Of a DNA stretch of 64,000 nt, positions 1 through 64,000 are shown piece by piece. Origin of the DNA: an uncultured Eggerthellaceae bacterium (GTDB lineage Bacteria > Actinomycetota > Coriobacteriia > Coriobacteriales > Eggerthellaceae). Under the pieces are notes generated by a model that had not been told where the DNA came from, ran no database searches, and was given only the letters and a program-made list of their open reading frames with translations. Within the stretch, counting starts at the first letter, position 1. Every line of letters begins with the position of its first letter. The DNA is taken from the NCBI GenBank assembly GCA_947626195.1, contig CANQRF010000002.1:124001-188000 (forward strand), written 5' to 3'. The translations under genes were made by a program, and so were the position numbers.

Positions 1-1188
1 GTCGTCAATACCTGTGCGTTCATCGAGGCCGCTGCCGAGGAGAGCATCGAGATGATCCTCGACGCCGCCGATACGAAGCGCGTGAGAGACGGCGAATGCG
101 CCCTCATCGTCTCAGGCTGCCTCCCGAGCCGCTACGGTGAAGATCTCGCCGAGGCGCTTCCCGAGATCCGCCATTTCCTGCCCGTAGATTCAGAATCGTC
201 TATCATCGAGATGGCGGAGAGGGCCTTCGGCGAGCTGGGGGACACCCGCGCCGCGAAGCATGAGGGGGCAGGCGACGAGGCGCTCGAACTCGACCGTATC
301 GATGCAAATCCGGTCTTTTCCTACGTGAAGATCGCGGACGGCTGCGACCGTCACTGTTCCTATTGCACGATCCCATCGATTCGCGGACCCTACGCGAGCC
401 TGAGCGCCGATGAGATCGAAGAGGAGGTGCGGGCCCATGTCTGCGAGGGGGCTCGTGAGATCGTTCTCATTGCGCAGGACAGCGGACGCTGGGGGCGCGA
501 CCTCAAGCCGCAAAGCACCCTTGCCGAGCTGTTGGAAAGGCTTGCGACGACCTTTCCCTCGACGTGGTTTCGCGTCATGTATCTCCAGCCCGAAGGGGTG
601 AGCGCCGCCCTGCTCGAGGTCATGGCCGCCCATCCCAACATCTGCCCCTATTTCGATATCCCGCTTCAGCACTGCGACCCCGACGTTCTTCGCCGGATGA
701 ACCGAAGCGGCTCCCCCGAGGTATTCCATGGGCTCTTCGCAGACATCAAGGCCGCCCTTCCCGACGCGGCTATCCGCACGACCCTCATCGCGGGCTTTCC
801 AGGAGAGACAGACGAGCAATTTGAGAGGCTCTGCGATTTTCTCCGTGACGAGCCCATCGACTACGTCGGCGTTTTCCCCTACTCGCGCGAAGAGGGGACG
901 GAGGCGGCGCTTTTGGACGATCAGATCGCCGAAGAGGTGAAGATCGAGCGGGCGAACACCCTGCGGACGCTTGCCGACGAGGTGTGTGCTTCGCGTTTGC
1001 GTCGTTTCCTTGGACGAAGCGCGTATGTTTTGATGGAGGGGAAGGAGCCAGACGGCGTCTGCTTCGGACGGACGATGTTTCAGGCTCCCGAGGTCGACGG
1101 GGTGACCTATGGCGGCAGCGGGCAGGTGGGGGAAGTCGTCGAACTGCTTCTCACCGATTCGCTCATCTATGACATGGAAGGCGAATAG
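1..1188 (+). CDS. rimO: Ribosomal protein S12 methylthiotransferase RimO (5' truncated by window edge)
   Basis: Radical-SAM enzyme that methylthiolates the conserved aspartate of ribosomal protein S12. The frame is open from base 1, so the start and roughly the first 40 residues lie outside. The visible part begins with NTCAFIE, carrying one of the N-terminal auxiliary-cluster cysteines, then SGCLPSRYG with another. The radical SAM CxxxCxxC motif (CDRHCSYC) is at about residues 115-122 of the visible part, and a C-terminal TRAM-like region follows. RimO rather than MiaB is called because of the CDRHCSYCTIPSIRG context and because a better MiaB lies at 7840. The stop is 3 bases before the next gene, whose ribosome binding site lies inside the rimO 3' end, so the two are probably co-transcribed. 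Confidence 0.93.
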   Translation, partial: VVNTCAFIEAAAEESIEMILDAADTKRVRDGECALIVSGCLPSRYGEDLAEALPEIRHFLPVDSESSIIEMAERAFGELGDTRAAKHEGAGDEALELDRIDANPVFSYVKIADGCDRHCSYCTIPSIRGPYASLSADEIEEEVRAHVCEGAREIVLIAQDSGRWGRDLKPQSTLAELLERLATTFPSTWFRVMYLQPEGVSAALLEVMAAHPNICPYFDIPLQHCDPDVLRRMNRSGSPEVFHGLFADIKAALPDAAIRTTLIAGFPGETDEQFERLCDFLRDEPIDYVGVFPYSREEGTEAALLDDQIAEEVKIERANTLRTLADEVCASRLRRFLGRSAYVLMEGKEPDGVCFGRTMFQAPEVDGVTYGGSGQVGEVVELLLTDSLIYDMEGE

Positions 1189-1191
1189 GGT

Positions 1192-2382
1192 ATGACACAG
1201 GGCACGCGACCGCCGATGGGCAAGCTCATGACGCCGGCGAACGTGGTGACGCTCGTGCGCATCTGCCTTGTGCCGGTGTTCGTCATCGTGCTCATCAGCC
1301 CCTGGCCCCAATGGTTCAACATCGACACGATAACCGATGAGGGAAAGAGCCTTGCCGCAGCGGTGATATTCATTATCATCTCGGCGACCGATTGGGTGGA
1401 CGGCTACCTTGCGCGAAAGCGCAACGAGGTCACCGACTTCGGGAAGTTCATGGATCCCCTCGCCGATAAGATCCTCGTATGCGCGGCGCTTCTGGCCCTT
1501 GTCGAGCTGCAGGTCCTTCCGTCGTGGCCGGTTCTCATCATCCTCATACGGGAATTCATCGTGGCGGGCGTGCGCATGGTCGCGGCGACGAGGGGCGTCG
1601 TGATCGCGGCAAGTTGGTATGGGAAATTCAAGACGGTGTTTCAGATCATCGCCATCGTCTTGTTTCTCGTGAAGGACTCGCTCTATCTGCCGAATGCGAC
1701 GGTTGCCCTCACGAACCCGCTCTACATCCTCGCCTGGATCGTGATGATCATCGCGCTGGTGCTCACATTGCTCTCGATGCTCGACTATCTTGCCAAGGCG
1801 CGCGACCTGCTCGGATTCGCCGTCAAGAGCCCCGGCTCGGCGGCTCCGGTCGAAAGCGGCATCGCATCTGCCGATGCGAATGATTCCGAGGAAGAGGCGC
1901 GCCTCATCGGCCGATGGGCGAATGAGGTGGTTTCCCTCGCGCGAGAGCGGAACGCGACGATCGCCTGCGCGGAGAGCCTCACCGGCGGCCTCATCGCAGG
2001 GGCGCTCACGGCTGTGCCTGGCTCGTCGGCGGTGCTCAAGGGCGGAATCGTCTCCTACACCAACGCCGTGAAGCATCGGCTCCTCGACGTTTCGACGGCG
2101 ACCCTCGATGAGAAAGGCGCCGTGAGCGAGGAATGCGCCATCGCGATGGCACGCGGCGCGCGCGAAAGCCTCGATACGACCTATGCGATCTCGGTGACGG
2201 GCATCGCGGGTCCGACGGGAGCGGAGCCCGGCAAGCCGGTCGGCACGGTATGGATGGGCATCGCAACGCCAGAGGGCTGCGTCGCCCGCCATTTTCTCTT
2301 CCAAGGAGATCGCGAGGCCGTTCGCGAGCAGACGGTGCTGAACGCGCTCGATGGCCTTCGCGCGGCCTTGTCGGCCAAATAG
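1192..2382 (+). CDS. Fusion: CDP-diacylglycerol-glycerol-3-phosphate phosphatidyltransferase (PgsA) + CinA C-terminal nicotinamide-nucleotide amidase
   Basis: A 396-residue protein with two unrelated domains. Residues ~10-205 are a multi-pass CDP-alcohol phosphatidyltransferase with the full motif DG-x2-AR-x8-G-x3-D-x3-D (DWVDGYLAR, then G and two D), which makes phosphatidylglycerol phosphate at the membrane. After a short polar linker (~210-230), residues ~230-395 are the CinA C-terminal domain (AESLTGG, then GIAGPTG), which in the PncC family deamidates nicotinamide mononucleotide. pgsA and cinA are commonly neighbours upstream of recA in Gram-positive bacteria; here they are one uninterrupted frame. 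Functions of each half are known from their families; that both are active in one polypeptide is inferred. Confidence 0.9.
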   Translation: MTQGTRPPMGKLMTPANVVTLVRICLVPVFVIVLISPWPQWFNIDTITDEGKSLAAAVIFIIISATDWVDGYLARKRNEVTDFGKFMDPLADKILVCAALLALVELQVLPSWPVLIILIREFIVAGVRMVAATRGVVIAASWYGKFKTVFQIIAIVLFLVKDSLYLPNATVALTNPLYILAWIVMIIALVLTLLSMLDYLAKARDLLGFAVKSPGSAAPVESGIASADANDSEEEARLIGRWANEVVSLARERNATIACAESLTGGLIAGALTAVPGSSAVLKGGIVSYTNAVKHRLLDVSTATLDEKGAVSEECAIAMARGARESLDTTYAISVTGIAGPTGAEPGKPVGTVWMGIATPEGCVARHFLFQGDREAVREQTVLNALDGLRAALSAK

Positions 2383-2550
2383 CGGAGAGCGCCTTTGCAC
2401 CTTTGCGACAAGGCATCGACAAAGGTGAGACAAAGGCAAGACAATAATCGCCGCTATCGAGAGACCGCCGGCCGACAGAGGAGACGAAGGGCTTCGGCGC
2501 TCGCGCGCCCTTCCGCCGACAGTTCCGCAAGTTGCATCGCCATCATTGTT

Positions 2551-2579
2551 CTTATACGAACAGGTGCCCATCTCGGCAA
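2551..2579 (-). promoter_or_regulatory. Candidate divergent SOS promoter opposite recA
   Basis: Read on the minus strand: TTGCCG (2579-2574), 17-bp spacer, TATAAG (2556-2551). The CACCTGTTCG half of the recA box lies just upstream of the -10, so LexA could bind at least a half-site. A start near 2545 would give a transcript antisense to the pgsA-cinA end. It opens with a 30-codon ORF (MMAMQLAELS...) whose ATGs sit at or beside the likely start site, so translation would be leaderless if it occurs. Sequence elements are seen; activity is inferred. Confidence 0.45.
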
Positions 2580-2614
2580 AGTGGGCGGTTGCTTGGTGTT
2601 TTTCGCCTGTCGTC

Positions 2615-2642
2615 TTGACATGCAAACACCTGTTCGTATAAT
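2615..2642 (+). promoter_or_regulatory. recA promoter with embedded LexA (SOS) box
   Basis: A near-perfect housekeeping promoter: TTGACA (2615-2620), 16-bp spacer, TATAAT (2637-2642). The spacer contains CAAACACCTGTTCG (2623-2636); its complement CGAACAGGTGTTTG fits the Gram-positive SOS box CGAACRNRYGTTYG at every position. LexA bound here would cover the -35/-10 spacer and block recA transcription. lexA itself lies at 13860-14498 with the same type of box. Confidence 0.9.
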
Positions 2643-2744
2643 GAGGGAAATGCGACGGACGGTGCCTTTTCACTCACCTTCGCAAAAGGCAGTTTGACTT
2701 TTCGGACAAAGCACCGTCCTTATCGCCGAACCGAGGAGAGGCAG

Positions 2745-3803
2745 ATGAACGAAGAAAAAGAGCGCATGCTGAAGATGACCACCGATCAGATCGAATCGAA
2801 GTTCGGTCGGGGGTCGATCATGAAGCTCGGCGAGGGCGGGGCCGACCTTTCGGTGGGAGTCATACCCACGGGCGCCTTGCCGCTCGATGCGGCGCTCGGC
2901 ATCGGCGGCGTGCCGCGCGGGCGGATCATCGAGATCTTCGGCCCCGAATCGAGCGGGAAGACGACGCTCGCCCTACAGATACTCGCCGAAGCGCAGGCAG
3001 CAGGAGGAGTCGTCGCGTTCATCGATGCTGAGCATGCCCTCGATCCGCTTTATGCGGCGCGCATCGGCGTCGACATCGATGAGGTCTTAATATCGCAGCC
3101 CGATACCGGCGAGCAGGCGCTTGAGATATGCGACATGCTCGTGCGCTCGGGGGCGATCGATTGCGTCGTGGTCGACTCGGTGGCGGCTCTCGTGCCCCGC
3201 GCCGAGATCGAAGGCGAGATGGGGGAGGCATCCGTCGGCCTCCAGGCGCGGCTCATGTCGCAGGCGCTCCGCAAGCTCGCGGGATCGCTCTCGAAATCGA
3301 ACACGACCTGTATTTTCATCAATCAGCTCCGCGAGAAGATCGGGATCATGTTCGGCAACCCCGAAACGACCACGGGCGGCCGTGCGCTCAAGTTCTTCTC
3401 TTCGGTGCGCATCGACATCCGCCGCGTGGATTCCATCAAGCAAAATGGCGAGGTCGTCGGCAACCGCGTGCGCGCCAAGGTCGTCAAGAACAAGGTGGCC
3501 CCGCCATTTAAGCAGGCGGAATTCGATCTCATGTATGGCGAGGGGATCTCGCGCGAGGGCTGCATCCTCGATATGGCCGTCGATTGCGGAGTCGCTAGGA
3601 AGAGCGGTGCGTGGTACACCTACGGGGAAGAGCGCCTCGGGCAGGGCCGTGAGGCGGCAAAGCAGTTCCTCAAGGACAATCCCGACCTTCGCGACACGAT
3701 TGAGACGAAAGTTCGCGAAGCCTACAACATTCCCATCGTGAACCGCACGCCCGAGGAGGCCGAGTCCATCAATCCGCTTCCGAAAACAGGGAAGAAGAAA
3801 TAG
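2745..3803 (+). CDS. recA: Recombinase RecA
   Basis: DNA strand-exchange ATPase and LexA co-protease. The product is 352 residues, the usual RecA length. The start at 2745 ([10 protein letters not shown]) is chosen because GAGGAGAG lies 4-11 bases upstream; an earlier in-frame start at 2694 would add 17 atypical residues. Walker A (GPESSGKTT) is at ~66-74, followed by the Walker B region (VVVDSVAAL), loop L2 with [14 protein letters not shown], and a basic tail. The consensus promoter and SOS box are at 2615-2642. recX overlaps its stop codon by one base, giving translational coupling. Confidence 0.99.
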
Positions 3804-4351
3804 TGGGCAAACCTCCCGAAGATCCTTCAAGTGAGGATGCCGCGTTTCAGGCGATTGTCTCTTTGGCCAGCGTGCGCGAGCGTTCTTCCGCCGAAGCGCG
3901 AAAACGCCTGAAGCAGAAAGGGTATGCTGATAGAGCGATCGAGGGTGCATTGGAACGTGCGCAGTGCTTGCGCATTATCGATGATGAGCGGTTCGCCGAG
4001 GCGTTTGCCCGCTCGAAGCTCGCATCGGGATGGGGCATGGCCGGCATCATGCGCGACCTCGGGCAACAGGGCATCGAATGTGATAGCACCACTTGGTGGT
4101 ACGAGGATCTTCTGGCCCAATATCCCGAGGAATATGAGCGCGCCTGTGCTTTTCTCGCGCACCATCCTCCTCGCGCGAAGAATCTCCAGGCGAGCGCCTT
4201 TCGCAAGCTCGTCGCCCACGGCTATGAGTCCTTCTGCGCCTATCAAGCGGCTCGCGACTATGCCGCATCCGTGCAGAGGCGCGCGGATGCTGACGCCGAG
4301 ATGGCCGAGAAGGTCTTGGGTGAAACGGTGCGGTTCGATGGGGATTCATGA
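3803..4351 (+). CDS. recX: Regulatory protein RecX
   Basis: Modulator that binds RecA filaments and inhibits or reverses their extension. The product is 182 residues, starting at GTG that shares its first G with the recA stop (TAGTG). The N-terminal part shows the RecX helical repeat pattern (RERSSAEARKRLKQKGY, then IIDDERFAEAFARSK). The C-terminal half is more divergent than in well-known RecX proteins, with only weak similarity to the second and third three-helix repeats. Position after recA supports the call. Confidence 0.9.
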   Translation: MGKPPEDPSSEDAAFQAIVSLASVRERSSAEARKRLKQKGYADRAIEGALERAQCLRIIDDERFAEAFARSKLASGWGMAGIMRDLGQQGIECDSTTWWYEDLLAQYPEEYERACAFLAHHPPRAKNLQASAFRKLVAHGYESFCAYQAARDYAASVQRRADADAEMAEKVLGETVRFDGDS

Positions 4352-4402
4352 GGATGTCACCTGCCCTCTCTGGAATTTCTTTGGTTCGGCTCTGCAAAGC
4401 GT

Positions 4403-4427
4403 ATTTCCTGCGGAAATGCGATATAAT
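4403..4427 (+). promoter_or_regulatory. Candidate promoter with ATTTCC-TGC-GGAAAT dyad upstream of rny
   Basis: A consensus -10 TATAAT (4422-4427) is preceded by a perfect 15-bp dyad ATTTCCTGCGGAAAT (4403-4417) where the -35/spacer would be; no good -35 hexamer is visible. That pattern suits either an activator-dependent promoter or a repressor operator. It would start a transcript near 4434, about 80 bases ahead of the terminator at 4512-4535. Confidence 0.45.
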
Positions 4428-4433
4428 GTTGGA

Positions 4434-4535
4434 GCTTGAGCAAAGTAACCTGCAAGGGTTTTACGATAGTACTGAACAATATCATAGGAGCGGACTGTCG
4501 CACGAATGCTCATGCTCGCCTGTGCGGGCATTTTT
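4434..4535 (+). ncRNA. Candidate ~100-nt leader or small RNA between recX and rny
   Basis: Between a TATAAT at 4422-4427 and an intrinsic terminator at 4512-4535 lies ~100 nt with no credible ORF. It could be a free small RNA or a premature-termination leader for rny. CGCAC near 4498-4502 can pair with GTGCG inside the terminator (4523-4527), so an alternative anti-terminator fold is possible. It does not match the conserved cores of SRP RNA, T-box, preQ1 or other classes I know. Confidence 0.35.
4512..4535 (+). terminator. Intrinsic terminator upstream of rny
   Basis: Stem ATGCTCGC / GCGGGCAT (8 bp, one G-U pair), loop CTGT, then TTTTT. It ends the transcript coming from recX or from the promoter at 4403-4427, about 55 bases ahead of the rny start. 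Confidence 0.8.
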
Positions 4536-4590
4536 CATGTCGCATAGGGCGGCCTAAACGAAACGATAAGAACCGAAAGAGGAAATGCAG

Positions 4591-6123
4591 ATGGAGATCG
4601 TACTAGCTGCCGTCATCGCCCTTGTGGTTGGCGGAGGGGTCGGGATCTTCATTAACCGCACGATGACGAATTCCGCCGCGAAGCGCACCGCTGAAGAGGC
4701 GAGCAATGTCATCGAGGATGCAAAAAGGCAAGCCGAGACGATGCGTCGCGAAGCGGTTATCGAAGCGAAGGACCAGGCCCTCAAGTATAAGCAGGAAGTG
4801 GAGAAGGAGAACAAGGAGCGCATGCGCGAGGTGCGCGCTGCCGAAAACAGGCTCAACCAGCGCGAGGAGTCCCTCGATCGGCGTGTGGTGGCGCTTGACG
4901 CCCGCGAGCATCAGCTCTCTTCCCTTCAAGGCCAGGTAGAGCGCCGCGAACGCGACGTGAAGGCCGCCGAAAAGGAGGCAAACGCACGTCTCGAGCGGAT
5001 TGCCGGCATGTCTCCTCAGGAAGCAAAGGAAGAGCTGCTTGATTCCCTCAAAGAAGAAGTGACCTACGAATCGGCCGCCATCATCCGCGAATCGGAGGCC
5101 CGCACGAAAGCCGAGGCCGATAAGAAGGCGCGCGCGATCCTCTCCCTCGCGATACAACGCGTCGCGGCCGATCATTCGGCCGAGAGCACCGTTTCGACCA
5201 TCCACATACCCTCGGATGAGCTGAAGGGCCGCATCATCGGGCGCGAAGGACGAAACATCCGTTCATTCGAGCAGCTCACCGGCACGAATCTGGTTATCGA
5301 CGACACGCCGGAATGCGTGACGATCACGTGCTTTGATCCGGTCAGACGCGAGATCGGGCGCGTTACGATGGAAAACCTCATCGCCGACGGCCGCATACAT
5401 CCCGCCCGCATCGAGGAGATGTATGAGAAAGCGGCGGCCTATGTCGGGCATCGCATTCAGGAGGCAGGGGAGCAAGCGGCCTTCGATACGGGAATCCACG
5501 ATCTCCATCCCGAGCTCATCCAAACGCTCGGGCGCCTTCGCTACCGCACGTCGTACGGGCAGAATGTGCTCGACCATTCCCTGGAGGTGGCCTATCTTGC
5601 CGGCGTCATGGCCTCAGAGCTCGGGCTCGACCCGATTCCCGCCAAGCGCGCCGGCCTTCTCCACGATCTCGGCAAGGCGGTGGACCATGAGGTTGAGGGA
5701 AGCCATGCCGTGATCGGCGCCGACCTTGCCCGACGGTTCGGCGAAAGCGCCGACATCGTCCATGCGATCGAATCGCACCACGGCGACGTCGAGCCGAACA
5801 CCGTCATCGACGTCCTCGTGCAGGCGGCAGACGCCGTCTCGGCGGCTCGCCCCGGAGCGCGGAAGGAAACGCTCGATGCCTATATCAAACGCCTTGAGAA
5901 GCTCGAGGAGATCGCAAACTCCCGCGAGGGCGTCGAACGCACCTATGCGATCCAGGCCGGGCGCGAGGTCCGCGTCATGGTTTCTCCCGAGACCATCGAT
6001 GATGCCCATGCGGTTGTTCTGGCCCACGACATCGCCCACCAGATCGAAAGCGAGATGCAGTATCCTGGCCAAGTGAAAGTGGTCGTGATACGCGAGAGCC
6101 GCGCTGTCGACTATGCGAAATAG
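4591..6123 (+). CDS. rny: Ribonuclease Y
   Basis: Membrane-anchored endoribonuclease that initiates mRNA decay. The product is 510 residues: one N-terminal membrane segment ([18 protein letters not shown]), a long charged coiled coil to ~160, a KH domain ([21 protein letters not shown], ~205-225), then an HD domain with [12 protein letters not shown] and ESHHGDVE as metal ligands. Start 4591 (MEIVLAA) is preferred over 4585 because AAGAGG then lies at proper distance. The downstream order (ATPase, spoVS, miaB) resembles the Bacillus rny-ymdB-spoVS-...-miaB neighbourhood, except that the ymdB slot holds a different gene. Confidence 0.97.
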
Positions 6124-6129
6124 CTGAGG

Positions 6130-7308
6130 ATGGATCAGGCCGAGACCAGCTCCGATCTCGCGAACTTCGTCGAATCCTTCGTCGGCGAAGGGCACATGCG
6201 CGTCGAGGCCGACCTCGGCTTCGGCTATGTTCGACTCCGTTTGACCGAAGCGGAGTCGCGCCAGGCCATTCAGGACATTCGCTCAAGTGAGGACATCCTC
6301 ATCGAGCTCTTGCGCAACGCGCGCGACGCGCAGGCCAAGCAGATATTCGTCGCCCTTGCCCGAAACGGCAGTGCGCGCAAGATCGTCGTCATCGATGATG
6401 GATGCGGCATTCCGCAAGAGCTCCACGGAGCCATCTTCGAACCGCGCGTCACCTCGAAGCTCGATACGGGGCATCTCGACAAATGGGGGTTTCATGGGCG
6501 CGGCATGGCCCTTTTCTCCATTGCGTCAAATGCCGAATCTGCTGAAGTCTGCATGTCATCCCCTCAAAAAGGAACTGCCATCGCCATTGAGACGGACTTG
6601 CAGAAGCTCGCGGAAAAGACCGATCAATCGAGCTTTCCTCAATTTGTGCTTGCCTCTTCGGATACGATTTCCCTCCGAGGCCCCAAGAACCTTCTCAGGA
6701 CGGCTGCGGAGTTTTCGCTCGAGGCGCGCGAATGCGCCGTCTACCTTGGGAGCTTCGCCGAAATAGCGGCGACGATGCGGGCTCTCGGGGAAGCGCGGCG
6801 CCCGCTCCGTGAGAGGCTCTTCCGGAGGGACGATCCTCAGCTCATGCTCTGGGAGGGGCTTTCCGTTCCGCAAACGCCCGAAAAGCTTGCTCAGGCATCG
6901 AAAGAGCTTGGCATGGAAATTTCCGAACGCACGGCCCGCCGCATCATCGATGGCGAGATAGCACCGGTGCCGGCGATTCTCACACAGATCAAAGCCGCTC
7001 TTTCCCCATGTAGGGGCGATTCAGATGCACGGCTGATGGCGAGCGATGGTTCGGCCGTCTTTGCTGGCGATAAGACGGCAAAAGGGAGCGCAGCTTCAAA
7101 GCCCACGGGGAAATTGAGGCGCGGCCGAAAGATCGCGCTCACAACCGCAGACCGCGAAGAATTCAGCCGTTCCGTCAAGCAGGCTTTTGTGGAGCTCGCG
7201 CAACGCTACTACCTCAGCTCGGCTGTCGACGTCGAGGTCCATGTGTCGCGCGATGCCCTGACGGTGTCGATTCCGCTTGTCGGCGACGAGGGCGAGCTGA
7301 CGTCTTGA
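6130..7308 (+). CDS. GHKL-fold ATP-binding protein of unknown role
   Basis: The 392-residue product has a GHKL (HATPase_c) domain at ~45-150: N-box ELLRNARDA, G1 box DDGCGIP, and a G2-like GFHGRGMALFSIAS. No histidine-kinase dimerisation domain, sensor or membrane segment is visible, and the remainder does not match MutL, GyrB or Hsp90 as far as I can judge. The middle (~270-310) looks helix-turn-helix-like (ELGMEISERTARRIIDGEI), and a basic stretch (KLRRGRK) precedes a conserved-looking C-terminal end. It lies 6 bases after rny and before spoVS. The first ATG abuts its GAGG, so ATG 6196 is an alternative start. Function is not known; an RNA-decay or developmental-signalling ATPase is speculation from context. 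Confidence 0.75.
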   Translation: MDQAETSSDLANFVESFVGEGHMRVEADLGFGYVRLRLTEAESRQAIQDIRSSEDILIELLRNARDAQAKQIFVALARNGSARKIVVIDDGCGIPQELHGAIFEPRVTSKLDTGHLDKWGFHGRGMALFSIASNAESAEVCMSSPQKGTAIAIETDLQKLAEKTDQSSFPQFVLASSDTISLRGPKNLLRTAAEFSLEARECAVYLGSFAEIAATMRALGEARRPLRERLFRRDDPQLMLWEGLSVPQTPEKLAQASKELGMEISERTARRIIDGEIAPVPAILTQIKAALSPCRGDSDARLMASDGSAVFAGDKTAKGSAASKPTGKLRRGRKIALTTADREEFSRSVKQAFVELAQRYYLSSAVDVEVHVSRDALTVSIPLVGDEGELTS

Positions 7309-7377
7309 AAGAAGGCGTCTCACGTCGGAAATGTGCTCGTTACACGGCGAATTCATACCTGCGAAGGGGAGTTATTA

Positions 7378-7406
7378 TTGCGTGTTATGTGCGCATTGGC
7401 TAAAAT
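7378..7406 (+). promoter_or_regulatory. Candidate spoVS promoter
   Basis: TTGCGT (7378-7383), 17-bp spacer, TAAAAT (7401-7406) in an A/T-rich pocket of the 189-bp gap between the GHKL gene and spoVS. The rest of that gap shows no ORF or terminator. Confidence 0.5.
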
Positions 7407-7497
7407 AATCAAGTTAGCGAGGGCGCACATGCTTCGCTTTAACCATATATGCCAAGAAACGGTCCATAGACGAAGTAAGACATGACAAGGATACGCT

Positions 7498-7830
7498 GTG
7501 CAGTCAAATGAAAAGCCCGAGATCGGCTATCTGAAAGTCTCCTCGAAATCATCTCCCGCATCGGTGGCGGGGGCCATCGCCGGAATGATCAAAGACGGTG
7601 TCATGGTGGATATTCAAGCGGTGGGGGCGGGCGCCGTCAATCAGGCGATCAAGGCGATAGCCATTTCGCGCGGCTTCCTTTCGCCCGTCGGCATCGAGAT
7701 CACGTGCGCGCCGTCTTTTGCCGATATTGTCATCGACGGCGAATATCGCACGGCGATTCGCCTCGCCGTTGAACCGCGCTATCTCCATGGGACGAACGCT
7801 GCACAAAGCACCTCGACTTACAACGATTAG
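7498..7830 (+). CDS. spoVS: Stage V sporulation protein S (SpoVS/Alba-like)
   Basis: Small conserved protein, 110 residues versus ~86 in Bacillus; the extra length is at both ends. The core (LKVSSKSSPASVAGAIAGM, then GAGAVNQAIKAIAISRGFL and an IDGEYRTAIRLAVEP ending) is a clear SpoVS match. The start is GTG at 7498 with AAGGA upstream. SpoVS also occurs in non-spore-formers and has an Alba-like nucleic-acid-binding fold, so a sporulation role should not be assumed; no other sporulation gene is in view. Confidence 0.93.
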   Translation: MQSNEKPEIGYLKVSSKSSPASVAGAIAGMIKDGVMVDIQAVGAGAVNQAIKAIAISRGFLSPVGIEITCAPSFADIVIDGEYRTAIRLAVEPRYLHGTNAAQSTSTYND

Positions 7831-7839
7831 AAGGCGTCG

Positions 7840-9210
7840 TTGAACAGGACGGCGCTCATGGGTTTCGAGGGGCTCACCTATACGGTAATCACCTTCGGAT
7901 GCCAAATGAACAAGCACGATTCCGAGCACGTTGGCGGAATGCTTGAAGCGCTCGGCGCCCTACCGGTCGATGCGATCAAAGAGGCCGATATTGTCGTCTA
8001 TATGACCTGCTGTGTGCGTGAGGCAGCCGACGAGCGCCTCTTCGGGCAAGTTGCCTCGATGAAGAACGTTCCGCTGCGCGAAGGCTCGCCGTTGGCCAAG
8101 CGCATCGTCGCCCTTGGCGGCTGCATCGGGCAACGTGATGGGGAGCAGATCTTTTCACGGCTGAAGAACGTGAGCGTCGTCTTCGGAACCCACAACCTCT
8201 CTTCGCTTCCCGGACTCATCTCCTCGGTTCTCGAAGACGGGAGCCATCATGCTGAGGTCAAAGAGTCCTCTGAGGCATTCCCCACCGATCTGCCGAGCAC
8301 ACGCGAAACGCCCTGGGCGGCATGGCTGCCGATCACCATCGGATGCGATAATTTCTGCTCATACTGCATCGTTCCCTACGTGCGAGGGAGGGAGAAATCA
8401 CGTCCCCTCGACGACATCGTCAAAGAGGCCCAAAGCCTCGTGGATGACGGGGTCGTGGAAATCACGCTTTTAGGGCAAAACGTCAATTCCTATGGGCGCG
8501 ACCTCTATGGACGTCCACGATTTGCCGACGTGCTCGATGCCGTCGCTTCGAGCGGCGTCAAACGGCTCCGCTTCGCGACGAGCCACCCGAAAGACCTCAC
8601 CGATGAGGTCATCGGGAAATTCGCCGCGCTTCCTGCGCTCATGCCGGCCCTCCACCTGCCCGTGCAGTCGGGCTCCGATCGCATACTCCATGCGATGAAC
8701 AGGCGCTATACCTCCGATCATTACCTTCAGCTCATCGAGAGGCTCCGCGCGAGCCGTCCCGACATCGCCCTTTCGACCGACGTCATCGTCGGCTTTCCCG
8801 GCGAGACGGAGGAGGACTTTCAGGCAACCTACGATCTCATCGAGAAAATCGGTTTCCACCAAGTTTTCAGCTTCATCTATTCAAGGCGTGCACATACCCC
8901 CGCAGCCGAAATGCCCGACGACACGCCACGGCCGGTTATCCAAAACCGTTTCGATCGTCTCGTTTCGCTGGTCGAGCGGCAGGCGGAAGAGCTCAATCAA
9001 GCAGATGTCGGTTCTCTCGTGGACGTTTTGATCGAGGGCGCGTCGAAAAAGGATAAAACGCGGCTTGTCGGCAAAACGCCGAAGCATCAAACCGTCCACG
9101 CTCCCGTCCCCGAAGGCACATCGATCGAGAACCTCAGGGGGACGATAGAGCCGATTCGCATCGAGAAGGCAGGGCCATGGTATCTCTCAGGAAGCCTGTC
9201 GTCGTCATAG
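7840..9210 (+). CDS. miaB: tRNA-2-methylthio-N6-dimethylallyladenosine synthase MiaB
   Basis: Radical-SAM methylthiotransferase that adds the 2-methylthio group to i6A37 of tRNAs, acting after MiaA. Domains in order: an N-terminal UPF0004 domain with three cluster cysteines (FGCQMNKHD, TCCVREAAD, GGCIGQRD), the radical SAM motif CDNFCSYC followed by IVPYVRGRE, and a C-terminal TRAM domain. A TTG start at 7840 has AGAAGG just upstream; ATG 7858 is an alternative. The 3' end overlaps miaA by 34 bp, so both steps of ms2i6A synthesis are coupled. Confidence 0.97.
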   Translation: MNRTALMGFEGLTYTVITFGCQMNKHDSEHVGGMLEALGALPVDAIKEADIVVYMTCCVREAADERLFGQVASMKNVPLREGSPLAKRIVALGGCIGQRDGEQIFSRLKNVSVVFGTHNLSSLPGLISSVLEDGSHHAEVKESSEAFPTDLPSTRETPWAAWLPITIGCDNFCSYCIVPYVRGREKSRPLDDIVKEAQSLVDDGVVEITLLGQNVNSYGRDLYGRPRFADVLDAVASSGVKRLRFATSHPKDLTDEVIGKFAALPALMPALHLPVQSGSDRILHAMNRRYTSDHYLQLIERLRASRPDIALSTDVIVGFPGETEEDFQATYDLIEKIGFHQVFSFIYSRRAHTPAAEMPDDTPRPVIQNRFDRLVSLVERQAEELNQADVGSLVDVLIEGASKKDKTRLVGKTPKHQTVHAPVPEGTSIENLRGTIEPIRIEKAGPWYLSGSLSSS

Positions 9211-10178
9211 CGGGCCCTACCGCCTCGGGCAAAACGGCCCTCGCAGTCGACATATCCCGCCTGATCGGAGCCGAGGTGATCAGTGCGGATTCCATGCAGG
9301 TGTATCGCGGGATGGACATCGGAACGGGGAAAAACGACGTCGATCGCCTTGCTGTCCGCTATGGAATCGACTTGACTTCGCCTGAAGACCGCTATTCGGC
9401 GGCGCTCTTCCAACGATATGCCCGCGATTGCATTGCAGCGCTCGATGAAGAAGGCAAGCGCGCTCTGCTTGTCGGAGGAACCGGACTGTATGTGCGCGCC
9501 GTCATCGATGACATGAGATTTCCCCGAGGCGAGCAGGCCGACAATCCGCTACGCAAACGATATGAGGACTACGCAGCCGAACAGGGAGCCTCTGCGCTCT
9601 GGCAGCTCCTCTTCGAAAAGGATCCGAAGAGTGCCCGCGCCATCCATCCGAACAACACGAGAAGGGTCGTTCGAGCCCTCGAGATGGCCGAGGAAAACGT
9701 CTCCTATGCGGAGCAAAAGGAAAACTTCTCCCATATCTGTCAGGCGATGCCGGCCTATATCATCGGCCTGAGCGTTGCACCGGAAATCCTCAACGCCCGC
9801 ATCGATGAGCGCGTGGGCAAGATGATCGAGGCGGGCTGGCTCGACGAGGTGCGCGCGCTTTATGACAAGGGGCTCACCCGGGCGGTCCTTGAGACCGGCG
9901 CCATCGGCTATGCGGAAATGGTGGCGGTCATCGAGGGAAGAATGACCCTTGCTGAGGCGCAAGAGGCGATCCGAACGGCGACGAGGCGCTATGCGAAACG
10001 CCAACGCACCTGGCTGCGGCGCGATCGAAGGACCCATTGGGTGAACGCCGACCATGGAATCACCCCGACGCTTATCGAAGAGGTGCTTACCATCATCGCG
10101 GAATGCGATAATAATTCAACGGGAGCATGCGGCGAAAACGGCGATTCGCCCTGGACGGCCGCTGCTTCCGTCGTTTAG
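9177..10178 (+). CDS. miaA: tRNA dimethylallyltransferase MiaA
   Basis: Transfers a dimethylallyl group to N6 of A37 in tRNAs reading U-starting codons; its product is the MiaB substrate. The product is 333 residues with the N-terminal P-loop GPTASGKTALA (~13-23), ADSMQVYRGMDIGTGK and GGTGLYVRA motifs, and a basic C-terminal RRYAKRQRTWLRRD segment. It starts inside the miaB 3' end. Confidence 0.97.
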   Translation: MVSLRKPVVVIAGPTASGKTALAVDISRLIGAEVISADSMQVYRGMDIGTGKNDVDRLAVRYGIDLTSPEDRYSAALFQRYARDCIAALDEEGKRALLVGGTGLYVRAVIDDMRFPRGEQADNPLRKRYEDYAAEQGASALWQLLFEKDPKSARAIHPNNTRRVVRALEMAEENVSYAEQKENFSHICQAMPAYIIGLSVAPEILNARIDERVGKMIEAGWLDEVRALYDKGLTRAVLETGAIGYAEMVAVIEGRMTLAEAQEAIRTATRRYAKRQRTWLRRDRRTHWVNADHGITPTLIEEVLTIIAECDNNSTGACGENGDSPWTAAASVV

Positions 10179-10201
10179 CATCGCTCAGGAGGCGTCAGAC
10201 C

Positions 10202-11221
10202 ATGAAAGGTGAGAAGGAAAAGCGCATGAAACTCGACTTTGTCAAAATGGATGGGTGCGGAAATGACTTTATCATGATAGACGATTGGGACCGGACGCTC
10301 TCCCTGACGCCGGTTGAGGTGCAGCGTCTCTGTGATCGCCATTTCGGCATCGGCGCAGATGGCGTCATCTGCGCGCAAAGGCCCCTCGATGATGATTGCG
10401 ATGCCTTTATGAACTACATCAACGCCGACGGCACCTTTGCGCAAATGTGCGGCAATGGCGTGAGATGCTTCGCAAAATTCCTGATTGATGAGGGGTTTTC
10501 CTCTCGTCATGGCATGAGGCAGCCGGATGGCGGTTCTCACCGATCAGCGGAAGAGCCATCCTTGAGGCTTTTCGCCGGCACCCGGGCGGGAAGAAAAGAG
10601 CTCGTCTGCTTTCTCGGCGAAAGGGGAGCGGTCTCATCCGTCACGGTCAATATGGGCATACCGGTTCTTGAGCCCGAGAAAATACCCGTGCGGGCCGAAA
10701 TCGACGCCACCGCCTCCGACGGAACCCTCTATGTCGGGGATCTCGCCATCGATTCTCCCTGGGGCATGCTGCGATTTTGCTGCGTGTCGTTCGGCAACCC
10801 CCACGCCGTGGCCTTTGCCGATACATGGGAAGCGCTTTCCGACGACGCGTTCTCCGATCCCGCCGATCGGAGCCTCGATACCCTCAACGTCGACATGGTC
10901 GGCGAGTTCTTTGAATCGCACCCGCTCTTTCCCGAGAAGACGAACGTCGAGTTCGCGCAGATCGAAGACGACGGCATCCATATGCGCGTGTTCGAACGCG
11001 GCTGCCGCGAGACGCTCGCCTGCGGCACGGGCGCCTGCGCGACCCTCGTGGCTGCCGTGCTGCAAAACTTCAGCCTGCGGGAAAACGATGTGGTCTTGCG
11101 GGGCGGACGGCTCCATATCGCCTGGACGGGCGAGGGGAGCGTGAAGATGACCGGCCCTGCGGAAGCGAATTATCGCGGAACCGTCGAGATCGGCGATGGA
11201 CGCATCGCGGAGACGGCATAA
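10202..11221 (+). CDS. dapF: Diaminopimelate epimerase DapF
   Basis: Converts LL- to meso-diaminopimelate for lysine and peptidoglycan. Both catalytic cysteines are present: MCGNGVRC (first Cys at ~83) and ACGTGAC near the C-terminus. AGGAGG at 10187-10192 supports the start at 10202; ATG 10226, which gives the family-typical N-terminus MKLDFVKMDGCGNDF, also has a ribosome binding site. Residues ~95-125 carry a longer Gly/Arg-rich insertion than common DapF. The next gene encodes a DapL-like aminotransferase that would make its LL-DAP substrate, so the two form a short diaminopimelate operon. Confidence 0.96.
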   Translation: MKGEKEKRMKLDFVKMDGCGNDFIMIDDWDRTLSLTPVEVQRLCDRHFGIGADGVICAQRPLDDDCDAFMNYINADGTFAQMCGNGVRCFAKFLIDEGFSSRHGMRQPDGGSHRSAEEPSLRLFAGTRAGRKELVCFLGERGAVSSVTVNMGIPVLEPEKIPVRAEIDATASDGTLYVGDLAIDSPWGMLRFCCVSFGNPHAVAFADTWEALSDDAFSDPADRSLDTLNVDMVGEFFESHPLFPEKTNVEFAQIEDDGIHMRVFERGCRETLACGTGACATLVAAVLQNFSLRENDVVLRGGRLHIAWTGEGSVKMTGPAEANYRGTVEIGDGRIAETA

Positions 11222-11274
11222 GGGAAAACGAGGATTTTCATAGAGAGACAGCGCTTTCGAGAAAGGAACTGAAC

Positions 11275-13830
11275 GTGGAAACCGCAGAATGCTTGAACCA
11301 TATGGCCCCCTATCTTTTCGCCCAAATCGACAAGAAGCGCGACGCGCTTCGTGCCGCTGGCTACGACGTGATCTCGCTCGGCATCGGGGATCCGGACATG
11401 CCGACGCCCGAGCATATCGTCGATGAGATGGCGCGGGCGATACGAAACCCCGCGAATCACCGCTATCCCGACTACGATGGCTCTCCCGCCTATCGGCAGG
11501 CGTGCGCGAGCTATATGAAGTCGCGGTTTGGCGTTGAGGTGAATCCCGACACGCAGGTGCTTGCCCTGATCGGCAGCAAGGAGGGCATCGCGCACCTCCA
11601 TACCGCCTTCGTCAATCCCGGGGACTATGTGCTGGCCCCCTCCATCGGCTATCCCGTCTACTCAGGCGGAGCGACGCTTCAAAGCGCCCATACCTATTTC
11701 ATGCCGATGAAGGCGGAAAAGGGCTTTCTCGCAGATTTCGACGACATTCCGGAGGATGTGCTCAAGCGCACGAAGATCATGTTCATCGGCTATCCGAACA
11801 ATCCGACGGGAGCCTGCGCGACCGAGGAGTATTTCGACAAGGCCATCGCCTTCTGCCTTGAGCACGACATCCTTCTGGCGCACGACAACGCCTATTGCGA
11901 CATCTGCTTCGATGGCTACCGCGCGCCCTCGATCCTCGAACGCCCCCATGCGATGGACTGCTGCATCGAGTTCTTCAGCCTCTCGAAGACCTACAACATG
12001 ACCGGATGGCGCATCGCCTTCGCCTGCGGCAATGCGAAGGCCGTCGAGGCGCTCGGCACCGTGAAGAACAACCTCGACTCGGGGCAGTTCACCGCCATCC
12101 AGGACGCGGCGATCGCCGCGCTCACCGGCCCTCAGGATTGCGTGCATGATATGTGCGCTCTCTATGAGCGCCGTCGCGATCTCGTCGTGAGCACCCTCCG
12201 CGCAATAGGCGTGGAATGCACGGCTCCGAAAGCGACCATCTATGTGTGGGCACGCGTGCCGGAAGGGGAGACGTCGGAAAGCTTCGCGACGAAGCTCCTT
12301 GAGAAGGCCCACGTGATCGTCACGCCGGGCAATGGGTACGGACCGGACGGCGAGGGCTTTATCCGCATCTCCCTGACGATTGACGATAAACGCCTTGAGG
12401 AGGCGCTCGACCGGATGAAGACCTTGGTTCCAAAGGCTCAAGAGAGCCTGCCGGTTCAGCGTTTCCATAGCGCGCAACGAGGCATCGGAGATGGGCGTGA
12501 AGCGATGAGGGAAGTTCACGACAACGTTATCGTGGTCGGGCCTGCAACGCATGCCGAAGAGGTGAAGGAGCGGGCGGTTCTCGTCGGCGTCTCGCGCAGC
12601 GGCGACCGTATTCAGGCGGATGCCTCGCTCGCCGAGCTCGCACGCCTTGTCGAGACCGACGGCGCAATAACGGTGGCACAGACCTCTCAGACGCTCGATG
12701 CGCCCCATCCGCGCTATTTCGTCGGCTCGGGGAAGGTCGCCGAGATCGTCGAGCTCTGCCAAAGCGTCGATGCCGACGTGGTGGTGTTCGATGACGAGCT
12801 CACGCCATCGCAGCAGGCGAATCTCGAGAAGGCCATGCCGCGCGAGGTGAAGGTGATCGATCGAACGGCGCTTATCCTCGACATTTTCGCCCTCCACGCC
12901 ACAACGGCCGAGGGCCGCCTTCAGGTGCGTCTTGCCCAGAACCAATATCTTCTGCCGCGGCTTCGCGGCATGTGGGCGCATCTCGCCTCGAACCGCATGG
13001 GCGGTGGCGTCGGAAGCCGTTTCGGTGAAGGGGAGAGCCAGCTGGAGGTCGACCGCCGTATCGTGCGGAAGCGAATCACCTCGATAAAGCGCGAGCTGGA
13101 GCACCTTGCGCGGGTGAGGAGCCTCCAACGGAAAAACCGCCGATCGAGCGGCATGTTCACGGTCGCTTTGGCGGGCTACACGAACGCGGGGAAATCGAGC
13201 CTCCTCAACCGGTTGACCGATGCAGACGTCTTGAGCTACGACAAGCTCTTCGCCACGCTCGATTCCACCACACGGAAATACACGCTGCCCGAGGGGCGCC
13301 AGATCACGCTCACGGATACGGTCGGCTTCATCCAAAAGCTTCCGACGACCTTGATCGAGGCATTCAAATCGACGCTCGATGAGATACGAGGCGCCGACCT
13401 CATCCTCCATGTCGTCGATGCCTCTTCAGCGGTGTTCGGCGAGCAGATCGAGGCCGTCGCGGAGATACTCGAGCAGATAGGCGCGCAGTCTATCCCTGCC
13501 ATTCTCGTGTTCAACAAATGCGATCTTCTCGATCAGCCGCGCATCCATCAGATCGAGCTCCATTATCCCCATGCGCTCTGCATTTCGGCTGAAACGGGAA
13601 CCGGCGTCGAGGATCTCGTCAATGCCATATCGCGGGCGGCTTCTTCAGCTGACGTGCCGATTGAGGTCGTGATCCCCTTTCAGCGCGGCGATCTCGTCTC
13701 GCTGGCGCATCGAAGATGCGCAATCATCAGCGAGACGCACGAGCCAGACGGCACGCATCTCACCATGATGGCACACCGGAGCTTTATCTCTGCCTTCGAG
13801 CCCTATATCGTCAACGGGGACGAGCGATAG
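11275..13830 (+). CDS. Fusion: LL-diaminopimelate aminotransferase-like enzyme (DapL) + GTPase HflX
   Basis: One uninterrupted 851-codon frame with two complete enzymes. Residues ~1-385 are a class I/II PLP aminotransferase with the Schiff-base lysine in SLSKTYNMTGWR (K238); the neighbouring dapF favours LL-DAP aminotransferase over a generic aspartate aminotransferase. After a linker (~390-420), residues ~421-851 form full-length HflX: N-terminal domain with HPRYFVGSGKV, glycine-rich RGMWAHLASNRMGGGVGSRF, then G1 GYTNAGKSSL (~632), G3 DTVGF, G4 NKCD and G5 SAETG. HflX splits stalled or stressed ribosomes. A GTG start at 11275 has GAAAGGA at good distance. I see no internal stop or frameshift; an internal start for a separate HflX near 12,505 (ATGAGGGAAG) cannot be excluded. 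Confidence 0.92.
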   Translation: METAECLNHMAPYLFAQIDKKRDALRAAGYDVISLGIGDPDMPTPEHIVDEMARAIRNPANHRYPDYDGSPAYRQACASYMKSRFGVEVNPDTQVLALIGSKEGIAHLHTAFVNPGDYVLAPSIGYPVYSGGATLQSAHTYFMPMKAEKGFLADFDDIPEDVLKRTKIMFIGYPNNPTGACATEEYFDKAIAFCLEHDILLAHDNAYCDICFDGYRAPSILERPHAMDCCIEFFSLSKTYNMTGWRIAFACGNAKAVEALGTVKNNLDSGQFTAIQDAAIAALTGPQDCVHDMCALYERRRDLVVSTLRAIGVECTAPKATIYVWARVPEGETSESFATKLLEKAHVIVTPGNGYGPDGEGFIRISLTIDDKRLEEALDRMKTLVPKAQESLPVQRFHSAQRGIGDGREAMREVHDNVIVVGPATHAEEVKERAVLVGVSRSGDRIQADASLAELARLVETDGAITVAQTSQTLDAPHPRYFVGSGKVAEIVELCQSVDADVVVFDDELTPSQQANLEKAMPREVKVIDRTALILDIFALHATTAEGRLQVRLAQNQYLLPRLRGMWAHLASNRMGGGVGSRFGEGESQLEVDRRIVRKRITSIKRELEHLARVRSLQRKNRRSSGMFTVALAGYTNAGKSSLLNRLTDADVLSYDKLFATLDSTTRKYTLPEGRQITLTDTVGFIQKLPTTLIEAFKSTLDEIRGADLILHVVDASSAVFGEQIEAVAEILEQIGAQSIPAILVFNKCDLLDQPRIHQIELHYPHALCISAETGTGVEDLVNAISRAASSADVPIEVVIPFQRGDLVSLAHRRCAIISETHEPDGTHLTMMAHRSFISAFEPYIVNGDER

Positions 13831-13859
13831 GGCGTCGATCTCCCTGCGCCTGCATGCGG

Positions 13860-14498
13860 TTACATGCGGCGGAAGAGTGCGACGACCTTGCCGGCGATCG
13901 TGCAGTCGGTGGTGATGATGGGATCCATCGCGGCGTTTTCCGGCTGGAGGCGGATGTAGTTCTCCTCGCGATAGAAGCGCTTGACGGTGGCCCCGTCATC
14001 CATGAGGGCCACGACGATGTCCCCGTTGTTTGCGACGGGCTGCTGCCTCACGACGACGTAATCGCCATCGTTGATGCCAGCTTCGATCATCGACTCGCCC
14101 CGCACCGAAAGCAAAAACGACGGCGAATCGCCCACGATGTCGGTGGGAAGCGTGATGACGTCGGTGATGTTTTCCTCGGCGAGGATCGGCGTGCCTGCGG
14201 CGACATTGCCGACAAGCGGAAGATCGATGAGCTTGCTGAAGCTCGGCCGGATGATCGGCGTTTCGTCGGCGGCCGATTCGAGGGGATAGGTGAGGGCGAT
14301 GGAGCGCGACTTCAGCGGATCGCGCTTGATGAGCCCCTTGCTTTCAAGGGCCTTCAAGTGGACATGCACCGTGGAAGGGGAGGACAGGTTCAGCTTCTCG
14401 CACACTTCGCGAACCGTGGGGCCGTACCCCTTTTCACGAATGCTCTCTTCGATGCAGTCCAGCACAGCCTGCTGGCGCTTCGTCACTTTCTCGCTCAT
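13860..14498 (-). CDS. lexA: SOS repressor LexA
   Basis: Transcriptional repressor of the SOS regulon, inactivated by RecA-stimulated self-cleavage. The product is 212 residues: an N-terminal winged helix (KRQQAVLDCIEESIREKGYGPTVREV), the cleavage site Ala101-Gly102 (VAAGTP), catalytic Ser136 (RGESM) and Lys173 (TVKRF). The intervals cleavage site-Ser (34) and Ser-Lys (37) equal those of E. coli LexA. The start at 14498 is supported by GAGAGGA; an upstream in-frame codon at 14513 is less likely. SOS boxes in the upstream gap imply autoregulation. Confidence 0.98.
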   Translation of the reverse strand: MSEKVTKRQQAVLDCIEESIREKGYGPTVREVCEKLNLSSPSTVHVHLKALESKGLIKRDPLKSRSIALTYPLESAADETPIIRPSFSKLIDLPLVGNVAAGTPILAEENITDVITLPTDIVGDSPSFLLSVRGESMIEAGINDGDYVVVRQQPVANNGDIVVALMDDGATVKRFYREENYIRLQPENAAMDPIITTDCTIAGKVVALFRRM

Positions 14499-14519
14499 TG
14501 CGCTTCCTCTCAAAAATAA

Positions 14520-14589
14520 CGAACATTTGTCCTGTTTTTCTCTTGACGTGAACTTATGTTCGATTTATTATAACAGCGAACAAAGGTTC
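14520..14589. promoter_or_regulatory. Bidirectional SOS control region with three LexA boxes
   Basis: Three boxes lie between lexA and the divergent gene: CGAACATTTGTCC (14520-14532, one mismatch), GAACTTATGTTCG (14550-14562, perfect GAAC-N4-GTTC) and CGAACAAAGGTTC (14577-14589, perfect). The rightward promoter is TTGACG (14543-14548), 17-bp spacer, TATTAT (14566-14571); the second box fills its spacer and the third lies at the transcription start. The first box is 21 bp ahead of the lexA start codon. Confidence 0.88.
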
Positions 14590-14614
14590 TATGCAAGTGC
14601 TCGAGGTGATAAAC

Positions 14615-14908
14615 ATGGCAAGAATGCAACACAGGGGATTGGCGGTGCCTGTTGGATTGGTGAAACAGCCTGATGCTCTGAGCGCTATCCCTAAGAGCTT
14701 GGACGGCCTTCAAAGGAGTTTTTCCGATGATCTTGCCCTGACGCTCCCTTCATCCGCGCAAGGCGGCATCTATCCGGGCCTTTTCACCGAGCTCTGCTAT
14801 GGGCGCGTCTGCGGCATACCGCTCAATCGCTTTTCGACAAGAGAAGTTGCCGTCACGTTTCTCATCGGAATCCTCATGGCTTGCGCGGCTCTGGTTCTTT
14901 GCCCCTAG
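14615..14908 (+). CDS. SOS-regulated small membrane-anchored protein (candidate damage-induced division inhibitor)
   Basis: The 97-residue product is transcribed from a promoter straddled by two perfect LexA boxes, divergently from lexA. ATG 14615 is chosen for its GAGGTG; an earlier ATG at 14591 would overlap the LexA box/start-site region. A soluble, Leu/Ser-rich N-terminal part (~1-75) is followed by one hydrophobic segment at the extreme C-terminus (VAVTFLIGILMACAALVLCP), i.e. tail-anchored. No LysM domain, so it is not YneA-like by sequence, and I recognise no family. Its position mirrors Bacillus yneA and other divergent lexA partners that block septation during SOS. That role here is inferred from position and regulation only. 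Confidence 0.7.
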   Translation: MARMQHRGLAVPVGLVKQPDALSAIPKSLDGLQRSFSDDLALTLPSSAQGGIYPGLFTELCYGRVCGIPLNRFSTREVAVTFLIGILMACAALVLCP

Positions 14909-15017
14909 CAAACGCGGGAAATCGGGGGCGGGCTTTCGTTATCCGCACCTTCTATGAGATATTGACCCCAAGATGTTGTATGATGTGCACACTCTCGAAT
15001 GGAAACGAGGTGAAGCT

Positions 15018-15479
15018 ATGCGGTGCCCATCGTGCAACTACGCTGAGTCGAAAGTCATCGATTCCCGCCCTTCAGACGACGGGAGCTCAATCCGGAGAAG
15101 ACGCGAATGCCTTCATTGCGGCCATCGTTTCACGACCTACGAGCGTCTTGGCGAGAATCCCATCATCGTCATAAAGGCCGATGGATCCTCTGAGGTATTC
15201 GATCGCAGCAAGCTCATGCGGGGCATTTTCACCGCCTGCGCCAAACGTCCGGTGACGCCGGAGAGCATTGAGGAGTTGACGGCGGGCATCGAAACCGATC
15301 TTCGCTCCATGCCGCGCGGCGAGGTGCATTCAAAGGATCTCGGCGATATGGTTCTCACGCGCCTCGCAAACCTCGACGATGTGGCCTACATCCGCTTCGC
15401 CAGCGTCTATAAGGACTTTCAGAGCATCTCAGAGTTCTCAGACGCCCTCAATGAGCTCGTCTCGCAAGAGAAGGACTGA
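15018..15479 (+). CDS. nrdR: Transcriptional repressor NrdR
   Basis: Nucleotide-sensing repressor of ribonucleotide reductase genes. The product is 153 residues: an N-terminal zinc ribbon (MRCPSCNY...CLHCGHRFTTYE) followed by an ATP-cone domain (IKADGSSEVFDRSKLMRGI). The start at 15018 follows GAGGTG with 5-base spacing; an earlier frame start at 14973 would precede the invariant MRCPxC. It is followed closely by dut, so both affect dNTP pools. Confidence 0.97.
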   Translation: MRCPSCNYAESKVIDSRPSDDGSSIRRRRECLHCGHRFTTYERLGENPIIVIKADGSSEVFDRSKLMRGIFTACAKRPVTPESIEELTAGIETDLRSMPRGEVHSKDLGDMVLTRLANLDDVAYIRFASVYKDFQSISEFSDALNELVSQEKD

Positions 15480-15483
15480 CATC

Positions 15484-15930
15484 GTGCGTGCCGCGACTGT
15501 CGATGTTCTCTACCATGCTGAAACCTCATCGGGCGAAGCGCTGGCTACTGCCTATGAGGGAGATGCGGGATTCGATCTCGCATCACGCATTCAAACGACG
15601 CTTGCGCCTTTTGAACGGGCCTCGATTCCGTGCGGCGTGTCCTTGGCCATCCCGAACGGCTATGCGGGTCTGGTTCTTCCGCGGAGCGGTCTTGCCATAA
15701 AGCACGGTATTTCCGTCGTCAATGGTCCAGGGCTCATCGACAGCGGCTATCGTGGGGAGATCTGCGCGATCCTTGTCAATCTCGACCCGCATGAGCCCTT
15801 CACCATCCATGAGGGAGATCGAATTGCCCAGCTCATGATCGTGCCATATGCTTCTTTGCACCTTGTCAGCTGCGAGAACCTTCCCGAAAGCGAACGGGGC
15901 ACGCAGGGCTTCGGAAGCAGCGGCGTTTAA
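15484..15930 (+). CDS. dut: Deoxyuridine 5'-triphosphate nucleotidohydrolase (dUTPase)
   Basis: Hydrolyses dUTP to dUMP and pyrophosphate, keeping uracil out of DNA. The product is 148 residues with trimeric dUTPase motifs in order: AGFDLAS (1), LPRSGLAIKHG (2), GLIDSGYRGEI (3), RIAQLMI (4) and the Gly-rich C-terminal RGTQGFGSSG (5). GTG start at 15484, 4 bases after the nrdR stop, with AAGGA upstream. Confidence 0.97.
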   Translation: MRAATVDVLYHAETSSGEALATAYEGDAGFDLASRIQTTLAPFERASIPCGVSLAIPNGYAGLVLPRSGLAIKHGISVVNGPGLIDSGYRGEICAILVNLDPHEPFTIHEGDRIAQLMIVPYASLHLVSCENLPESERGTQGFGSSGV

Positions 15931-15962
15931 ATACGCGTATTATCAAGACAGCGAGACGGGAC

Positions 15963-16343
15963 ATGGAGCCGGAAGCCCAGCGAAAGATCAAAACCATCAG
16001 GAAGCTTACGATGATCGCTGCCATCATCGGGCCCATCTCCTTGATTATCGGCGGTTTGGTTTTCGCGACGGCAGGCTTCGTCTTGTCGCTCATCGCATTT
16101 CTCAAGGCGCGCAAACTCACATCCGTAGAGGGAGTTCCAGCGCAAATCGCAAAGACGTTTCGTGTGACGACGATGGTCGTCTTCATCATCGACTGTGTGA
16201 TTTTCGCCATTGCGCTCATCAACTTCATCCTCGTCATGCAGATCATCTTCGCCATGGCGGAAAATGGAACCTTGCTATCATTTATGGAAAACCAACTGGG
16301 CATGTCCGGCATCGAGAGCGGGTCGGCATCGGTGTGGGGATAG
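15963..16343 (+). CDS. Small membrane protein, unknown function
   Basis: The 126-residue product has a short charged N-terminus (EPEAQRKIKTIRK) and then three hydrophobic segments at ~18-35, ~38-48 and ~72-98. Overall shape resembles small integral membrane proteins of the DUF4190 sort, but I cannot assign a family. It follows dut by 32 bases and precedes menA by 72 bases. The ribosome binding site is weak. Confidence 0.6.
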   Translation: MEPEAQRKIKTIRKLTMIAAIIGPISLIIGGLVFATAGFVLSLIAFLKARKLTSVEGVPAQIAKTFRVTTMVVFIIDCVIFAIALINFILVMQIIFAMAENGTLLSFMENQLGMSGIESGSASVWG

Positions 16344-16415
16344 TCCCCCATCGTTTATCGATGTAAACTTGATAATATATGTTATGTAAAGTTACAGAGA
16401 AGGGAAACTACCCCT

Positions 16416-17366
16416 ATGACCGAAAGTACCGTCGAGAAACTTCCCTATCAGCATTTCACACTGAAGATGGCATGGGAGCTTGCGGCGCCTCATACGTGGC
16501 CTGCATCCATTTTGCCCGTGCTGATCGCGCTTTGTTGCGCCTGCGCGATCGAGCCGCTCCATTCGTTCTCGGTGGTCATGGTATGCGTCCTCTTGGCGAT
16601 CGCGGTGCTTATGCAGGCCGCGGTGAACACTTTTAACGATTACTACGACTACGTGAAGGGCTCGGACTCAGCCGAGGACAATGTCGAGGAGAGCGACGCC
16701 GTCCTCGTCTATAACCATGTGAATCCACGATCCGCGCTCTTCCTCGCCATCGGTTTTCTCCTCGCGGCCTTCCTCCTCGGCATCTACGTGATCGTCTGCG
16801 CGGGTTTCATCCCTCTTATCATCGCGCTCATAGGAGCGGCCTTCGTGGTCTTGTACTCGGCGGGAAAGACGCCTGTCTCCTATCTGCCCGTTGGCGAAGT
16901 TGTCAGCGGCGTGGTGATGGGCGGCCTCATCATGCTTGCAAGCTACACCTCCTTGACGCAGAGTTTCAGCTGGTGGGCGCTTCTGTGGGCCATCCCTCCC
17001 ATCATCGGCATCGGGCTCATCATGATGACGAACAACACCTGCGACATCGAGAAGGACATCGTTGCGGGCAGACGAACGCTTCCCGTGCTGCTTGGCCGCG
17101 AACGGGCCAAATCGCTCTACCATGCCTTTGTTTTCATCTGGATTGCGGCGATAATCGTGCTCTGGGCTCTCTTCTTTCTCCCTGGCTGCATCATCGCACC
17201 GTTTATGGTGCTCACCTGCATTCCGCTCCTCCGTGCCATTCTCTCAAACCCCTTGGTGAATCCCTCGAGGGTGGCAGCCATGTCGCAGATCTTGAGCCTC
17301 AACATCGCCTTCGGGGTCTTTTACTGCGCCGGCATCCTCGCATCGCAGATCCTCCTCGCGATTTGA
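16416..17366 (+). CDS. menA: 1,4-dihydroxy-2-naphthoate polyprenyltransferase (MenA, UbiA family)
   Basis: Attaches the polyprenyl tail to 1,4-dihydroxy-2-naphthoate, making demethylmenaquinone in the membrane. The product is 316 residues with about eight or nine membrane helices and both Asp-rich prenyl-diphosphate motifs: NTFNDYYDYVKGSD (~71-84) and NNTCDIEKDIVAGRRTLP (~209-226). It shows that the host makes (demethyl)menaquinone, the quinone pool that DsrMKJOP would use. UbiA-family specificity is inferred from these motifs. Confidence 0.9.
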   Translation: MTESTVEKLPYQHFTLKMAWELAAPHTWPASILPVLIALCCACAIEPLHSFSVVMVCVLLAIAVLMQAAVNTFNDYYDYVKGSDSAEDNVEESDAVLVYNHVNPRSALFLAIGFLLAAFLLGIYVIVCAGFIPLIIALIGAAFVVLYSAGKTPVSYLPVGEVVSGVVMGGLIMLASYTSLTQSFSWWALLWAIPPIIGIGLIMMTNNTCDIEKDIVAGRRTLPVLLGRERAKSLYHAFVFIWIAAIIVLWALFFLPGCIIAPFMVLTCIPLLRAILSNPLVNPSRVAAMSQILSLNIAFGVFYCAGILASQILLAI

Positions 17367-17451
17367 GAGGCGCTTTTCCTTCGGAAGGCGGCGGGATTGC
17401 AAGCGAGCGCCGACAGTCGAAAAACGAGGCGGGAAATGCCCTTTAAAGCCC

Positions 17452-18381
17452 CTACGATGCCCACGGAACCGCTATGTTGCCTGAGACCCACACTCGATAG
17501 CTGGCAAGCGAAAAACGCCCTTTGAGCTCCTCGGGCGTTATCGGCTCTTCAATAGGCATAAGACCCCCGACGAAAGCGATATGGCCGATGACGCCTGCGG
17601 CGGTCCGATAGCGCTTTTTCAATTCATCGAGTGATGCGTCGTGGTCGCGTTTCGCGAGGCGCTTTCCGCCTGCCGTGACAAGCAGCGGCACATGTGCATA
17701 CTGGGGATCGTCCGCCTGAGGACGCAAGAGGCGGCGCAACCAGAGCTGCTGGGGCGACGATGGAAGCAGATCGACTCCTCGAACGATGGAGTCGATGCCC
17801 TCGTCGGCATCGTCAAGAACGACCGCGAGCTGATAGGCGAATGCCCCATCGGAGCGCCTTATGAGGAAATCACCGCAGTCCTGCGCGAGGTTCTGCGTAT
17901 AGCTCCCATACACGCCATCATCGAAAGCGACGTCTTTGTCAGGAACCTTCACCCGCCATGAAGGCACTCTCGAGCGCATCAGGCGCTCGACCTCCCCTTT
18001 CGCAAGATTTCGGCAGGTGCCCGCATAGACGCGCTTCTCGCCGAAATGCGGTGCCCGAACGGCATTTGCCGAGACTTCCGCCCTCGTGCAGAAGCACGGA
18101 TAGAGCATGTCATGAGACAGAAGCCACTGGAACGCCTCATCATAGGCGCGAATGCGATCATGCTGGTAAAACGGCCCCTCGTCCCACGTGAGCCCGAGCC
18201 AGGCGAAATCGCGAAGGATCGCCTCGGCATATTCCCTTTTCGACCGCTCACGGTCGAGATCCTCGATGCGCAGGACAATCGTGCCGCCACATGAATGGGC
18301 GACGAGCCATGCGACGAGAGCCGCATAGATATTTCCCGCATGCATTCTTCCCGAAGGCGATGGGGCAAAGCGGCCTTTCAC
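17452..18381 (-). CDS. gluQ: Glutamyl-Q tRNA(Asp) synthetase
   Basis: Truncated glutamyl-tRNA synthetase paralogue that glutamylates queuosine in tRNA(Asp). The product is 309 residues, lacking the GltX anticodon-binding domain. It has the HIGH-like APSPSGRMHAGN at the N-terminus, zinc-site cysteines (CFCTRAE, then YAGTC) and the KMSKS-like KRLAKRDHD. GTG start overlaps the preceding ligase stop by four bases. Confidence 0.93.
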   Translation of the reverse strand: MKGRFAPSPSGRMHAGNIYAALVAWLVAHSCGGTIVLRIEDLDRERSKREYAEAILRDFAWLGLTWDEGPFYQHDRIRAYDEAFQWLLSHDMLYPCFCTRAEVSANAVRAPHFGEKRVYAGTCRNLAKGEVERLMRSRVPSWRVKVPDKDVAFDDGVYGSYTQNLAQDCGDFLIRRSDGAFAYQLAVVLDDADEGIDSIVRGVDLLPSSPQQLWLRRLLRPQADDPQYAHVPLLVTAGGKRLAKRDHDASLDELKKRYRTAAGVIGHIAFVGGLMPIEEPITPEELKGRFSLASYRVWVSGNIAVPWAS

Positions 18382-19727
18382 CCGCGACGCCTGTCGTCAA
18401 CGTGCTTCGCCTTGCCGAGCGTTCGCTCAAGCGAATTCGGCTCGAGAAGCCGCACGACGGGGCGCAGGAGAAGCACGCTTTGGAGCTTCGCCGTCACCTC
18501 TTGGGTGAATTGGTTCATATCTTCAAATGAATCGCTGAATGCATCCGGATGGATCTCCACTTCGATCGTGAGCCGGTCGAGTCCGCTCTCGTTGTCGATG
18601 ATCATCCGATACTGGGGCGCGAGGCGCGGTATCGATGCGATGACGTCTTCCACTTGCGAGGGGAAGACGTTCGTTCCGCGGATGATGAGCATGTCGTCCG
18701 ACCGCGAGCGCACCTTGTCCATGCGGGCAAGCGTTCTGCCGCATTCGCAGGGTTCAGTCGTCACGCGGGTGAGATCGTGCGTGCGATAGCGCAGAACGGG
18801 AATCCCCCGCTTGTCGAGCGGCGTGAGCACGAGCTCCCCCATCTCGCCTTCGGGGACCGGTTCGCCCGTATCCGGATCGACGACCTCCCAGAGGAAATGG
18901 TCTTCGGCGATGTGCTGCTGGTCGCGATGCGCGAGGCACTCTCCCGAGACGCCCGGGCCCATGACCTCGGTCAATCCGTAATTATCGGTGCATGTGATAT
19001 GCATGCGCGCCTCGATTTCGGCTTTGAGGCCGGGCGGACAGGGCTCCCCTCCGAACAGGCCGATCTGCAGCGACGAGGCCGCCCAGTCGAACCCGAGCTT
19101 CTCCCCTACCTCGCAGATATGCATCGCGTAGGAGGGCGTCGCAATGAGCACGGTCGTTCCATAATCGTTGATCATCTGGATATGTCGCTCAGTGTTTCCC
19201 GCGCCGGCCGGAATCATCATCCCGCCGATGCGCAAAATACCGTAATGCAGGCCGAAGCCGCCGGTGAACATCCCATAGCCGAAGGCCATCTGCACGCGAT
19301 CGCCCGCCGTGACGCCGGCCATCTGGGCGAGGCGGGCGATGCACTCGCTCCATACGTCCATGTCTTCTTTGGTATACCCGACGACGATCGGCTTTCCCGT
19401 CGTGCCTGACGAGGCGTGCATTTCCACAATCTCATCGAGCGAGGTGGCGAAAAGGCCGAAGGGGAAGGTTTCGCGCAGGGCGCTCTTGTCGGTGAACGGG
19501 AGCTTGCGCACATCGTCAAGGGTCTTGATGTCGGACGGCCTCACATGGAGCTCATCCATCCGATCGCGATACCAGCTGACGCGGTCATAGGTATAGTTCA
19601 CCTGATCGATGAGCTTCGCCAGTTGGATCGCGCGGATGCGCTCGCGCGAGGTGCACTCTACATCCGGCTTATAGATGGGCAAGGTCGAGAAATCGATCTT
19701 ATCGGGAGACGGCATCGGGGTGCCCAT
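18378..19727 (-). CDS. Phenylacetate-CoA ligase family protein (PaaK paralogue 1)
   Basis: AMP-forming arylacetate-CoA ligase of the PaaK family, ~449 residues. Seen: the adenylate-binding P-loop ASSGTTGKPIVVGYT, FGYGMFTGGFGLHYG, YGLTEVMGPGVSGEC, RYRTHDLTR and the C-terminal GRSDD-like RSRSDDMLIIRGTNVFPSQVE. Start 19727 is chosen because the preceding ATG (19739) abuts the GAGGAG. It lies 60 bases after a tandem-ACT gene and iorBA. The natural substrate is probably an aryl acetate such as phenylacetate or indoleacetate. Confidence 0.9.
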   Translation of the reverse strand: MGTPMPSPDKIDFSTLPIYKPDVECTSRERIRAIQLAKLIDQVNYTYDRVSWYRDRMDELHVRPSDIKTLDDVRKLPFTDKSALRETFPFGLFATSLDEIVEMHASSGTTGKPIVVGYTKEDMDVWSECIARLAQMAGVTAGDRVQMAFGYGMFTGGFGLHYGILRIGGMMIPAGAGNTERHIQMINDYGTTVLIATPSYAMHICEVGEKLGFDWAASSLQIGLFGGEPCPPGLKAEIEARMHITCTDNYGLTEVMGPGVSGECLAHRDQQHIAEDHFLWEVVDPDTGEPVPEGEMGELVLTPLDKRGIPVLRYRTHDLTRVTTEPCECGRTLARMDKVRSRSDDMLIIRGTNVFPSQVEDVIASIPRLAPQYRMIIDNESGLDRLTIEVEIHPDAFSDSFEDMNQFTQEVTAKLQSVLLLRPVVRLLEPNSLERTLGKAKHVDDRRRG

Positions 19728-19787
19728 GGTGTGAATCATCTCCTCATCTCAAAAAGATACACTCGTGTTGAAACCGCTCATAGGCGA

Positions 19788-20222
19788 TCAAAGTGCCTTC
19801 TCGCACGGGAAGGCCGCGATCTCCGCATCGTCGACGAGCTCGAGCGTTCCCGACGCAAGGGCCGCCTCGGCGGCTGCGATGTCGTTGACGGCAAGCACGA
19901 CATACGTGGAAACGAGCGAGTAGCAGTACACGACATTGATCTTGGCCTCGGCCATCGCATTGAGCACGCTCGCGAGCTCACCGGGTCTGTCATGGAGCTT
20001 CACGCACAACACCTTCGTCAGACGCACCGCAAATCCGCGTTCGCGCAGGTCTGCCAGTGCTTCCTCAGGCTTGTCGACCACGAAACGCACGATGCCGTAG
20101 CCGCCCGTGTCTGCTGCTGAAAAGCCACGGACGCTCAAGCCCTTTGCCTCGAACCCTTCGAGCACGTTTCCCAGATGTCCGGGTTTGCTCTCGACGAAAA
20201 CACTGATCTGAGAGACACTCAT
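19788..20222 (-). CDS. Tandem ACT-domain protein 1
   Basis: The 144-residue product consists of two ACT domains (QISVFVESKPGHLGNVLEGF at ~5-24; VLCVKLHDRPGELASVLNAM at ~71-90), without a catalytic or DNA-binding domain. Free-standing ACT pairs usually sense amino acids and modulate a partner enzyme. It lies 3 bases downstream of iorB and upstream of paaK1. A second copy of this arrangement is at 24710-25138. Aromatic ligand sensing is inferred. Confidence 0.85.
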   Translation of the reverse strand: MSVSQISVFVESKPGHLGNVLEGFEAKGLSVRGFSAADTGGYGIVRFVVDKPEEALADLRERGFAVRLTKVLCVKLHDRPGELASVLNAMAEAKINVVYCYSLVSTYVVLAVNDIAAAEAALASGTLELVDDAEIAAFPCEKAL

Positions 20223-20225
20223 CGT

Positions 20226-20861
20226 TTAATTTCTCCTTTCGGAAAGCATATAGTCACGACCCGCATAAAATGCGTTGATGTTCAGATCGACTGTCTTCTG
20301 CGGGACCTTCAGGCTGATCGCCTCTTCCCAACTTTGCGGCAGAGCCGCAAGCGCCGTTGAGAGGGCGCCAAGTAAAACCACGTTCGCCGTCTTCGCATTG
20401 CCGACGGTGCGCGCGATTCGCGCACTCGGAACAAGCGATGCCCCAAGCGCGAGAAGATCGGCGCGGGCGGTATGCGGCATCTGCGCCTTTCCCGTCAAGA
20501 CGGGAAGCGGCTTGACGGCCTCATCGTTGACGATCAACGATCCGCCTTCGGCGAGATAGGGCAGATTACGGAGCGCCTCGGTCGTCTCGAAGGAGACGAT
20601 AACCTGAGCGCAGCCGAGATCCGCCACCATGGAATGCACCTCGTTGCCGAATCTGACGACGGTCGTCACCGAACCGCCGCGTTGCGCCATGCCGTGTATC
20701 TCCGAGACCTTTACGTCAAAGCCCTGAGCGAGATAGACCTGCGCGAGGATCTGCGCGGCGAGGATCGTTCCTTGGCCCCCTACGCCGCAGAGAAGGACGG
20801 TCGTCGTATCGGAAGAGCCGCTCATCGATGGTGCAGCGAGGGGAGAATCATGCAAAGTCAT
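20226..20861 (-). CDS. iorB: Indolepyruvate ferredoxin oxidoreductase, beta subunit
   Basis: Gamma-type 2-oxoacid oxidoreductase subunit, 211 residues, with the glycine-rich LCGVGGQGTILAAQILAQ near residue 24 and EIHGMAQRGGSVTTVVRFG. With IorA it oxidatively decarboxylates aryl pyruvates to aryl-acetyl-CoA, reducing ferredoxin. The start is backed by AGGAG; 10 bases separate it from iorA. Confidence 0.95.
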   Translation of the reverse strand: MTLHDSPLAAPSMSGSSDTTTVLLCGVGGQGTILAAQILAQVYLAQGFDVKVSEIHGMAQRGGSVTTVVRFGNEVHSMVADLGCAQVIVSFETTEALRNLPYLAEGGSLIVNDEAVKPLPVLTGKAQMPHTARADLLALGASLVPSARIARTVGNAKTANVVLLGALSTALAALPQSWEEAISLKVPQKTVDLNINAFYAGRDYMLSERRN

Positions 20862-20871
20862 AGCGTCGCTC

Positions 20872-22623
20872 CTAATCCTGCTTGATGGCGTCGAATCGGC
20901 AGTATTGGGCGCATTGGCCGCAGCCGCAGCATTGCACCGGATCGATCGATGACAGCCCCGTTTCGGGATCGCTTGCGATAGCGGGACATCCCAAGGTCGC
21001 GCAAACGCCGCAGCCGGTGCAAGCTGACGTCACCGTGAAGGGCGGCTCGTTTTTGCGCTCTAACAGCACGCAGGGGCTCTTGAATATGATCACATCGAGG
21101 CGTGTGCCATTGGACGTCGCCTCCTTCAGCGCGCTGCGGACCGCCGCGGCATCCTGGGGATCGACGACGCTCACCGCATCGGCGCCGCAGGCCCTCACCA
21201 CCGCCTCGAGATCGATCTCATGGCTCGTTCGGTGCTGGAGGGTCACGCCGTTCGCCGGATTTCCCTGCCTGCCCGTCATGGCGGTCGTCCGGTTGTCCAG
21301 AATGCAGACGGTTCCGGCGCCTGCGTTGTATATCGTCGATACGAGAGACGAGAGCCCGGAGTGCATGAAGGTCGAATCGCCTATGACGGCGACCACCGGA
21401 CGCGGACGCTTCGCCGAATCTTGCCTACCCGGGGCTTTCAGGCCGAGCTCGAACCCGTGGGCCATCGACACGGATGCGCCCATGCACACGCATGTATCCA
21501 TGCCGCCGAGCGGCGGGAGGGCGCCTAAGGTATAGCAGCCGATGTCGCCGGTCACGATGGCGCGCAGGCGAGAGAGCTCGCGGAAGACGAGCCGATGCGG
21601 ACAACCCGGGCAGAGCGCTGGCGGGCGCCCCGGCAGATCGGAGCGCATCGACCGATGCGGCGGCTCCTCGATGCCGAATGCCGTTCTGATGGCGCCCGGG
21701 GAAAGCTCTCCAGCACGCGAGAGCGGCCGGGGCGTCTCATGCACGGTGACGCCGGTGGCCTTGACCGCCTGCGTCAAATAGTCCGAGCCCTCCTCGATGA
21801 CATACACCCGATCGACCTCATCCTCGAACGCCCGCAGCGCTTTTTCGGGAAGCGGCCACGTGACGCCGAGCTTCAACACCGACGCGTCGGGCAACGCCTC
21901 GCGAACATGCTGGTAGGATGCGCCGGCGCACACGATCCCGATCGCCCGATCGCGCATCTCCTGGCGGTTGTAGGGGCATGTCTCGACCCAGTCCCTCATC
22001 TCCTCGACGCGTTTGAGGACGACGAGACGGCGCGGTTTGGCGAATGCCGGCATCATCACCCATTTCGCGGGATTGCTCTCGTACGCCTTCGGAGCGAAGG
22101 CTTCACGCTCCCGCACCTCCACACGCGTTTTCGTATGCGAGATGCGAACGCTTGAGCGGATGATGACCGGCACGTCGAAACGCTCCGACAATCCGTAGGC
22201 GTCACGGGTGAAGTCGTAGGCTTCCTGCGCATCGGACGGGCTGAGAACCGGCACGAGCGCCGCCTGTCCGTAGAACTGGGAATCCTGTTCGTTTTGGGAG
22301 GAGTACATCCCCGGATCGTCGGCGGCGAGAATGACAAAGCCGCCGTTCACTCCCGTGTAGGATGCGGTGAAAAGCGGGTCTGCCGCCACATTCAGGCCCA
22401 CATGCTTCATCGTCGCCAACACGCGCACGCCCGACGCCGCTGCGCCGAGTCCAACTTCCACCGCCACCTTCTCGTTCGTGCACCATTCCGCGTAGACGCC
22501 CTCGAAGGTCGCGAAAGCCTCCATCGTCTCGGTCGAAGGCGTGCCAGGATAGGCGACTCCGACCGTCGCACCCGCATCGAACGCGGCGCGAGCTATCGCT
22601 TCATTCCCCGATAGGAGATTCAT
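20872..22623 (-). CDS. iorA: Indolepyruvate ferredoxin oxidoreductase, alpha subunit
   Basis: The ~583-residue subunit has the N-terminal pyrimidine domain (GNEAIARAAFDAGATVGVAYPGTP), the thiamine-diphosphate region (VIGDSTFMHSGLSSLVSTIYN) and a C-terminal 2x[4Fe-4S] ferredoxin domain (CTGCGVCATLGCP; CCGCGQCAQYCRFDAI). Oxygen-sensitive, cytoplasmic, ferredoxin-reducing. Start 22623 (MNLLSGNEA) is preferred because GAGAGGG lies six bases upstream; the preceding ATG at 22626 is too close. The 5' end overlaps the FHA gene by 23 bases. Confidence 0.95.
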   Translation of the reverse strand: MNLLSGNEAIARAAFDAGATVGVAYPGTPSTETMEAFATFEGVYAEWCTNEKVAVEVGLGAAASGVRVLATMKHVGLNVAADPLFTASYTGVNGGFVILAADDPGMYSSQNEQDSQFYGQAALVPVLSPSDAQEAYDFTRDAYGLSERFDVPVIIRSSVRISHTKTRVEVREREAFAPKAYESNPAKWVMMPAFAKPRRLVVLKRVEEMRDWVETCPYNRQEMRDRAIGIVCAGASYQHVREALPDASVLKLGVTWPLPEKALRAFEDEVDRVYVIEEGSDYLTQAVKATGVTVHETPRPLSRAGELSPGAIRTAFGIEEPPHRSMRSDLPGRPPALCPGCPHRLVFRELSRLRAIVTGDIGCYTLGALPPLGGMDTCVCMGASVSMAHGFELGLKAPGRQDSAKRPRPVVAVIGDSTFMHSGLSSLVSTIYNAGAGTVCILDNRTTAMTGRQGNPANGVTLQHRTSHEIDLEAVVRACGADAVSVVDPQDAAAVRSALKEATSNGTRLDVIIFKSPCVLLERKNEPPFTVTSACTGCGVCATLGCPAIASDPETGLSSIDPVQCCGCGQCAQYCRFDAIKQD

Positions 22624-23074
22624 CATTTGCCCTCTCTTCGTATTGGAAACAGAAGGCGCCGATCTGGAGGTAGTCCCCCGGCTCAAGGACCTTCGTGTTG
22701 ACATTCTTGTTGTTCACCCACACGCCGTTATACGAGTTCTCATCGTGGATCATATAGCGGCCCTCTATACGGTCGATCGTCGCATGGAGACGAGAGACCG
22801 TCATGTCGTTGAGGAAGATCGTGCAGTGCTGCGGATTCCGCCCGATGCGTATCTCCCCTTCGGGAGGAAGGGCATATTCGACGCCCGTGCGTGGCCCGCG
22901 CACCACCTTGAGAACGCCCGTGTAGTCTTCGTTATGGGCGCAGCTCGGACGATCCTCTTCCACGACGACGGGCTTAAACTCTTGCGTCGATCCCAAAAGC
23001 TTGAAACCGCAAACGGGGCAGGTGGCCGTATTGTCGGCAACCGCCGCCTGGCACACAGGGCACTTGTCGGTCAT
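22601..23074 (-). CDS. Zinc-ribbon and FHA-domain protein
   Basis: The 157-residue product begins with a zinc ribbon (CPVCQAAV...CPVCGFKL, ~5-27) and has an FHA phosphothreonine-binding domain at ~66-145 (IRIGRNPQHCTIFL, VSRLHATI, NSYNGVWVN). FHA proteins read Ser/Thr-kinase signals. The overlap with iorA suggests co-translation. No kinase gene is present in the window. Confidence 0.9.
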   Translation of the reverse strand: MTDKCPVCQAAVADNTATCPVCGFKLLGSTQEFKPVVVEEDRPSCAHNEDYTGVLKVVRGPRTGVEYALPPEGEIRIGRNPQHCTIFLNDMTVSRLHATIDRIEGRYMIHDENSYNGVWVNNKNVNTKVLEPGDYLQIGAFCFQYEERANDESPIGE

Positions 23075-23142
23075 AGCTCTCCCCTTTCAAGATGTTCTTC
23101 GCACATATATCGCACTTCGCACCGCCTCATCCCTCTACCATC

Positions 23143-24723
23143 TTAGGCCGCCAGCACCGTGTTGTCGATAATGCGCGGCGTATTGTTGAGCGTAAAGGAT
23201 TCAGCGGCGTCCGGTTCATTGTTGATGTCGTTGAAAAGCCTCTGCCACCAGATGACGACGCCCTCGATGAAATTCGGGGCAGCGACCTCCTCGACGGCAA
23301 TGAGATCCATCTGCGCTACCACGACGTTGTTCTGGTAGAACTCGATGAGCCCGATGGTGTCCCCCACCCTCACGTCGCCGGTGACGTCGGAAAACGTGAG
23401 CTTCTGGCTGACGTTTCCGTTGAAGGCGAACACCTCGGCGCTCGCATCGGGATCCGCGACGCTCGCGGAAACCGTCTCATCCATCCAGCCGAGATGGGAG
23501 ACCTCGGCCACAACGGGAAGCTCGCGCGTTTGGCCCGCCCAGTTCACCGTGACGTTTTCAGTGGAATTGATGAGGCGATAGACGACGAGATTGTCGTAAT
23601 ACCAGTTATAGAGCGCTTCCGCATCGTCGAAGCGCTGAATCTCCGACGATGAATCGAGGACGATGGCATAGAGGTACGCACCCTCCCGCTCACAGGCGCC
23701 GGCAAAGGAATTCCCCGCCTTTTCGGTATAACCTGTCTTGATGCCGCAGGCTCCTTCGTAGCTGCCGATCAGCAAGTCGGTCGACTTGAGCTCGATGTCC
23801 TTCTTCTCGCCATTGGCCGTTGTCACCGCGATCGTCGCTTCAGGCAGGGCGACGATTGAGCGAAAGGTCTCGTTCTCCATCGCATAGCGGCACATCGTCG
23901 CGACATCGGCCGCGCAGCTCTTCATCGGGGCCTCCCAACGGCCATTGTCGAGCCCGTGGGGATTGGTGAAAACGCTTTGCTCCATGCCGATCCGCGCCGC
24001 CCAGACATTCATCGCGCAGACGAAGACCTGTCGGTAGAGCTCCCGCTGGGCATCGTCTGCCCCTTCAAGAGCAACCGGAGTCGCCGCAGGGTCGTTGTAG
24101 GCGTCGAGCATTGCCGTGTCGATGCCCATTTTCTCGAAATAGGCATGAACCGCCTCATCGGCATTGAGGCCCTCGTTGATGACCGACGCGCCGACCGACT
24201 CGGCTATGGCTATCGCGGCGTCATTGCCCGAGGGAATCATGAGCGCGCAAAGCGCCTCCTCGAGCGTCATCCTGTCTCCCGCCGCGAGCCCTGCCGAGCT
24301 CTCCCCCACCTCGGCAGCGAAATCGCTCACCACGATCGGCGCGTCGAGCGGCGCATATTCAAGGGCCACGATGGCGCACATCACCTTCGTTATCGAGGCG
24401 ATCTGCGTTTCGGCGTGGGCATCGCGCTCGAAGATGACGTCGCCGTCTCCCGTTACGAGCAGGGCATACGACGCATCGATGCTCGGGCAACGCGAAGGGT
24501 CTATCCCCCGCTCCTCAATCGATTTGCCATCGATGATGTCGGTCGCCCGCACGTCGGCGTAGGAGCTCGGGGCAAAAGCACCCGAGAATATCATCGCAAG
24601 GCAAGCGGCGATTAACAAGCCGACGAGCCGCCTCGCCAAAATGGCCGAAGCGGCTCCATCGCTCGTAACGGCGCCTTCTCTGAGGGGGCCGTTTTCGCAG
24701 AATCGGTTGCTACGCGTTGTCAA
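23143..24723 (-). CDS. dacA: D-alanyl-D-alanine carboxypeptidase (DacA/PBP5-like)
   Basis: Trims pentapeptide stems of peptidoglycan outside the cell. The N-terminus has a hydrophobic export signal (LVGLLIAACLAMIFSGAFA). The penicillin-binding motifs are SxxK (SITK, S110), SxN (SGN) and KTG (GIKTGYTEKAG). The C-terminal part contains a PBP5-like beta domain and a late hydrophobic/Trp segment that may associate with the membrane. TTG start at 24723 is supported by GAGGAG ten bases upstream; its frame overlaps the ACT gene by 14 bases. Confidence 0.93.
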   Translation of the reverse strand: MTTRSNRFCENGPLREGAVTSDGAASAILARRLVGLLIAACLAMIFSGAFAPSSYADVRATDIIDGKSIEERGIDPSRCPSIDASYALLVTGDGDVIFERDAHAETQIASITKVMCAIVALEYAPLDAPIVVSDFAAEVGESSAGLAAGDRMTLEEALCALMIPSGNDAAIAIAESVGASVINEGLNADEAVHAYFEKMGIDTAMLDAYNDPAATPVALEGADDAQRELYRQVFVCAMNVWAARIGMEQSVFTNPHGLDNGRWEAPMKSCAADVATMCRYAMENETFRSIVALPEATIAVTTANGEKKDIELKSTDLLIGSYEGACGIKTGYTEKAGNSFAGACEREGAYLYAIVLDSSSEIQRFDDAEALYNWYYDNLVVYRLINSTENVTVNWAGQTRELPVVAEVSHLGWMDETVSASVADPDASAEVFAFNGNVSQKLTFSDVTGDVRVGDTIGLIEFYQNNVVVAQMDLIAVEEVAAPNFIEGVVIWWQRLFNDINNEPDAAESFTLNNTPRIIDNTVLAA

Positions 24724-25138
24724 GTTGGTAGATCTCCTCGGGACTCACCATCTCGAACCCGCCTTCGCGTAGGACGTCCTCGGCTGCCGCATCGATCTTC
24801 AAAACATCTATCGCGCCTTCGTCGCCCAAAAGGAAGCAGTAGCCGTACTCGATGTTGAGCTCCTTCTCTTCGCAGAACGAGAGAAGCTGCGTGAGCCCGC
24901 CTGGCGTGTTCGGCACGCGCACGGCAAACACGGGCGTCGTCGTGGCACGCAGCCCCGCGTCGGCGAGCGCCTGGGCCGCGGCGCGCGGGGTATCGCAGAT
25001 GATGCGCACGATTCCGTATTCCGCGGTATCGGCGATGGCCAAGGCGTGCATGTTGATGTCGGCCTCCGAAAGGGCGGCGGCGACGCTGGAAAGGGTTCCC
25101 TTCTTATTCGGAAGGAATACGCTGAGTTGGTCGATCAT
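24710..25138 (-). CDS. Tandem ACT-domain protein 2
   Basis: The 142-residue product is two ACT domains (QLSVFLPNKKGTLSSVAAAL; VFAVRVPNTPGGLTQLLSFC), paralogous to 19788-20222. It follows paaK2 by 9 bases. The repeated ligase-ACT pairing suggests that ACT proteins tune the ligases or sense their aromatic ligand; that is inferred. Confidence 0.85.
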   Translation of the reverse strand: MIDQLSVFLPNKKGTLSSVAAALSEADINMHALAIADTAEYGIVRIICDTPRAAAQALADAGLRATTTPVFAVRVPNTPGGLTQLLSFCEEKELNIEYGYCFLLGDEGAIDVLKIDAAAEDVLREGGFEMVSPEEIYQLDNA

Positions 25139-25147
25139 GATGTCCCC

Positions 25148-26443
25148 CTATCGCAAATCGAGAATGCGCTTGGCTTTGCCTTCTGAGCGCGCAATCGTCT
25201 TCGGCTCCACGAGATTGATGTCCACCTGAACCTGCAGGTTGCTCTTGAGCTCGGCGCCGAGCCGGCGCTTGAGATCCTCGATCTTGCGAATCTCGTCAAT
25301 CGGGAAATCGGGCTCGGTCTCCACGTTGAGCGCGATCTTGTCGAGCTGCGCCTCGCGCGTGAGCACGATCTGATAATGGGTCGCGACCTCGGGAAACGCC
25401 GTGATGACCTGCTCGATTTGGCTCGGGAACACATTCACGCCGCGAATGATCATCATGTCGTCGGTGCGGCCGACGATACGATCGATCTTGCGATGTGTCC
25501 GTCCGCAGGGGCAGGGCTCGCTGATGATACGCGTCACATCGCGCGTCCGATAGCGCACGAGCGGGCACGCCTCACGCGTAAGCGTGGTGATGACGAGCTC
25601 GCCGTATTCGCCGTCGGGAACCGGTTCGAGCGTGTCGGGGTCGACGATTTCGGGATAGAAATGGTCCTCCGCGAAATGCAGGCCGTTCGCGACCTCGCAT
25701 TCCATGGCGACGCCCGGGCCCATGACCTCGGAGAGGCCGTACACATCGCAGTATTGCACGCCGAGCTTGTCGCGGATCTCTTGGCGCATGTTCTCCGACG
25801 CCGGTTCGGCGCCGAGGATGACGCCCGAGATCTTGAACTCCTTGGCCGGATCGTAGCCGAGCTCGATCGCCGTGTCGGCGATGTAGAGCGCATACGAAGG
25901 GGTGCACGCGAGGATGTCGGTGCCGAAATCCTTCATGATCTGCACTTGGCGCTTGGTATTGCCCGATGAGGTGGGAATCACGGCGCAGCCGACTGCCTCC
26001 CCGCCCGCATGGGCACCGAGTCCGCCAGTGAAGAGGCCGTAGCCGTATGAGACCTGGATGACGGAATCCTGCGATCCGCCCACCATGTAGATGCCGCGGG
26101 CGAAGCAATCGCCCCAATAGGCAAGGTCGTTGGTCGTATGGCCCGTCGTCGTCGCCTGACCGGTCGTTCCCGAAGAGGCATGGATGCGCTTGACATCGTG
26201 CATTGGCACGGCGAAGAGCCCGAATGGGTAGGCGTCGCGCATATCCTGCTTCACCATGAAGGGAAACTTCGTAATGTCTTCGAGGGAATTGAGGTCGGAG
26301 GGGCACACACCAGCCTCATCGCAGATCTTCTTCACGAAGTCGATGTTCTCGTAGGCGTGCTTGACCGACCACTTCATGCGGGTGAGCTGAAGCTCGCGCA
26401 ATTGCTCGCGCGGCATCGTCTCTATTTCCGGTTGATAATACAC
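25148..26443 (-). CDS. Phenylacetate-CoA ligase family protein (PaaK paralogue 2)
   Basis: The 431-residue AMP-forming ligase has ASSGTTGQATTTGHT (P-loop), YGYGLFTGG, YGLSEVMGPGVAMEC, RYRTRDVTR and GRTDDMMIIRGVNVFPSQIE. GTG start with GGAGG 7 bases upstream. It differs from paralogue 1 in the substrate-pocket region, so it may prefer another aryl acid. Confidence 0.9.
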   Translation of the reverse strand: MYYQPEIETMPREQLRELQLTRMKWSVKHAYENIDFVKKICDEAGVCPSDLNSLEDITKFPFMVKQDMRDAYPFGLFAVPMHDVKRIHASSGTTGQATTTGHTTNDLAYWGDCFARGIYMVGGSQDSVIQVSYGYGLFTGGLGAHAGGEAVGCAVIPTSSGNTKRQVQIMKDFGTDILACTPSYALYIADTAIELGYDPAKEFKISGVILGAEPASENMRQEIRDKLGVQYCDVYGLSEVMGPGVAMECEVANGLHFAEDHFYPEIVDPDTLEPVPDGEYGELVITTLTREACPLVRYRTRDVTRIISEPCPCGRTHRKIDRIVGRTDDMMIIRGVNVFPSQIEQVITAFPEVATHYQIVLTREAQLDKIALNVETEPDFPIDEIRKIEDLKRRLGAELKSNLQVQVDINLVEPKTIARSEGKAKRILDLR

Positions 26444-26470
26444 CTTTGTTCCTCCACATCCTTCTCGAGC

Positions 26471-28822
26471 TTACTGGGGCCTTACGCCATCATACGCCAT
26501 CGTCGCCGCGTTCTCCCCGTCGTTTTGCCCATCTTCATTCGAAGAGGCGCCGTCGACGCTGCCCTCCCCCTGCGAAGGGGCCGCCACGTCGCCTTCCGAC
26601 GAGTTCGTCGGCGCTGGCTGCGTGGCCGGCGCATCCGGACCTTTGACGATCACTTCGGTCGTCGGCGAATAGGTTGAATAAAATACATCCTCGGCTATCA
26701 ATTGGCCGTCGCGATCATAAACATTGCGGTATACGACGAAGGTTTTTCCGTCACTGCCATAGGTTTTCACGTACTCTGTTCCGGCAGCGAGGCTCTCGTC
26801 GCGCTCGATCCTCGTCTTATGCTTCTCGCCGTCGCCCCAATCACCCTCAATCGTCTCCACGACGCGCCCGGGGTCGACCCCGTAAAGATCGACCGTCAGC
26901 GTGGTGTCCGTGTAGCTCGAACGCACGAGAATGTCCGATGGCGTGTCGTTCACCCAAATGAGGTCGAGATAGGGATAGGCGATCGCCGCGTCCCGACCCG
27001 CAGGATAGCTCGCCACATAGAGCGAATGGTTGTAGCGCTCGGAGACAGGAAGCCCCGCCTCGTAGACGGCGTTGAACACCGTCGTTGCGACCTGGCAGAT
27101 TCCCCCGCCGATCGCATCCTCGTATTCGCCTCCGACGATGGCGCCCGCGCCGAGGAAGCCCTTGTCCGCCGTGCATTCGCCGACGACCTCGTTGAAGGAC
27201 CATTGCCCGCCATCGGCCTTGGCGACCGAGTTGTTCAAGAGATCGGCGGCAAGATGGATGTTGAAGAGGCGGTTCTGCGTGTATTCGGTATTCGCATACT
27301 CGGTGGTGTAGCTCGAGAACTTCGTGATGATCCCGAGATCGATGGCCTCGTCAAATGGCACAGGGCCGCTGATGTTCCCATTTTCAACGGTGATGGAAAG
27401 CGGCGCGCTGAGCCCGACGTAATCGAGCTCACCGCTTTCGTTGAACCGCGCAAGCGCCGTCTCCGCTTCGCCGAACAGGCCCTCGTTCAGGCCCTCCACC
27501 GCCTGTGTGGAAAGCACCGTCTGAACATCCCCCGCGGGAACGACCGTCACGTCATCGCCGTTCACCTCGAAGCTCACGCGGATGTCCCCCACGCGCGCGG
27601 CATCGTTGACATGGGCGAGCAGAGCGGGCTTCGCCTTTTTCTCATCTATCTTCGGCAAGAGGATAAAGGCACCTCTCGCTTCGCCTGTTGGCGGATCGCC
27701 CGCGTCGACGTTTGGGGATTGCTCGACGATTTCCGTCGTCACCCATTGGCCGATCGTGGCGGCGTCGGCGGCCCATCGGGAGCTCTCGGAGGAAAAGGCG
27801 ATGCCGGACGCGATGCTTTTGTTGATGACGTCGCAGGTGGCCTGCGCCTGAGCGGAATCAATGCGCACCGGCGCATCCTCAACATGGGCGACGAAGCGCT
27901 GCTCCGCGGGGTCTTCGCTGATCAATCCCCTGGTCAGCCGATCGACAAACTCCTCGGAATCCATGAGGCGCCCGTTCTCGCCTTCCGTCACCGATGCCAC
28001 CCCATCGGCTATCTCGACGCCGAAATCCACGCGTGGGCTGCCAATTGTCATATTGATGTCGTCTTCCAGATCGCTCAGGCCGTCGCCGTAATCAAGCGAA
28101 AGGTCGATCGTGGTTCCACCAAGGGCCGCCCCGAGACGCGCGAGGAGCCCGCCCTCGCTTCGTCCGATTGCGAAAGCGCGGTCGGCAAGCTCCTGGGAAG
28201 GCAGCACCACGTTGAGCGCTGCAGCGTTCGTGAGCCAAAGGAGCTTGTTGGCGCGCATCTCGTCGACGGAGAGCTGCTCTGCGGCCTTGTCGAGGTTCTC
28301 TTGGTCAGAGAGGGCATTTGCCGAGGCAGCGGCCTCATCGCTTGCATAGATCGTCAGCTCCGCCGCGTTTATTGCCGGCGCGTAGCGTTGGACGATGGCG
28401 CTTTGGGCCTCTTCGCGCGTCATTCCCGAAACATCCACCTCGCCCACGGTGACACCCGCGTAGATCCTGTTTCCGTTGATCCCCGCATCCACGAGGAACC
28501 CGACGAACAGCACGCAAACGATGACGAGAATGAGGGCGACCGCGCGGCTTCTTCTCGCGAGGGAAACGAGCGCCTCTCCTCCTTTGCGCAAACCGCGCCC
28601 CATGAGCCTTCCGATCGCCGCGAACATGGCGACGAGCGCACGGAAGCTGCGTTTGACAGCTGAGACAACCCCGCTTTCACGCGAAACGCCTGAATACGAC
28701 ACCTGTCCGAGCTTTGATTGCTGCTTCGCATTGGCTCTCGTCGTGGTGCGCCGCGGGGGCGCTGATGGGGTTCGGCGCGTTGCGGGACGCGTCTGCCGGG
28801 GCGGATTCCTCCGATCAGCCAT
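26471..28822 (-). CDS. VanW-domain membrane protein with YoaR-like putative peptidoglycan-binding repeats
   Basis: The ~783-residue product begins with a basic, Pro/Arg/Thr-rich cytoplasmic tail, then one membrane segment (ALILVIVCVLFVGFLVDAG, ~95-113). The external part carries YoaR-type repeats (AGVTVGEVDVSGMTREEAQ; a second at ~310-430), a VanW domain (~530-660: NRLFNIHLAADLLN, GGGICQVATTVFNAVYEAGLP) and a low-complexity Ser/Glu/Asp tail. VanW proteins are widespread; catalytic function is unsettled. Start 28822 is preferred over the GTG at 28837 because GGAG is correctly placed. Confidence 0.85.
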   Translation of the reverse strand: MADRRNPPRQTRPATRRTPSAPPRRTTTRANAKQQSKLGQVSYSGVSRESGVVSAVKRSFRALVAMFAAIGRLMGRGLRKGGEALVSLARRSRAVALILVIVCVLFVGFLVDAGINGNRIYAGVTVGEVDVSGMTREEAQSAIVQRYAPAINAAELTIYASDEAAASANALSDQENLDKAAEQLSVDEMRANKLLWLTNAAALNVVLPSQELADRAFAIGRSEGGLLARLGAALGGTTIDLSLDYGDGLSDLEDDINMTIGSPRVDFGVEIADGVASVTEGENGRLMDSEEFVDRLTRGLISEDPAEQRFVAHVEDAPVRIDSAQAQATCDVINKSIASGIAFSSESSRWAADAATIGQWVTTEIVEQSPNVDAGDPPTGEARGAFILLPKIDEKKAKPALLAHVNDAARVGDIRVSFEVNGDDVTVVPAGDVQTVLSTQAVEGLNEGLFGEAETALARFNESGELDYVGLSAPLSITVENGNISGPVPFDEAIDLGIITKFSSYTTEYANTEYTQNRLFNIHLAADLLNNSVAKADGGQWSFNEVVGECTADKGFLGAGAIVGGEYEDAIGGGICQVATTVFNAVYEAGLPVSERYNHSLYVASYPAGRDAAIAYPYLDLIWVNDTPSDILVRSSYTDTTLTVDLYGVDPGRVVETIEGDWGDGEKHKTRIERDESLAAGTEYVKTYGSDGKTFVVYRNVYDRDGQLIAEDVFYSTYSPTTEVIVKGPDAPATQPAPTNSSEGDVAAPSQGEGSVDGASSNEDGQNDGENAATMAYDGVRPQ

Positions 28823-29519
28823 TGCCTTCAACTCCACCGGCGAAGGAGGATTGCCGCTCCTTGCCGTCGCGCTTTTCTCGAAGCTGAAGCTTGTAGAGGG
28901 AAAGCGCCTTCACCGTGTAATAGGTCGTCGTGAAGCAAATGAGGACGATGCCCGCATAGAGGAACCAGATGCCCCATGAGACAGGCTCTGCGGTAAATCC
29001 CGGGAGCCATGGGAGCGCGGTAACGCCCAGGCCGGGGATGAGCGGCATATTGATGAGCATGCCGGCGAAGCCCACGAAAAGAAACGTCGTCGCGAGCTTG
29101 CCCAGAAAGATGACCGGCACCCTGATGTGGTGGAAGAACAGCAGCCATCCGCCGCCGATGAGCATGTAGAGGTCGCGTCCGAAGATGACGATGAGCATCC
29201 AGAGCGGAAGCCGACCGACAAGGAAGATGCCGATGACGACCGAGATGATCAGCGCTCGATCGACGATCGGATCGAGGATCTGCCCGAGCTTTGACACGCT
29301 ATGGGTGCTTCGGGCGATGAGGCCGTCAAGGAAATCAGTCGCACTGGCGAGGGCGAAGACAAGAGCCGATTCGATACTGTGCCCTTGGATGAGCAGGACG
29401 AGGAAGACGGGTATGAGGCAGAGCCGAATGGTGGAGATGACATTCGGGATGGTGAGAAGCCTATCGCTCGCCTCATCGGCGGTTCCTGCCGCTTGCGGCG
29501 ATGGGGCAATACCGCTCAC
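28815..29519 (-). CDS. pgsA: CDP-alcohol phosphatidyltransferase (second PgsA paralogue)
   Basis: The ~234-residue membrane protein has the complete CDP-alcohol motif (DFLDGLIAR-x8-G-x3-D-x3-D) and about six hydrophobic segments. It belongs to the family that makes phosphatidylglycerol phosphate or cardiolipin; substrate is not resolved. GTG 29519 is preferred since AAGGGA lies 7 bases upstream; TTG 29570 would add 17 residues. A fused paralogue lies at 1192-2382, so the genome has at least two. Confidence 0.85.
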   Translation of the reverse strand: MSGIAPSPQAAGTADEASDRLLTIPNVISTIRLCLIPVFLVLLIQGHSIESALVFALASATDFLDGLIARSTHSVSKLGQILDPIVDRALIISVVIGIFLVGRLPLWMLIVIFGRDLYMLIGGGWLLFFHHIRVPVIFLGKLATTFLFVGFAGMLINMPLIPGLGVTALPWLPGFTAEPVSWGIWFLYAGIVLICFTTTYYTVKALSLYKLQLREKRDGKERQSSFAGGVEGNG

Positions 29520-29700
29520 CTTATATTCCCTTTCTTCCCCCACGCTCTTTTCGCCCTTTCTGCTCCGCAACGTGAGATCGAGCCGTCTTCAGGCTCAAAC
29601 TATACCATTGTAGCAGCATCGCAGGAAAGCTTGGGAAAAGCCTCGATATTCATCGATAAATTCATGATGATTATGAAATGCCTCTCCCCTTATAGCAGGC

Positions 29701-29723
29701 AAAACGGGGCGCTGGGCGCCCCG
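29701..29723 (-). terminator. Intrinsic terminator of the ech operon
   Basis: On the minus strand: CGGGGCGC, CCA loop, GCGCCCCG, then TTTT. The 8-bp all-G/C stem is 22 bases beyond the echF stop codon. Confidence 0.92.
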
Positions 29724-29745
29724 TCGAGAAGATGGCATCGATGCG

Positions 29746-30102
29746 CTAGGCTTCCTTTTTCGGATCAGGAACGGAGAAGCTGTCGGTATGCATATGGGGA
29801 GCCGGCGACGTGTACGCAGGATCCATCGAGAGGCACTTCTTCGGGCAAGCGCGTATGCATGATCCGCACTGCACACATTGAAAGCGGTTGATCTCCCAGC
29901 TGCGGTTCGGTTTGTCGACCGTGATGGCGTCGCAGGGGCAGGTGCGTTGGCAAATGCCGCAGAGGATGCACTGGTTGACATCGATGACGATATGGCCCTT
30001 CAGACCTGCCGGAGCCGGCTTCTTCTCAAAGGGATAGAGGACGGTTTCGGGCTTTTTGAAAATCGATCCGAACGTCATGCGTCCGAGGCCAAATTCGCTC
30101 AT
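29746..30102 (-). CDS. echF: Ech hydrogenase subunit F (NuoI/HycF-like 2x[4Fe-4S] ferredoxin)
   Basis: Peripheral electron-transfer subunit passing electrons between ferredoxin and the EchC small subunit. The 118-residue product has two [4Fe-4S] motifs, CILCGICQRTCPC and CVQCGSCIRACPKKC. Start 30102 is preferred over GTG 30108 by ribosome-binding-site distance. It is last in an operon in the order A-B-C-D-E-F. Confidence 0.92.
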   Translation of the reverse strand: MSEFGLGRMTFGSIFKKPETVLYPFEKKPAPAGLKGHIVIDVNQCILCGICQRTCPCDAITVDKPNRSWEINRFQCVQCGSCIRACPKKCLSMDPAYTSPAPHMHTDSFSVPDPKKEA

Positions 30103-30108
30103 GGGCAC

Positions 30109-31197
30109 CTACCTTTCCGTGCAGCTGATGCAAGGATCGATCGTGAGGATGATCATGTTCACATCCGCAAGATCGCAACCCTCGAGCACCGACACCATAC
30201 CTGCAAGGTTTTGGGAGGTAGGTGTGCGCATGCGCATCCGGTCGAGATACTTTGTGCCGTTCCCGCGCGCATAGTAATAGCATTCGCCGCGCGGCTGCTC
30301 GAGGATGTTCGCCGATTCGGCTCCGGCCGCAGGAGAGCCCTTCACGGGCACCGCAATATCGCCCGCTGGGATCTTCGCCGCCATCTCCTTGACGATGGCA
30401 ATCGATTGCAGCACTTCCTCGCAGCGCACCTTCACCCGCGCATAGCAGTCGCCCTCGGTTGCGCAGAGAGGCCGGAAGTCGCTGAGCTCGCCATAGCCGC
30501 CATGGCCGAACATGCGCACGTCGTAGGCGACGTTTGAGGCGCGGGCGAACGGCCCCACCATGCAAAGCGACACCGCGTCCTCATAGCTGATGTGGCCGAC
30601 GCCGACCGTGCGGTTCTTCACCGAGGCATCGGTGAGCATCACCTGCATGATCTGGCGGTAGTCGTCTTCGATTCCGTCCAGAATATGGAGGATCTCATCC
30701 ATCTGCGTGCTGTCGATGTCGCGATTGACGCCGCCGACGGAGACGACCGAGAGAATCACCCGCCCGCCGGTCGTCTTCTCGAAGATGTCGAGAACGCGCT
30801 CGCGCAGGCGCCAGCAGTGCATGAAAAGGCTCTCAAAGCCGAAGGCGTCAGCTGCGAGGCCGAGCCAAAGCAGATGGGAATGGATACGCGAGATCTCGTG
30901 CCAGATGACGCGGAGGTATTCGGCGCGCTTCGGAACTTCGACGCCCATGAGCGCCTCGACGGTTTCCGCATAGCCGAGGGAGTGCCCGAAAGCGCAGATA
31001 CCGCAGATGCGCTCCGCGACATAGATGAATTGGTTGTAATCGCGCGTCTCGACGAGCTTTTCCAACCCGCGATGCACGAATCCGATCTGGGGGATGGCCT
31101 CAACGACCGTCTCGTCCTCAACGACGAGATCAAGGTGAAGTGGCTCCGGCAAAACCGGATGCTGCGGCCCGAAGGGGATGATCGTCGCTTTACTCAT
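30109..31197 (-). CDS. echE: Ech hydrogenase large catalytic subunit E ([NiFe], group 4)
   Basis: The 362-residue NuoD-like subunit binds the Ni-Fe centre through two CxxC pairs: RICGICAFGHS (Cys65, Cys68) and the C-terminal DPCISC (Cys356, Cys359). Both pairs are intact, separating it from respiratory complex I NuoD. The protein ends three residues after the last cysteine, so there is no C-terminal peptide for an endopeptidase to remove. Start 31197 overlaps echD by 8 bp; a longer frame to 31350 has an implausible Arg-rich leader. Confidence 0.95.
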   Translation of the reverse strand: MSKATIIPFGPQHPVLPEPLHLDLVVEDETVVEAIPQIGFVHRGLEKLVETRDYNQFIYVAERICGICAFGHSLGYAETVEALMGVEVPKRAEYLRVIWHEISRIHSHLLWLGLAADAFGFESLFMHCWRLRERVLDIFEKTTGGRVILSVVSVGGVNRDIDSTQMDEILHILDGIEDDYRQIMQVMLTDASVKNRTVGVGHISYEDAVSLCMVGPFARASNVAYDVRMFGHGGYGELSDFRPLCATEGDCYARVKVRCEEVLQSIAIVKEMAAKIPAGDIAVPVKGSPAAGAESANILEQPRGECYYYARGNGTKYLDRMRMRTPTSQNLAGMVSVLEGCDLADVNMIILTIDPCISCTER

Positions 31198-31831
31198 TGC
31201 CCGCCTCCCCTTTCTGCGCGGCCTTCTCCTTCGCCGCCTTCGCTTCCATTGCCGCACGTATCTTGGCGGCCTTCTCAGGCGGCAGACCCGCAAGCTTCGC
31301 CTCAATGTCCGCATCCGATTTCGGCGCGGGCTTTGCGGCGTTCTCTGCATCGGCGCCGGAGGTTTTACCGGCAGCCGCCGCCTTCTCCTTCGCGGCCTTC
31401 GCGGCAGCCATCTTCGCCGCCCTCTCGTGCGCCTCTTTCTGCTCGGGCGAGATGATCGTCATCGGCTCGCGAACGGGCACCTGATAGAAATGCCCCGCGA
31501 AATCGATCGCGATATTTGCGATATGCACGCCGAAGAGGTCATGCGCCTCGTTTTCGAAGACGAACGCCGAGAGATACTGATCGGTGATCGAGGGAACCGT
31601 ATCGACCTTGGCCTCATCTTCGCCGACCGCGACGTTTTTCACGACAAGGTTCTCGAGCCTTCCGTCTTTCATATAGCTGTAGACGAGGTCGACCGCATTG
31701 TCGCGATCGCCGCTTCCCGTATTGTCGGCAACCGCGAGGAGCTGCACGAAACGCCATCCGTCGGATTTGCGCTGAGCGGCCTCGCTTGCCACGTTCTCCA
31801 ATGCCAGAGGCATAAATTCACTGGTAAACAA
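31190..31831 (-). CDS. echD: Ech hydrogenase subunit D (NuoC-like) with extended low-complexity tail
   Basis: Residues ~1-125 resemble NuoC/EchD (SAFVFENEAHDLFGVHI is the key segment). Residues ~128-213 are an Ala/Lys/Glu-rich, coiled-coil-prone tail (AAKMAAAKAAKEKAAAAG; KAAKIRAAMEAKAAKEKAA). The tail is not part of the NuoC fold and makes the protein much longer than archaeal EchD. Start: TTG 31831, with GGAAGG about 10 bases upstream; ATG 31813 lacks one. Confidence 0.87.
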   Translation of the reverse strand: MFTSEFMPLALENVASEAAQRKSDGWRFVQLLAVADNTGSGDRDNAVDLVYSYMKDGRLENLVVKNVAVGEDEAKVDTVPSITDQYLSAFVFENEAHDLFGVHIANIAIDFAGHFYQVPVREPMTIISPEQKEAHERAAKMAAAKAAKEKAAAAGKTSGADAENAAKPAPKSDADIEAKLAGLPPEKAAKIRAAMEAKAAKEKAAQKGEAGNE

Positions 31832-32281
31832 TTACGCCACGCCTTCCTTCTTCTTCTGCTCGAGAGCAGCGGACTTCTCGTCAAGCACCGCGATGCCCTG
31901 AACGATCGCATCGATGAGCGCCTCGGGGCGGACGGCGCATCCGGGAGCATAGACGTCGACGGGAATCGCCTTGTCCACGCCTCCGAGCACGTTGTAGCAA
32001 TCGTGGAAGATGCCGCCGGTGCAGGCGCAGATGCCGCATGCCACGACGACCTTCGGCTCCACCATCTGGTCGTAGATCTGTCGAACGACCTCGATGTTCT
32101 GTTCATTGATCGATCCGGTCACGAGGAAGATGTCGGCATGTTTCGGATTGCCCGTGTTGATGACGCCAAAACGTTCGCCATCGAAGCCGGGGCAAAGCGT
32201 TGCCAGCACTTCAATATCGCAGCCGTTGCAGCTCGATCCGTCATAATGGATGACCCATGGTGATTTTGAAGCAAAAGCCAT
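31832..32281 (-). CDS. echC: Ech hydrogenase small subunit C (NuoB-like)
   Basis: The 149-residue subunit binds the proximal [4Fe-4S] cluster: SSCNGCDIE, then CGICACTGG and APGCAVRPE supply cysteines. It bridges EchF and the EchE active site. ATG 32281 has GGAG eight bases upstream; the overlapping GTG at 32287 is too close to it. Confidence 0.95.
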   Translation of the reverse strand: MAFASKSPWVIHYDGSSCNGCDIEVLATLCPGFDGERFGVINTGNPKHADIFLVTGSINEQNIEVVRQIYDQMVEPKVVVACGICACTGGIFHDCYNVLGGVDKAIPVDVYAPGCAVRPEALIDAIVQGIAVLDEKSAALEQKKKEGVA

Positions 32282-32293
32282 CGGCACATCTCC

Positions 32294-33163
32294 TTACAAA
32301 AAGACGACGAAGGCGATATTGATACCGCCGGTCACAAGGGCGACAATCCACGCCGATTTCAGCATGAACTGCCATTTCATACGTGCAAAGTTATTGTCGA
32401 TCCATATTTCGAGGAAATACACGACGACGATGACGGCAATCGCGAGCAGGATGGAGAGCGGATTGCCCCACACGAAGAACATGCCGACCCAACCGAGGAA
32501 AAGCACGTTCTCGCACCAATGCATGATCTCCACGCGGGCAAGCGTCGGCCCGCTCATCTCGGTCGTGACGCCCCGCACGATCTCCTGATGCGCATGATGC
32601 GACATCGAGAGATCGAAGGGCGATTTGCGCAGCTTGATCGTGAGGACAAACAAAAGGCCGATGAAGATGAGCCATGTGCTCGCGATGATCGGCACATCGA
32701 GCGCGAATATTCCCCGCACGTCGAAGGTCTGCGCGCCGAGATAGAGTCCGACGGCCATAAAGAGCACCATCGGCTCATAGGCCATCACCTGGAGCGTCTC
32801 GCGGTTCGCACCGACCTCCGCATAGGGCGAGCGCGCCGAGTAGGCGGCGATGATGAAGAACATCGACGACAAGGTGATGACGAAGACGCACAGAAGCAGG
32901 TTTCCGCCGCTGAAGAAGATGCCGCCCGCGATGATCGTGAAGACCAAGGCGCAGACGATGTAGATGTTCTCCACGCCGTTGACGGACACGTTCTCCTTCT
33001 CGAGAAGCTTGCGCACGTCGTAGTAGGGCTGCAGAAGAGGCGGCCCTACGCGGCCCTGCATCCGTGCGGAGATGATGCGATCCACCCCCGCGATGAGGCA
33101 GCCGACGACAGGCGCCACGACGGCAAATACGAGGCATCCGATGAGAGTGATAAGCAAGGTCAT
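32294..33163 (-). CDS. echB: Ech hydrogenase membrane subunit B (NuoH-like)
   Basis: The 289-residue integral membrane protein has about eight helices and the NuoH signatures RMQGRVGPPLLQPYYDV (after helix 1) and ARSPYAEVGANRE. It joins the soluble arm to the ion-translocating subunit. Confidence 0.95.
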   Translation of the reverse strand: MTLLITLIGCLVFAVVAPVVGCLIAGVDRIISARMQGRVGPPLLQPYYDVRKLLEKENVSVNGVENIYIVCALVFTIIAGGIFFSGGNLLLCVFVITLSSMFFIIAAYSARSPYAEVGANRETLQVMAYEPMVLFMAVGLYLGAQTFDVRGIFALDVPIIASTWLIFIGLLFVLTIKLRKSPFDLSMSHHAHQEIVRGVTTEMSGPTLARVEIMHWCENVLFLGWVGMFFVWGNPLSILLAIAVIVVVYFLEIWIDNNFARMKWQFMLKSAWIVALVTGGINIAFVVFL

Positions 33164-33178
33164 TTCTTCACCACCACC

Positions 33179-35119
33179 CTACATCAACGGCGTGACGCCG
33201 AAGCCGACGCCGACAAAGGCGAGGATGGCCGCGACAGCCATCACAATCGTCGACGCCCACACGCCGATCGGCGCGACGCGCGACTCGCCGAAGAAGTCTT
33301 CCATGTACCAGTTGCGCGCCGTCGCCGTCGTGATTCCCGAAAGCGAGTTGCGGAAGGTTCGTGCATCGTGATCCTCGCCGACGCCTGCAAGATATACCTT
33401 CACGCGACGCGTCCTCGGAGAACCGAAGCTTCCGAAGAGCACGACCACGACGAAGACGACGCAGATGCTCGCTATCCAGAGATTGTCTGACGTGATGTCC
33501 TGCCCCAGAGCGCCATAGACCGACGCGACATAGGGTTCCACGATGACGAGCGAGATCAGCGGCAGCAGGACACAGGCGACGATCAGGAGAACCGCCATGA
33601 GCAGCAAGGTCCCCCATTCGCTCTTATGCACCGTGAGCTCCACGTTTTCAGGCGATCCGGCGATGCCGGCCAGCTTGCCGAGCCATTTCGCCCAGAACAT
33701 GAACGTGGCCGCCGAGCCGAAGCCGAGGATGAGGATAAGCGCCACCTCGCCGGTGTCGACAAAGGAGACGAGCGTCGCCCATTTCGCCACGAGCATGCCG
33801 AACGGGGCGATGAACATGCCCATGATGCCGAGCATCATGATGCGGGCAAGGCGTGGCATGCGGTCGAACAAAAGATCCATGTCCTCGATGTCGCGGCTGC
33901 CGATGTGGTGCTCGGCGGTGCCGACGCACATGAAGAGAAGCGACTTCGCCAGCGCGTGGAAGAGGATGAGGAAGCAGGCCGCCCAAACCGCCTCGGGAGT
34001 TCCGACCCCCGCGCATGCCGTGATGAGACCGAGGTTGGCAATCGTCGAATAGGCGAGCACGCGCTTGCCGTTGCTCTGCGAGATCGCCATGAACGAGCAC
34101 AGCATGAACGTGATGCCGCCGACGAGCATGACCATAATAGAGGGAACCTCGCAAGCGGCGAACACTGGCGCGAGCTTCACGAGGAGGAAGACGCCGGCCT
34201 TGACCATCGTCGAGGAGTGGAGCAGCGCGCTCGTCGGGGTCGGCGCCACCATGGCTCCCAAGAGCCATGTCTGGAACGGCATCTGAGCCGCCTTCGTGAT
34301 GCCCGCGAATGCGAGGAAGACCGCGACGACCGCGGCGCCCGGGGCGGCCATCGAGCCGTAGGCGATGAACTCCACAAGCGATGCCGTGTGGAGCCATGCC
34401 GTGCAGCAATAGAGCGCGATGGCGAAGCCGATGCCGCCCGCCATGTTCATGATGATCTGGCGAAATGCGTTGCGGATGGCCTCTTCGGTCCGCGTGAACC
34501 CGATGAGCAGAAACGAGCAGAGCGTCGTGACTTCCCAGCCGGTGAACAGCCAGATCAGGTTGTTCGAGAACACGATCACATACATCGCCGAGAGAAAGAC
34601 GAACATGAGCGAGAAGAACATCGGGCGACGATCCCTCGCGCCTTTCGGCTCATGTGCCTGGAAATCCTCCATGTAGCCGATGGCGTAGATGCAGATTCCC
34701 GAGCCGATGACGCCGATGATGAACGTCATGAGAAGCGAGAGCCCGTCGAAGTACAGCCCGAAGGGCACGTCGAGCTCGTGGGCGAACAAGGTCTCCACCA
34801 CAAGCGCCAGAACAACCTGGATGGTTGCGATGATGCCAGCCCAGAAGTTCTTGTAGCGCCATGCAAAGTAAAGCACGACCACCGCGATGAGAACCGTTAT
34901 TCCCGTGCCGATATGGTCGATGATCTCCGAGTCGAACTCGATGAGAATGAGCCTTCCCCCGAATGCGGGCAATGCGACGACGATGAACGCAATCGAGACG
35001 ATGGCGATCACGAAACCCGCGACAAGCACAATGACGCGTCGCGCGCTTTCCGAATGGAAAAGCGCCAACGCCGCGGCGGCGACGAGGGGGAAGATGATGA
35101 GAAACGCGATGAAAGCCAC
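33179..35119 (-). CDS. echA: Ech hydrogenase membrane subunit A (NuoL/MrpA-type antiporter-like)
   Basis: The 646-residue protein has ~14-16 membrane helices. Conserved antiporter regions include FTGWEVTTLCSFLLIGFTR, GITKAAQMPFQTWLLGAMVAPTPTSALLHSSTMVKAG and HALAKSLLFMCVG, with the key Lys and Glu of proton pumps. It is expected to translocate H+ or Na+ coupled to H2/ferredoxin electron transfer. Confidence 0.95.
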   Translation of the reverse strand: MAFIAFLIIFPLVAAAALALFHSESARRVIVLVAGFVIAIVSIAFIVVALPAFGGRLILIEFDSEIIDHIGTGITVLIAVVVLYFAWRYKNFWAGIIATIQVVLALVVETLFAHELDVPFGLYFDGLSLLMTFIIGVIGSGICIYAIGYMEDFQAHEPKGARDRRPMFFSLMFVFLSAMYVIVFSNNLIWLFTGWEVTTLCSFLLIGFTRTEEAIRNAFRQIIMNMAGGIGFAIALYCCTAWLHTASLVEFIAYGSMAAPGAAVVAVFLAFAGITKAAQMPFQTWLLGAMVAPTPTSALLHSSTMVKAGVFLLVKLAPVFAACEVPSIMVMLVGGITFMLCSFMAISQSNGKRVLAYSTIANLGLITACAGVGTPEAVWAACFLILFHALAKSLLFMCVGTAEHHIGSRDIEDMDLLFDRMPRLARIMMLGIMGMFIAPFGMLVAKWATLVSFVDTGEVALILILGFGSAATFMFWAKWLGKLAGIAGSPENVELTVHKSEWGTLLLMAVLLIVACVLLPLISLVIVEPYVASVYGALGQDITSDNLWIASICVVFVVVVLFGSFGSPRTRRVKVYLAGVGEDHDARTFRNSLSGITTATARNWYMEDFFGESRVAPIGVWASTIVMAVAAILAFVGVGFGVTPLM

Positions 35120-35138
35120 GTTGGTCCTCTCTTACCCG

Positions 35139-35402
35139 TTAGTTGTCTTCATCGTCAGGGCCGATGCGAACGACCAAGACACCATCCTTAATTTCGGTCG
35201 AATCAACGGGACGGGCGACGACCACCTCAAGCTCATCGGCAGACATCACCGATGGATCGGCCTCGAGTCCCGTTTTGTCGTCGATGACCATAACGGGCAC
35301 ATCGCTCACAAGACTGAAGAGAAGATTTTCGAGAGTCGGATAACCAGCGTCATTGACAAAGGTCACATCTCCGCGAAATGTTTCACCGTGAATAGAATGC
35401 AT
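35139..35402 (-). CDS. Small protein at the head of the ech operon, unknown function
   Basis: The 87-residue soluble protein (MHSIHGETFRGDVTFV...) has no cysteines or membrane segments and ends in an acidic tail. ATG 35402 has AAAGGGG upstream. It precedes echA by 19 bases, so it probably belongs to the operon. I do not recognise a family; candidate assembly or accessory protein. Confidence 0.6.
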   Translation of the reverse strand: MHSIHGETFRGDVTFVNDAGYPTLENLLFSLVSDVPVMVIDDKTGLEADPSVMSADELEVVVARPVDSTEIKDGVLVVRIGPDDEDN

Positions 35403-35522
35403 CGATACCCCTTTCTCGCCGTTGTGAATTTGCACCGTACGATTTTCTCCGGTAGAGCACACCTTGGCCAGACTACACCGCCTTTCCGCCTTCGCCTGCG
35501 ACAGATAGGCAGATCGTCCCGT

Positions 35523-36464
35523 TCAAACGGTTTGCGGCGTACCGTTGTAATCGCACGATAAAAGCCCTTTATGCCGTTTTTCTCCCACCTTTCCCCCTTT
35601 GCCCTCCCCGCCAAACCTCGCTTCCGCAATCTCATCGAGCTCATCGATGATCGCGCTGAGCAGATAGAGCATGTTGGGATAGACGGTTCCGTCAGGCGCC
35701 GTCAGCTCCACATCGCGCTCGGTTATATCGCATGAGTCCGCATGGCAGAAATTCGATCCCTTGGCTGCGCGCATGACGATCCAGTTCTTATATTCGGTCG
35801 AGCGCAAAGGTGCGATGCCGTCGTTCTCCCCATCGAAAAGGCCGATGAACCATGAGCGGATGTCGAACTTGCGTTTATCCCCCTCTTGAAGGGCGAAGGC
35901 AAGCGAACGGTATTCGATGTCGGGAAGCGGCGGATTCTCCTGAAGAAACGCTTCGCATGATTTCGTCGTCGTGGCGCGGAGAAGCCCCAGGCTGTCGGGA
36001 TGCACATCCCCCATCTTCCTGCCATGTTGATTCACGATCGGCGCGACGACATGCGGCAGGACGAGCGGATCGTGCGCAAGCACCGTGCAGAGCCTCATGC
36101 CATGCATCATGGCGCCGAGCAGCACAAGCGATGCGATGTGCCCCTTTGCCTCGGGAAGGCAGGCGAGATGCGCTGCGTCGAGCCCGCCCTTCGAGTGCGC
36201 GACGATATGGATGCGCTCCTCGCCCGTCTGGTCGCACACGATGCGAAGGCTCTTCACGAGCTCTTTGGCATTGCCATCCACGCTTCCGAAAGCGTCCTCA
36301 TTGCCGAACCAGACGTCGCTTCCATGGGCACGCATCCAGTCGGGAATGCGGCCCCATTGCTCCGAGCGCTTGAGGTTATCGTCGCGGTCATGGAGGCCAT
36401 GCACGAAAAGTATGGGAAGGCGCTTTCCGGTATACGTGCTTCTCGTTTCGTCGATAGCCGTCAT
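35523..36464 (-). CDS. Alpha/beta-hydrolase, lipase-like
   Basis: The 313-residue product has a lipase-type oxyanion strand (LPILFVHGLHDRDDN), the nucleophile elbow AHSKGGLD (G-x-S-x-G variant with Ala in the first position), a candidate acid in FDGENDGIAPL and a candidate His in NFCHADSCD. No export signal. Resembles triacylglycerol-lipase-like hydrolases; substrate unknown. Confidence 0.8.
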   Translation of the reverse strand: MTAIDETRSTYTGKRLPILFVHGLHDRDDNLKRSEQWGRIPDWMRAHGSDVWFGNEDAFGSVDGNAKELVKSLRIVCDQTGEERIHIVAHSKGGLDAAHLACLPEAKGHIASLVLLGAMMHGMRLCTVLAHDPLVLPHVVAPIVNQHGRKMGDVHPDSLGLLRATTTKSCEAFLQENPPLPDIEYRSLAFALQEGDKRKFDIRSWFIGLFDGENDGIAPLRSTEYKNWIVMRAAKGSNFCHADSCDITERDVELTAPDGTVYPNMLYLLSAIIDELDEIAEARFGGEGKGGKVGEKRHKGLLSCDYNGTPQTV

Positions 36465-36476
36465 CGATGCTTCCGC

Positions 36477-36662
36477 TTACGACGGGATCTCTTCTGTCAC
36501 GGCAAGTGTCTCGGGGTCGATCTCGACGATGCCCTCATCATCAACATCGTCGGCTGCATCATCGGTTATCGCAGCGCCGTCTTCCGCCGCCTGCTCGAGA
36601 TCTTCGACAAATAGCTCATGATCGCTTTCGGCAATACGATCGAGAATCCCCCCGTGTTTCAT
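36477..36662 (-). CDS. Small acidic protein, unknown
   Basis: The 61-residue product is strongly acidic (EDGAAITDDAADDVDDEG). ATG 36662 has a weak GAGT; GTG 36671 is an alternative. It sits 12 bases before the hydrolase, so could be co-transcribed. The reading frame is short and of low complexity, so the call is uncertain. Confidence 0.4.
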   Translation of the reverse strand: MKHGGILDRIAESDHELFVEDLEQAAEDGAAITDDAADDVDDEGIVEIDPETLAVTEEIPS

Positions 36663-36671
36663 GGCAATCAC

Positions 36672-36798
36672 TCAACTCTCAATCTCGTCAATATTTTCCA
36701 GTTGGCCTCAGGGGCACAATCGTAAATCAAGGGGCGAGCCGCGCATCGATCGATTGTCTCCTTGTTACCCGAGCGACAAGTCTCATCCCTTGGCTTCA
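36672..36798. other. Intergenic gap, no gene seen
   Basis: The 127 bases upstream of the small acidic ORF contain no credible coding frame. The region could carry the promoter for the ORF and hydrolase, but no strong -35/-10 pair stands out. Confidence 0.4.
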
Positions 36799-36834
36799 CC
36801 TCAATATCGCCCGCTCATGCGGGCGATATTGAGG
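36799..36834 (-). terminator. Perfect 16-bp hairpin after the lipoprotein gene
   Basis: CCTCAATATCGCCCGC and its exact complement enclose the loop TCAT, beginning 5 bases after the lipoprotein stop codon. There is no T-run on the minus strand, so it may be a terminator of atypical type or a 3'-protecting hairpin ending the long dsr transcript. Confidence 0.6.
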
Positions 36835-36839
36835 AGGAT

Positions 36840-37751
36840 TTACCAGGCAGAGCCCACATCCCAGTTTGTCAAGGCCGCACCGACGGCCATCGAGTAGAAC
36901 TGGGAGAGGTTTATCTGATTTTGAAGCCGGCTGAAATCGGTGGGCTGGGCCACCTTCTCACCATAGACGAGCAAGAGCGTCACGCCGGTTCTCCGATTGA
37001 CGAGCGAGGTAGTCTCACCTTCGGGGTTCACCTTTGCCGCCCAGAGGATCTCCCTATCATCGACGTCGACCTGGACGGATTCATCGCTGCCGTCTCGCTC
37101 GTAGGAATACGTCTCTTCATAGCTCTTCCCGTCGGCGTCCGTGATAGAGTAGGACGCGATCTGCCCATCGTCGCCATACTCATAGACCGACGTTGAGCTC
37201 TTTCCCGTTGAATAGTAAACGGTCGTTTCGAGCTTTTTGCATACCGAATTGCTCTCAGCGGTCGTGTAGACCCATCGCCCGCCAATCGTGCCCGAAGGAG
37301 ATCCTTCGGTCGTCCATGATTGGATGTAGGTCCCAACGCCGTTTTCCACCGTATAGGTGGGGCTGTTGTAATGGTAGTTGATGAGCACGTCGTCGTAGGA
37401 TTCCGTCATCGTCGTGATGACGCCCTTATCGTCATATTCGTAGCTCTGCAGATAAGGGACGACGCCGCGTTCCGATTCCACCTTCGCGACAAGACCTTGG
37501 TCGTTATACGTGAGCTCGCAGAAATTATATATTTCGTTGCCACGCAACGTCACCTGCGAAAGGAAGCTCGCTTCCCCTTCGATCTCGGTCGATGTCGTCG
37601 GATTCCCCTGAATCTCCCCCGTTTCGCGCTCGTCAGAGGGCACCTCGGTCATAATCGCGTTGTTGCAACCCGCCAAGACAATCGCCATACAGACGAGAAG
37701 AGAGGCGAGCGCCACTTTGGCCATGAAAGCGGCGCTCGTTATGTTTTTCAT
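36840..37751 (-). CDS. Putative lipoprotein, unknown function
   Basis: The 303-residue product starts with a signal peptide and lipobox (VCMAIVLAGCNN, Cys at ~29), so it should be lipid-anchored on the outside. The rest is rich in Tyr/Asp/Gly beta-strand repeats (YEYDDKGVITTM; YEYGDDGQIASYS; NDQGLVAKVES) of the RHS/YD-like type. Start 37751 has TAAGG, part of the upstream stop. It lies 7 bases downstream of the unknown gene ending at 37759, hence probably the last gene of the dsr-cbiA transcript. Confidence 0.75.
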   Translation of the reverse strand: MKNITSAAFMAKVALASLLVCMAIVLAGCNNAIMTEVPSDERETGEIQGNPTTSTEIEGEASFLSQVTLRGNEIYNFCELTYNDQGLVAKVESERGVVPYLQSYEYDDKGVITTMTESYDDVLINYHYNSPTYTVENGVGTYIQSWTTEGSPSGTIGGRWVYTTAESNSVCKKLETTVYYSTGKSSTSVYEYGDDGQIASYSITDADGKSYEETYSYERDGSDESVQVDVDDREILWAAKVNPEGETTSLVNRRTGVTLLLVYGEKVAQPTDFSRLQNQINLSQFYSMAVGAALTNWDVGSAW

Positions 37752-37758
37752 GCGAACC

Positions 37759-38109
37759 TTACGCATTGATCGCTTCAGTCATGCGAATGAATTGATCCGG
37801 ATTGACCTCAAGGCGATAGCGATAGTCTTCCATGAATTTGAAGTTCTTGATGGCATGGTTGCTCTCAAGCATGATCATGAACGGATCGGCGATGTCTACC
37901 TCGTCAGCCAGAATGACGAAGGTGGCAATTACCTCCTGCTGATCCTGCCATCTCTCCTCTTCAGACTCAATGAAGATATCGCCGACGCGGCTCATGACCT
38001 CATTGTCTTCCGTGCAGCGATAGACGACGAACTTCGTATCGCCTTCGCGCACGATTCCGGCCCAAGCATCACCTTGCAGATAGTGGGTGACTTCAAGTTT
38101 CTTCGCCAT
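37759..38109 (-). CDS. Conserved-looking hypothetical protein downstream of the dsr cluster
   Basis: The 116-residue soluble protein (MAKKLEVTHYLQGDAWAGI...) contains a single cysteine, lacks cofactor motifs, and has an acidic, Glu-rich middle. ATG 38109 is preceded by GGAGG; an upstream in-frame start at 38169 would overlap the amidase gene. Position 16 bases after cbiA suggests an accessory role in the siroheme/sulfite module, but function is unknown. Confidence 0.65.
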   Translation of the reverse strand: MAKKLEVTHYLQGDAWAGIVREGDTKFVVYRCTEDNEVMSRVGDIFIESEEERWQDQQEVIATFVILADEVDIADPFMIMLESNHAIKNFKFMEDYRYRLEVNPDQFIRMTEAINA

Positions 38110-38125
38110 GATTGACCTCCGTCTC

Positions 38126-39583
38126 TCAAACTCGTTCTTTTCGTAAGGCCCGATGCGCTCGAGCCGCACTTACCAAGGATGGCGCCCATTCGGGGGACGC
38201 AATCGCATTTACGTGAAAATACTCGGCGACGGTGCGAGATTTGCATAGCCCGTCACGATGCTCGCCTATCCCGTTTCCCCTCTTGTTGCAAAGGCCGTAT
38301 ACCTCATCGCCCGTCAGCCCGACGAGCCGCGAATGATGGTGCTCGTGTCCTTTGAGGATTGCACCCGTCTTCATCCACGGATGGCTCTCCGTCACCAGCG
38401 CTTCCGTATAGCCGTGGCCTTGGCGATCGGCTTCCATATAGGTATCGCAGGCGAAAAAGCCCACCATCTCAGAGGAAACGCCGTCTACGGTGAGGCTTTT
38501 CGTTAGATACATCAGGCCGCCGCATTCTGCGAACACCACGCCTCCCGCTTCGCAAAAGCCGCGTACGCTTTCACGGAACGAGCGGTTCGCCTCGAGATCC
38601 TTTGCGTACGCCTCGGGAAACCCCCCGCCGATGTAGAGCGCGTCCACGTCGGCAGGCAACGATTCGTCGGCGAGGCTATCGGCAAACACCAATTCAGCGC
38701 CGGCGTTTTCCAATGCCTCGAGGTTTTCCTGATAGTAGAAGTGGAAGGCACTATCCTTGATCACCGCCACTTTCACTGGCCCATCGACCGACGGGGCCTT
38801 TGTAAGAGCCTCCACCTTGCCATCTCGATCCGTTTCGAGAACGCGCGTCGGCGTGCCGTCTTTGAGCGGGAGCCCACCGGCCGCCTGCGCTATCGACAAG
38901 AGCCGGTCGAGGTCGACCGACTCCTCGATAACGTGCGCAACCGCTTCAATCAGCCGCTCCTTCTCGCTGACCTCACCGCATGTCACCAAGCCAAGATGAC
39001 GATCGGCGATGGTCAGCGCCGGATCTTCGGGAACAGCGCCGATCACCTCGATGCCGCAGGTCGATTCGATGGCCTCACGAACAAGGCGCTCATGACGAGC
39101 GCCTTTGATTCGATTGGCTATGACGCCGCAAATCTCAATTTCGCGATCGAACGCGATGCATCCCATGACGATTGCCGCCGCCGTGCGCGTCATGCGCGTC
39201 ACATCGAGGACGAGCACGACCGGCGTGGCCGTTTGCTTTGCCACCTGCGCAGACGAACGGCTTCCCTTCACATCGAATCCGTCGTAAAGGCCCATTGCGG
39301 CCTCGATGAGGCTCACATCGGCGCCACGCGATGCATGGGCGATGGTCGCGTTCATCGTCGGCGGATCCATGAAGAAGCAATCGAGATTACGACTCTGTCG
39401 GCAAGCTGCGCTCGTCTGCCATTCAAGATCGATATAGTCAGGACCCTTCTTGAATGGCTGAACGATCAAGCCCCTATTTCGAAGCGCGCGAATCGCACCT
39501 AAGCTCACCAGCGTCTTACCGCTGCGACCTGAGGGAGCCGAAATCATAAACCTCGGATATTGAAGGTCATTGCGCTTTGCCAT
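38126..39583 (-). CDS. Cobyrinic acid a,c-diamide synthase-like amidase (CbiA/DsrN type)
   Basis: Glutamine-dependent amidase of the CobB/CbiA family, 485 residues: an N-terminal P-loop domain (SAPSGRSGKTLVSLGAIRA) and a C-terminal class I glutamine amidotransferase domain with the nucleophile Cys in FAECGGLMYL. In dsr clusters this gene is called dsrN and is proposed to amidate siroheme for DsrAB. Because the window shows no other cobalamin genes and the gene follows dsrC, DsrN is favoured over CbiA. Confidence 0.85.
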   Translation of the reverse strand: MAKRNDLQYPRFMISAPSGRSGKTLVSLGAIRALRNRGLIVQPFKKGPDYIDLEWQTSAACRQSRNLDCFFMDPPTMNATIAHASRGADVSLIEAAMGLYDGFDVKGSRSSAQVAKQTATPVVLVLDVTRMTRTAAAIVMGCIAFDREIEICGVIANRIKGARHERLVREAIESTCGIEVIGAVPEDPALTIADRHLGLVTCGEVSEKERLIEAVAHVIEESVDLDRLLSIAQAAGGLPLKDGTPTRVLETDRDGKVEALTKAPSVDGPVKVAVIKDSAFHFYYQENLEALENAGAELVFADSLADESLPADVDALYIGGGFPEAYAKDLEANRSFRESVRGFCEAGGVVFAECGGLMYLTKSLTVDGVSSEMVGFFACDTYMEADRQGHGYTEALVTESHPWMKTGAILKGHEHHHSRLVGLTGDEVYGLCNKRGNGIGEHRDGLCKSRTVAEYFHVNAIASPEWAPSLVSAARAHRALRKERV

Positions 39584-39644
39584 ACATCCCGCTCTTCATC
39601 GCAGGCGGCTGCCATTGCAGCGTCGGTCACCTTTGCAAGATCCG

Positions 39645-39664
39645 GAAAGAGGAAAACCTCTTTC
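39645..39664 (-). other. Hairpin between dsrC and the CbiA/DsrN gene
   Basis: GAAAGAGG, a four-base loop (TTTT on the minus strand), CCTCTTTC. There is no T-run after it on the minus strand. A stem here could stabilise the upstream dsrC mRNA end or attenuate readthrough. Confidence 0.5.
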
Positions 39665-39689
39665 GAGCAGATTCTTCTCGAGGAGGTGA

Positions 39690-40004
39690 TTACACGCAAC
39701 CGGTCGGCTTCATCAGGCCAGCGATCTTGCAGGCTCCTTTGCCAGGCCCGCTCGGGAAGAGCTCATAGATCTCAGCATTGGACTTGCCGACGTCCTTGAG
39801 CATCTTGCGCACCATCGGCGCAACGCCGAACTGGGCATAGTAGTCGCGAAGATAGTTGATGATGGCCCAATGCTCGTCAGTCAGCTCAACGTCTTCGGTC
39901 TTGGCGATTGCTTCGGCAACCTCCTCATCCCACTGGGTGGGATCCTCTAAAAAGCCGTCCTCATCGAGAGCGATTACACGATCGCCTACTTGCAACTCTG
40001 CCAT
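39690..40004 (-). CDS. dsrC: Sulfur carrier protein DsrC
   Basis: Substrate partner of DsrAB: accepts the sulfite-derived sulfur as a trisulfide between two C-terminal cysteines, then is reduced at DsrMKJOP. The product is 104 residues, ending LFPSGPGKGACKIAGLMKPTGCV, with Cys92 and the penultimate Cys103 separated by ten residues as in true DsrC rather than TusE. AGGAGG-type ribosome binding site is strong. Confidence 0.97.
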   Translation of the reverse strand: MAELQVGDRVIALDEDGFLEDPTQWDEEVAEAIAKTEDVELTDEHWAIINYLRDYYAQFGVAPMVRKMLKDVGKSNAEIYELFPSGPGKGACKIAGLMKPTGCV

Positions 40005-40097
40005 TACAGCCTCCTATCTTTCTCGTTGCAAATCCCTTTTCGGTTTAACCGTCTGAGGCGACGGGTTAGCCCTATCTTAAAGCCCTCTGCACGGCAC

Positions 40098-41324
40098 CTA
40101 CGATGTCGCCGCCTTTACCGCAGCATTCGCATCGCCTTGCACGTTTTCATTATAGAGGTCGTTCGGCGCCTGATTAAGGCTCTGGCGCACATCGATTGTT
40201 ATTTTGTAAAGTACGGTGAGCACGAGCGCTCCGATGCCGTAGACCCCCATGATCACCAACACCTCGTTGAAGGTCGGGAAATACTGTATGACCTGCTCAA
40301 ACGAGTTCGGCACGAAGCCCGCCAGCACAAGCGCGATGCCCTTGTCGATCCAGCAGGCGACGAACACGGCAATGAGGCCGACGATCAACGTTTTATGGTT
40401 CTTGCGCAACTGGGGGAAGATCAAGAAGGCGATGCCGCCGAAGGCGCATATCGTCGCGATGATCATGGGCACGAAGAGATTCGTCGCGCCTTCCACCCCT
40501 CCGAACAGATAGGCGATGGGGAGCATATGCGCGGGGCTTGCGCTATAGAAGCTCGTGAACACCTCGCAGAGGAAGAAGAACACGTTGATTATCATGGCAT
40601 AGCACACGATTTTCGAGAGCGAGTCGATCGCCTTGTCGCTCACGCGGAACGTGGAGACCCTGCGCATGATGAAGCAGATCAGGATCAAAAGCGCGGGGCC
40701 TGAGGCAAATGCCGACGAGAGGAAGCGCCCTGCCAAGATGGCCGTCTCCCAATAATCACGTCCAGGGAGGCCGCAGAAGAGGAAGGCCGTCACCGTATGG
40801 ATGCTGATGGCGAAGGGAATCGCGATATAGCTCAAGACCTTCACCCATTTCGCTGGCGGAAAGCCCCGGCGCTCAGCGCTCAGCGCTCCCCAGCCGATGA
40901 GGATGTTGAGCAGCAAATACGACGAAAGCACCACCATGTCCCAGAAGATCATCGCATGGGGCGTCGCGAACAGGATGACGTTCATGATACGCACCGGCTG
41001 TCCCAAATCGACTACGACGAAAAGGATCGCCATGAGCACGGCAGCCACCGCGAGGAACTCACCGAAGATGACGACCTTGCCAAATACCTTGTAATTATGC
41101 AGGTAATATGGGATGGCGACCATGACGCCCGAAGCAGCCACGCCGACGAAGAACGCAAACTGGGCGATATAGAGCCCCCAGCTGACGTCGCGGCTCATGC
41201 CGGTGACACCGAGGCCGTTCACGAACTGGTTGGCATAGGCCGCTACGCCGATGCCGATGATGATGAACAGGAAGATGATCCATGCCCAATAGGCTTTAGA
41301 GCCATGAAAGGCTTTCTCAAGCAT
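40098..41324 (-). CDS. dsrP: Sulfite reduction membrane subunit DsrP (NrfD family)
   Basis: The 408-residue integral membrane protein has about ten helices; conserved NrfD-like segments include NGLGVTGMSRDVSWGLYIAQF and WDMVVLSSYLLLN. It oxidises menaquinol and passes electrons to DsrO or DsrJ in DsrMKJOP. Start 41324 has GGAGG; an earlier frame start at 41345 is less plausible. Overlaps dsrO by 8 bp. Confidence 0.95.
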   Translation of the reverse strand: MLEKAFHGSKAYWAWIIFLFIIIGIGVAAYANQFVNGLGVTGMSRDVSWGLYIAQFAFFVGVAASGVMVAIPYYLHNYKVFGKVVIFGEFLAVAAVLMAILFVVVDLGQPVRIMNVILFATPHAMIFWDMVVLSSYLLLNILIGWGALSAERRGFPPAKWVKVLSYIAIPFAISIHTVTAFLFCGLPGRDYWETAILAGRFLSSAFASGPALLILICFIMRRVSTFRVSDKAIDSLSKIVCYAMIINVFFFLCEVFTSFYSASPAHMLPIAYLFGGVEGATNLFVPMIIATICAFGGIAFLIFPQLRKNHKTLIVGLIAVFVACWIDKGIALVLAGFVPNSFEQVIQYFPTFNEVLVIMGVYGIGALVLTVLYKITIDVRQSLNQAPNDLYNENVQGDANAAVKAATS

Positions 41325-42129
41325 TCTCGGCACCTCCTGACACAATGTAGTACATATTCGGGCCCGTTCCCAGATTCGTCCGACGACGGATGAAGAACGC
41401 CTCCCTCAATGCGCGGCTCACTTCGGAATCGGGATCGTTCAGATCGCCGAAAAGGATCGCGCCCTTCGATGCCTCGACGCACAGCGGTATCTCTCCTTTG
41501 TCTATGCGCTCGGCGCAGAGCGTGCATTTTTCGACAACGCCCTTCGTCCTCGTGGGATAGTCGGGATTTATCTCATCCAAATAGAGCCGCGGATCGAAGA
41601 AGTTCAAGCTGCGGGCGCCATAGGGACAGCCGCCCATGCAGAAACGGCAGCCAATGCAGCGGTGCGGGTCCATCATGACAATGCCGTCCGAGCGCTTGAA
41701 CGTCGCTTTCGTGGGGCACACGCGAACGCAGGGCGGATTGTCGCAGTGGTTGCAGAGGACCGGATAGGCGAGCTCGAGGGTCTCCTCCCCCATGTATTCG
41801 TTCTCCATATCAGCGAACGTGTTTTCAAAGGGCTCCGCCCAGATCCATTTCACCTCGGTCTTCGGATCGCCGGTTTGGGGGATGTTGTGCGCCTTGTTGC
41901 AGACCTCGATCATGTCGTCCATCACATCGAGCTTCTCGATCTTCTTCGCGTCGATGACGAATCCCCACTGCTTCGGCGTCGTATCGAAGCTATCGATTAC
42001 GCCAGGGTCTTCCAGCGTGGCAGCCTCGCTGGAGGAGGCCATTGCGCTGCTGACGGCCATCGCCGACACCGGAAGCAAGCTCGTTGCTCCCACTGCGGCT
42101 GCCGCTTTGAGAAACGTGCGTCGTTCCAT
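41317..42129 (-). CDS. dsrO: Exported iron-sulfur subunit DsrO
   Basis: Twin-arginine signal MERRTFLKAAAAVGATSLLP directs it across the membrane. Ferredoxin-type cysteine clusters follow: CNHCDNPPCVRVCP, CIGCRFCMGGCPYG and CTLCAERIDKGEIPLC. It carries electrons outside the membrane between DsrP and DsrJ. Confidence 0.96.
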   Translation of the reverse strand: MERRTFLKAAAAVGATSLLPVSAMAVSSAMASSSEAATLEDPGVIDSFDTTPKQWGFVIDAKKIEKLDVMDDMIEVCNKAHNIPQTGDPKTEVKWIWAEPFENTFADMENEYMGEETLELAYPVLCNHCDNPPCVRVCPTKATFKRSDGIVMMDPHRCIGCRFCMGGCPYGARSLNFFDPRLYLDEINPDYPTRTKGVVEKCTLCAERIDKGEIPLCVEASKGAILFGDLNDPDSEVSRALREAFFIRRRTNLGTGPNMYYIVSGGAENA

Positions 42130-42143
42130 CGCTTCCTCCTCGC

Positions 42144-42590
42144 TTATGCCTTTTCCGTAAAGAGGACGTCATCGTCCGTTATGATCGTGGCCTCAGGGTT
42201 TTCCGTATCGACATTTCCATGGCATTGCCAGCAATAGAGCTCAACCGAGGAATACTCATGGCATTTATCGCAGAAATCCGCTTGATTCGAATGGCAGCCG
42301 AGGCAGGTCTCATCAAGGCTCATCTCATAGATCTGGCCCGATTGGCTGCGATACTCGTAGTTGCCATCGCGAACGACGGAGTTGCGCCACTCGTCGAGAA
42401 GGACCATGTGCGATTCCTTCATGTACTCGGTGGGCTCGATGCACTGCTTCACTTCCATGGCGTTGATCTGCGGCGTGTCGTAGCTCACCTCGGGATCGCG
42501 TTCGGGCTGTCCCGCGTTCACCAAGAACGGCACGGCGAAGATCCCGATGACGATCACGATGAAAATGCCGATCGTCCATTTCTTCGTCAT
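42144..42590 (-). CDS. dsrJ: Triheme cytochrome c subunit DsrJ
   Basis: The 148-residue product has an uncleaved N-terminal membrane anchor (IGIFIVIVIGIFAVPFLV) and three c-heme motifs: CLGCH (96-100), CDKCH (107-111), CWQCH (120-124). Cys50 in VKQCIEPTEYMKESH is the likely unusual Cys ligand known for one DsrJ heme. It needs a cytochrome c maturation system not seen in this window. Confidence 0.96.
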   Translation of the reverse strand: MTKKWTIGIFIVIVIGIFAVPFLVNAGQPERDPEVSYDTPQINAMEVKQCIEPTEYMKESHMVLLDEWRNSVVRDGNYEYRSQSGQIYEMSLDETCLGCHSNQADFCDKCHEYSSVELYCWQCHGNVDTENPEATIITDDDVLFTEKA

Positions 42591-44290
42591 TCGGCGTCAC
42601 CTTCTTTCGCCTCGCCATCTGCCTCGGCAACGCGTGCAGCCTCAGCTTCGGCGGCAGCTCGCGCAGCTTCCTCCGCTTTGCGTTTCGCAACGGCGCTCGG
42701 CAGCTCCTCCATGCGCATGTCGAGCTGGCGATCGTCGTTCTCATCAAGTATGAGGGCGTTTGCCACAAGCTCGTGGACGCCCGCCACGCGCACGCCGGGG
42801 ACCCAGTAGTCCATGAGCGCCGGAAACGAGGCGCGGTCAATAGCGCAAATGTTCGTGAGCGTGTTCACGCCGTACTTATCGCGCACTTCCCGCACCGCCT
42901 CGGCACGCGGGAACCCGCCGCGCATGCGCAGCTCCATGTCCTCGCCGGCGTTGAGGCCCGACCCGCTTCCGCAGCAGAGCGTCTTCTCGCGGATGGTCTC
43001 CTCGGGCATCTCGTAGAAGTTGTTGCAGATGTTTTTCAGAATGTAGCGCGGCTCTTCCAAAAGCCCCATGGCACGGGCGGTGTTGCAGGAGTCATGGTAG
43101 GTCACCACGAGATGATCGTTTCTGCTCTTGTCGAACTTCAGCTTGTTGTGATAGATGAGATCGGCCGTGAACTCGGTGATGTGGATCATCTTCGTCGATG
43201 CCGCGTTCTCGAACACCGTGCCGGTGATCGGCGATTTCGGCACCTCGAGGAAATCGGCCGGACCGTTCCAGGTGTCCATGTATTGGTTCATGACGCGCCA
43301 CATGTGGCCGCATTCCCCACCGATGATCCACTTCACGCCAAGGCGCTTCGCCTCGGCGTAGATCTTCGCGTTCAGGCGCTTCGCCATCTCGTTTGAGGTG
43401 AAGAATCCGAAGTTGCCGCCTTCGGAGGCATAGGTGCTCAACGTGTAATCGAGCCCGAGATGATCGAACAGGAGCAGATATCCCATGAAGGTGTAGATGC
43501 CCGGATCGGCATAGTAATCGCCCGAGGGCACGACGAAGAGAATCTCCGCGCCCTTGCGATTGAACGACGGCTCGATGTGCTTTCCGGTGATGTCCTCCAA
43601 GTCCTCCATGAGAAACTCGATGTTGCTCACGATGGTCTGGGGCTCAAGGCCGACATGGTTGCCCTTCATATAGCAATTCGCCACCGGCCCCGAGATCCAT
43701 TCGGTGTTCAGGCCCAAGAGGTTGATGAGCTCGCGGCCCATGATCGTGATCTCTGCCTGGTCGATGCCATAGGGGCAAAACGCCGAGCAACGGCGGCACT
43801 CAGTGCATTGGAAGAAGTAGTACCACCACTCCTTGAGCACATCCTCCGTCAGATCGCGCGCCCCCACGAGCTTGCCGAAGAGCTTGCCGGACGTCGTGAA
43901 ATAGCGACGGTAGATGGAGCGGAGCAGCTCGGCGCGAAGCACCGGCATGTTCTTCGGATCGCCGGTGCCCATGAAGAAGTGGCACTTGTCGGCACAGGCG
44001 CCGCACCGCACGCACACATCCATGAACAGGCGGAACGACCGGTACTTGTCGAGCCGATCCTTCATCCCGTCGAGGATGATCTCCTTCCAGTTTTCCGGAA
44101 GGCCCCAATCCTCGTCGGTCGGACTCCACTTGTGCGGATTGGGGAAATCGACCGTCTCGATGTCTTTCGGCTTCGCCGCATGGCAGAACATTCCCTCGCG
44201 AAACTCGGTCGGCGTGTCCATCCACTCCGCCGTCGTGTCAGGTTTCAGGCTATATGAAACCAGCTCTTTCTCAGGTGGTACTTTAGCCAT
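42587..44290 (-). CDS. dsrK: HdrD-like iron-sulfur subunit DsrK
   Basis: Reduces the DsrC trisulfide on the cytoplasmic side. The 567-residue product has two [4Fe-4S] motifs (CVRCGACADKC ~93-103; CTECRRCSAFCPYG ~160), then CCG-domain cysteines (IGGECGHM, HDSCNTARA, TLCCGSGSG) typical of the catalytic noncubane cluster. A strongly Ala/Glu-rich tail (residues ~530-567) is additional. The start overlaps dsrM by 8 bp. Confidence 0.96.
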   Translation of the reverse strand: MAKVPPEKELVSYSLKPDTTAEWMDTPTEFREGMFCHAAKPKDIETVDFPNPHKWSPTDEDWGLPENWKEIILDGMKDRLDKYRSFRLFMDVCVRCGACADKCHFFMGTGDPKNMPVLRAELLRSIYRRYFTTSGKLFGKLVGARDLTEDVLKEWWYYFFQCTECRRCSAFCPYGIDQAEITIMGRELINLLGLNTEWISGPVANCYMKGNHVGLEPQTIVSNIEFLMEDLEDITGKHIEPSFNRKGAEILFVVPSGDYYADPGIYTFMGYLLLFDHLGLDYTLSTYASEGGNFGFFTSNEMAKRLNAKIYAEAKRLGVKWIIGGECGHMWRVMNQYMDTWNGPADFLEVPKSPITGTVFENAASTKMIHITEFTADLIYHNKLKFDKSRNDHLVVTYHDSCNTARAMGLLEEPRYILKNICNNFYEMPEETIREKTLCCGSGSGLNAGEDMELRMRGGFPRAEAVREVRDKYGVNTLTNICAIDRASFPALMDYWVPGVRVAGVHELVANALILDENDDRQLDMRMEELPSAVAKRKAEEAARAAAEAEAARVAEADGEAKEGDAE

Positions 44291-45290
44291 TTGTGCTCAC
44301 CACCTCTGGATCTAAGGGCAAACCAACGCTTTTCATCTTCTCACCGTATTCCTCTTGGTACTCGGCATAGGTATGCACCTTCACCGGATAGTTCCACGGA
44401 TTCACATGGCGCACCTCACGCGAGTTGTTCGCAAGGTTGCGCGTCGGGCTCATGAAGATTCCCGGAGCATGCATGAGCTTGCTCCACGGGAAATAGACCA
44501 TGAGCACGCAGACGAGGAACAGGTGCACGAAAAGGATCGTGCTGAGCTGATCGGGAGACACAGGATGGAAGGTGAGCAGTCCGAGGACGACCTCCTTCAC
44601 GCCCGCGATGTCGACGCGGAAGGCATAGCGCATGACGATGCCCGAAATCGCAATTCCCAGCAACAGGAACAGCGGGAAGAAGTCGACCGAAAGCGAGATA
44701 TAGCGCACCTTCTTGATGGTCAGGCGACGGGCAAGCAAAAAGACGAGCCCGACGACGATCAGCACGTCGCTGATGTAGAGAAGCGGCAAACCGACCTGCA
44801 GGAAACCGTCTGCCTGCTCGAGAACCACAAGGAAATCAGGCACCGGCTCGAGCGCCAAACGCAGATGGCGGATGACGATGATGAGCATCGACCAGTGGAA
44901 AAGCAGCGCACCGAGGAAGAGCCATTTCGCCGAGGTGTATCCGAGCTTTGAATCGCGCTTCTCCACCTTGTTGTTCCGGAACAGCGACCGAAACGTCAAT
45001 ACCTCAAGCACCATGCGTCCGAAGACGCCGGCTTTCGAAGATGGGTTGTCGAGCTTGGCCTGCTTGATCCACGGCAAGCTTTTCTGCTGACCGCAGGTCG
45101 TCGGGATGCGAAACGGCACGGCGGAGCGTGCCCAGCGCACGATGCGCACCACCAAACCGACGATGAGCAAGACGACGGCGACATACGGGATCACGATGCC
45201 GAATAGCGCATACCAATGCAGATATTCGGTACAGCACCACGCAAGAGCCGCCAGAAGGACAACCACGATGAGAGGGCCAACGACCTTCAT
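44283..45290 (-). CDS. dsrM: Cytochrome b subunit DsrM
   Basis: The 335-residue NarI-type membrane protein has about six or seven helices with His residues for two b hemes (FHWSMLIIVIRHLRL; VHLFLVCVLMVYFPWSKLMH). It takes menaquinol electrons and partners DsrK. It overlaps the RsbRD-like gene by four bases. Confidence 0.94.
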   Translation of the reverse strand: MKVVGPLIVVVLLAALAWCCTEYLHWYALFGIVIPYVAVVLLIVGLVVRIVRWARSAVPFRIPTTCGQQKSLPWIKQAKLDNPSSKAGVFGRMVLEVLTFRSLFRNNKVEKRDSKLGYTSAKWLFLGALLFHWSMLIIVIRHLRLALEPVPDFLVVLEQADGFLQVGLPLLYISDVLIVVGLVFLLARRLTIKKVRYISLSVDFFPLFLLLGIAISGIVMRYAFRVDIAGVKEVVLGLLTFHPVSPDQLSTILFVHLFLVCVLMVYFPWSKLMHAPGIFMSPTRNLANNSREVRHVNPWNYPVKVHTYAEYQEEYGEKMKSVGLPLDPEVVSTNG

Positions 45291-45802
45291 CTCACTCTCC
45301 CCTCTTTTCGCGTTTGCGCCCGTCGGGCGCGAAGGGCGGGAATTGCATCGAAGCGCGCCAGCTCGGCGAGCCTGATACGTTCTAATTCGTTTTCGTAATA
45401 ATCGTAGCGATCGCTCATATAGTCCCGAAGCGACGTCACCCGATTACGCAGCTCGGGCAGTTCGTCGAACGACATGCCGTGTTCCCTCAACACGCCTTCC
45501 ACGATGCCCTCCAATTGGAAGACCGGCTGAAGAGCCGTCTCCTTCGGGGAATCTTGGATGACCTTGATCCGGCAGATGTCTTCGATCGACTCAGGATAGG
45601 GATCGTCGTCCTCCTCTGAGAACAACCAGGCGACCACATCATCAGAAGCCCTGTTCATATGATAGGAAATGGGGTTCGCGAATCGCGACTGATTCACGCC
45701 GTCAGGGAAGAACACCGCGTCCGACGTGTGATAGAGCGCATCGAACCACGAGCGCGATAAAGCCTTTCCCATAAGCTCGTACAGCTTATTCATTTCCGCC
45801 AT
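45287..45802 (-). CDS. RsbRD N-terminal-like protein upstream of dsrM
   Basis: The 171-residue all-helical protein shows the RsbRD N-terminal pattern: SRFANPISYHMNRASDDVVAWL, then ICRIKVIQD and LEGIVEGVLREHG, finishing with a long amphipathic helix rich in Tyr/Arg/Glu. A gene of this type precedes dsrMKJOP in several sulfate reducers. No direct function is established; a sensor or assembly role for the membrane complex is inferred. Overlaps dsrM by four bases. Confidence 0.7.
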   Translation of the reverse strand: MAEMNKLYELMGKALSRSWFDALYHTSDAVFFPDGVNQSRFANPISYHMNRASDDVVAWLFSEEDDDPYPESIEDICRIKVIQDSPKETALQPVFQLEGIVEGVLREHGMSFDELPELRNRVTSLRDYMSDRYDYYENELERIRLAELARFDAIPALRARRAQTRKEGRVR

Positions 45803-45850
45803 GCGGACTATTGCTTTCCAAGAGAAGTCACGAAGCCGTATGAGGCATCG

Positions 45851-46075
45851 CTACGCAGGAGGAGCGACTTTTCCTTTGAGAGCGATGAAGGTTGTCGTGA
45901 TATAGAGATATTCGACTTTGTCTTCCATCGCAAGCTCTTTGACTGCGTTGTCGACGTCCTTCTTCGGCACGTCGATCGCTTTCGCGATGTCCTTGCTCTT
46001 CGCTTTCTCAACCGTGTCGAGATAGGCAAGAATCTTTTCCTTTACGATGGGATCTGCAGCACCTTTTTCTGTCAT
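45851..46075 (-). CDS. dsrD: Winged-helix activator DsrD
   Basis: The 74-residue product is a winged-helix protein (VKEKILAYLDTVEKAKSKDIAKAI, then VDNAVKELAMEDKVEYLYITTTFIALKG), the DsrD fold and length. DsrD binds DsrAB and stimulates sulfite reduction. It is a hallmark of reductive dsr systems. Here it is separated from dsrAB by ~3.3 kb. ATG 46075 follows AAGGAGAAGG. Confidence 0.9.
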   Translation of the reverse strand: MTEKGAADPIVKEKILAYLDTVEKAKSKDIAKAIDVPKKDVDNAVKELAMEDKVEYLYITTTFIALKGKVAPPA

Positions 46076-46107
46076 CGACCTTCTCCTTAGTCTCAAGAAA
46101 AACCGGC

Positions 46108-46159
46108 TTACCTTGATACACTCCACTTAGATTATAATCAGCGGTGCAGTTGCTCGTAA
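46108..46159. promoter_or_regulatory. Candidate bidirectional promoter between dsrD and the sirC-type gene
   Basis: The A/T core ATTATAAT (46131-46138) reads as TATAAT on both strands: minus 46136-46131, plus 46133-46138. The minus unit (TTACGA, 17 bp, TATAAT) would start dsrD transcription; the plus unit has a weaker -35. Only sequence resemblance supports it. Confidence 0.4.
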
Positions 46160-46223
46160 AATACAATCAATTCATCGCGTTATAAAAAAAGCTGATGATG
46201 AATCAATCGAAATGGGGTGCTTC

Positions 46224-46865
46224 GTGGCGCAGCTCTATCCGGTTTACCTTTCACTGAAGGAAAAGGCCGTCCTCGTCGTCGGCGGAGGCGCGGTGGCTGA
46301 GCGCAAAGTGCTCGGGTTGCTGCCATGCGAAGCACGGATCACCGTCGTTTCCCCCGAAGTCACGGAATCATTGGCCGAACTTGCGCAAACGGGCGCAATC
46401 GTTTGGCAGAGGAAGGGCTATGAATCGCACGATTTGGAGGGCGCCGAGATCGTCTTTGTCGCAACCGACGACAGGGAAGTCAACGAGCGCGCATCAGCTG
46501 ACGCCCAACGGCTCAAACTGCCCGTCAACGTGGCCGACTGCCCTTCCCTTTGCACGTTTTTCCTGCCGTCGGTTTTGCGTCGCGGACCGTTATCCATCGC
46601 AGTGTCTACCGAAGGAGCGGCTCCACTTCTCGCCCGTCGTCTTCGTGAGGGCCTTGAAGATCGCATTGGTGACGATGTCGGCATCTTTGCCGAGCTGCTC
46701 GCAAGGCATCGGGGAGAGGTCATTGAGCGCCTTGCACCTGAGGCCCGTGCAATCTATTGGGATCGCGCCTTAGATGGAAGCGTCTTGCGCCTTATCGCCG
46801 AAGGACGCACCGATGAAGCGGAAGATGTCTTGACCGCTTGGATCGATGAGCTCTCCTTGCGCTAA
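46224..46865 (+). CDS. Precorrin-2 dehydrogenase (SirC/Met8 N-terminal type)
   Basis: NAD-dependent oxidation of precorrin-2 to sirohydrochlorin, a siroheme step. The ~213-residue product has a Rossmann domain (AVLVVGGGAVAERKVLGLL; VFVATDDREVNE; VNVADCPSLCTFFLPSVLRRGPLSIAVSTEGAAPLLARRLR). The CobA methyltransferase part is absent; it is encoded at 53028-54620. GTG 46224 has GGGGTG at good distance; ATG 46212 lacks one. It is the only plus-strand gene inside the dsr block. Confidence 0.9.
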   Translation: MAQLYPVYLSLKEKAVLVVGGGAVAERKVLGLLPCEARITVVSPEVTESLAELAQTGAIVWQRKGYESHDLEGAEIVFVATDDREVNERASADAQRLKLPVNVADCPSLCTFFLPSVLRRGPLSIAVSTEGAAPLLARRLREGLEDRIGDDVGIFAELLARHRGEVIERLAPEARAIYWDRALDGSVLRLIAEGRTDEAEDVLTAWIDELSLR

Positions 46866-46913
46866 CCCGCGGATAGGCTTTTCAAAGCCACAAAGAAAGG
46901 ACGGCGAAATTTC

Positions 46914-47393
46914 TCAACCAGCCAACGAGGCGCGGAGCCGCTCAATGGGCTCACTGAACGATGCGGCGAGCTCAGCGTCCGCCGCTGCCACGCGATCGTA
47001 GGCCCTCACGAGGCTCGGCTGGAAAGTGGGCTCATCCTTCGCCGCCTCGAAGTTGAAGCTGAAGTACATGCCGAATCGTTTGGGATCTCCCGCAATGACG
47101 GCACCGATCAGCTCGGGCGCCGACCACGGTATATTTGCCCCCTCTTCATTCATCGACCAAAGCTGGCGCCTGATCGTCTCGCGCCAAAACTCATCGAGCT
47201 CAGCGCTCGTCCTCTTGCAGAGGAACGTGATAGCATCGAGAAGAGGCTCATGAATGGGGTCGTCGGGATCGAAGGCGAGCCGCACAAGATAACGTCGCAC
47301 TTGCGAGGGATCCTCCTCGAAGAGGCGAGAGAGCCCTTCGATGTCGTTTTCTCCCACAAGCTCCCGTATAACGCGTTTCGTTATGGTCGCCAT
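46914..47393 (-). CDS. HEAT-repeat-like protein related to DVU0298-type dsr-associated proteins
   Basis: The 159-residue product is helical (VIRELVGENDIEGLSRLFEEDPSQVRRYLVRLAFDPDDP...) and resembles the small HEAT/PBS-lyase-like proteins of sulfate reducers; I recall DVU0298 as the type, and the similarity call is from memory. ATG 47393 has AAGGA five bases upstream. It is separated from the upstream gene by a long hairpin. Role unknown, possibly complex assembly. Confidence 0.55.
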   Translation of the reverse strand: MATITKRVIRELVGENDIEGLSRLFEEDPSQVRRYLVRLAFDPDDPIHEPLLDAITFLCKRTSAELDEFWRETIRRQLWSMNEEGANIPWSAPELIGAVIAGDPKRFGMYFSFNFEAAKDEPTFQPSLVRAYDRVAAADAELAASFSEPIERLRASLAG

Positions 47394-47412
47394 ACCTTTC
47401 CTTCTTGTTGAA

Positions 47413-47450
47413 GACAAACGCAGCCTCCAAAAATGAAAGCTGCGTTTGTC
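47413..47450 (-). other. Long hairpin between two dsr accessory genes
   Basis: GACAAACGCAGC and its exact complement (12 bp) enclose a 14-nt A-rich loop. It is 42 bases after the gene ending at 47493 and before the one starting at 47393. There is no T-run, so it may be an mRNA processing or stabilising element, or a weak terminator that tunes expression of downstream genes. Confidence 0.55.
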
Positions 47451-47492
47451 GTTCGAGATATTTCGTCGTAAACGACGAGGCGGGAACACTCC

Positions 47493-47858
47493 TTAGATCA
47501 TGCCCCACTTACGCGTGTACTCGCTGTAGAGCACGAAATCGTCTCTTGTGAAACCCGCCTCCTGAAGTTTCGGCAGGATGTCCTCGTAGTCCATTGTGGT
47601 GGTTTCCAGAAACACGCCATCCTTCTTCGTCACCACCGACCACTGGTCGTGGATACTCATGAGGAATTCCATGACTTCGGCGTTACGGTTCAAGCGATGC
47701 TCGGTGTATTCCCCGAGTTCACGGAGCCGTTCGGGAGTCATTTCACCTTCACGCACGGTTTTCCAAGGAGATTTCCCCTTAGTCCTCCACTCGCCATTCT
47801 CAAAGAACGGCAAGAAGAAGCACGCCGCCTGGATACATGTTTCCTTTACCTTGGACAC
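47493..47858 (-). CDS. Hypothetical protein in the dsrAB operon
   Basis: The 121-residue soluble protein (MSKVKETCIQAACFFLPFFENGEW...) has two Cys near the N-terminus (CIQAAC) and no known motif. It lacks the C-terminal cysteines of DsrC/TusE. It is 62 bases downstream of the transporter and looks co-transcribed with dsrAB. GTG start with GGTGAG upstream. I do not recognise a family. Confidence 0.65.
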   Translation of the reverse strand: MSKVKETCIQAACFFLPFFENGEWRTKGKSPWKTVREGEMTPERLRELGEYTEHRLNRNAEVMEFLMSIHDQWSVVTKKDGVFLETTTMDYEDILPKLQEAGFTRDDFVLYSEYTRKWGMI

Positions 47859-47920
47859 GATTCTAACTCACCTTCTGCCTTCAGCTACTCATCTCTTCGT
47901 CAGTCAACTTACGCAACGAC

Positions 47921-49285
47921 TTAGACGGACGCGCCAACGGCTGTCCAGTAATCGTTGAGCCACATCGTCGAGAACAGGAAGCCAAGGATCACGTTGACGG
48001 CAACGCCGATTGAGAACGCGCCGAACGGACGCCAACCAGTGGCAGCCAGATCGCGGAAGCGGGTGGTCAAGCCGATGCAGAGGAAGCAGAGGGAGAATGC
48101 CCATCCGCGGAGGTTCTTGATCGGCGAGAGTGCGCCGCTGTCGATAGCAGCAACCATCTCAGGAGAGACAGCTAAGTTCACGAGGGTGACGATAATGGAG
48201 GCTACGAAGAAGCCAATGACGAATTTCGGGAAGCGCTCCCAGATAACGCCAGCGCTCGGCTTCTGAGCGGTACCATCAGCGAGCTGCTGCTCGGTCGGGC
48301 GCTCCCACATCGTCACGGAGATGATGGCGAGGATGAATGCCCACACGCCGACGAAGATGTCGCGGCCGACAACCTTCATAAGGGTGAAGGTTGTGGTTGC
48401 ACCGTCGCCGAACTGCGCAGCAGCCGCAACACCGGCGGCGTCTGCGAACTCAGAAGTGCCGATCCAAGCACCTGCGGAGCCGTCGGACAGACCGATAGAA
48501 CGGCAGATGATCGGGAGCAGGAAGACCATGATGGTAGCCCAGATAACGACCATGGAGATCGAGACCGAGACGTGCTCTTTCTTGGCGTTCACCGAGGAGC
48601 CGATAGCGATCGAGGCGGAAACGCCGCAGATCGAACCGCCGGCGCCAAGCGTTGCGGCGAAGGGCTTCTCAAGGTTGAACAGACGGGTGCCGACCCAGTA
48701 GATGACGAGGAACGTCGAGACGGCGATGACCGTCGCCTGGAACAGAGCCATCGGGCCAGAGTCCATGATGAGGGTGAACGGAAGAGTTGCACCCATGAGA
48801 ACGATACCGGTCTTAACATAGAACTCGGTACGCATTCCGGATTCAAACCACTGCGGAATCTTCACGAAGTTGCCGATGATCATACCTACGATAAGAGCCA
48901 TAACCGGCGCTTCGAGGCTCAGCGTCTTGGCAACATCCCAGGACGCAAGAATCTGCACGAGGGTTGAAAGCAAGAACAGCAGCGTGAAGCCTGCGATAAA
49001 CTGCTTGACGTTGTACTTCATGATGGTGACCGCAATGGTGAACACGATCAGCAACACGATGTAGAGGGTCAAGAGCTTAGGCAACACCGGAGCAATCAGA
49101 CCCGGCAAATCAACGATGTTCGACCATCCCGGGAACGAGACGGCGATGCCGGACATGTTCGTTCCGATGGTAACGAGGATGAGGGCGACGATGACGAAGG
49201 CAAGGCCAATCCATACTGCCCACCAGTCCTCTTTTGCGATCAGGCTTTTTAACCCGCCGCCATTACTTTTTGTGTTTGGAGTCAT
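47921..49285 (-). CDS. YeiH/UPF0324-family putative sulfur-compound transporter
   Basis: The 454-residue protein has ~11-12 hydrophobic segments and the family's glycine-rich core (AATLGAGGSICGVSASIAIGSSVNAKKEH). Databases label the family putative sulfate exporter. Directly after dsrB, it is more likely to import sulfite or a sulfonate-derived anion or to export sulfide. Substrate is inferred only. Confidence 0.85.
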   Translation of the reverse strand: MTPNTKSNGGGLKSLIAKEDWWAVWIGLAFVIVALILVTIGTNMSGIAVSFPGWSNIVDLPGLIAPVLPKLLTLYIVLLIVFTIAVTIMKYNVKQFIAGFTLLFLLSTLVQILASWDVAKTLSLEAPVMALIVGMIIGNFVKIPQWFESGMRTEFYVKTGIVLMGATLPFTLIMDSGPMALFQATVIAVSTFLVIYWVGTRLFNLEKPFAATLGAGGSICGVSASIAIGSSVNAKKEHVSVSISMVVIWATIMVFLLPIICRSIGLSDGSAGAWIGTSEFADAAGVAAAAQFGDGATTTFTLMKVVGRDIFVGVWAFILAIISVTMWERPTEQQLADGTAQKPSAGVIWERFPKFVIGFFVASIIVTLVNLAVSPEMVAAIDSGALSPIKNLRGWAFSLCFLCIGLTTRFRDLAATGWRPFGAFSIGVAVNVILGFLFSTMWLNDYWTAVGASV

Positions 49286-49345
49286 GAGAATAACTCACCT
49301 TCCTCAATTGATCTGCAATTAATGCATCCCATTCAAAACGTTCCC

Positions 49346-50401
49346 TTAGTACTTGAACGCAGAGGACGTTCTGAACGTCTCACGCGAGAAGATGTAGTCG
49401 TCAATGAGCTTGTCGGAGAACGGGATACCGCTGATTGTGAAGAAGCGCTCCCAACCAATGCGGTCAACCCACTCGCCCAGACGCTCGCCCTTATGGGCGT
49501 TCTCTGCCCACACTTCGACGATGTGACGAACAGCCTCGGTGACCTCCGGCCAACGCGGCGGATTGTTCGGCAGGAACGGAATGACCATACGCGAGAACTT
49601 CGGGTCAGACCGTGCGGTCGCCACTTTGCCGCCAATCATGATGGCAAGGCCGTCATGTTCGGCATCCATGATGTGCATGCCGGGCGACATGGTGTAGCAG
49701 TTTCCGCAATACATACATCTTTCATCGATGACCTTGACCGACTTGTTCGCAGGATCCGGGCGAATGGCTCCTGTCGGACAGCAAGCTACGAGCGAAGGAA
49801 TCTCGGAGCTCTTGCGTACGGTTTCATGGTCGATGCGCGGCACGGTGCGATGTACGGCGACGATGGAAATGTCGCTGCAGTGCGCAGCGCCGCACATGTT
49901 CAGGCAGCACGCCATTGCGATGTGCAACTTGTGGGGCAACTTATCCTCTGTGAAGTACTCATAGAGGTCGTCCATCACGGCTTTCACGATGCCGGAAGCA
50001 TCAGAAGCGGGGGTGTGGCAATGTACCCATCCTTGTGTGTGGACGATGTTGCTCAACGAACCGTTTGTACCGCCAACGGGGTAACCAAGCTCTTGGCAAC
50101 GTTCGATGATCTTATCGACATTTTCCTCTTTCGGAGTGAGAAACTCGATGTTGTTTCTACTCGTGAAGCGGAGATAACCGTCGCAGAGATCATCCGCAAT
50201 GTCGCATATATCGCGGATGGAGTCGATGCTCATCAGACGAGGTTCGCCAACGCGAACGCTGTAGAGGGCACCGGCCGGTCCCACATGCTTCAAGACGCCG
50301 ACCCGCGGGCGCTCATGGTACTCCCACTTGCCGTAATTCTCCTTGATGATGTCGGGGAGATAATTGCGGTAATCCGGAGGTCCGTTATCGATTTTTGCCA
50401 C
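49346..50401 (-). CDS. dsrB: Dissimilatory sulfite reductase beta subunit
   Basis: The 351-residue subunit carries catalytic siroheme/[4Fe-4S] ligands: [13 protein letters not shown] and [15 protein letters not shown], plus an inserted ferredoxin domain ([21 protein letters not shown]). Both heme-proximal cysteine sets are intact, so the active site looks functional. With DsrA it forms the alpha2beta2 enzyme. Confidence 0.98.
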
Positions 50402-50470
50402 TTTTCTTCACCTGACCTTTCTCTTTGTCGGAAAACCTCAAAGTTGAAATCTTCGCTTTTTAAGCCCGGC

Positions 50471-51685
50471 TTACGCAGTTGCGCCGCCGTTGGCTTCGGC
50501 GAGAATCTCTTCCTCTGGCCAGAACACGTAGGGATTCGCACGAGGCCGATAAACCATCTGCGGAACAGCTTCAAGACCCACTTCGCGCAGGAACTTGCCC
50601 ATTCCGATACGGTAAACAGTCTCGCCGAGACGCTCACGCGTCTTGCCGTTCTCATCCCACCAATCCCAGATGGTGTTTACGAGATCTTTGAATTCCGTGT
50701 AGGGTGATTCCATCTTCATAAACGGAACCAGCACCCACGACATAAAGGCGGATTTCACAATGGTCGATTTTGCGCCCATCAAGATGGTCGCGCCTTTTTC
50801 CTGGCCTTGCTTGATCGCCTTGCACATCACGTTGATGCAGTGCATGCAACGGGTGCACTCGGCGCCGTTGACCGAAAGTTCGCCGGTCGCCTCATCATAG
50901 TGCAGACATTTGGTCGGGCACCTGTCGACGACGGCCTCTTGGATGTTCAGTCCCTCCTCAACGTACTTCTTCACCTCGTCGTTATCGATGGTGAGCGTAT
51001 CGCGCCAAGTACCGATTACCGAGATATCGGCACGAGCGGCAGCGGCAACGCAGTCGTTGGCACAACCGGACATCTTGATCTTCGACTTGTAAGGCCACAT
51101 AGGACGGTGAAGCTCGTCTTGGAATTCATGGGTAATGTCGTAACACATGTCCAAGGTGTCATAGCAGGCGTATTCACACCGGCCAGGACCAACACAGCAG
51201 CTTGGCGAACGCAAGTCAGAACCCGATCCGCCAAGATCGAAACCCTTTTCGGCAAGATCGTCGAACGTGGGCTGCAGCTCTTCGGTGGTGGTGCCAAGGA
51301 AAATCAGGTCGCCAGTCGATCCATGAACGTTGGTGATCTGAGAGCCATGACGCTCCCAAATGTCGCACAAGTCACGCAATGCGCTCGTCTTGTAGAACCA
51401 ACCGCTCGGAGCAGCGATACGCATGGTATGGAATTCTTTGACGTGCGGGAACTCTTCGGGCAGGTCGGTGTAACGACCGACAACGCCGCCGCCGTATCCC
51501 TTAACGCCTACGATACCGCCATGCTTCCAGTGCCCGATCTTGTCTTCATAGGATCGCTCTAAGACGCCCAAAAGATCGGCACTCATCTCGTTTTTCGCCG
51601 CGGCCTTTTTGATTTCGGTCACGAAACTGGGCCAAGGACCTTTCTCTAGTTCGTCGAGCTGAGGTGTTTTGCTTTCTTCAGCCAT
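50471..51685 (-). CDS. dsrA: Dissimilatory sulfite reductase alpha subunit
   Basis: The 404-residue subunit has the structural siroheme motifs CCVGPGRCEYAC and SGCANDCVAAA, and a ferredoxin domain (CPTKCLHY; CTRCMHCINVMCKA). It lies 69 bases ahead of dsrB and directly after a ferredoxin gene. Length and motif set match reductive DsrA. Confidence 0.98.
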   Translation of the reverse strand: MAEESKTPQLDELEKGPWPSFVTEIKKAAAKNEMSADLLGVLERSYEDKIGHWKHGGIVGVKGYGGGVVGRYTDLPEEFPHVKEFHTMRIAAPSGWFYKTSALRDLCDIWERHGSQITNVHGSTGDLIFLGTTTEELQPTFDDLAEKGFDLGGSGSDLRSPSCCVGPGRCEYACYDTLDMCYDITHEFQDELHRPMWPYKSKIKMSGCANDCVAAAARADISVIGTWRDTLTIDNDEVKKYVEEGLNIQEAVVDRCPTKCLHYDEATGELSVNGAECTRCMHCINVMCKAIKQGQEKGATILMGAKSTIVKSAFMSWVLVPFMKMESPYTEFKDLVNTIWDWWDENGKTRERLGETVYRIGMGKFLREVGLEAVPQMVYRPRANPYVFWPEEEILAEANGGATA

Positions 51686-51723
51686 ACACTTCCTCCTTCA
51701 CTGTGAATCAGATACGCATGGAA

Positions 51724-51918
51724 TTACATTTCCATAACCGTAATTGCTCCGCTGGGGCAAACAGCTACGCATGCTTCACAGCCCATGCAATCCCCTGAGT
51801 CGCCCGATACATAGGCTTTCTCACGATCGGAATCGAAACTCAGAATGTGTGCCGGGCAACCCGCCGTGCAGGCATCGCAGCCGGTGCACACATCATCGTC
51901 GATTGAAACGAAATACAT
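51724..51918 (-). CDS. 2x[4Fe-4S] ferredoxin upstream of dsrA
   Basis: The 64-residue protein has two motifs, CTGCDACTAGCP and CMGCEACVAVCP. ATG 51918 is chosen because GGAGG ends 8 bases upstream; the GTG at 51927 lies inside that site. Candidate electron donor or cluster partner for DsrAB. The stop of the small ORF lies two bases upstream. Confidence 0.93.
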   Translation of the reverse strand: MYFVSIDDDVCTGCDACTAGCPAHILSFDSDREKAYVSGDSGDCMGCEACVAVCPSGAITVMEM

Positions 51919-51919
51919 C

Positions 51920-52051
51920 TTACTCACCTCCTTGGTAATTCTTCATCATGCGATCTGATTCAATCGCGGTGTATATATCCCTCCCCACAAACCTTGGCTC
52001 TCTCGGTATGAGCTTTCTGGTCTGTACCCAAAAGAAAGGCCTCATGTTCAT
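51920..52051 (-). CDS. 43-codon ORF coupled to hemB
   Basis: MNMRPFFWVQTRKLIPREPR... (43 residues, basic, Tyr/Arg-rich, ends QGGE). The ATG overlaps the hemB stop as TGATG, and AAGGGAG lies 5 bases upstream. The TAA stop lies one base before the ferredoxin ATG, and the end covers its GGAGG. The arrangement suggests either a real small protein or a leader coupling hemB to the ferredoxin. No family recognised. Confidence 0.5.
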   Translation of the reverse strand: MNMRPFFWVQTRKLIPREPRFVGRDIYTAIESDRMMKNYQGGE

Positions 52052-53031
52052 CACCGCTCCCTTTCTGCGAGCCATTTCGCAGCATCGAGGGCATGATAGG
52101 TGATGATGCGGTCGGCGCCCGACCGCTTGAGGCTCGTAAGAATTTCATTGACAAGTCGTCGCTCGTCGATCCAACCTTGCGCAGCTGCCGCTTTAACGAG
52201 GGCATACTCCCCACTTACGTTGTAGGCGATTACCGGACAGGCGGCTTTTTGACTGACGCGCCAAAGAATGTCGCCATAAGCGAGCGCCGGCTTCACGATT
52301 ATCATATCAGCGCCTTCAGCAAGGTCACTTTCCACTTCGCGCATCGCCTCGTCGCCGTTCGCTGGATCCATCTGATAGCTCCGGCGATCGCCGAATTGTG
52401 GAGCAGAACCGGCTGCATCGCGAAACGGTCCGTAAAATCCTGACGCATATTTCGCCGCATATGACATGACGGGAACGTTAATGAACCCTGCTTCATCCAA
52501 CGCTTGGCGGATGGCGAACACGCGCCCGTCCATCATGTCGGAAGGAGCTACCACATCCACGCCGGCTTGAACCTGAGAGACGGCGGTTTTTGCAAGAAGT
52601 TCGAGGGTCTCGTCGTTTATAATCTCGCCGTCGCGTACGACGCCGCAATGGCCATGGTCGGTGTATTCGCAGAGGCACACATCGCCAATGATGAGAAGGC
52701 CCGGATGCGTTTCCTTGATGAGCCGCGCCGCGCGCTGGACGATGCCATCTTGCGCATAGGCACCGCTTCCGAGGCTGTCCTTCTCCTTCGGAATGCCGAA
52801 GAGGATGACGGCACCCACCTGAAGATTCTCAATATCCTCAAGAACGGGCCCTAAAACATCGAGGGAACAGCGATACACGCCCGGCATCGAGGGAATTTCC
52901 TCTTGGATGCCCTCGCCCTCGATGACGAAGAGCGGGTAGATGAAATCGCGTGGTGAGAGCTCCGTCTCGCGGACGAAGGCCCTGATGCGCGCATCATGGC
53001 GCAGGCGCCGATGACGGATGAAATCGCTCAT
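52051..53031 (-). CDS. hemB: Delta-aminolevulinic acid dehydratase (porphobilinogen synthase)
   Basis: Condenses two 5-aminolevulinate to porphobilinogen. The 326-residue product has a zinc-type cysteine triad (DVCLCEYTDHGHCGV) and the two active-site lysines in SYAAKYASGFYGPFR and IIVKPALAYGD. Start 53031 overlaps the cobA-hemD stop (ATGA), with AGGAGG seven bases upstream. Confidence 0.97.
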   Translation of the reverse strand: MSDFIRHRRLRHDARIRAFVRETELSPRDFIYPLFVIEGEGIQEEIPSMPGVYRCSLDVLGPVLEDIENLQVGAVILFGIPKEKDSLGSGAYAQDGIVQRAARLIKETHPGLLIIGDVCLCEYTDHGHCGVVRDGEIINDETLELLAKTAVSQVQAGVDVVAPSDMMDGRVFAIRQALDEAGFINVPVMSYAAKYASGFYGPFRDAAGSAPQFGDRRSYQMDPANGDEAMREVESDLAEGADMIIVKPALAYGDILWRVSQKAACPVIAYNVSGEYALVKAAAAQGWIDERRLVNEILTSLKRSGADRIITYHALDAAKWLAERER

Positions 53032-54620
53032 GCGCTCGCCTCCTCTCGATGCGCTGCCAAGCCCTGCCGAACGCAGGCGATGAGGTCGGGGATGCGCGCG
53101 TTTTCCGCCTCTCCCGCACAAACGAGCCCACGTTCGACCAAAGACGCCGTCGTCACCGGCCCGATGGAGTAGAGCTCCACGCCGTCGAGCAGATGGCGGG
53201 CGTCTCCAATGAGGTCGGCGAAGTTGATGACGGCGGATGAGCAGGTGAACGTGATCGCATCGATGGTATTCTCCTGCAACGCCGCAATGAGCCTTTCGCG
53301 ATCCTCAAGAGCCGCGATGTTGCGATAGAACGGCACGAGGTCGGCGACGATGCCATGGGCGACAAGACCGTCGCGCATGGCAGTGCGGGCCTTGTCGGAG
53401 GATACGATCAGCACACGATCGCCTTCATGGAGTCTTTTGAGTAGCTCTTCGAGCAAATCGTCGGTCGTGTAGCGCTCAGGCATGAAGACCTCACCCGCGC
53501 CGGCTTCGGCGAGCGCCTTTTTCGTCGCCGGACCGACCGCCGCGATACTTGCCGAAAGATTCCCGAGACGAGGCGCGGCTATGGCTTCGCCTTCCGAATC
53601 TTCTTCCGAAGAGGCGTCAAGCTCCGCAAGGGCGCTCAGGAAATATTTCACGCCGTTCACGCTGTCGAAAACGACCCAGTCATACGAGGCGAGCGCATCG
53701 AGTGCGGCAATGACCTCGGGGCTTGCCTCAAGACCCTCAAAGCGGATGAGGGGAATCTCCACCACATGGGCGCCAAGAACCTCGAGGCCCTCCCTCAAGG
53801 ATGACGCCTGCTCGCGTGCGCGGGTGACGCAAACGGTCTTTCCCGCCAAAGGGCCGCCGTGCTTTGAGGGCGAGCCGCCCGGGCGCAAGAGCCCTCGGCA
53901 GGAAACCACCGAGCCGACCACGATGACAGCAGGGTTCTTGACTCCCTCAGTCTGCACCAACTCCTCGATCGTCCCAAGCGTGCCGACGACCTCGCGTTGA
54001 TCGGGAAGCGTGCCGCGTTCGACGACTGCGGCCGGCGTGCTTCCCTCAAGACCCGCAGACATCAAATGCGAGGCGATAAGGCCGAGGTTTTTCATGCCCA
54101 TGACGAATACGAGCGTCCCCGGCGTGTGCGCGAGCACATCCCAATCGATGTCCGTCTTCGCCTTCTCGGGATCCTCATGGCCCGTGACGACGGTGAACTG
54201 CGAGGCATAGCCGCGATAGGTGATCGGGATGTCGGCTGCGGCCAAGGCCGCAATGGCCGAAGTGACGCCGGGCACGACCTCGAATTCGATGCCGGCCTGC
54301 GCCAAATAGGCGGCCTCTTCTCCCCCGCGGCCGAATACGTAGGGGTCGCCGCCCTTCAGGCGAACGACGCAACGATGCGTGCGAGCGCATTCCACGAGCG
54401 CTTCATTGATTGCAGCTTGGGTATGCGAGGAATGATCGGGGGTTTTCCCAACGAAGATCTTCTCGCATTCCGGCTTCGCGTAATCGAGGATCTCGGGAGC
54501 GATAAGGCGGTCGTAGACGATGGCATCAGCCGTCTCGATGAGCCGCTTTGCCGCCAACGTCAAAAGACCGGGATCGCCTGGGCCGGCGCCCACGAGGAAC
54601 ACCTTACCGCAGTCAGCCAT
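53028..54620 (-). CDS. Fusion: uroporphyrinogen-III C-methyltransferase (CobA/SUMT) + uroporphyrinogen-III synthase (HemD)
   Basis: The 530-residue product has an N-terminal SUMT domain (VFLVGAGPGDPGLLTLAAKRLI; VVRLKGGDPYVFGRGGEE; ~1-250), then HemD (~265-530: VCVTRAREQASSLREGLEVLG; FTCSSAVINFADLIG). Thus one protein cyclises hydroxymethylbilane and methylates uroporphyrinogen III to precorrin-2, committing flux to siroheme/cobalamin. This fusion is known in Gram-positive bacteria. Start 54620 inside the hemC 3' end. Confidence 0.96.
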   Translation of the reverse strand: MADCGKVFLVGAGPGDPGLLTLAAKRLIETADAIVYDRLIAPEILDYAKPECEKIFVGKTPDHSSHTQAAINEALVECARTHRCVVRLKGGDPYVFGRGGEEAAYLAQAGIEFEVVPGVTSAIAALAAADIPITYRGYASQFTVVTGHEDPEKAKTDIDWDVLAHTPGTLVFVMGMKNLGLIASHLMSAGLEGSTPAAVVERGTLPDQREVVGTLGTIEELVQTEGVKNPAVIVVGSVVSCRGLLRPGGSPSKHGGPLAGKTVCVTRAREQASSLREGLEVLGAHVVEIPLIRFEGLEASPEVIAALDALASYDWVVFDSVNGVKYFLSALAELDASSEEDSEGEAIAAPRLGNLSASIAAVGPATKKALAEAGAGEVFMPERYTTDDLLEELLKRLHEGDRVLIVSSDKARTAMRDGLVAHGIVADLVPFYRNIAALEDRERLIAALQENTIDAITFTCSSAVINFADLIGDARHLLDGVELYSIGPVTTASLVERGLVCAGEAENARIPDLIACVRQGLAAHREEASA

Positions 54621-55584
54621 GGCAAAGCACCCCTTCCAAGCGATCATCGCCTGATGGCGCAGACGCTGACTCAGCGACGAGCAACTCCTCGCCGCCGCTC
54701 GAAAGCACCTCGCGGGCCGCCGCGCGGCCGAGCTCTTCGGCATCAAGGCCCTCGCAGGTCACACGGATGCCGGCAGAGCCATCCTGTTGGAAAACGCCCG
54801 CCTCAAGGACAAGATTACCCTCCTCGAATGACGCATGGGCGCCAAGCGGCGTCAAGCAACCGCCGCCCATCGCTTGGAGAAACGTCCGCTCAGCGATGGC
54901 GGCCTGCGCGCTTTTCTCATCGTTGAGCGAAGCGAGGAGCTCACAGATGTCGGTACGTTCCTTCAAACACTCCACCGCAATGATGCCCTGACCCGGCGCG
55001 GGAAGCATCTGCTCATACGAGAACACCTCGGTCACGCGATCCTGCCAACCCATGCGCACCAGACCTGCCATGGCGAGCATCATGGCGTCCATCTCCTCAC
55101 CGCGCTCAAGCTTTTCCCAGCGTGTTTGAAGGTTGCCGCGCACCTCGACGCAGGTGAGATCGGGGCGCATGGCGAGAATCTGGGCCTTGCGCCGAACGCT
55201 CGAGGTGCCGACGCGCGCCCCTTCCGGCAGATCGCCAAAGCAAACATTTCCCCTGCTCAGGAAGGCGTCACGGGCATCCTCGCGGAAGCAGTAGGCGCCG
55301 ATCGTGAAGTCATCGTCTAAAACGGTGGGGAGATCTTTCAAGCTATGGACGGCGATGTCGATCGTTTTCTCACGCAGACCCTCCTCGATCGCCTGCGTGA
55401 AAAAGCCCTTATCGGCAACGCTGGAAAGCGACGTCTTCTGATCGATGTCACCCGCCGTCGTCATGTCCGCTATCTCGAGGCGCATCGCGGGATACAACGC
55501 CGCCAACCTTTCGCATACCCGCTTTGTCTGAGCGAGGGCGAGGGCGCTTTTGCGCGTTCCGATTCTCAGAGCCGCCATCATCAT
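54613..55584 (-). CDS. hemC: Porphobilinogen deaminase (hydroxymethylbilane synthase)
   Basis: Polymerises four porphobilinogens on a dipyrromethane cofactor. The 323-residue product has RIGTRKSALALAQT at the N-terminus, RRKAQIL and the cofactor Cys in MGGGCLTPLGAHA. Three consecutive ATGs (55584, 55581, 55578) overlap the hemA stop. Confidence 0.97.
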   Translation of the reverse strand: MMMAALRIGTRKSALALAQTKRVCERLAALYPAMRLEIADMTTAGDIDQKTSLSSVADKGFFTQAIEEGLREKTIDIAVHSLKDLPTVLDDDFTIGAYCFREDARDAFLSRGNVCFGDLPEGARVGTSSVRRKAQILAMRPDLTCVEVRGNLQTRWEKLERGEEMDAMMLAMAGLVRMGWQDRVTEVFSYEQMLPAPGQGIIAVECLKERTDICELLASLNDEKSAQAAIAERTFLQAMGGGCLTPLGAHASFEEGNLVLEAGVFQQDGSAGIRVTCEGLDAEELGRAAAREVLSSGGEELLVAESASAPSGDDRLEGVLCHG

Positions 55585-56897
55585 TGGGCCTCACATGCCA
55601 GATGCGCCGACGGGATGCTGCTAGGCGCTCCCTTGAGTCCGAAGAGCTCTTGAAGGGCCAGCGCATATTCCTGCGTGCGCGCGGAACCGGCCTGCATCTT
55701 CAGCGTTTCAATCGGGTTGCGCACGAATTGATCGGTTATCGTCGTGGCGAGGATGTCGACCGTATGGCGCTGCGATGGCGTCAGCTCGGTGAGCTTGTCG
55801 AGGGCGACCTCAAGGCGCTCCTGTTTGATCGAATCGGCGTAGGAACGAAGCGCAGTGATGACCGGCACGAGGTCGAGCGAATCGGTCCAGTGGCGGAAAT
55901 CGGCCACTTCCTCCTCGACGATCTGGCGCACCTCGTTGACAGCGCGTGCCCGTTGGATCTGATGGCGATCCACCACTTCGCGCAGCTCGTTGATGTTATG
56001 AAGCGAAACGCCGTCAAGGCCCTCCACCGCCTCTTCGACATCGCGCGGGACGGCCATATCGATGAAAAGAAGCGAGCGGCCATCGCGTTTCTCCATGACG
56101 CGGGAAACGAGGTCTTTCGTGACGATGGCGTTTTTCGCGGATGTTGCTGAGAAAACGACGTCTGCCTTGCCGAGGCAATGCTCAAGGCAATCGAGCGAAT
56201 ACGCCTCGAAGCCATAGTCCTGCGCGAGGAGCTTCGCCTTGTCGAGCGAACGGTTGGCAACCATGACCACCGGAAAATGATGGTCGACCAGATAGCGCGC
56301 TGTCAGCTCGCTCATCTCGCCCGCTCCGAGGATGAGCGCGCGCTTTTCGCTGACGTCGCCAAATTCCTGGACCGCAAGATCGACGGCGATGCGCCCGATT
56401 GAGACCGAGTAGCGACCGAGCGACGTTTGCGAACGCGCCTTCTTCCCCACATGCAGCGCTCGTTGGAACAAGACGTTCATCAGCTTGTCGGTCGTCTGCG
56501 CCTCGCGAGCCGCCTTATAGGCACGCGACACCTGCCCGAGGATCTCGGCCTCGCCGACGATGAGCGAATCAAGGCCCGTCACCACCTCGAAGAGATGGCG
56601 CACGGCCATATCGTCGCGATAAGAATACGAATATTGCAGCCATTCGGTGGCCTTCTCGCGGCTCAAACCGGAGACGAGACGCTCTTTGATGGCATCGATC
56701 GCCTGCTCGGCATCGTCTGCCGTTGCATAGATCTCCAAACGGTTGCACGTGCTGAGCACGACGATGGCGCTTGTCGGCGTCATAGACATCAACGTCAGTG
56801 CGACTTCGCCATTCGCAGAATGGTGCACGCTGAGCTTTTCCAGAAGCTCAATCGGCGCCTTCTTAATGTTGAAGCCTACTACGATACTATGATGCAT
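55581..56897 (-). CDS. hemA: Glutamyl-tRNA reductase
   Basis: Reduces glutamyl-tRNA to glutamate-1-semialdehyde, the HemL substrate. Catalytic Cys51 in VLSTCNRLE, then GEAEILGQVSRAYKAA, the NADPH-binding LILGAGEMSELTARYL, and the C-terminal dimerisation helix. 438 residues. Confidence 0.97.
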   Translation of the reverse strand: MHHSIVVGFNIKKAPIELLEKLSVHHSANGEVALTLMSMTPTSAIVVLSTCNRLEIYATADDAEQAIDAIKERLVSGLSREKATEWLQYSYSYRDDMAVRHLFEVVTGLDSLIVGEAEILGQVSRAYKAAREAQTTDKLMNVLFQRALHVGKKARSQTSLGRYSVSIGRIAVDLAVQEFGDVSEKRALILGAGEMSELTARYLVDHHFPVVMVANRSLDKAKLLAQDYGFEAYSLDCLEHCLGKADVVFSATSAKNAIVTKDLVSRVMEKRDGRSLLFIDMAVPRDVEEAVEGLDGVSLHNINELREVVDRHQIQRARAVNEVRQIVEEEVADFRHWTDSLDLVPVITALRSYADSIKQERLEVALDKLTELTPSQRHTVDILATTITDQFVRNPIETLKMQAGSARTQEYALALQELFGLKGAPSSIPSAHLACEAQ

Positions 56898-57027
56898 TCA
56901 CACCTCATCTTTCATAAGCTCCCACGATGGGAGCAATCTCTGCCGAAAACCCTCCCCTGCTTTCCGGCAGAGCCCCGTTTGCTCACCATGCCGTCCTGGC
57001 AGCATGGCTGATTCTCAAAGCGCCGTT

Positions 57028-58641
57028 CTAATCTTGGAGAAACTCGAGATAGGGCTTCTCCATGCTTGCCAAGCCGTTGACCATCAGCTCGACGAGGCCG
57101 CCGTATTGCACGTTGTAGGTGGACGTCGCCGAATAGAACTTCAGAATGTCGCGGATCGTGCCCTTGCAGTTCGAGCAAGGAGCGCAAACGTACTTCACCA
57201 CGTCGGGATTGGTGAAATCCTCGCCAAACGCATTGATGATCTGCGAGAACTTCTTACGGGCAGTCACCTTGTTGCGGTAATCCGAGAAATTGTAGGAATT
57301 CATCAGCGCGATGCCGCTGCCGCCGCCGCAGCAGAAATTGTGGACGCCGTGGGGCGTCATCTCGCGGAACTGCGGGGCGCATGCCTTCAGGATCTCGCGC
57401 TCGGGCATCACGATGCCCATTTGACGCACGATATTGCACGGATCATGGAAGGTGACCGGGAAATTGTTCTTGGAAGGATCAAACTTCAGGCGGCCCTTGC
57501 GCACGAGATCGGCCATGACGGGGATGAAGCTTTCCACCGGAACGCGATCCTCGGCAGTGGTCATACGGTCCGCCGCGATGGCGATGGCCTTGTGCGCATG
57601 GCCGCATTCGCCGACGACGATGCGACGGACGCCGAGCTCTTTCGCCACCTTGAACTGGCCAAGAGCCACCTTGCGCGCCTGCACGTCATCGTACCAGATG
57701 CCGTAGTTCACGCTGTCGTAGCCCATCATGTCGGAGCTGAGCGTCCAATCGACGCCCGCCTCGTCAAGCAGGATGGCAAACGCGGCCGGATTGTCGGGCC
57801 ACGCGATGAACTCACCCGCGTTATGCATGACGAGCACGTCGGCGCCCTTCTTATCGATCGGGAATTTGATCTTGCGACCCGTGCGCTCGTAGATGTCCTC
57901 CTCGATGAACTCAAGGTTGTCGAGAAAGGCCGGCTTGGTGAGGCCGGTGGTCGAACCGACCTTGAGCTGAAGCATCGTGCCCTTGTCATGCACGGGAGTC
58001 GGTGCAACGCCAAGCTCTTGACTGAAAAGCTTGCGGATCTCCTTCGCAACAAGCCCGTTGTCAAGGCCGAGCGGGCATACCTGGGCGCAACGGCGGCAGA
58101 GGTTGCAACGATAGGCAAGCTCACCGAGACGGGCTATGCTTTCCCACGTGACATCCACGTCAGCGCCGACCAAACCGCCCAGAAAGCGACCCGAGGGAGT
58201 GAAGTATTTCTTGTACATGCGACGCAGCACGTCGGTACGGTAGCTCGGACGCAGCAGTTCGTCGCCGTTTGAGCTCAAATAGATGTGGCAGGCATCCGAG
58301 CACGTGTTGCACTTTGCGCAGAAGTCGGTCGTGAGCATGAGCGGCTGCACCGTGTTCGCATTCACCTCGGAGAAGAGCTTCTCCAAGCCGACGAGGAAGC
58401 GCTCGACGAACTCCTTTTTCGCCTCTTCGTTTTCGGGACGCTCAAGCGTGTCGAGCGCCACAAAACCGTCGAGCGAGGCGCAATAGCGTTCCGCCCACTC
58501 GGGCTTCTTCGCCTTGTAATCGGGCTCGAGTCCGTTGCTCGCATAGGGCTCGGGCAGGGGCGCCAAATCATCGGGCGGTGAAAGCACCGCCACGTCTTTC
58601 GCAATATCCTTTGCTTTCCAATGTTTCTGTGCAGCTGACAT
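57028..58641 (-). CDS. Second DsrK/HdrD-like iron-sulfur oxidoreductase
   Basis: The 537-residue product has two [4Fe-4S] motifs (CAKCNTCSDACH; CNLCRRCAQVCP) and complete CCG sites (VGECGHAH, HDPCNIVR, FCCGGGSG, CAPCSNCKGT). It is paired with a cytochrome b and precedes hemA, outside the main dsrMKJOP. Candidate Hme/Tmc-like menaquinol:disulfide or DsrC-trisulfide reductase; a different disulfide substrate is possible. Confidence 0.88.
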   Translation of the reverse strand: MSAAQKHWKAKDIAKDVAVLSPPDDLAPLPEPYASNGLEPDYKAKKPEWAERYCASLDGFVALDTLERPENEEAKKEFVERFLVGLEKLFSEVNANTVQPLMLTTDFCAKCNTCSDACHIYLSSNGDELLRPSYRTDVLRRMYKKYFTPSGRFLGGLVGADVDVTWESIARLGELAYRCNLCRRCAQVCPLGLDNGLVAKEIRKLFSQELGVAPTPVHDKGTMLQLKVGSTTGLTKPAFLDNLEFIEEDIYERTGRKIKFPIDKKGADVLVMHNAGEFIAWPDNPAAFAILLDEAGVDWTLSSDMMGYDSVNYGIWYDDVQARKVALGQFKVAKELGVRRIVVGECGHAHKAIAIAADRMTTAEDRVPVESFIPVMADLVRKGRLKFDPSKNNFPVTFHDPCNIVRQMGIVMPEREILKACAPQFREMTPHGVHNFCCGGGSGIALMNSYNFSDYRNKVTARKKFSQIINAFGEDFTNPDVVKYVCAPCSNCKGTIRDILKFYSATSTYNVQYGGLVELMVNGLASMEKPYLEFLQD

Positions 58642-58669
58642 TTTCTCTGTCCTCCGAACTACGAAACGG

Positions 58670-59515
58670 CTAAGCCTGAATGTGTGGAGCCGACCAATGA
58701 TCCTTGGGTTTTCGGCTGTTCATCTCAATGACGTCCTGCTCAACCTTGCTGCCCGCCGTATTGGGGTCGTTGTCCCACATGACCTTGTGGAAGGCGAAGT
58801 ACTTGCCTGCATAGTGGGCCATTCGGCTCATCGGAATGTAGATAAGCAGAATGCCGAGCATGATGAGGTGCACAACCACGATCACCGGCACGTTCACGAG
58901 GCTCATCGTGAGAATCTCATGCGCGATGGTGATGGGGTCGGCGAAGCCGAGCCACGAGACGATGCCCGTCACCAACACGGCGAGGATGAAGAACAGGTTG
59001 AAGTATTCGACGGGCGTCATATTGATGCGCGCGCTCGCGCTGAAAATGCGGCGAATCAGCAGGCCGACGCAACCGACGGTTGCCAAGATGAAGCCGATAT
59101 AGCCCACGATGCCGATGATCACGGAAACCCATTCAGGATGCGGATACCAAAGCCCGCCGACGAGCAGCATGATCGACCAGCCGAAAAGGAAGTAGATGCC
59201 GAAATGGAACAAGAAAGACGCATACCACAGGGCACGTTGATGGAGGAAGAGCTTGCGGATGAAGAACATCTCCGGAGCAAGATCTGTCACCTCTGTGGCA
59301 ACCGAGGTATAGCGGCCTTTCTCCCACCATTCATTTTCCTCATAGTAGGAGCCGCCGTACTTATTTTTCTCTGCACCCTCCTTCGGGATCGGATAGAGAT
59401 CGAAACGCGAGTGCTTCGACCACCGAGAGTAGTCGACGAACTTTTTTGCGCTTAGAAGGAGAAATGCGATAAGTGCAATGACGACGAAAATCGCTAACGG
59501 TAACGCTGTTTCCAT
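58670..59515 (-). CDS. Second DsrM/NarI-like cytochrome b subunit
   Basis: The 281-residue membrane protein has about six helices with His ligands in RALWYASFLFHFGIYFLFG and VVHLIMLGILLIYIPMSRMAHYAG. It partners the DsrK-like protein encoded 28 bases downstream. METALPLAI (59515) is preferred because GGAAGG is correctly placed. Confidence 0.85.
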   Translation of the reverse strand: METALPLAIFVVIALIAFLLLSAKKFVDYSRWSKHSRFDLYPIPKEGAEKNKYGGSYYEENEWWEKGRYTSVATEVTDLAPEMFFIRKLFLHQRALWYASFLFHFGIYFLFGWSIMLLVGGLWYPHPEWVSVIIGIVGYIGFILATVGCVGLLIRRIFSASARINMTPVEYFNLFFILAVLVTGIVSWLGFADPITIAHEILTMSLVNVPVIVVVHLIMLGILLIYIPMSRMAHYAGKYFAFHKVMWDNDPNTAGSKVEQDVIEMNSRKPKDHWSAPHIQA

Positions 59516-59845
59516 ATTGACCTTCCCATTCTGTGTTGCAGATCTCAAGGCTCTTACACAGGAAACAAGTCCTTGATGAGAATTTTACGGACTTCAGGGA
59601 CTTTGTAAAATAATAAATTCACATGCCATCATCCAAAATTCTTATCATGTGTTAGTATTGCCGTTTACTTTTCCTTCAAATAGAATCAGCGAAAAGGCCG
59701 GACATCGTAGGATTTGCCATTGGGATTTCGTATCGAGAAAACCACAATGAACCCCCCGCTGCAGCTTCCCCTTTGCGCCTATCTGCGATAACTGGCAAAA
59801 TAATGGCGAGCTGAAATCGAACGATGAGAAAGTGTGCAAGTCTCA
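59516..59845. promoter_or_regulatory. Divergent intergenic region between the dsrMK-like pair and lysR
   Basis: 330 bases, A/T-richer than its surroundings, no gene. It must carry promoters for the leftward dsrMK-hem-dsr genes and for lysR. A possible minus-strand promoter is TTGAAG-16-TACTAA near 59655-59685. I see no convincing LysR box (T-N11-A dyad). Confidence 0.4.
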
Positions 59846-60793
59846 ATGAGTTCTTTTGAGCAACTGATCGTATTCAAAGAAGTGGCCGACACCGGCAACA
59901 TCACGCGGGCCTCTCGCCATCTCCATGTCAGCCAACCGAGCGTGAGCATCCAGATCCAGAACCTGGAGAAGGAATACGGGGTGCCCCTGCTTGAGCGCAC
60001 AAACAAAGGCGTCGTCCTCACCGAATACGGGCGCTTCTTCTATGGCAAGATCAGCACCGTCATCCAGACCCTCAACGAGACGAAGGAGACGCTGCGCATC
60101 CTCTCCAATCAGGTTCACAACGACCTCCATGTGGGAATGACGCTCACCATCGGAAACTACCTTCTGGCGCCGATCATGAACCTTGCCGCGCAGGGCGACC
60201 GACCGGAGCCGAAGCTCAACGTGCTCATTGCGAACACGCGCGCCATCGCCCAGGCGATACAAGACCGCAAGATCCATATCGGCCTCATCGAAGGCCCCGT
60301 GGAATCTGACGACGATTTCATCATCGAGCCGTTTTGGCAAGACGAGCTCGTCATCGCCGTCTCGCCCAACCATCCCTTTAAGGACCGCGCCTACGTCAGC
60401 TTCGAAGAGCTGAAGAAAGAATCGCTCATCCTCCGCGAGGTGGGCTCCGGCACGCGCGAGACAATGAACGTGGCGCTCCATGAGCGCGGATTCGATCCCG
60501 ACGAGCTCAACGTGACCGCTGAGTTCAGCAGCATCCAGGCCATCAAGGAGGCCGTGGGGAGCGATCATGGCATCACGATCATCTCCATCTTGGCGGTCCA
60601 AGACGACGTCATGCAGAACCGCCTCCACATCCTCCGCTTCAGCGAAGGACCCATCAAGCGACCGCTCGACATCATCCGGTCGAAGAGCGTGACGCTTTCC
60701 GATGAGGAGAAATGGTTCTTGGAGCTCATGCGCTCATCGAGTCTTCTGGACAGCGTGATTCCCGATCCATTCAACGAACGGCACCACGGCTAG
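59846..60793 (+). CDS. LysR-family transcriptional regulator (CysL-like)
   Basis: The 315-residue product has an N-terminal winged helix (FEQLIVFKEVADTGNITRASRHLHVSQPSVS) and an effector-binding domain (LHVGMTLTIGNYLLAPIM; ILREVGSGTRETM). The LTIGNYLL / GSGTR style resembles CysL/YwfK, which in Bacillus activates sulfite reductase genes. It faces away from the sulfite/heme block, so it is the natural candidate regulator. ATG 59846 fits LysR N-termini; GTG 59834 is an alternative. Confidence 0.85.
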   Translation: MSSFEQLIVFKEVADTGNITRASRHLHVSQPSVSIQIQNLEKEYGVPLLERTNKGVVLTEYGRFFYGKISTVIQTLNETKETLRILSNQVHNDLHVGMTLTIGNYLLAPIMNLAAQGDRPEPKLNVLIANTRAIAQAIQDRKIHIGLIEGPVESDDDFIIEPFWQDELVIAVSPNHPFKDRAYVSFEELKKESLILREVGSGTRETMNVALHERGFDPDELNVTAEFSSIQAIKEAVGSDHGITIISILAVQDDVMQNRLHILRFSEGPIKRPLDIIRSKSVTLSDEEKWFLELMRSSSLLDSVIPDPFNERHHG

Positions 60794-60874
60794 GCGCACT
60801 TTTCCGTTAAAGTTGTATAAAGGGCAATGAGAAGGGGCGTCGCAACGCCCGCCATATCGTCGATGGAGGAACCG

Positions 60875-62188
60875 ATGGGCCCATCAGCAAACGCTCGGCT
60901 TTCCCATGATCGGTCGGAAGCAGATTTCGCACGAGCTTGCGAGCTCATGCCGGGGGGCGTGAACTCCCCCGTGCGCGCGATGGGAAGCGTGGGCGCCCAT
61001 CCCGTGTTCTACGACCATGCCAAAGGAAGCCATGTATTCGACGTCGACGGCAACGAATACATCGATTTCATCGGCTCGTGGGGTCCGATGATCTTAGGCC
61101 ATGGCGACGAGCGCGTGCTCTCAGCGATCCGCGCGGCGATGGACAAAGGGCTTTCCTTCGGCGCGCCCTGCGAAGCGGAGATCAAGTTGGCCGAGCGCAT
61201 CGTGGAAATGGTGCCGCATGTCGAGATGGTGCGCATGGTGTCATCCGGCACCGAGGCGACCATGTCGGCCATTAGGCTGGCCCGCGGCTACACCGGACGC
61301 GACAAGCTCATCAAATTCGAGGGAAACTACCATGGCCACAGCGACTCGCTGCTCGTGAGCGCCGGCAGCGGCATGGCGACGTTTTCGATTCCGGGCACAC
61401 CGGGCGTCACTGAAAAAACTGCAAGCGACACACTTATCGCCCCCTATAACGACCCCGAGGCGCTTGCCGGGATCTTCCGCGCGAATGCGGGCGAGATCGC
61501 CTGCCTCATCATCGAGCCGATTGCCGGCAACATGGGCGTCGTTCCTCCCGAGCCGGGCTTTTTGGAGGCCGTGCGGCGGCTTTGCACCGAGAACGGCGCG
61601 CTTCTCATCTTCGACGAGGTGATCACGGGATTTCGCTGTGCGGCAGGCGGGGCGCAGGAGCTTTTCGGCATCGAGGCCGATCTGGTCACCATGGGAAAGA
61701 TAATCGGCGGTGGCCTTCCCGTGGGCTGCATCGCGGGAAAACGCGAGGCGATGGAGCACTTCTCCCCCACCGGTCCGGTCTACCAAGCGGGCACGCTGTC
61801 GGGAAACCCCCTCGCTATGACGGCCGGATGCGCTCAGCTCGACGCGATTCGCGAAGACAACATCTATCCTGTGCTCGAGGCGAAGGGCGCGCTTCTCCGC
61901 AAGGTCTTGCAGGAGGCGATCGACGCCACCAACGCCCCCTGCACGGTCAATCAGATCGGCTCGGTTGCGACGCTCTTCTTCTCCGCAACGCCCGTGAGGA
62001 ACTGGCAGGATGCAAAGCTCTGCGACACCGAGGCGTTTGCCCGCTATTTCCGTTGCATGCTGGAAGAGGGCTTTCTCATTGCGCCGAGCCAATACGAGGC
62101 GCTCTTCCTCTCAGCCGCCCATACCGAGCAGGAGATTCGAGATTTCGGCGCCGCGGCGCAGCGCGCGCTCTCGCAGGCGTTCTCATAA
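60875..62188 (+). CDS. hemL: Glutamate-1-semialdehyde 2,1-aminomutase
   Basis: PLP enzyme making 5-aminolevulinate. The 437-residue product contains PGGVNSPVRA, RMVSSGTEATMSAIRLARG and the PLP lysine in TMGKIIGGGLPVG. Start 60875 follows GGAGG; 60863 and 60827 are weaker. It completes the C5 route together with hemA across the divergent region. Confidence 0.97.
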   Translation: MGPSANARLSHDRSEADFARACELMPGGVNSPVRAMGSVGAHPVFYDHAKGSHVFDVDGNEYIDFIGSWGPMILGHGDERVLSAIRAAMDKGLSFGAPCEAEIKLAERIVEMVPHVEMVRMVSSGTEATMSAIRLARGYTGRDKLIKFEGNYHGHSDSLLVSAGSGMATFSIPGTPGVTEKTASDTLIAPYNDPEALAGIFRANAGEIACLIIEPIAGNMGVVPPEPGFLEAVRRLCTENGALLIFDEVITGFRCAAGGAQELFGIEADLVTMGKIIGGGLPVGCIAGKREAMEHFSPTGPVYQAGTLSGNPLAMTAGCAQLDAIREDNIYPVLEAKGALLRKVLQEAIDATNAPCTVNQIGSVATLFFSATPVRNWQDAKLCDTEAFARYFRCMLEEGFLIAPSQYEALFLSAAHTEQEIRDFGAAAQRALSQAFS

Positions 62189-62259
62189 ATCAAGAGACGA
62201 GCTTCCAACAAAAGAGTAGAATATCGTCCAACTTTTTCCTTATCGAGAAGGGATGTTTC

Positions 62260-63141
62260 ATGGCTACCTCAAAAGTCTATTTCATCAAGGAGATCACACC
62301 GGAAAACGTCGTGCGTCTCTACCACGAGCTGGGACGCGATCTTCCCAAGCCCGTCGCCGTCAAGGTGCACTCGGGCGAGCGCGGCAATCAGAACTACATC
62401 CGCCCGCCGTTCTTCAAACCCATGGTCGATGAGGTGGAGGGCACGATCGTGGAATGCAACACCGCCTACGACGGCGCGCGCGACACCACCGAAAAGCACG
62501 AGGTGCTTTTGAAAGAACACGAGTGGACCGATTACTTCGACGTTGACATCATGGATTCCGAGGGCGACCTCACCTTCCCCATCGAAAACGGAAAGGTGCT
62601 CAAGGAAAACTACGTGGGGGCGCACATCGCGAACTATCCCTCCATGCTCGTGCTTTCCCACTTCAAGGGGCATCCGATGGGAGGATACGGCGGGGCCCTG
62701 AAGCAGCTCTCGATCGGCTGTGCCTCCAATAAGGGCAAGACGAACATCCACACCGCGGGTGTGACGACCGAGCAAAGCGAGTTTTGGGACAAGGTGGCCG
62801 CGCAGGACGATTTCCTCACGGGCATGGCTGAAGCCGCCAAGACGGTTATCGATCACTTTGGCGACAACCTGGCTTATATCAACGTTGCCTGCAATCTCTC
62901 CGTGGACTGCGACTGCTGCGACGTGGCCGAAGATCCCTGCATGGCCGACATCGGTATGTTCGCAAGCCTCGATCCTGTGGCGATCGACCAGGCGTGCATC
63001 GATGCCGTCGAGGCCGCCGTGGACGATCCCGGGCGCGAGCACTTCCTTGAGCGCGTGGAATCGCGCCATGGCACGCTGACGATCGACGAGGCCGAACGCC
63101 TTGGCTGCGGCTCAAAAGACTACGAGCTCGTTGTTTTATAG
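62260..63141 (+). CDS. DUF362-domain protein
   Basis: The 293-residue protein shows the DUF362 pattern: VAVKVHSGERGNQNYIRP at the N-terminus, the region LVLSHFKGHPMGGYGGALKQLSIGCASNKGK, and CDCCDVAEDPCMADIGMFASLDPVAIDQ with clustered cysteines that may bind a metal or Fe-S cluster. ATG 62260 has AAGGGA. Function of the family is unsettled. It is 71 bases after hemL. Confidence 0.85.
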   Translation: MATSKVYFIKEITPENVVRLYHELGRDLPKPVAVKVHSGERGNQNYIRPPFFKPMVDEVEGTIVECNTAYDGARDTTEKHEVLLKEHEWTDYFDVDIMDSEGDLTFPIENGKVLKENYVGAHIANYPSMLVLSHFKGHPMGGYGGALKQLSIGCASNKGKTNIHTAGVTTEQSEFWDKVAAQDDFLTGMAEAAKTVIDHFGDNLAYINVACNLSVDCDCCDVAEDPCMADIGMFASLDPVAIDQACIDAVEAAVDDPGREHFLERVESRHGTLTIDEAERLGCGSKDYELVVL

Positions 63142-63455
63142 CCAAATTCTTATAGATAAGTGCCTAGTTTGTTCGCATAGGTTGACGAAGGTTTTTGTCC
63201 CACGGGTTCGCCAGTAAGTAAGCGAGGACGTCTCTCGTACCGTAGATTTTCCCGTTGCCCGGCTGAGTGTGCTCTGCACACGAAGCAAAATATGCCCTTG
63301 GGCATATTTTGTAAGGGAGCTTGCCACATGGCAAGCGACCGATCGCTTCTGGCGAAGAGCCCCTCGTACAAGGGGGAAGATGAAGCGCCCGAAACGCCCG
63401 CAGCGTCAGCTCGTTCCGCCGTTCGGCAGAACGGCGGAACGGCGGAACAGCGGAA
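63142..63455. repeat. Hairpin-rich intergenic stretch
   Basis: A 314-bp gap with serial perfect inverted repeats: GTGTGC-TCT-GCACAC (63267-63281); AAAATATGCCC-TT-GGGCATATTTT (63287-63310); GCTTGCC-ACAT-GGCAAGC (63319-63336); GTTCCGCCGTTC-GGCA-GAACGGCGGAAC (63413-63440), followed by tandem ACGGCGGA copies. Minus-strand frames here read through but are interrupted or unlike neighbours. A dispersed repeat or former mobile unit is suggested; it is also where the hemL-DUF362 and transporter transcripts must end. Confidence 0.6.
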
Positions 63456-64000
63456 CTAAACGGCAAACAAGCCGAATTGCTGGGCGATGAAAAAGATGAG
63501 GATGAGGACGATAAGGACGGGCGCGATGTATTTGATCATGACCGTCCATGCTTTCCTCAGCTTAAACGGGCTGGAGATGGCGATTTCATCGATGAGCGTC
63601 TTCGGCTTGATGACATAGCCCACGAACAGGCAGGTCATGAGCGCGGCAAGCGGCATCATCACGTAGTTAGAGATGAAGTCCGCAAGATCGAGAAGCGACG
63701 ATCCTTCGCCCAAGGGCTCGATGAATGAGAGGGCGTTGTATCCCATATTGATGAACATACCGACAACAGCGAGAAATATGAACACCGCCACGCACGAGCG
63801 CTTGCGATTCCAATGAGCCCCGTCCATCACGATGGAGACGAGCGTTTCGGTAAGCGAGATCGCACTCGTCAGCGCCGCGAATAGCACGAGGAGGAAGAAG
63901 GCGAACCCGACAGGCGCCGCCGCACCGCCCATGTCGTCGAAAACTTGGGGAAGCGTGATGAACATGAGCGAGGGGCCGGAGTTCGATGCGACGGCCTCGC
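63456..64000 (-). CDS. Sodium-dependent (NSS/SNF-family) transporter, C-terminal part (truncated by window edge)
   Basis: The frame is open to the window end; the visible ~181 residues hold the last five or so membrane helices of a neurotransmitter:sodium symporter homologue (PSLMFITLPQVFDDMG, FFLLVLFAALTSAISLTETLVSIVMDG). These usually import amino acids such as tryptophan, leucine or alanine. Substrate not determinable. The 12-bp hairpin 16 bases past the stop may serve as terminator. Confidence 0.88.
   Translation of the reverse strand, partial: EAVASNSGPSLMFITLPQVFDDMGGAAAPVGFAFFLLVLFAALTSAISLTETLVSIVMDGAHWNRKRSCVAVFIFLAVVGMFINMGYNALSFIEPLGEGSSLLDLADFISNYVMMPLAALMTCLFVGYVIKPKTLIDEIAISSPFKLRKAWTVMIKYIAPVLIVLILIFFIAQQFGLFAV

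Follow-up and report, generated by a model that had tools for sequence, protein, structure and literature searches.

Among the described inhibitors of cell division that respond to DNA damage, the closest to the gene analyzed here are YneA of Bacillus subtilis and ChiZ (Rv2719c) of Mycobacterium tuberculosis, and reports differ on what their parts contribute. The transmembrane segment (TM) of YneA binds TM7 of FtsW and localises, but alone it does not inhibit, the LysM domain being required (PMC13396833). ChiZ is reported to behave otherwise, since its disordered tail plus the TM are enough for filamentation (PMC7355643) and, according to a review, its LysM is apparently unnecessary (PMC3989709). 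SidA of Caulobacter crescentus, an inner-membrane protein of only 29 aa, blocks division through FtsW (PMC4211646). SosA of Staphylococcus aureus is inactive without its outer part (PMC6851548), and DivS of Corynebacterium glutamicum is an SOS-inducible division suppressor encoded near lexA that has no LysM (PMC3989709, PMC6851548).

In the 64 kb stretch of DNA from an uncultured Eggerthellaceae bacterium that we have analyzed (the window), a small gene, X (14615–14908, forward strand, stop included), lies divergent from lexA (13860–14498, reverse strand; TIGR00498, E 2e-66), as the initial annotation had it, and is followed by nrdR (15018–15479, forward strand; Pfam Zn_ribbon_NrdR and ATP-cone), the downstream neighbour that fixes the slot. 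The gene was delimited by its open reading frame and by same-slot homologues in Eggerthellaceae, and it is preceded by a Shine-Dalgarno-like GAGGTG (14603–14608, forward strand) also present in the closest relative (L005). An alternative in-frame ATG at 14591 (105 aa) was discarded, as it lies 1 nt past the second LexA box described below and the relatives begin at the equivalent of 14615. Large open reading frames antisense to lexA and hflX were taken as spurious. The 97-residue product has a single predicted TM, and the tail-anchored layout initially proposed for it agrees with AlphaFold2 and hydropathy, which place a C-terminal helix at residues 75–95 (14837–14899, forward strand). Mean pLDDT was 93–96 over residues 81–97, the remainder of the model being mostly of low confidence. 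Because basic residues immediately precede the helix and only two residues follow it, the protein should be N-in, its disordered N-terminal part being cytoplasmic and no portion of it exposed outside. The search against Pfam and NCBIfam gave no LysM match, also as annotated, and no known family was found in Pfam, NCBIfam or the PDB sequences. A soluble FtsZ-binding protein of the SulA type was rejected, given the C-terminal TM and the lack of a Pfam match. The papers searched held nothing relevant on gene X or on SOS in this bacterial group.

Set beside the described systems, X resembles ChiZ in having one TM after a disordered N-terminal part in the cytoplasm and, as proposed for X, in being induced by DNA damage; however, ChiZ continues into an outer linker and a LysM, whereas X stops two residues past the TM, and the two are likened by architecture. 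YneA is also small, SOS-induced (for X this would follow from the boxes), encoded near lexA and provided with a single TM, but its outer LysM is required (PMC13396833) whereas in the X family the LysM is missing and hardly any residues lie outside. SosA is divergent from lexA, LexA-controlled and single-TM, and lacks LysM (PMC6851548). Its orientation is nevertheless reversed with respect to X, with the TM near the N-terminus (residues 10–30 of 77) and an essential outer C-terminal part, the helix of X being at the opposite end. DivS is said to lack significant homology to YneA, and it is by description that we set it beside X.

The only perfect GAACN4GTTC sites in the window are at 14550–14561 (GAACTTATGTTC, box 1) and 14578–14589 (GAACAAAGGTTC, box 2), and their arrangement is the one given in the initial annotation. 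Reading the X promoter by eye, a −35 TTGACG (14543–14548) and a −10 TATTAT (14566–14571), both on the forward strand and conserved in relatives, are separated by 17 nt that are filled by box 1, while box 2 covers the predicted start site. Box 2 falls also in the spacer of the predicted lexA promoter (reverse strand; −35 TTGCAT, 14591–14596; −10 TATAAT, the complement of 14567–14572; 18-nt spacing). A third, imperfect box with one mismatch (GAACATTTGTCC, 14521–14532) is located between box 1 and lexA; many relatives have GAACAAATGTTT at this position. The GCAAG stretch after box 2 is 95–100% conserved. The 1.83 Mb genome contains 28 perfect sites, against 54 for a reversed control pattern, and therefore a single site means little. 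Among the matches listed genome-wide, though, the only pair 28 bp apart is that of the X promoter. In 55 of the 63 Eggerthellaceae loci compared (see below) there are two perfect boxes exactly 28 bp apart within one consensus promoter, TTGACAtGAACnTTTGTTCG..TATTATA....CGAACAAAGGTTCTAcGCAAG, and since so many loci carry the same promoter we consider that the pair is not due to chance, so that the proposed LexA control stands as far as sequence can tell. The two boxes seem to serve two overlapping divergent promoters, those of lexA and X, which would explain the fixed spacing. A working SOS circuit is very likely present, because recA and dinB carry boxes too. The recA promoter, also in the window, consists of TTGACA, the LexA-like box AAACACCTGTTC (2624–2635) in the spacer and TATAAT, a layout like that of the X operator, with the recA ATG at 2745. 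For dinB, which lies elsewhere in the genome, the box is perfect and precedes the first possible start by 84 bp.

Three other perfect boxes deserve a mention in their own right. The division and cell-wall cluster usually begins with MraZ, and GAACCTCTGTTC (L171; G000:C33:50146-50157) is found ca. 76 bp upstream of a frame matching Pfam MraZ, which could mean SOS control of that cluster or be due to chance. Another, GAACAAATGTTC (L169; G000:C25:7909-7920), is just upstream of a 357-aa secreted-looking coiled-coil protein with no clear Pfam family. The sequence of box 1 of the X promoter, GAACTTATGTTC, recurs upstream of a small protein that matches Pfam Cas2 weakly (L146; G000:C1:240268-240279).

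A search with LexA recovered 74 loci, of which 68 belonged to Eggerthellaceae or to unplaced relatives, and 63 loci (window included) had lexA and nrdR on one stretch. The conservation next to lexA that was expected of X from the start was found, with a membrane protein between lexA and nrdR in 55 of these 63. The slot held a protein with a cytoplasmic part and a C-terminal helix in 46 loci, little beyond the helix in nine and none in eight. Most members have 55–152 aa, many of them with a conserved cytoplasmic motif. The window protein itself shows direct similarity to proteins of only three other genomes of its family, and a profile finds the family in 54 f1 genomes; by these comparisons it is a fast-evolving protein. 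Slot and operator, like the predicted topology and the absence of LysM, can be read directly from the DNA. Two further features were seen between X and nrdR. In Gordonibacter, Eggerthella sinensis and Raoultibacter (L013, L032, L036, L055) a gene is inserted there for a protein with two ABC-ATPase halves, ABC-F-like by eye, and in Adlercreutzia the gap (alignment A3, columns 175–200) has a strongly conserved GATGGTAGCAATGTTTTGAA upstream of nrdR, perhaps the promoter or operator of the latter.

In the other families of Coriobacteriia the same slot has a different content. A TM plus LysM protein is present in 28 of 30 lexA loci from those families, versus none of 67 Eggerthellaceae intervals searched with the same LysM HMM, and Pfam LysM is matched by 12 of 12 aligned proteins from other families versus 0 of 38 Eggerthellaceae members. 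These LysM-type neighbours of lexA (alignment A2; L083–L112) have in common with X the slot, one TM and LexA-type boxes. They differ in having kept the LysM and, in family f2, in a box variant, GAACAnnTGTAC. Those of f2 and f3 are also like the X family in their N-terminal motif, which reads GTSALK...LVLIEGG in them and GTSALK...IIxFPG in Eggerthellaceae. Comparison of the Eggerthellaceae and LysM-type families by hhalign gave a probability of 90% for the GTSALK stretch (E 1.6e-6). With the N-terminal model, the scores of 31 of the 38 members exceeded the 99th percentile of their shuffles. The motif is degenerate in the window protein (3.5 bits; shuffle 99th percentile 2.5), and this portion is lost in its sister L005, where the tail is ca. 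35 divergent residues. Common descent with the LysM-type members is thus firm for the family and weaker, or marginal, for the window sequence taken alone. Several f2 genomes (L085, L088, L090, L105, L106, L107, L110 and L112) have no GAACN4GTTC upstream of lexA; they have instead the variants GAACAnnTGTAC/GTACAnACGTTC, similarly arranged, which might reflect a change in the specificity of LexA.

The likeness to ChiZ draws also on the recurrence across the phylum of TM plus LysM genes beside lexA and nrdR. As 26 of the 30 best phylum-wide TM plus LysM matches adjoin lexA (17 with nrdR too), the LysM form is probably ancestral. On the LexA tree, which came with long-branch warnings and from which we claim no exact order, LysM status switches twice, once in Eggerthellaceae and once in genus g56 of f2 (L105, L107), where the slot protein ends right after the helix in what would be a separate truncation. 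The loss in Eggerthellaceae appears therefore to be old, separating the whole family on this tree. No LysM relic or frameshifted LysM was detected between X and nrdR (LysM HMM, six frames, 67 intervals). A LysM-type inhibitor elsewhere in the genome was looked for and rejected, the sole LysM match being a 68-aa open frame (C4:66757) surrounded by several kb free of perfect LexA boxes. The best reading of the window protein is that of a positional orthologue of the YneA/ChiZ-type SOS division inhibitor that has lost all parts outside the membrane. The initial annotation called it unlike YneA; this is right as regards the LysM, but the protein appears to be a LysM-less descendant and not an unrelated one, since in sister families the slot holds a YneA/ChiZ-like TM plus LysM protein with the N-terminal motif in common. 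We have not filed X in the YneA/ChiZ type, because the extracellular LysM, a defining feature, was searched for and is absent. The LexA boxes, the divergent lexA neighbour, the single TM and the evidence of common descent are all there, and X would be a LysM-less positional orthologue probably working toward the same end.

The reduction goes further in Adlercreutzia. At eight Adlercreutzia-type loci X is only 23 residues long (e.g., MARYEFPIAFALSTIASFVIFFA), preceded by a good Shine-Dalgarno, and at L051 it has 33. In a comparison of the helix by sequence alone, with 300 shuffles for each form, three of these nine TM-only forms exceed all, two are near the top (ranks 4 and 10) and four are not significant, the identity of the last four being based on slot, operator and Shine-Dalgarno. 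None of the TM-only genomes has lost the −35, the −10, the Shine-Dalgarno or the boxes. The −35 of X, intact in these 9/9, is mismatched or gone in 8/8 genomes without X, and the 28-bp double operator is also altered in 7/8 of the latter. This promoter contrast is the best evidence that the shortest form of X would be a working SOS gene. The dN/dS values of X were 0.1–0.6, a sign of purifying selection, with the helix often tighter than the rest. Pairs of 23-mers, where computable, gave about 0–0.4, and the pair L027 and L033 differs by nine synonymous and zero replacement changes. Selection and the Adlercreutzia reduction are in this way both visible in the genomes.

X evolves much faster than LexA, and we take it to be dispensable, as it is absent from eight of the 63 loci. 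Fast evolution and absence could also suggest a decaying remnant, in which the loss of a LysM such as the one that YneA needs (PMC13396833) abolished inhibition and the gene is now being lost. The dN/dS well below 1 in most pairs, the 23-mers included, argues against this, as do the promoter signals kept in all TM-only genomes and eroding at the −35 where X is gone, and the apparent antiquity of the LysM loss; we regard decay as highly improbable. Another possibility concerns the short forms. E. coli TisB is a small membrane toxin under SOS control, and the 23-residue hydrophobic peptides are similar in size to such toxins, so that X might be a TisB-like type I toxin acting on the membrane itself and bringing about dormancy instead of a block of septation. 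Purifying selection on the helix fits a toxin as well. Most members, however, are 55–152 aa long, many with the conserved cytoplasmic motif, and the orthologues in the slot carry a LysM, which fits a role at the divisome or cell wall, and a toxin seems to us improbable. The 23-residue forms (not the window protein) resemble SidA in being tiny SOS-controlled membrane proteins, a likeness in the way of working and not of membership, drawn by description across different phyla.

We think it probable that X is the SOS cell-division inhibitor of this bacterium, LysM-less and acting through its helix on the septal synthase. LexA dimers on the two boxes 28 bp apart would repress the overlapping lexA and X promoters, with every box covering the start of one promoter while occupying the spacer of the other, until DNA damage leads to LexA cleavage and X is made. 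The protein, descended from a YneA/ChiZ-type ancestor that had a cytoplasmic tail, a TM and a LysM, the last of these lost together with the outer linker, would insert by its C-terminal helix and, most likely, delay septation by a lateral contact of this helix with the septal synthase. FtsW would be the leading candidate, and the genome contains three FtsW/RodA-family genes. In the long forms the cytoplasmic tail would assist, and the delay would last until repair ends and X is cleared. We infer in this scheme the induction by damage, the inhibition of division, the FtsW target and the clearance of X.

The weight could also be the other way round, with the cytoplasmic tail inhibiting through the tails of FtsQ/FtsI or through FtsZ regulators and the helix as a mere anchor. 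The N-terminal motif conserved between LysM and LysM-less families would favour this, and so would the two-hybrid contacts of ChiZ with FtsI and FtsQ (PMC3989709, PMC7355643). Yet in Adlercreutzia the tail is reduced to a few residues, and in L005 to ca. 35 divergent ones, while helix and promoter remain, and in several pairs the helix has a lower dN/dS than the tail; we find a tail-driven inhibition rather unlikely. Most simply, the helix would bind the septal synthase and suffice in this lineage, alone or with the tail. A more tentative proposal, which may be correct but to which we do not commit ourselves, is an SOS checkpoint exerted by the membrane helix alone, in which LysM loss at the base of Eggerthellaceae and tail loss in Adlercreutzia pared the protein stepwise to a peptide of 23 residues still able to block the septal synthase from within the membrane. 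If true, this inhibitor would be smaller than SidA, and reached by reduction.

The history of X appears well supported by these comparisons, and its function is a proposal. With YneA reported to need its LysM and ChiZ not, a whole family without LysM, whose forms grade from ca. 150 to 23 residues and for the most part share one conserved operator, dissects the protein naturally. With these graded forms the question can be put to a direct test, and so can the ability of a bare helix to switch off FtsW. X would also be a candidate gene of the DNA-damage checkpoint in a group of bacteria common in the human gut.
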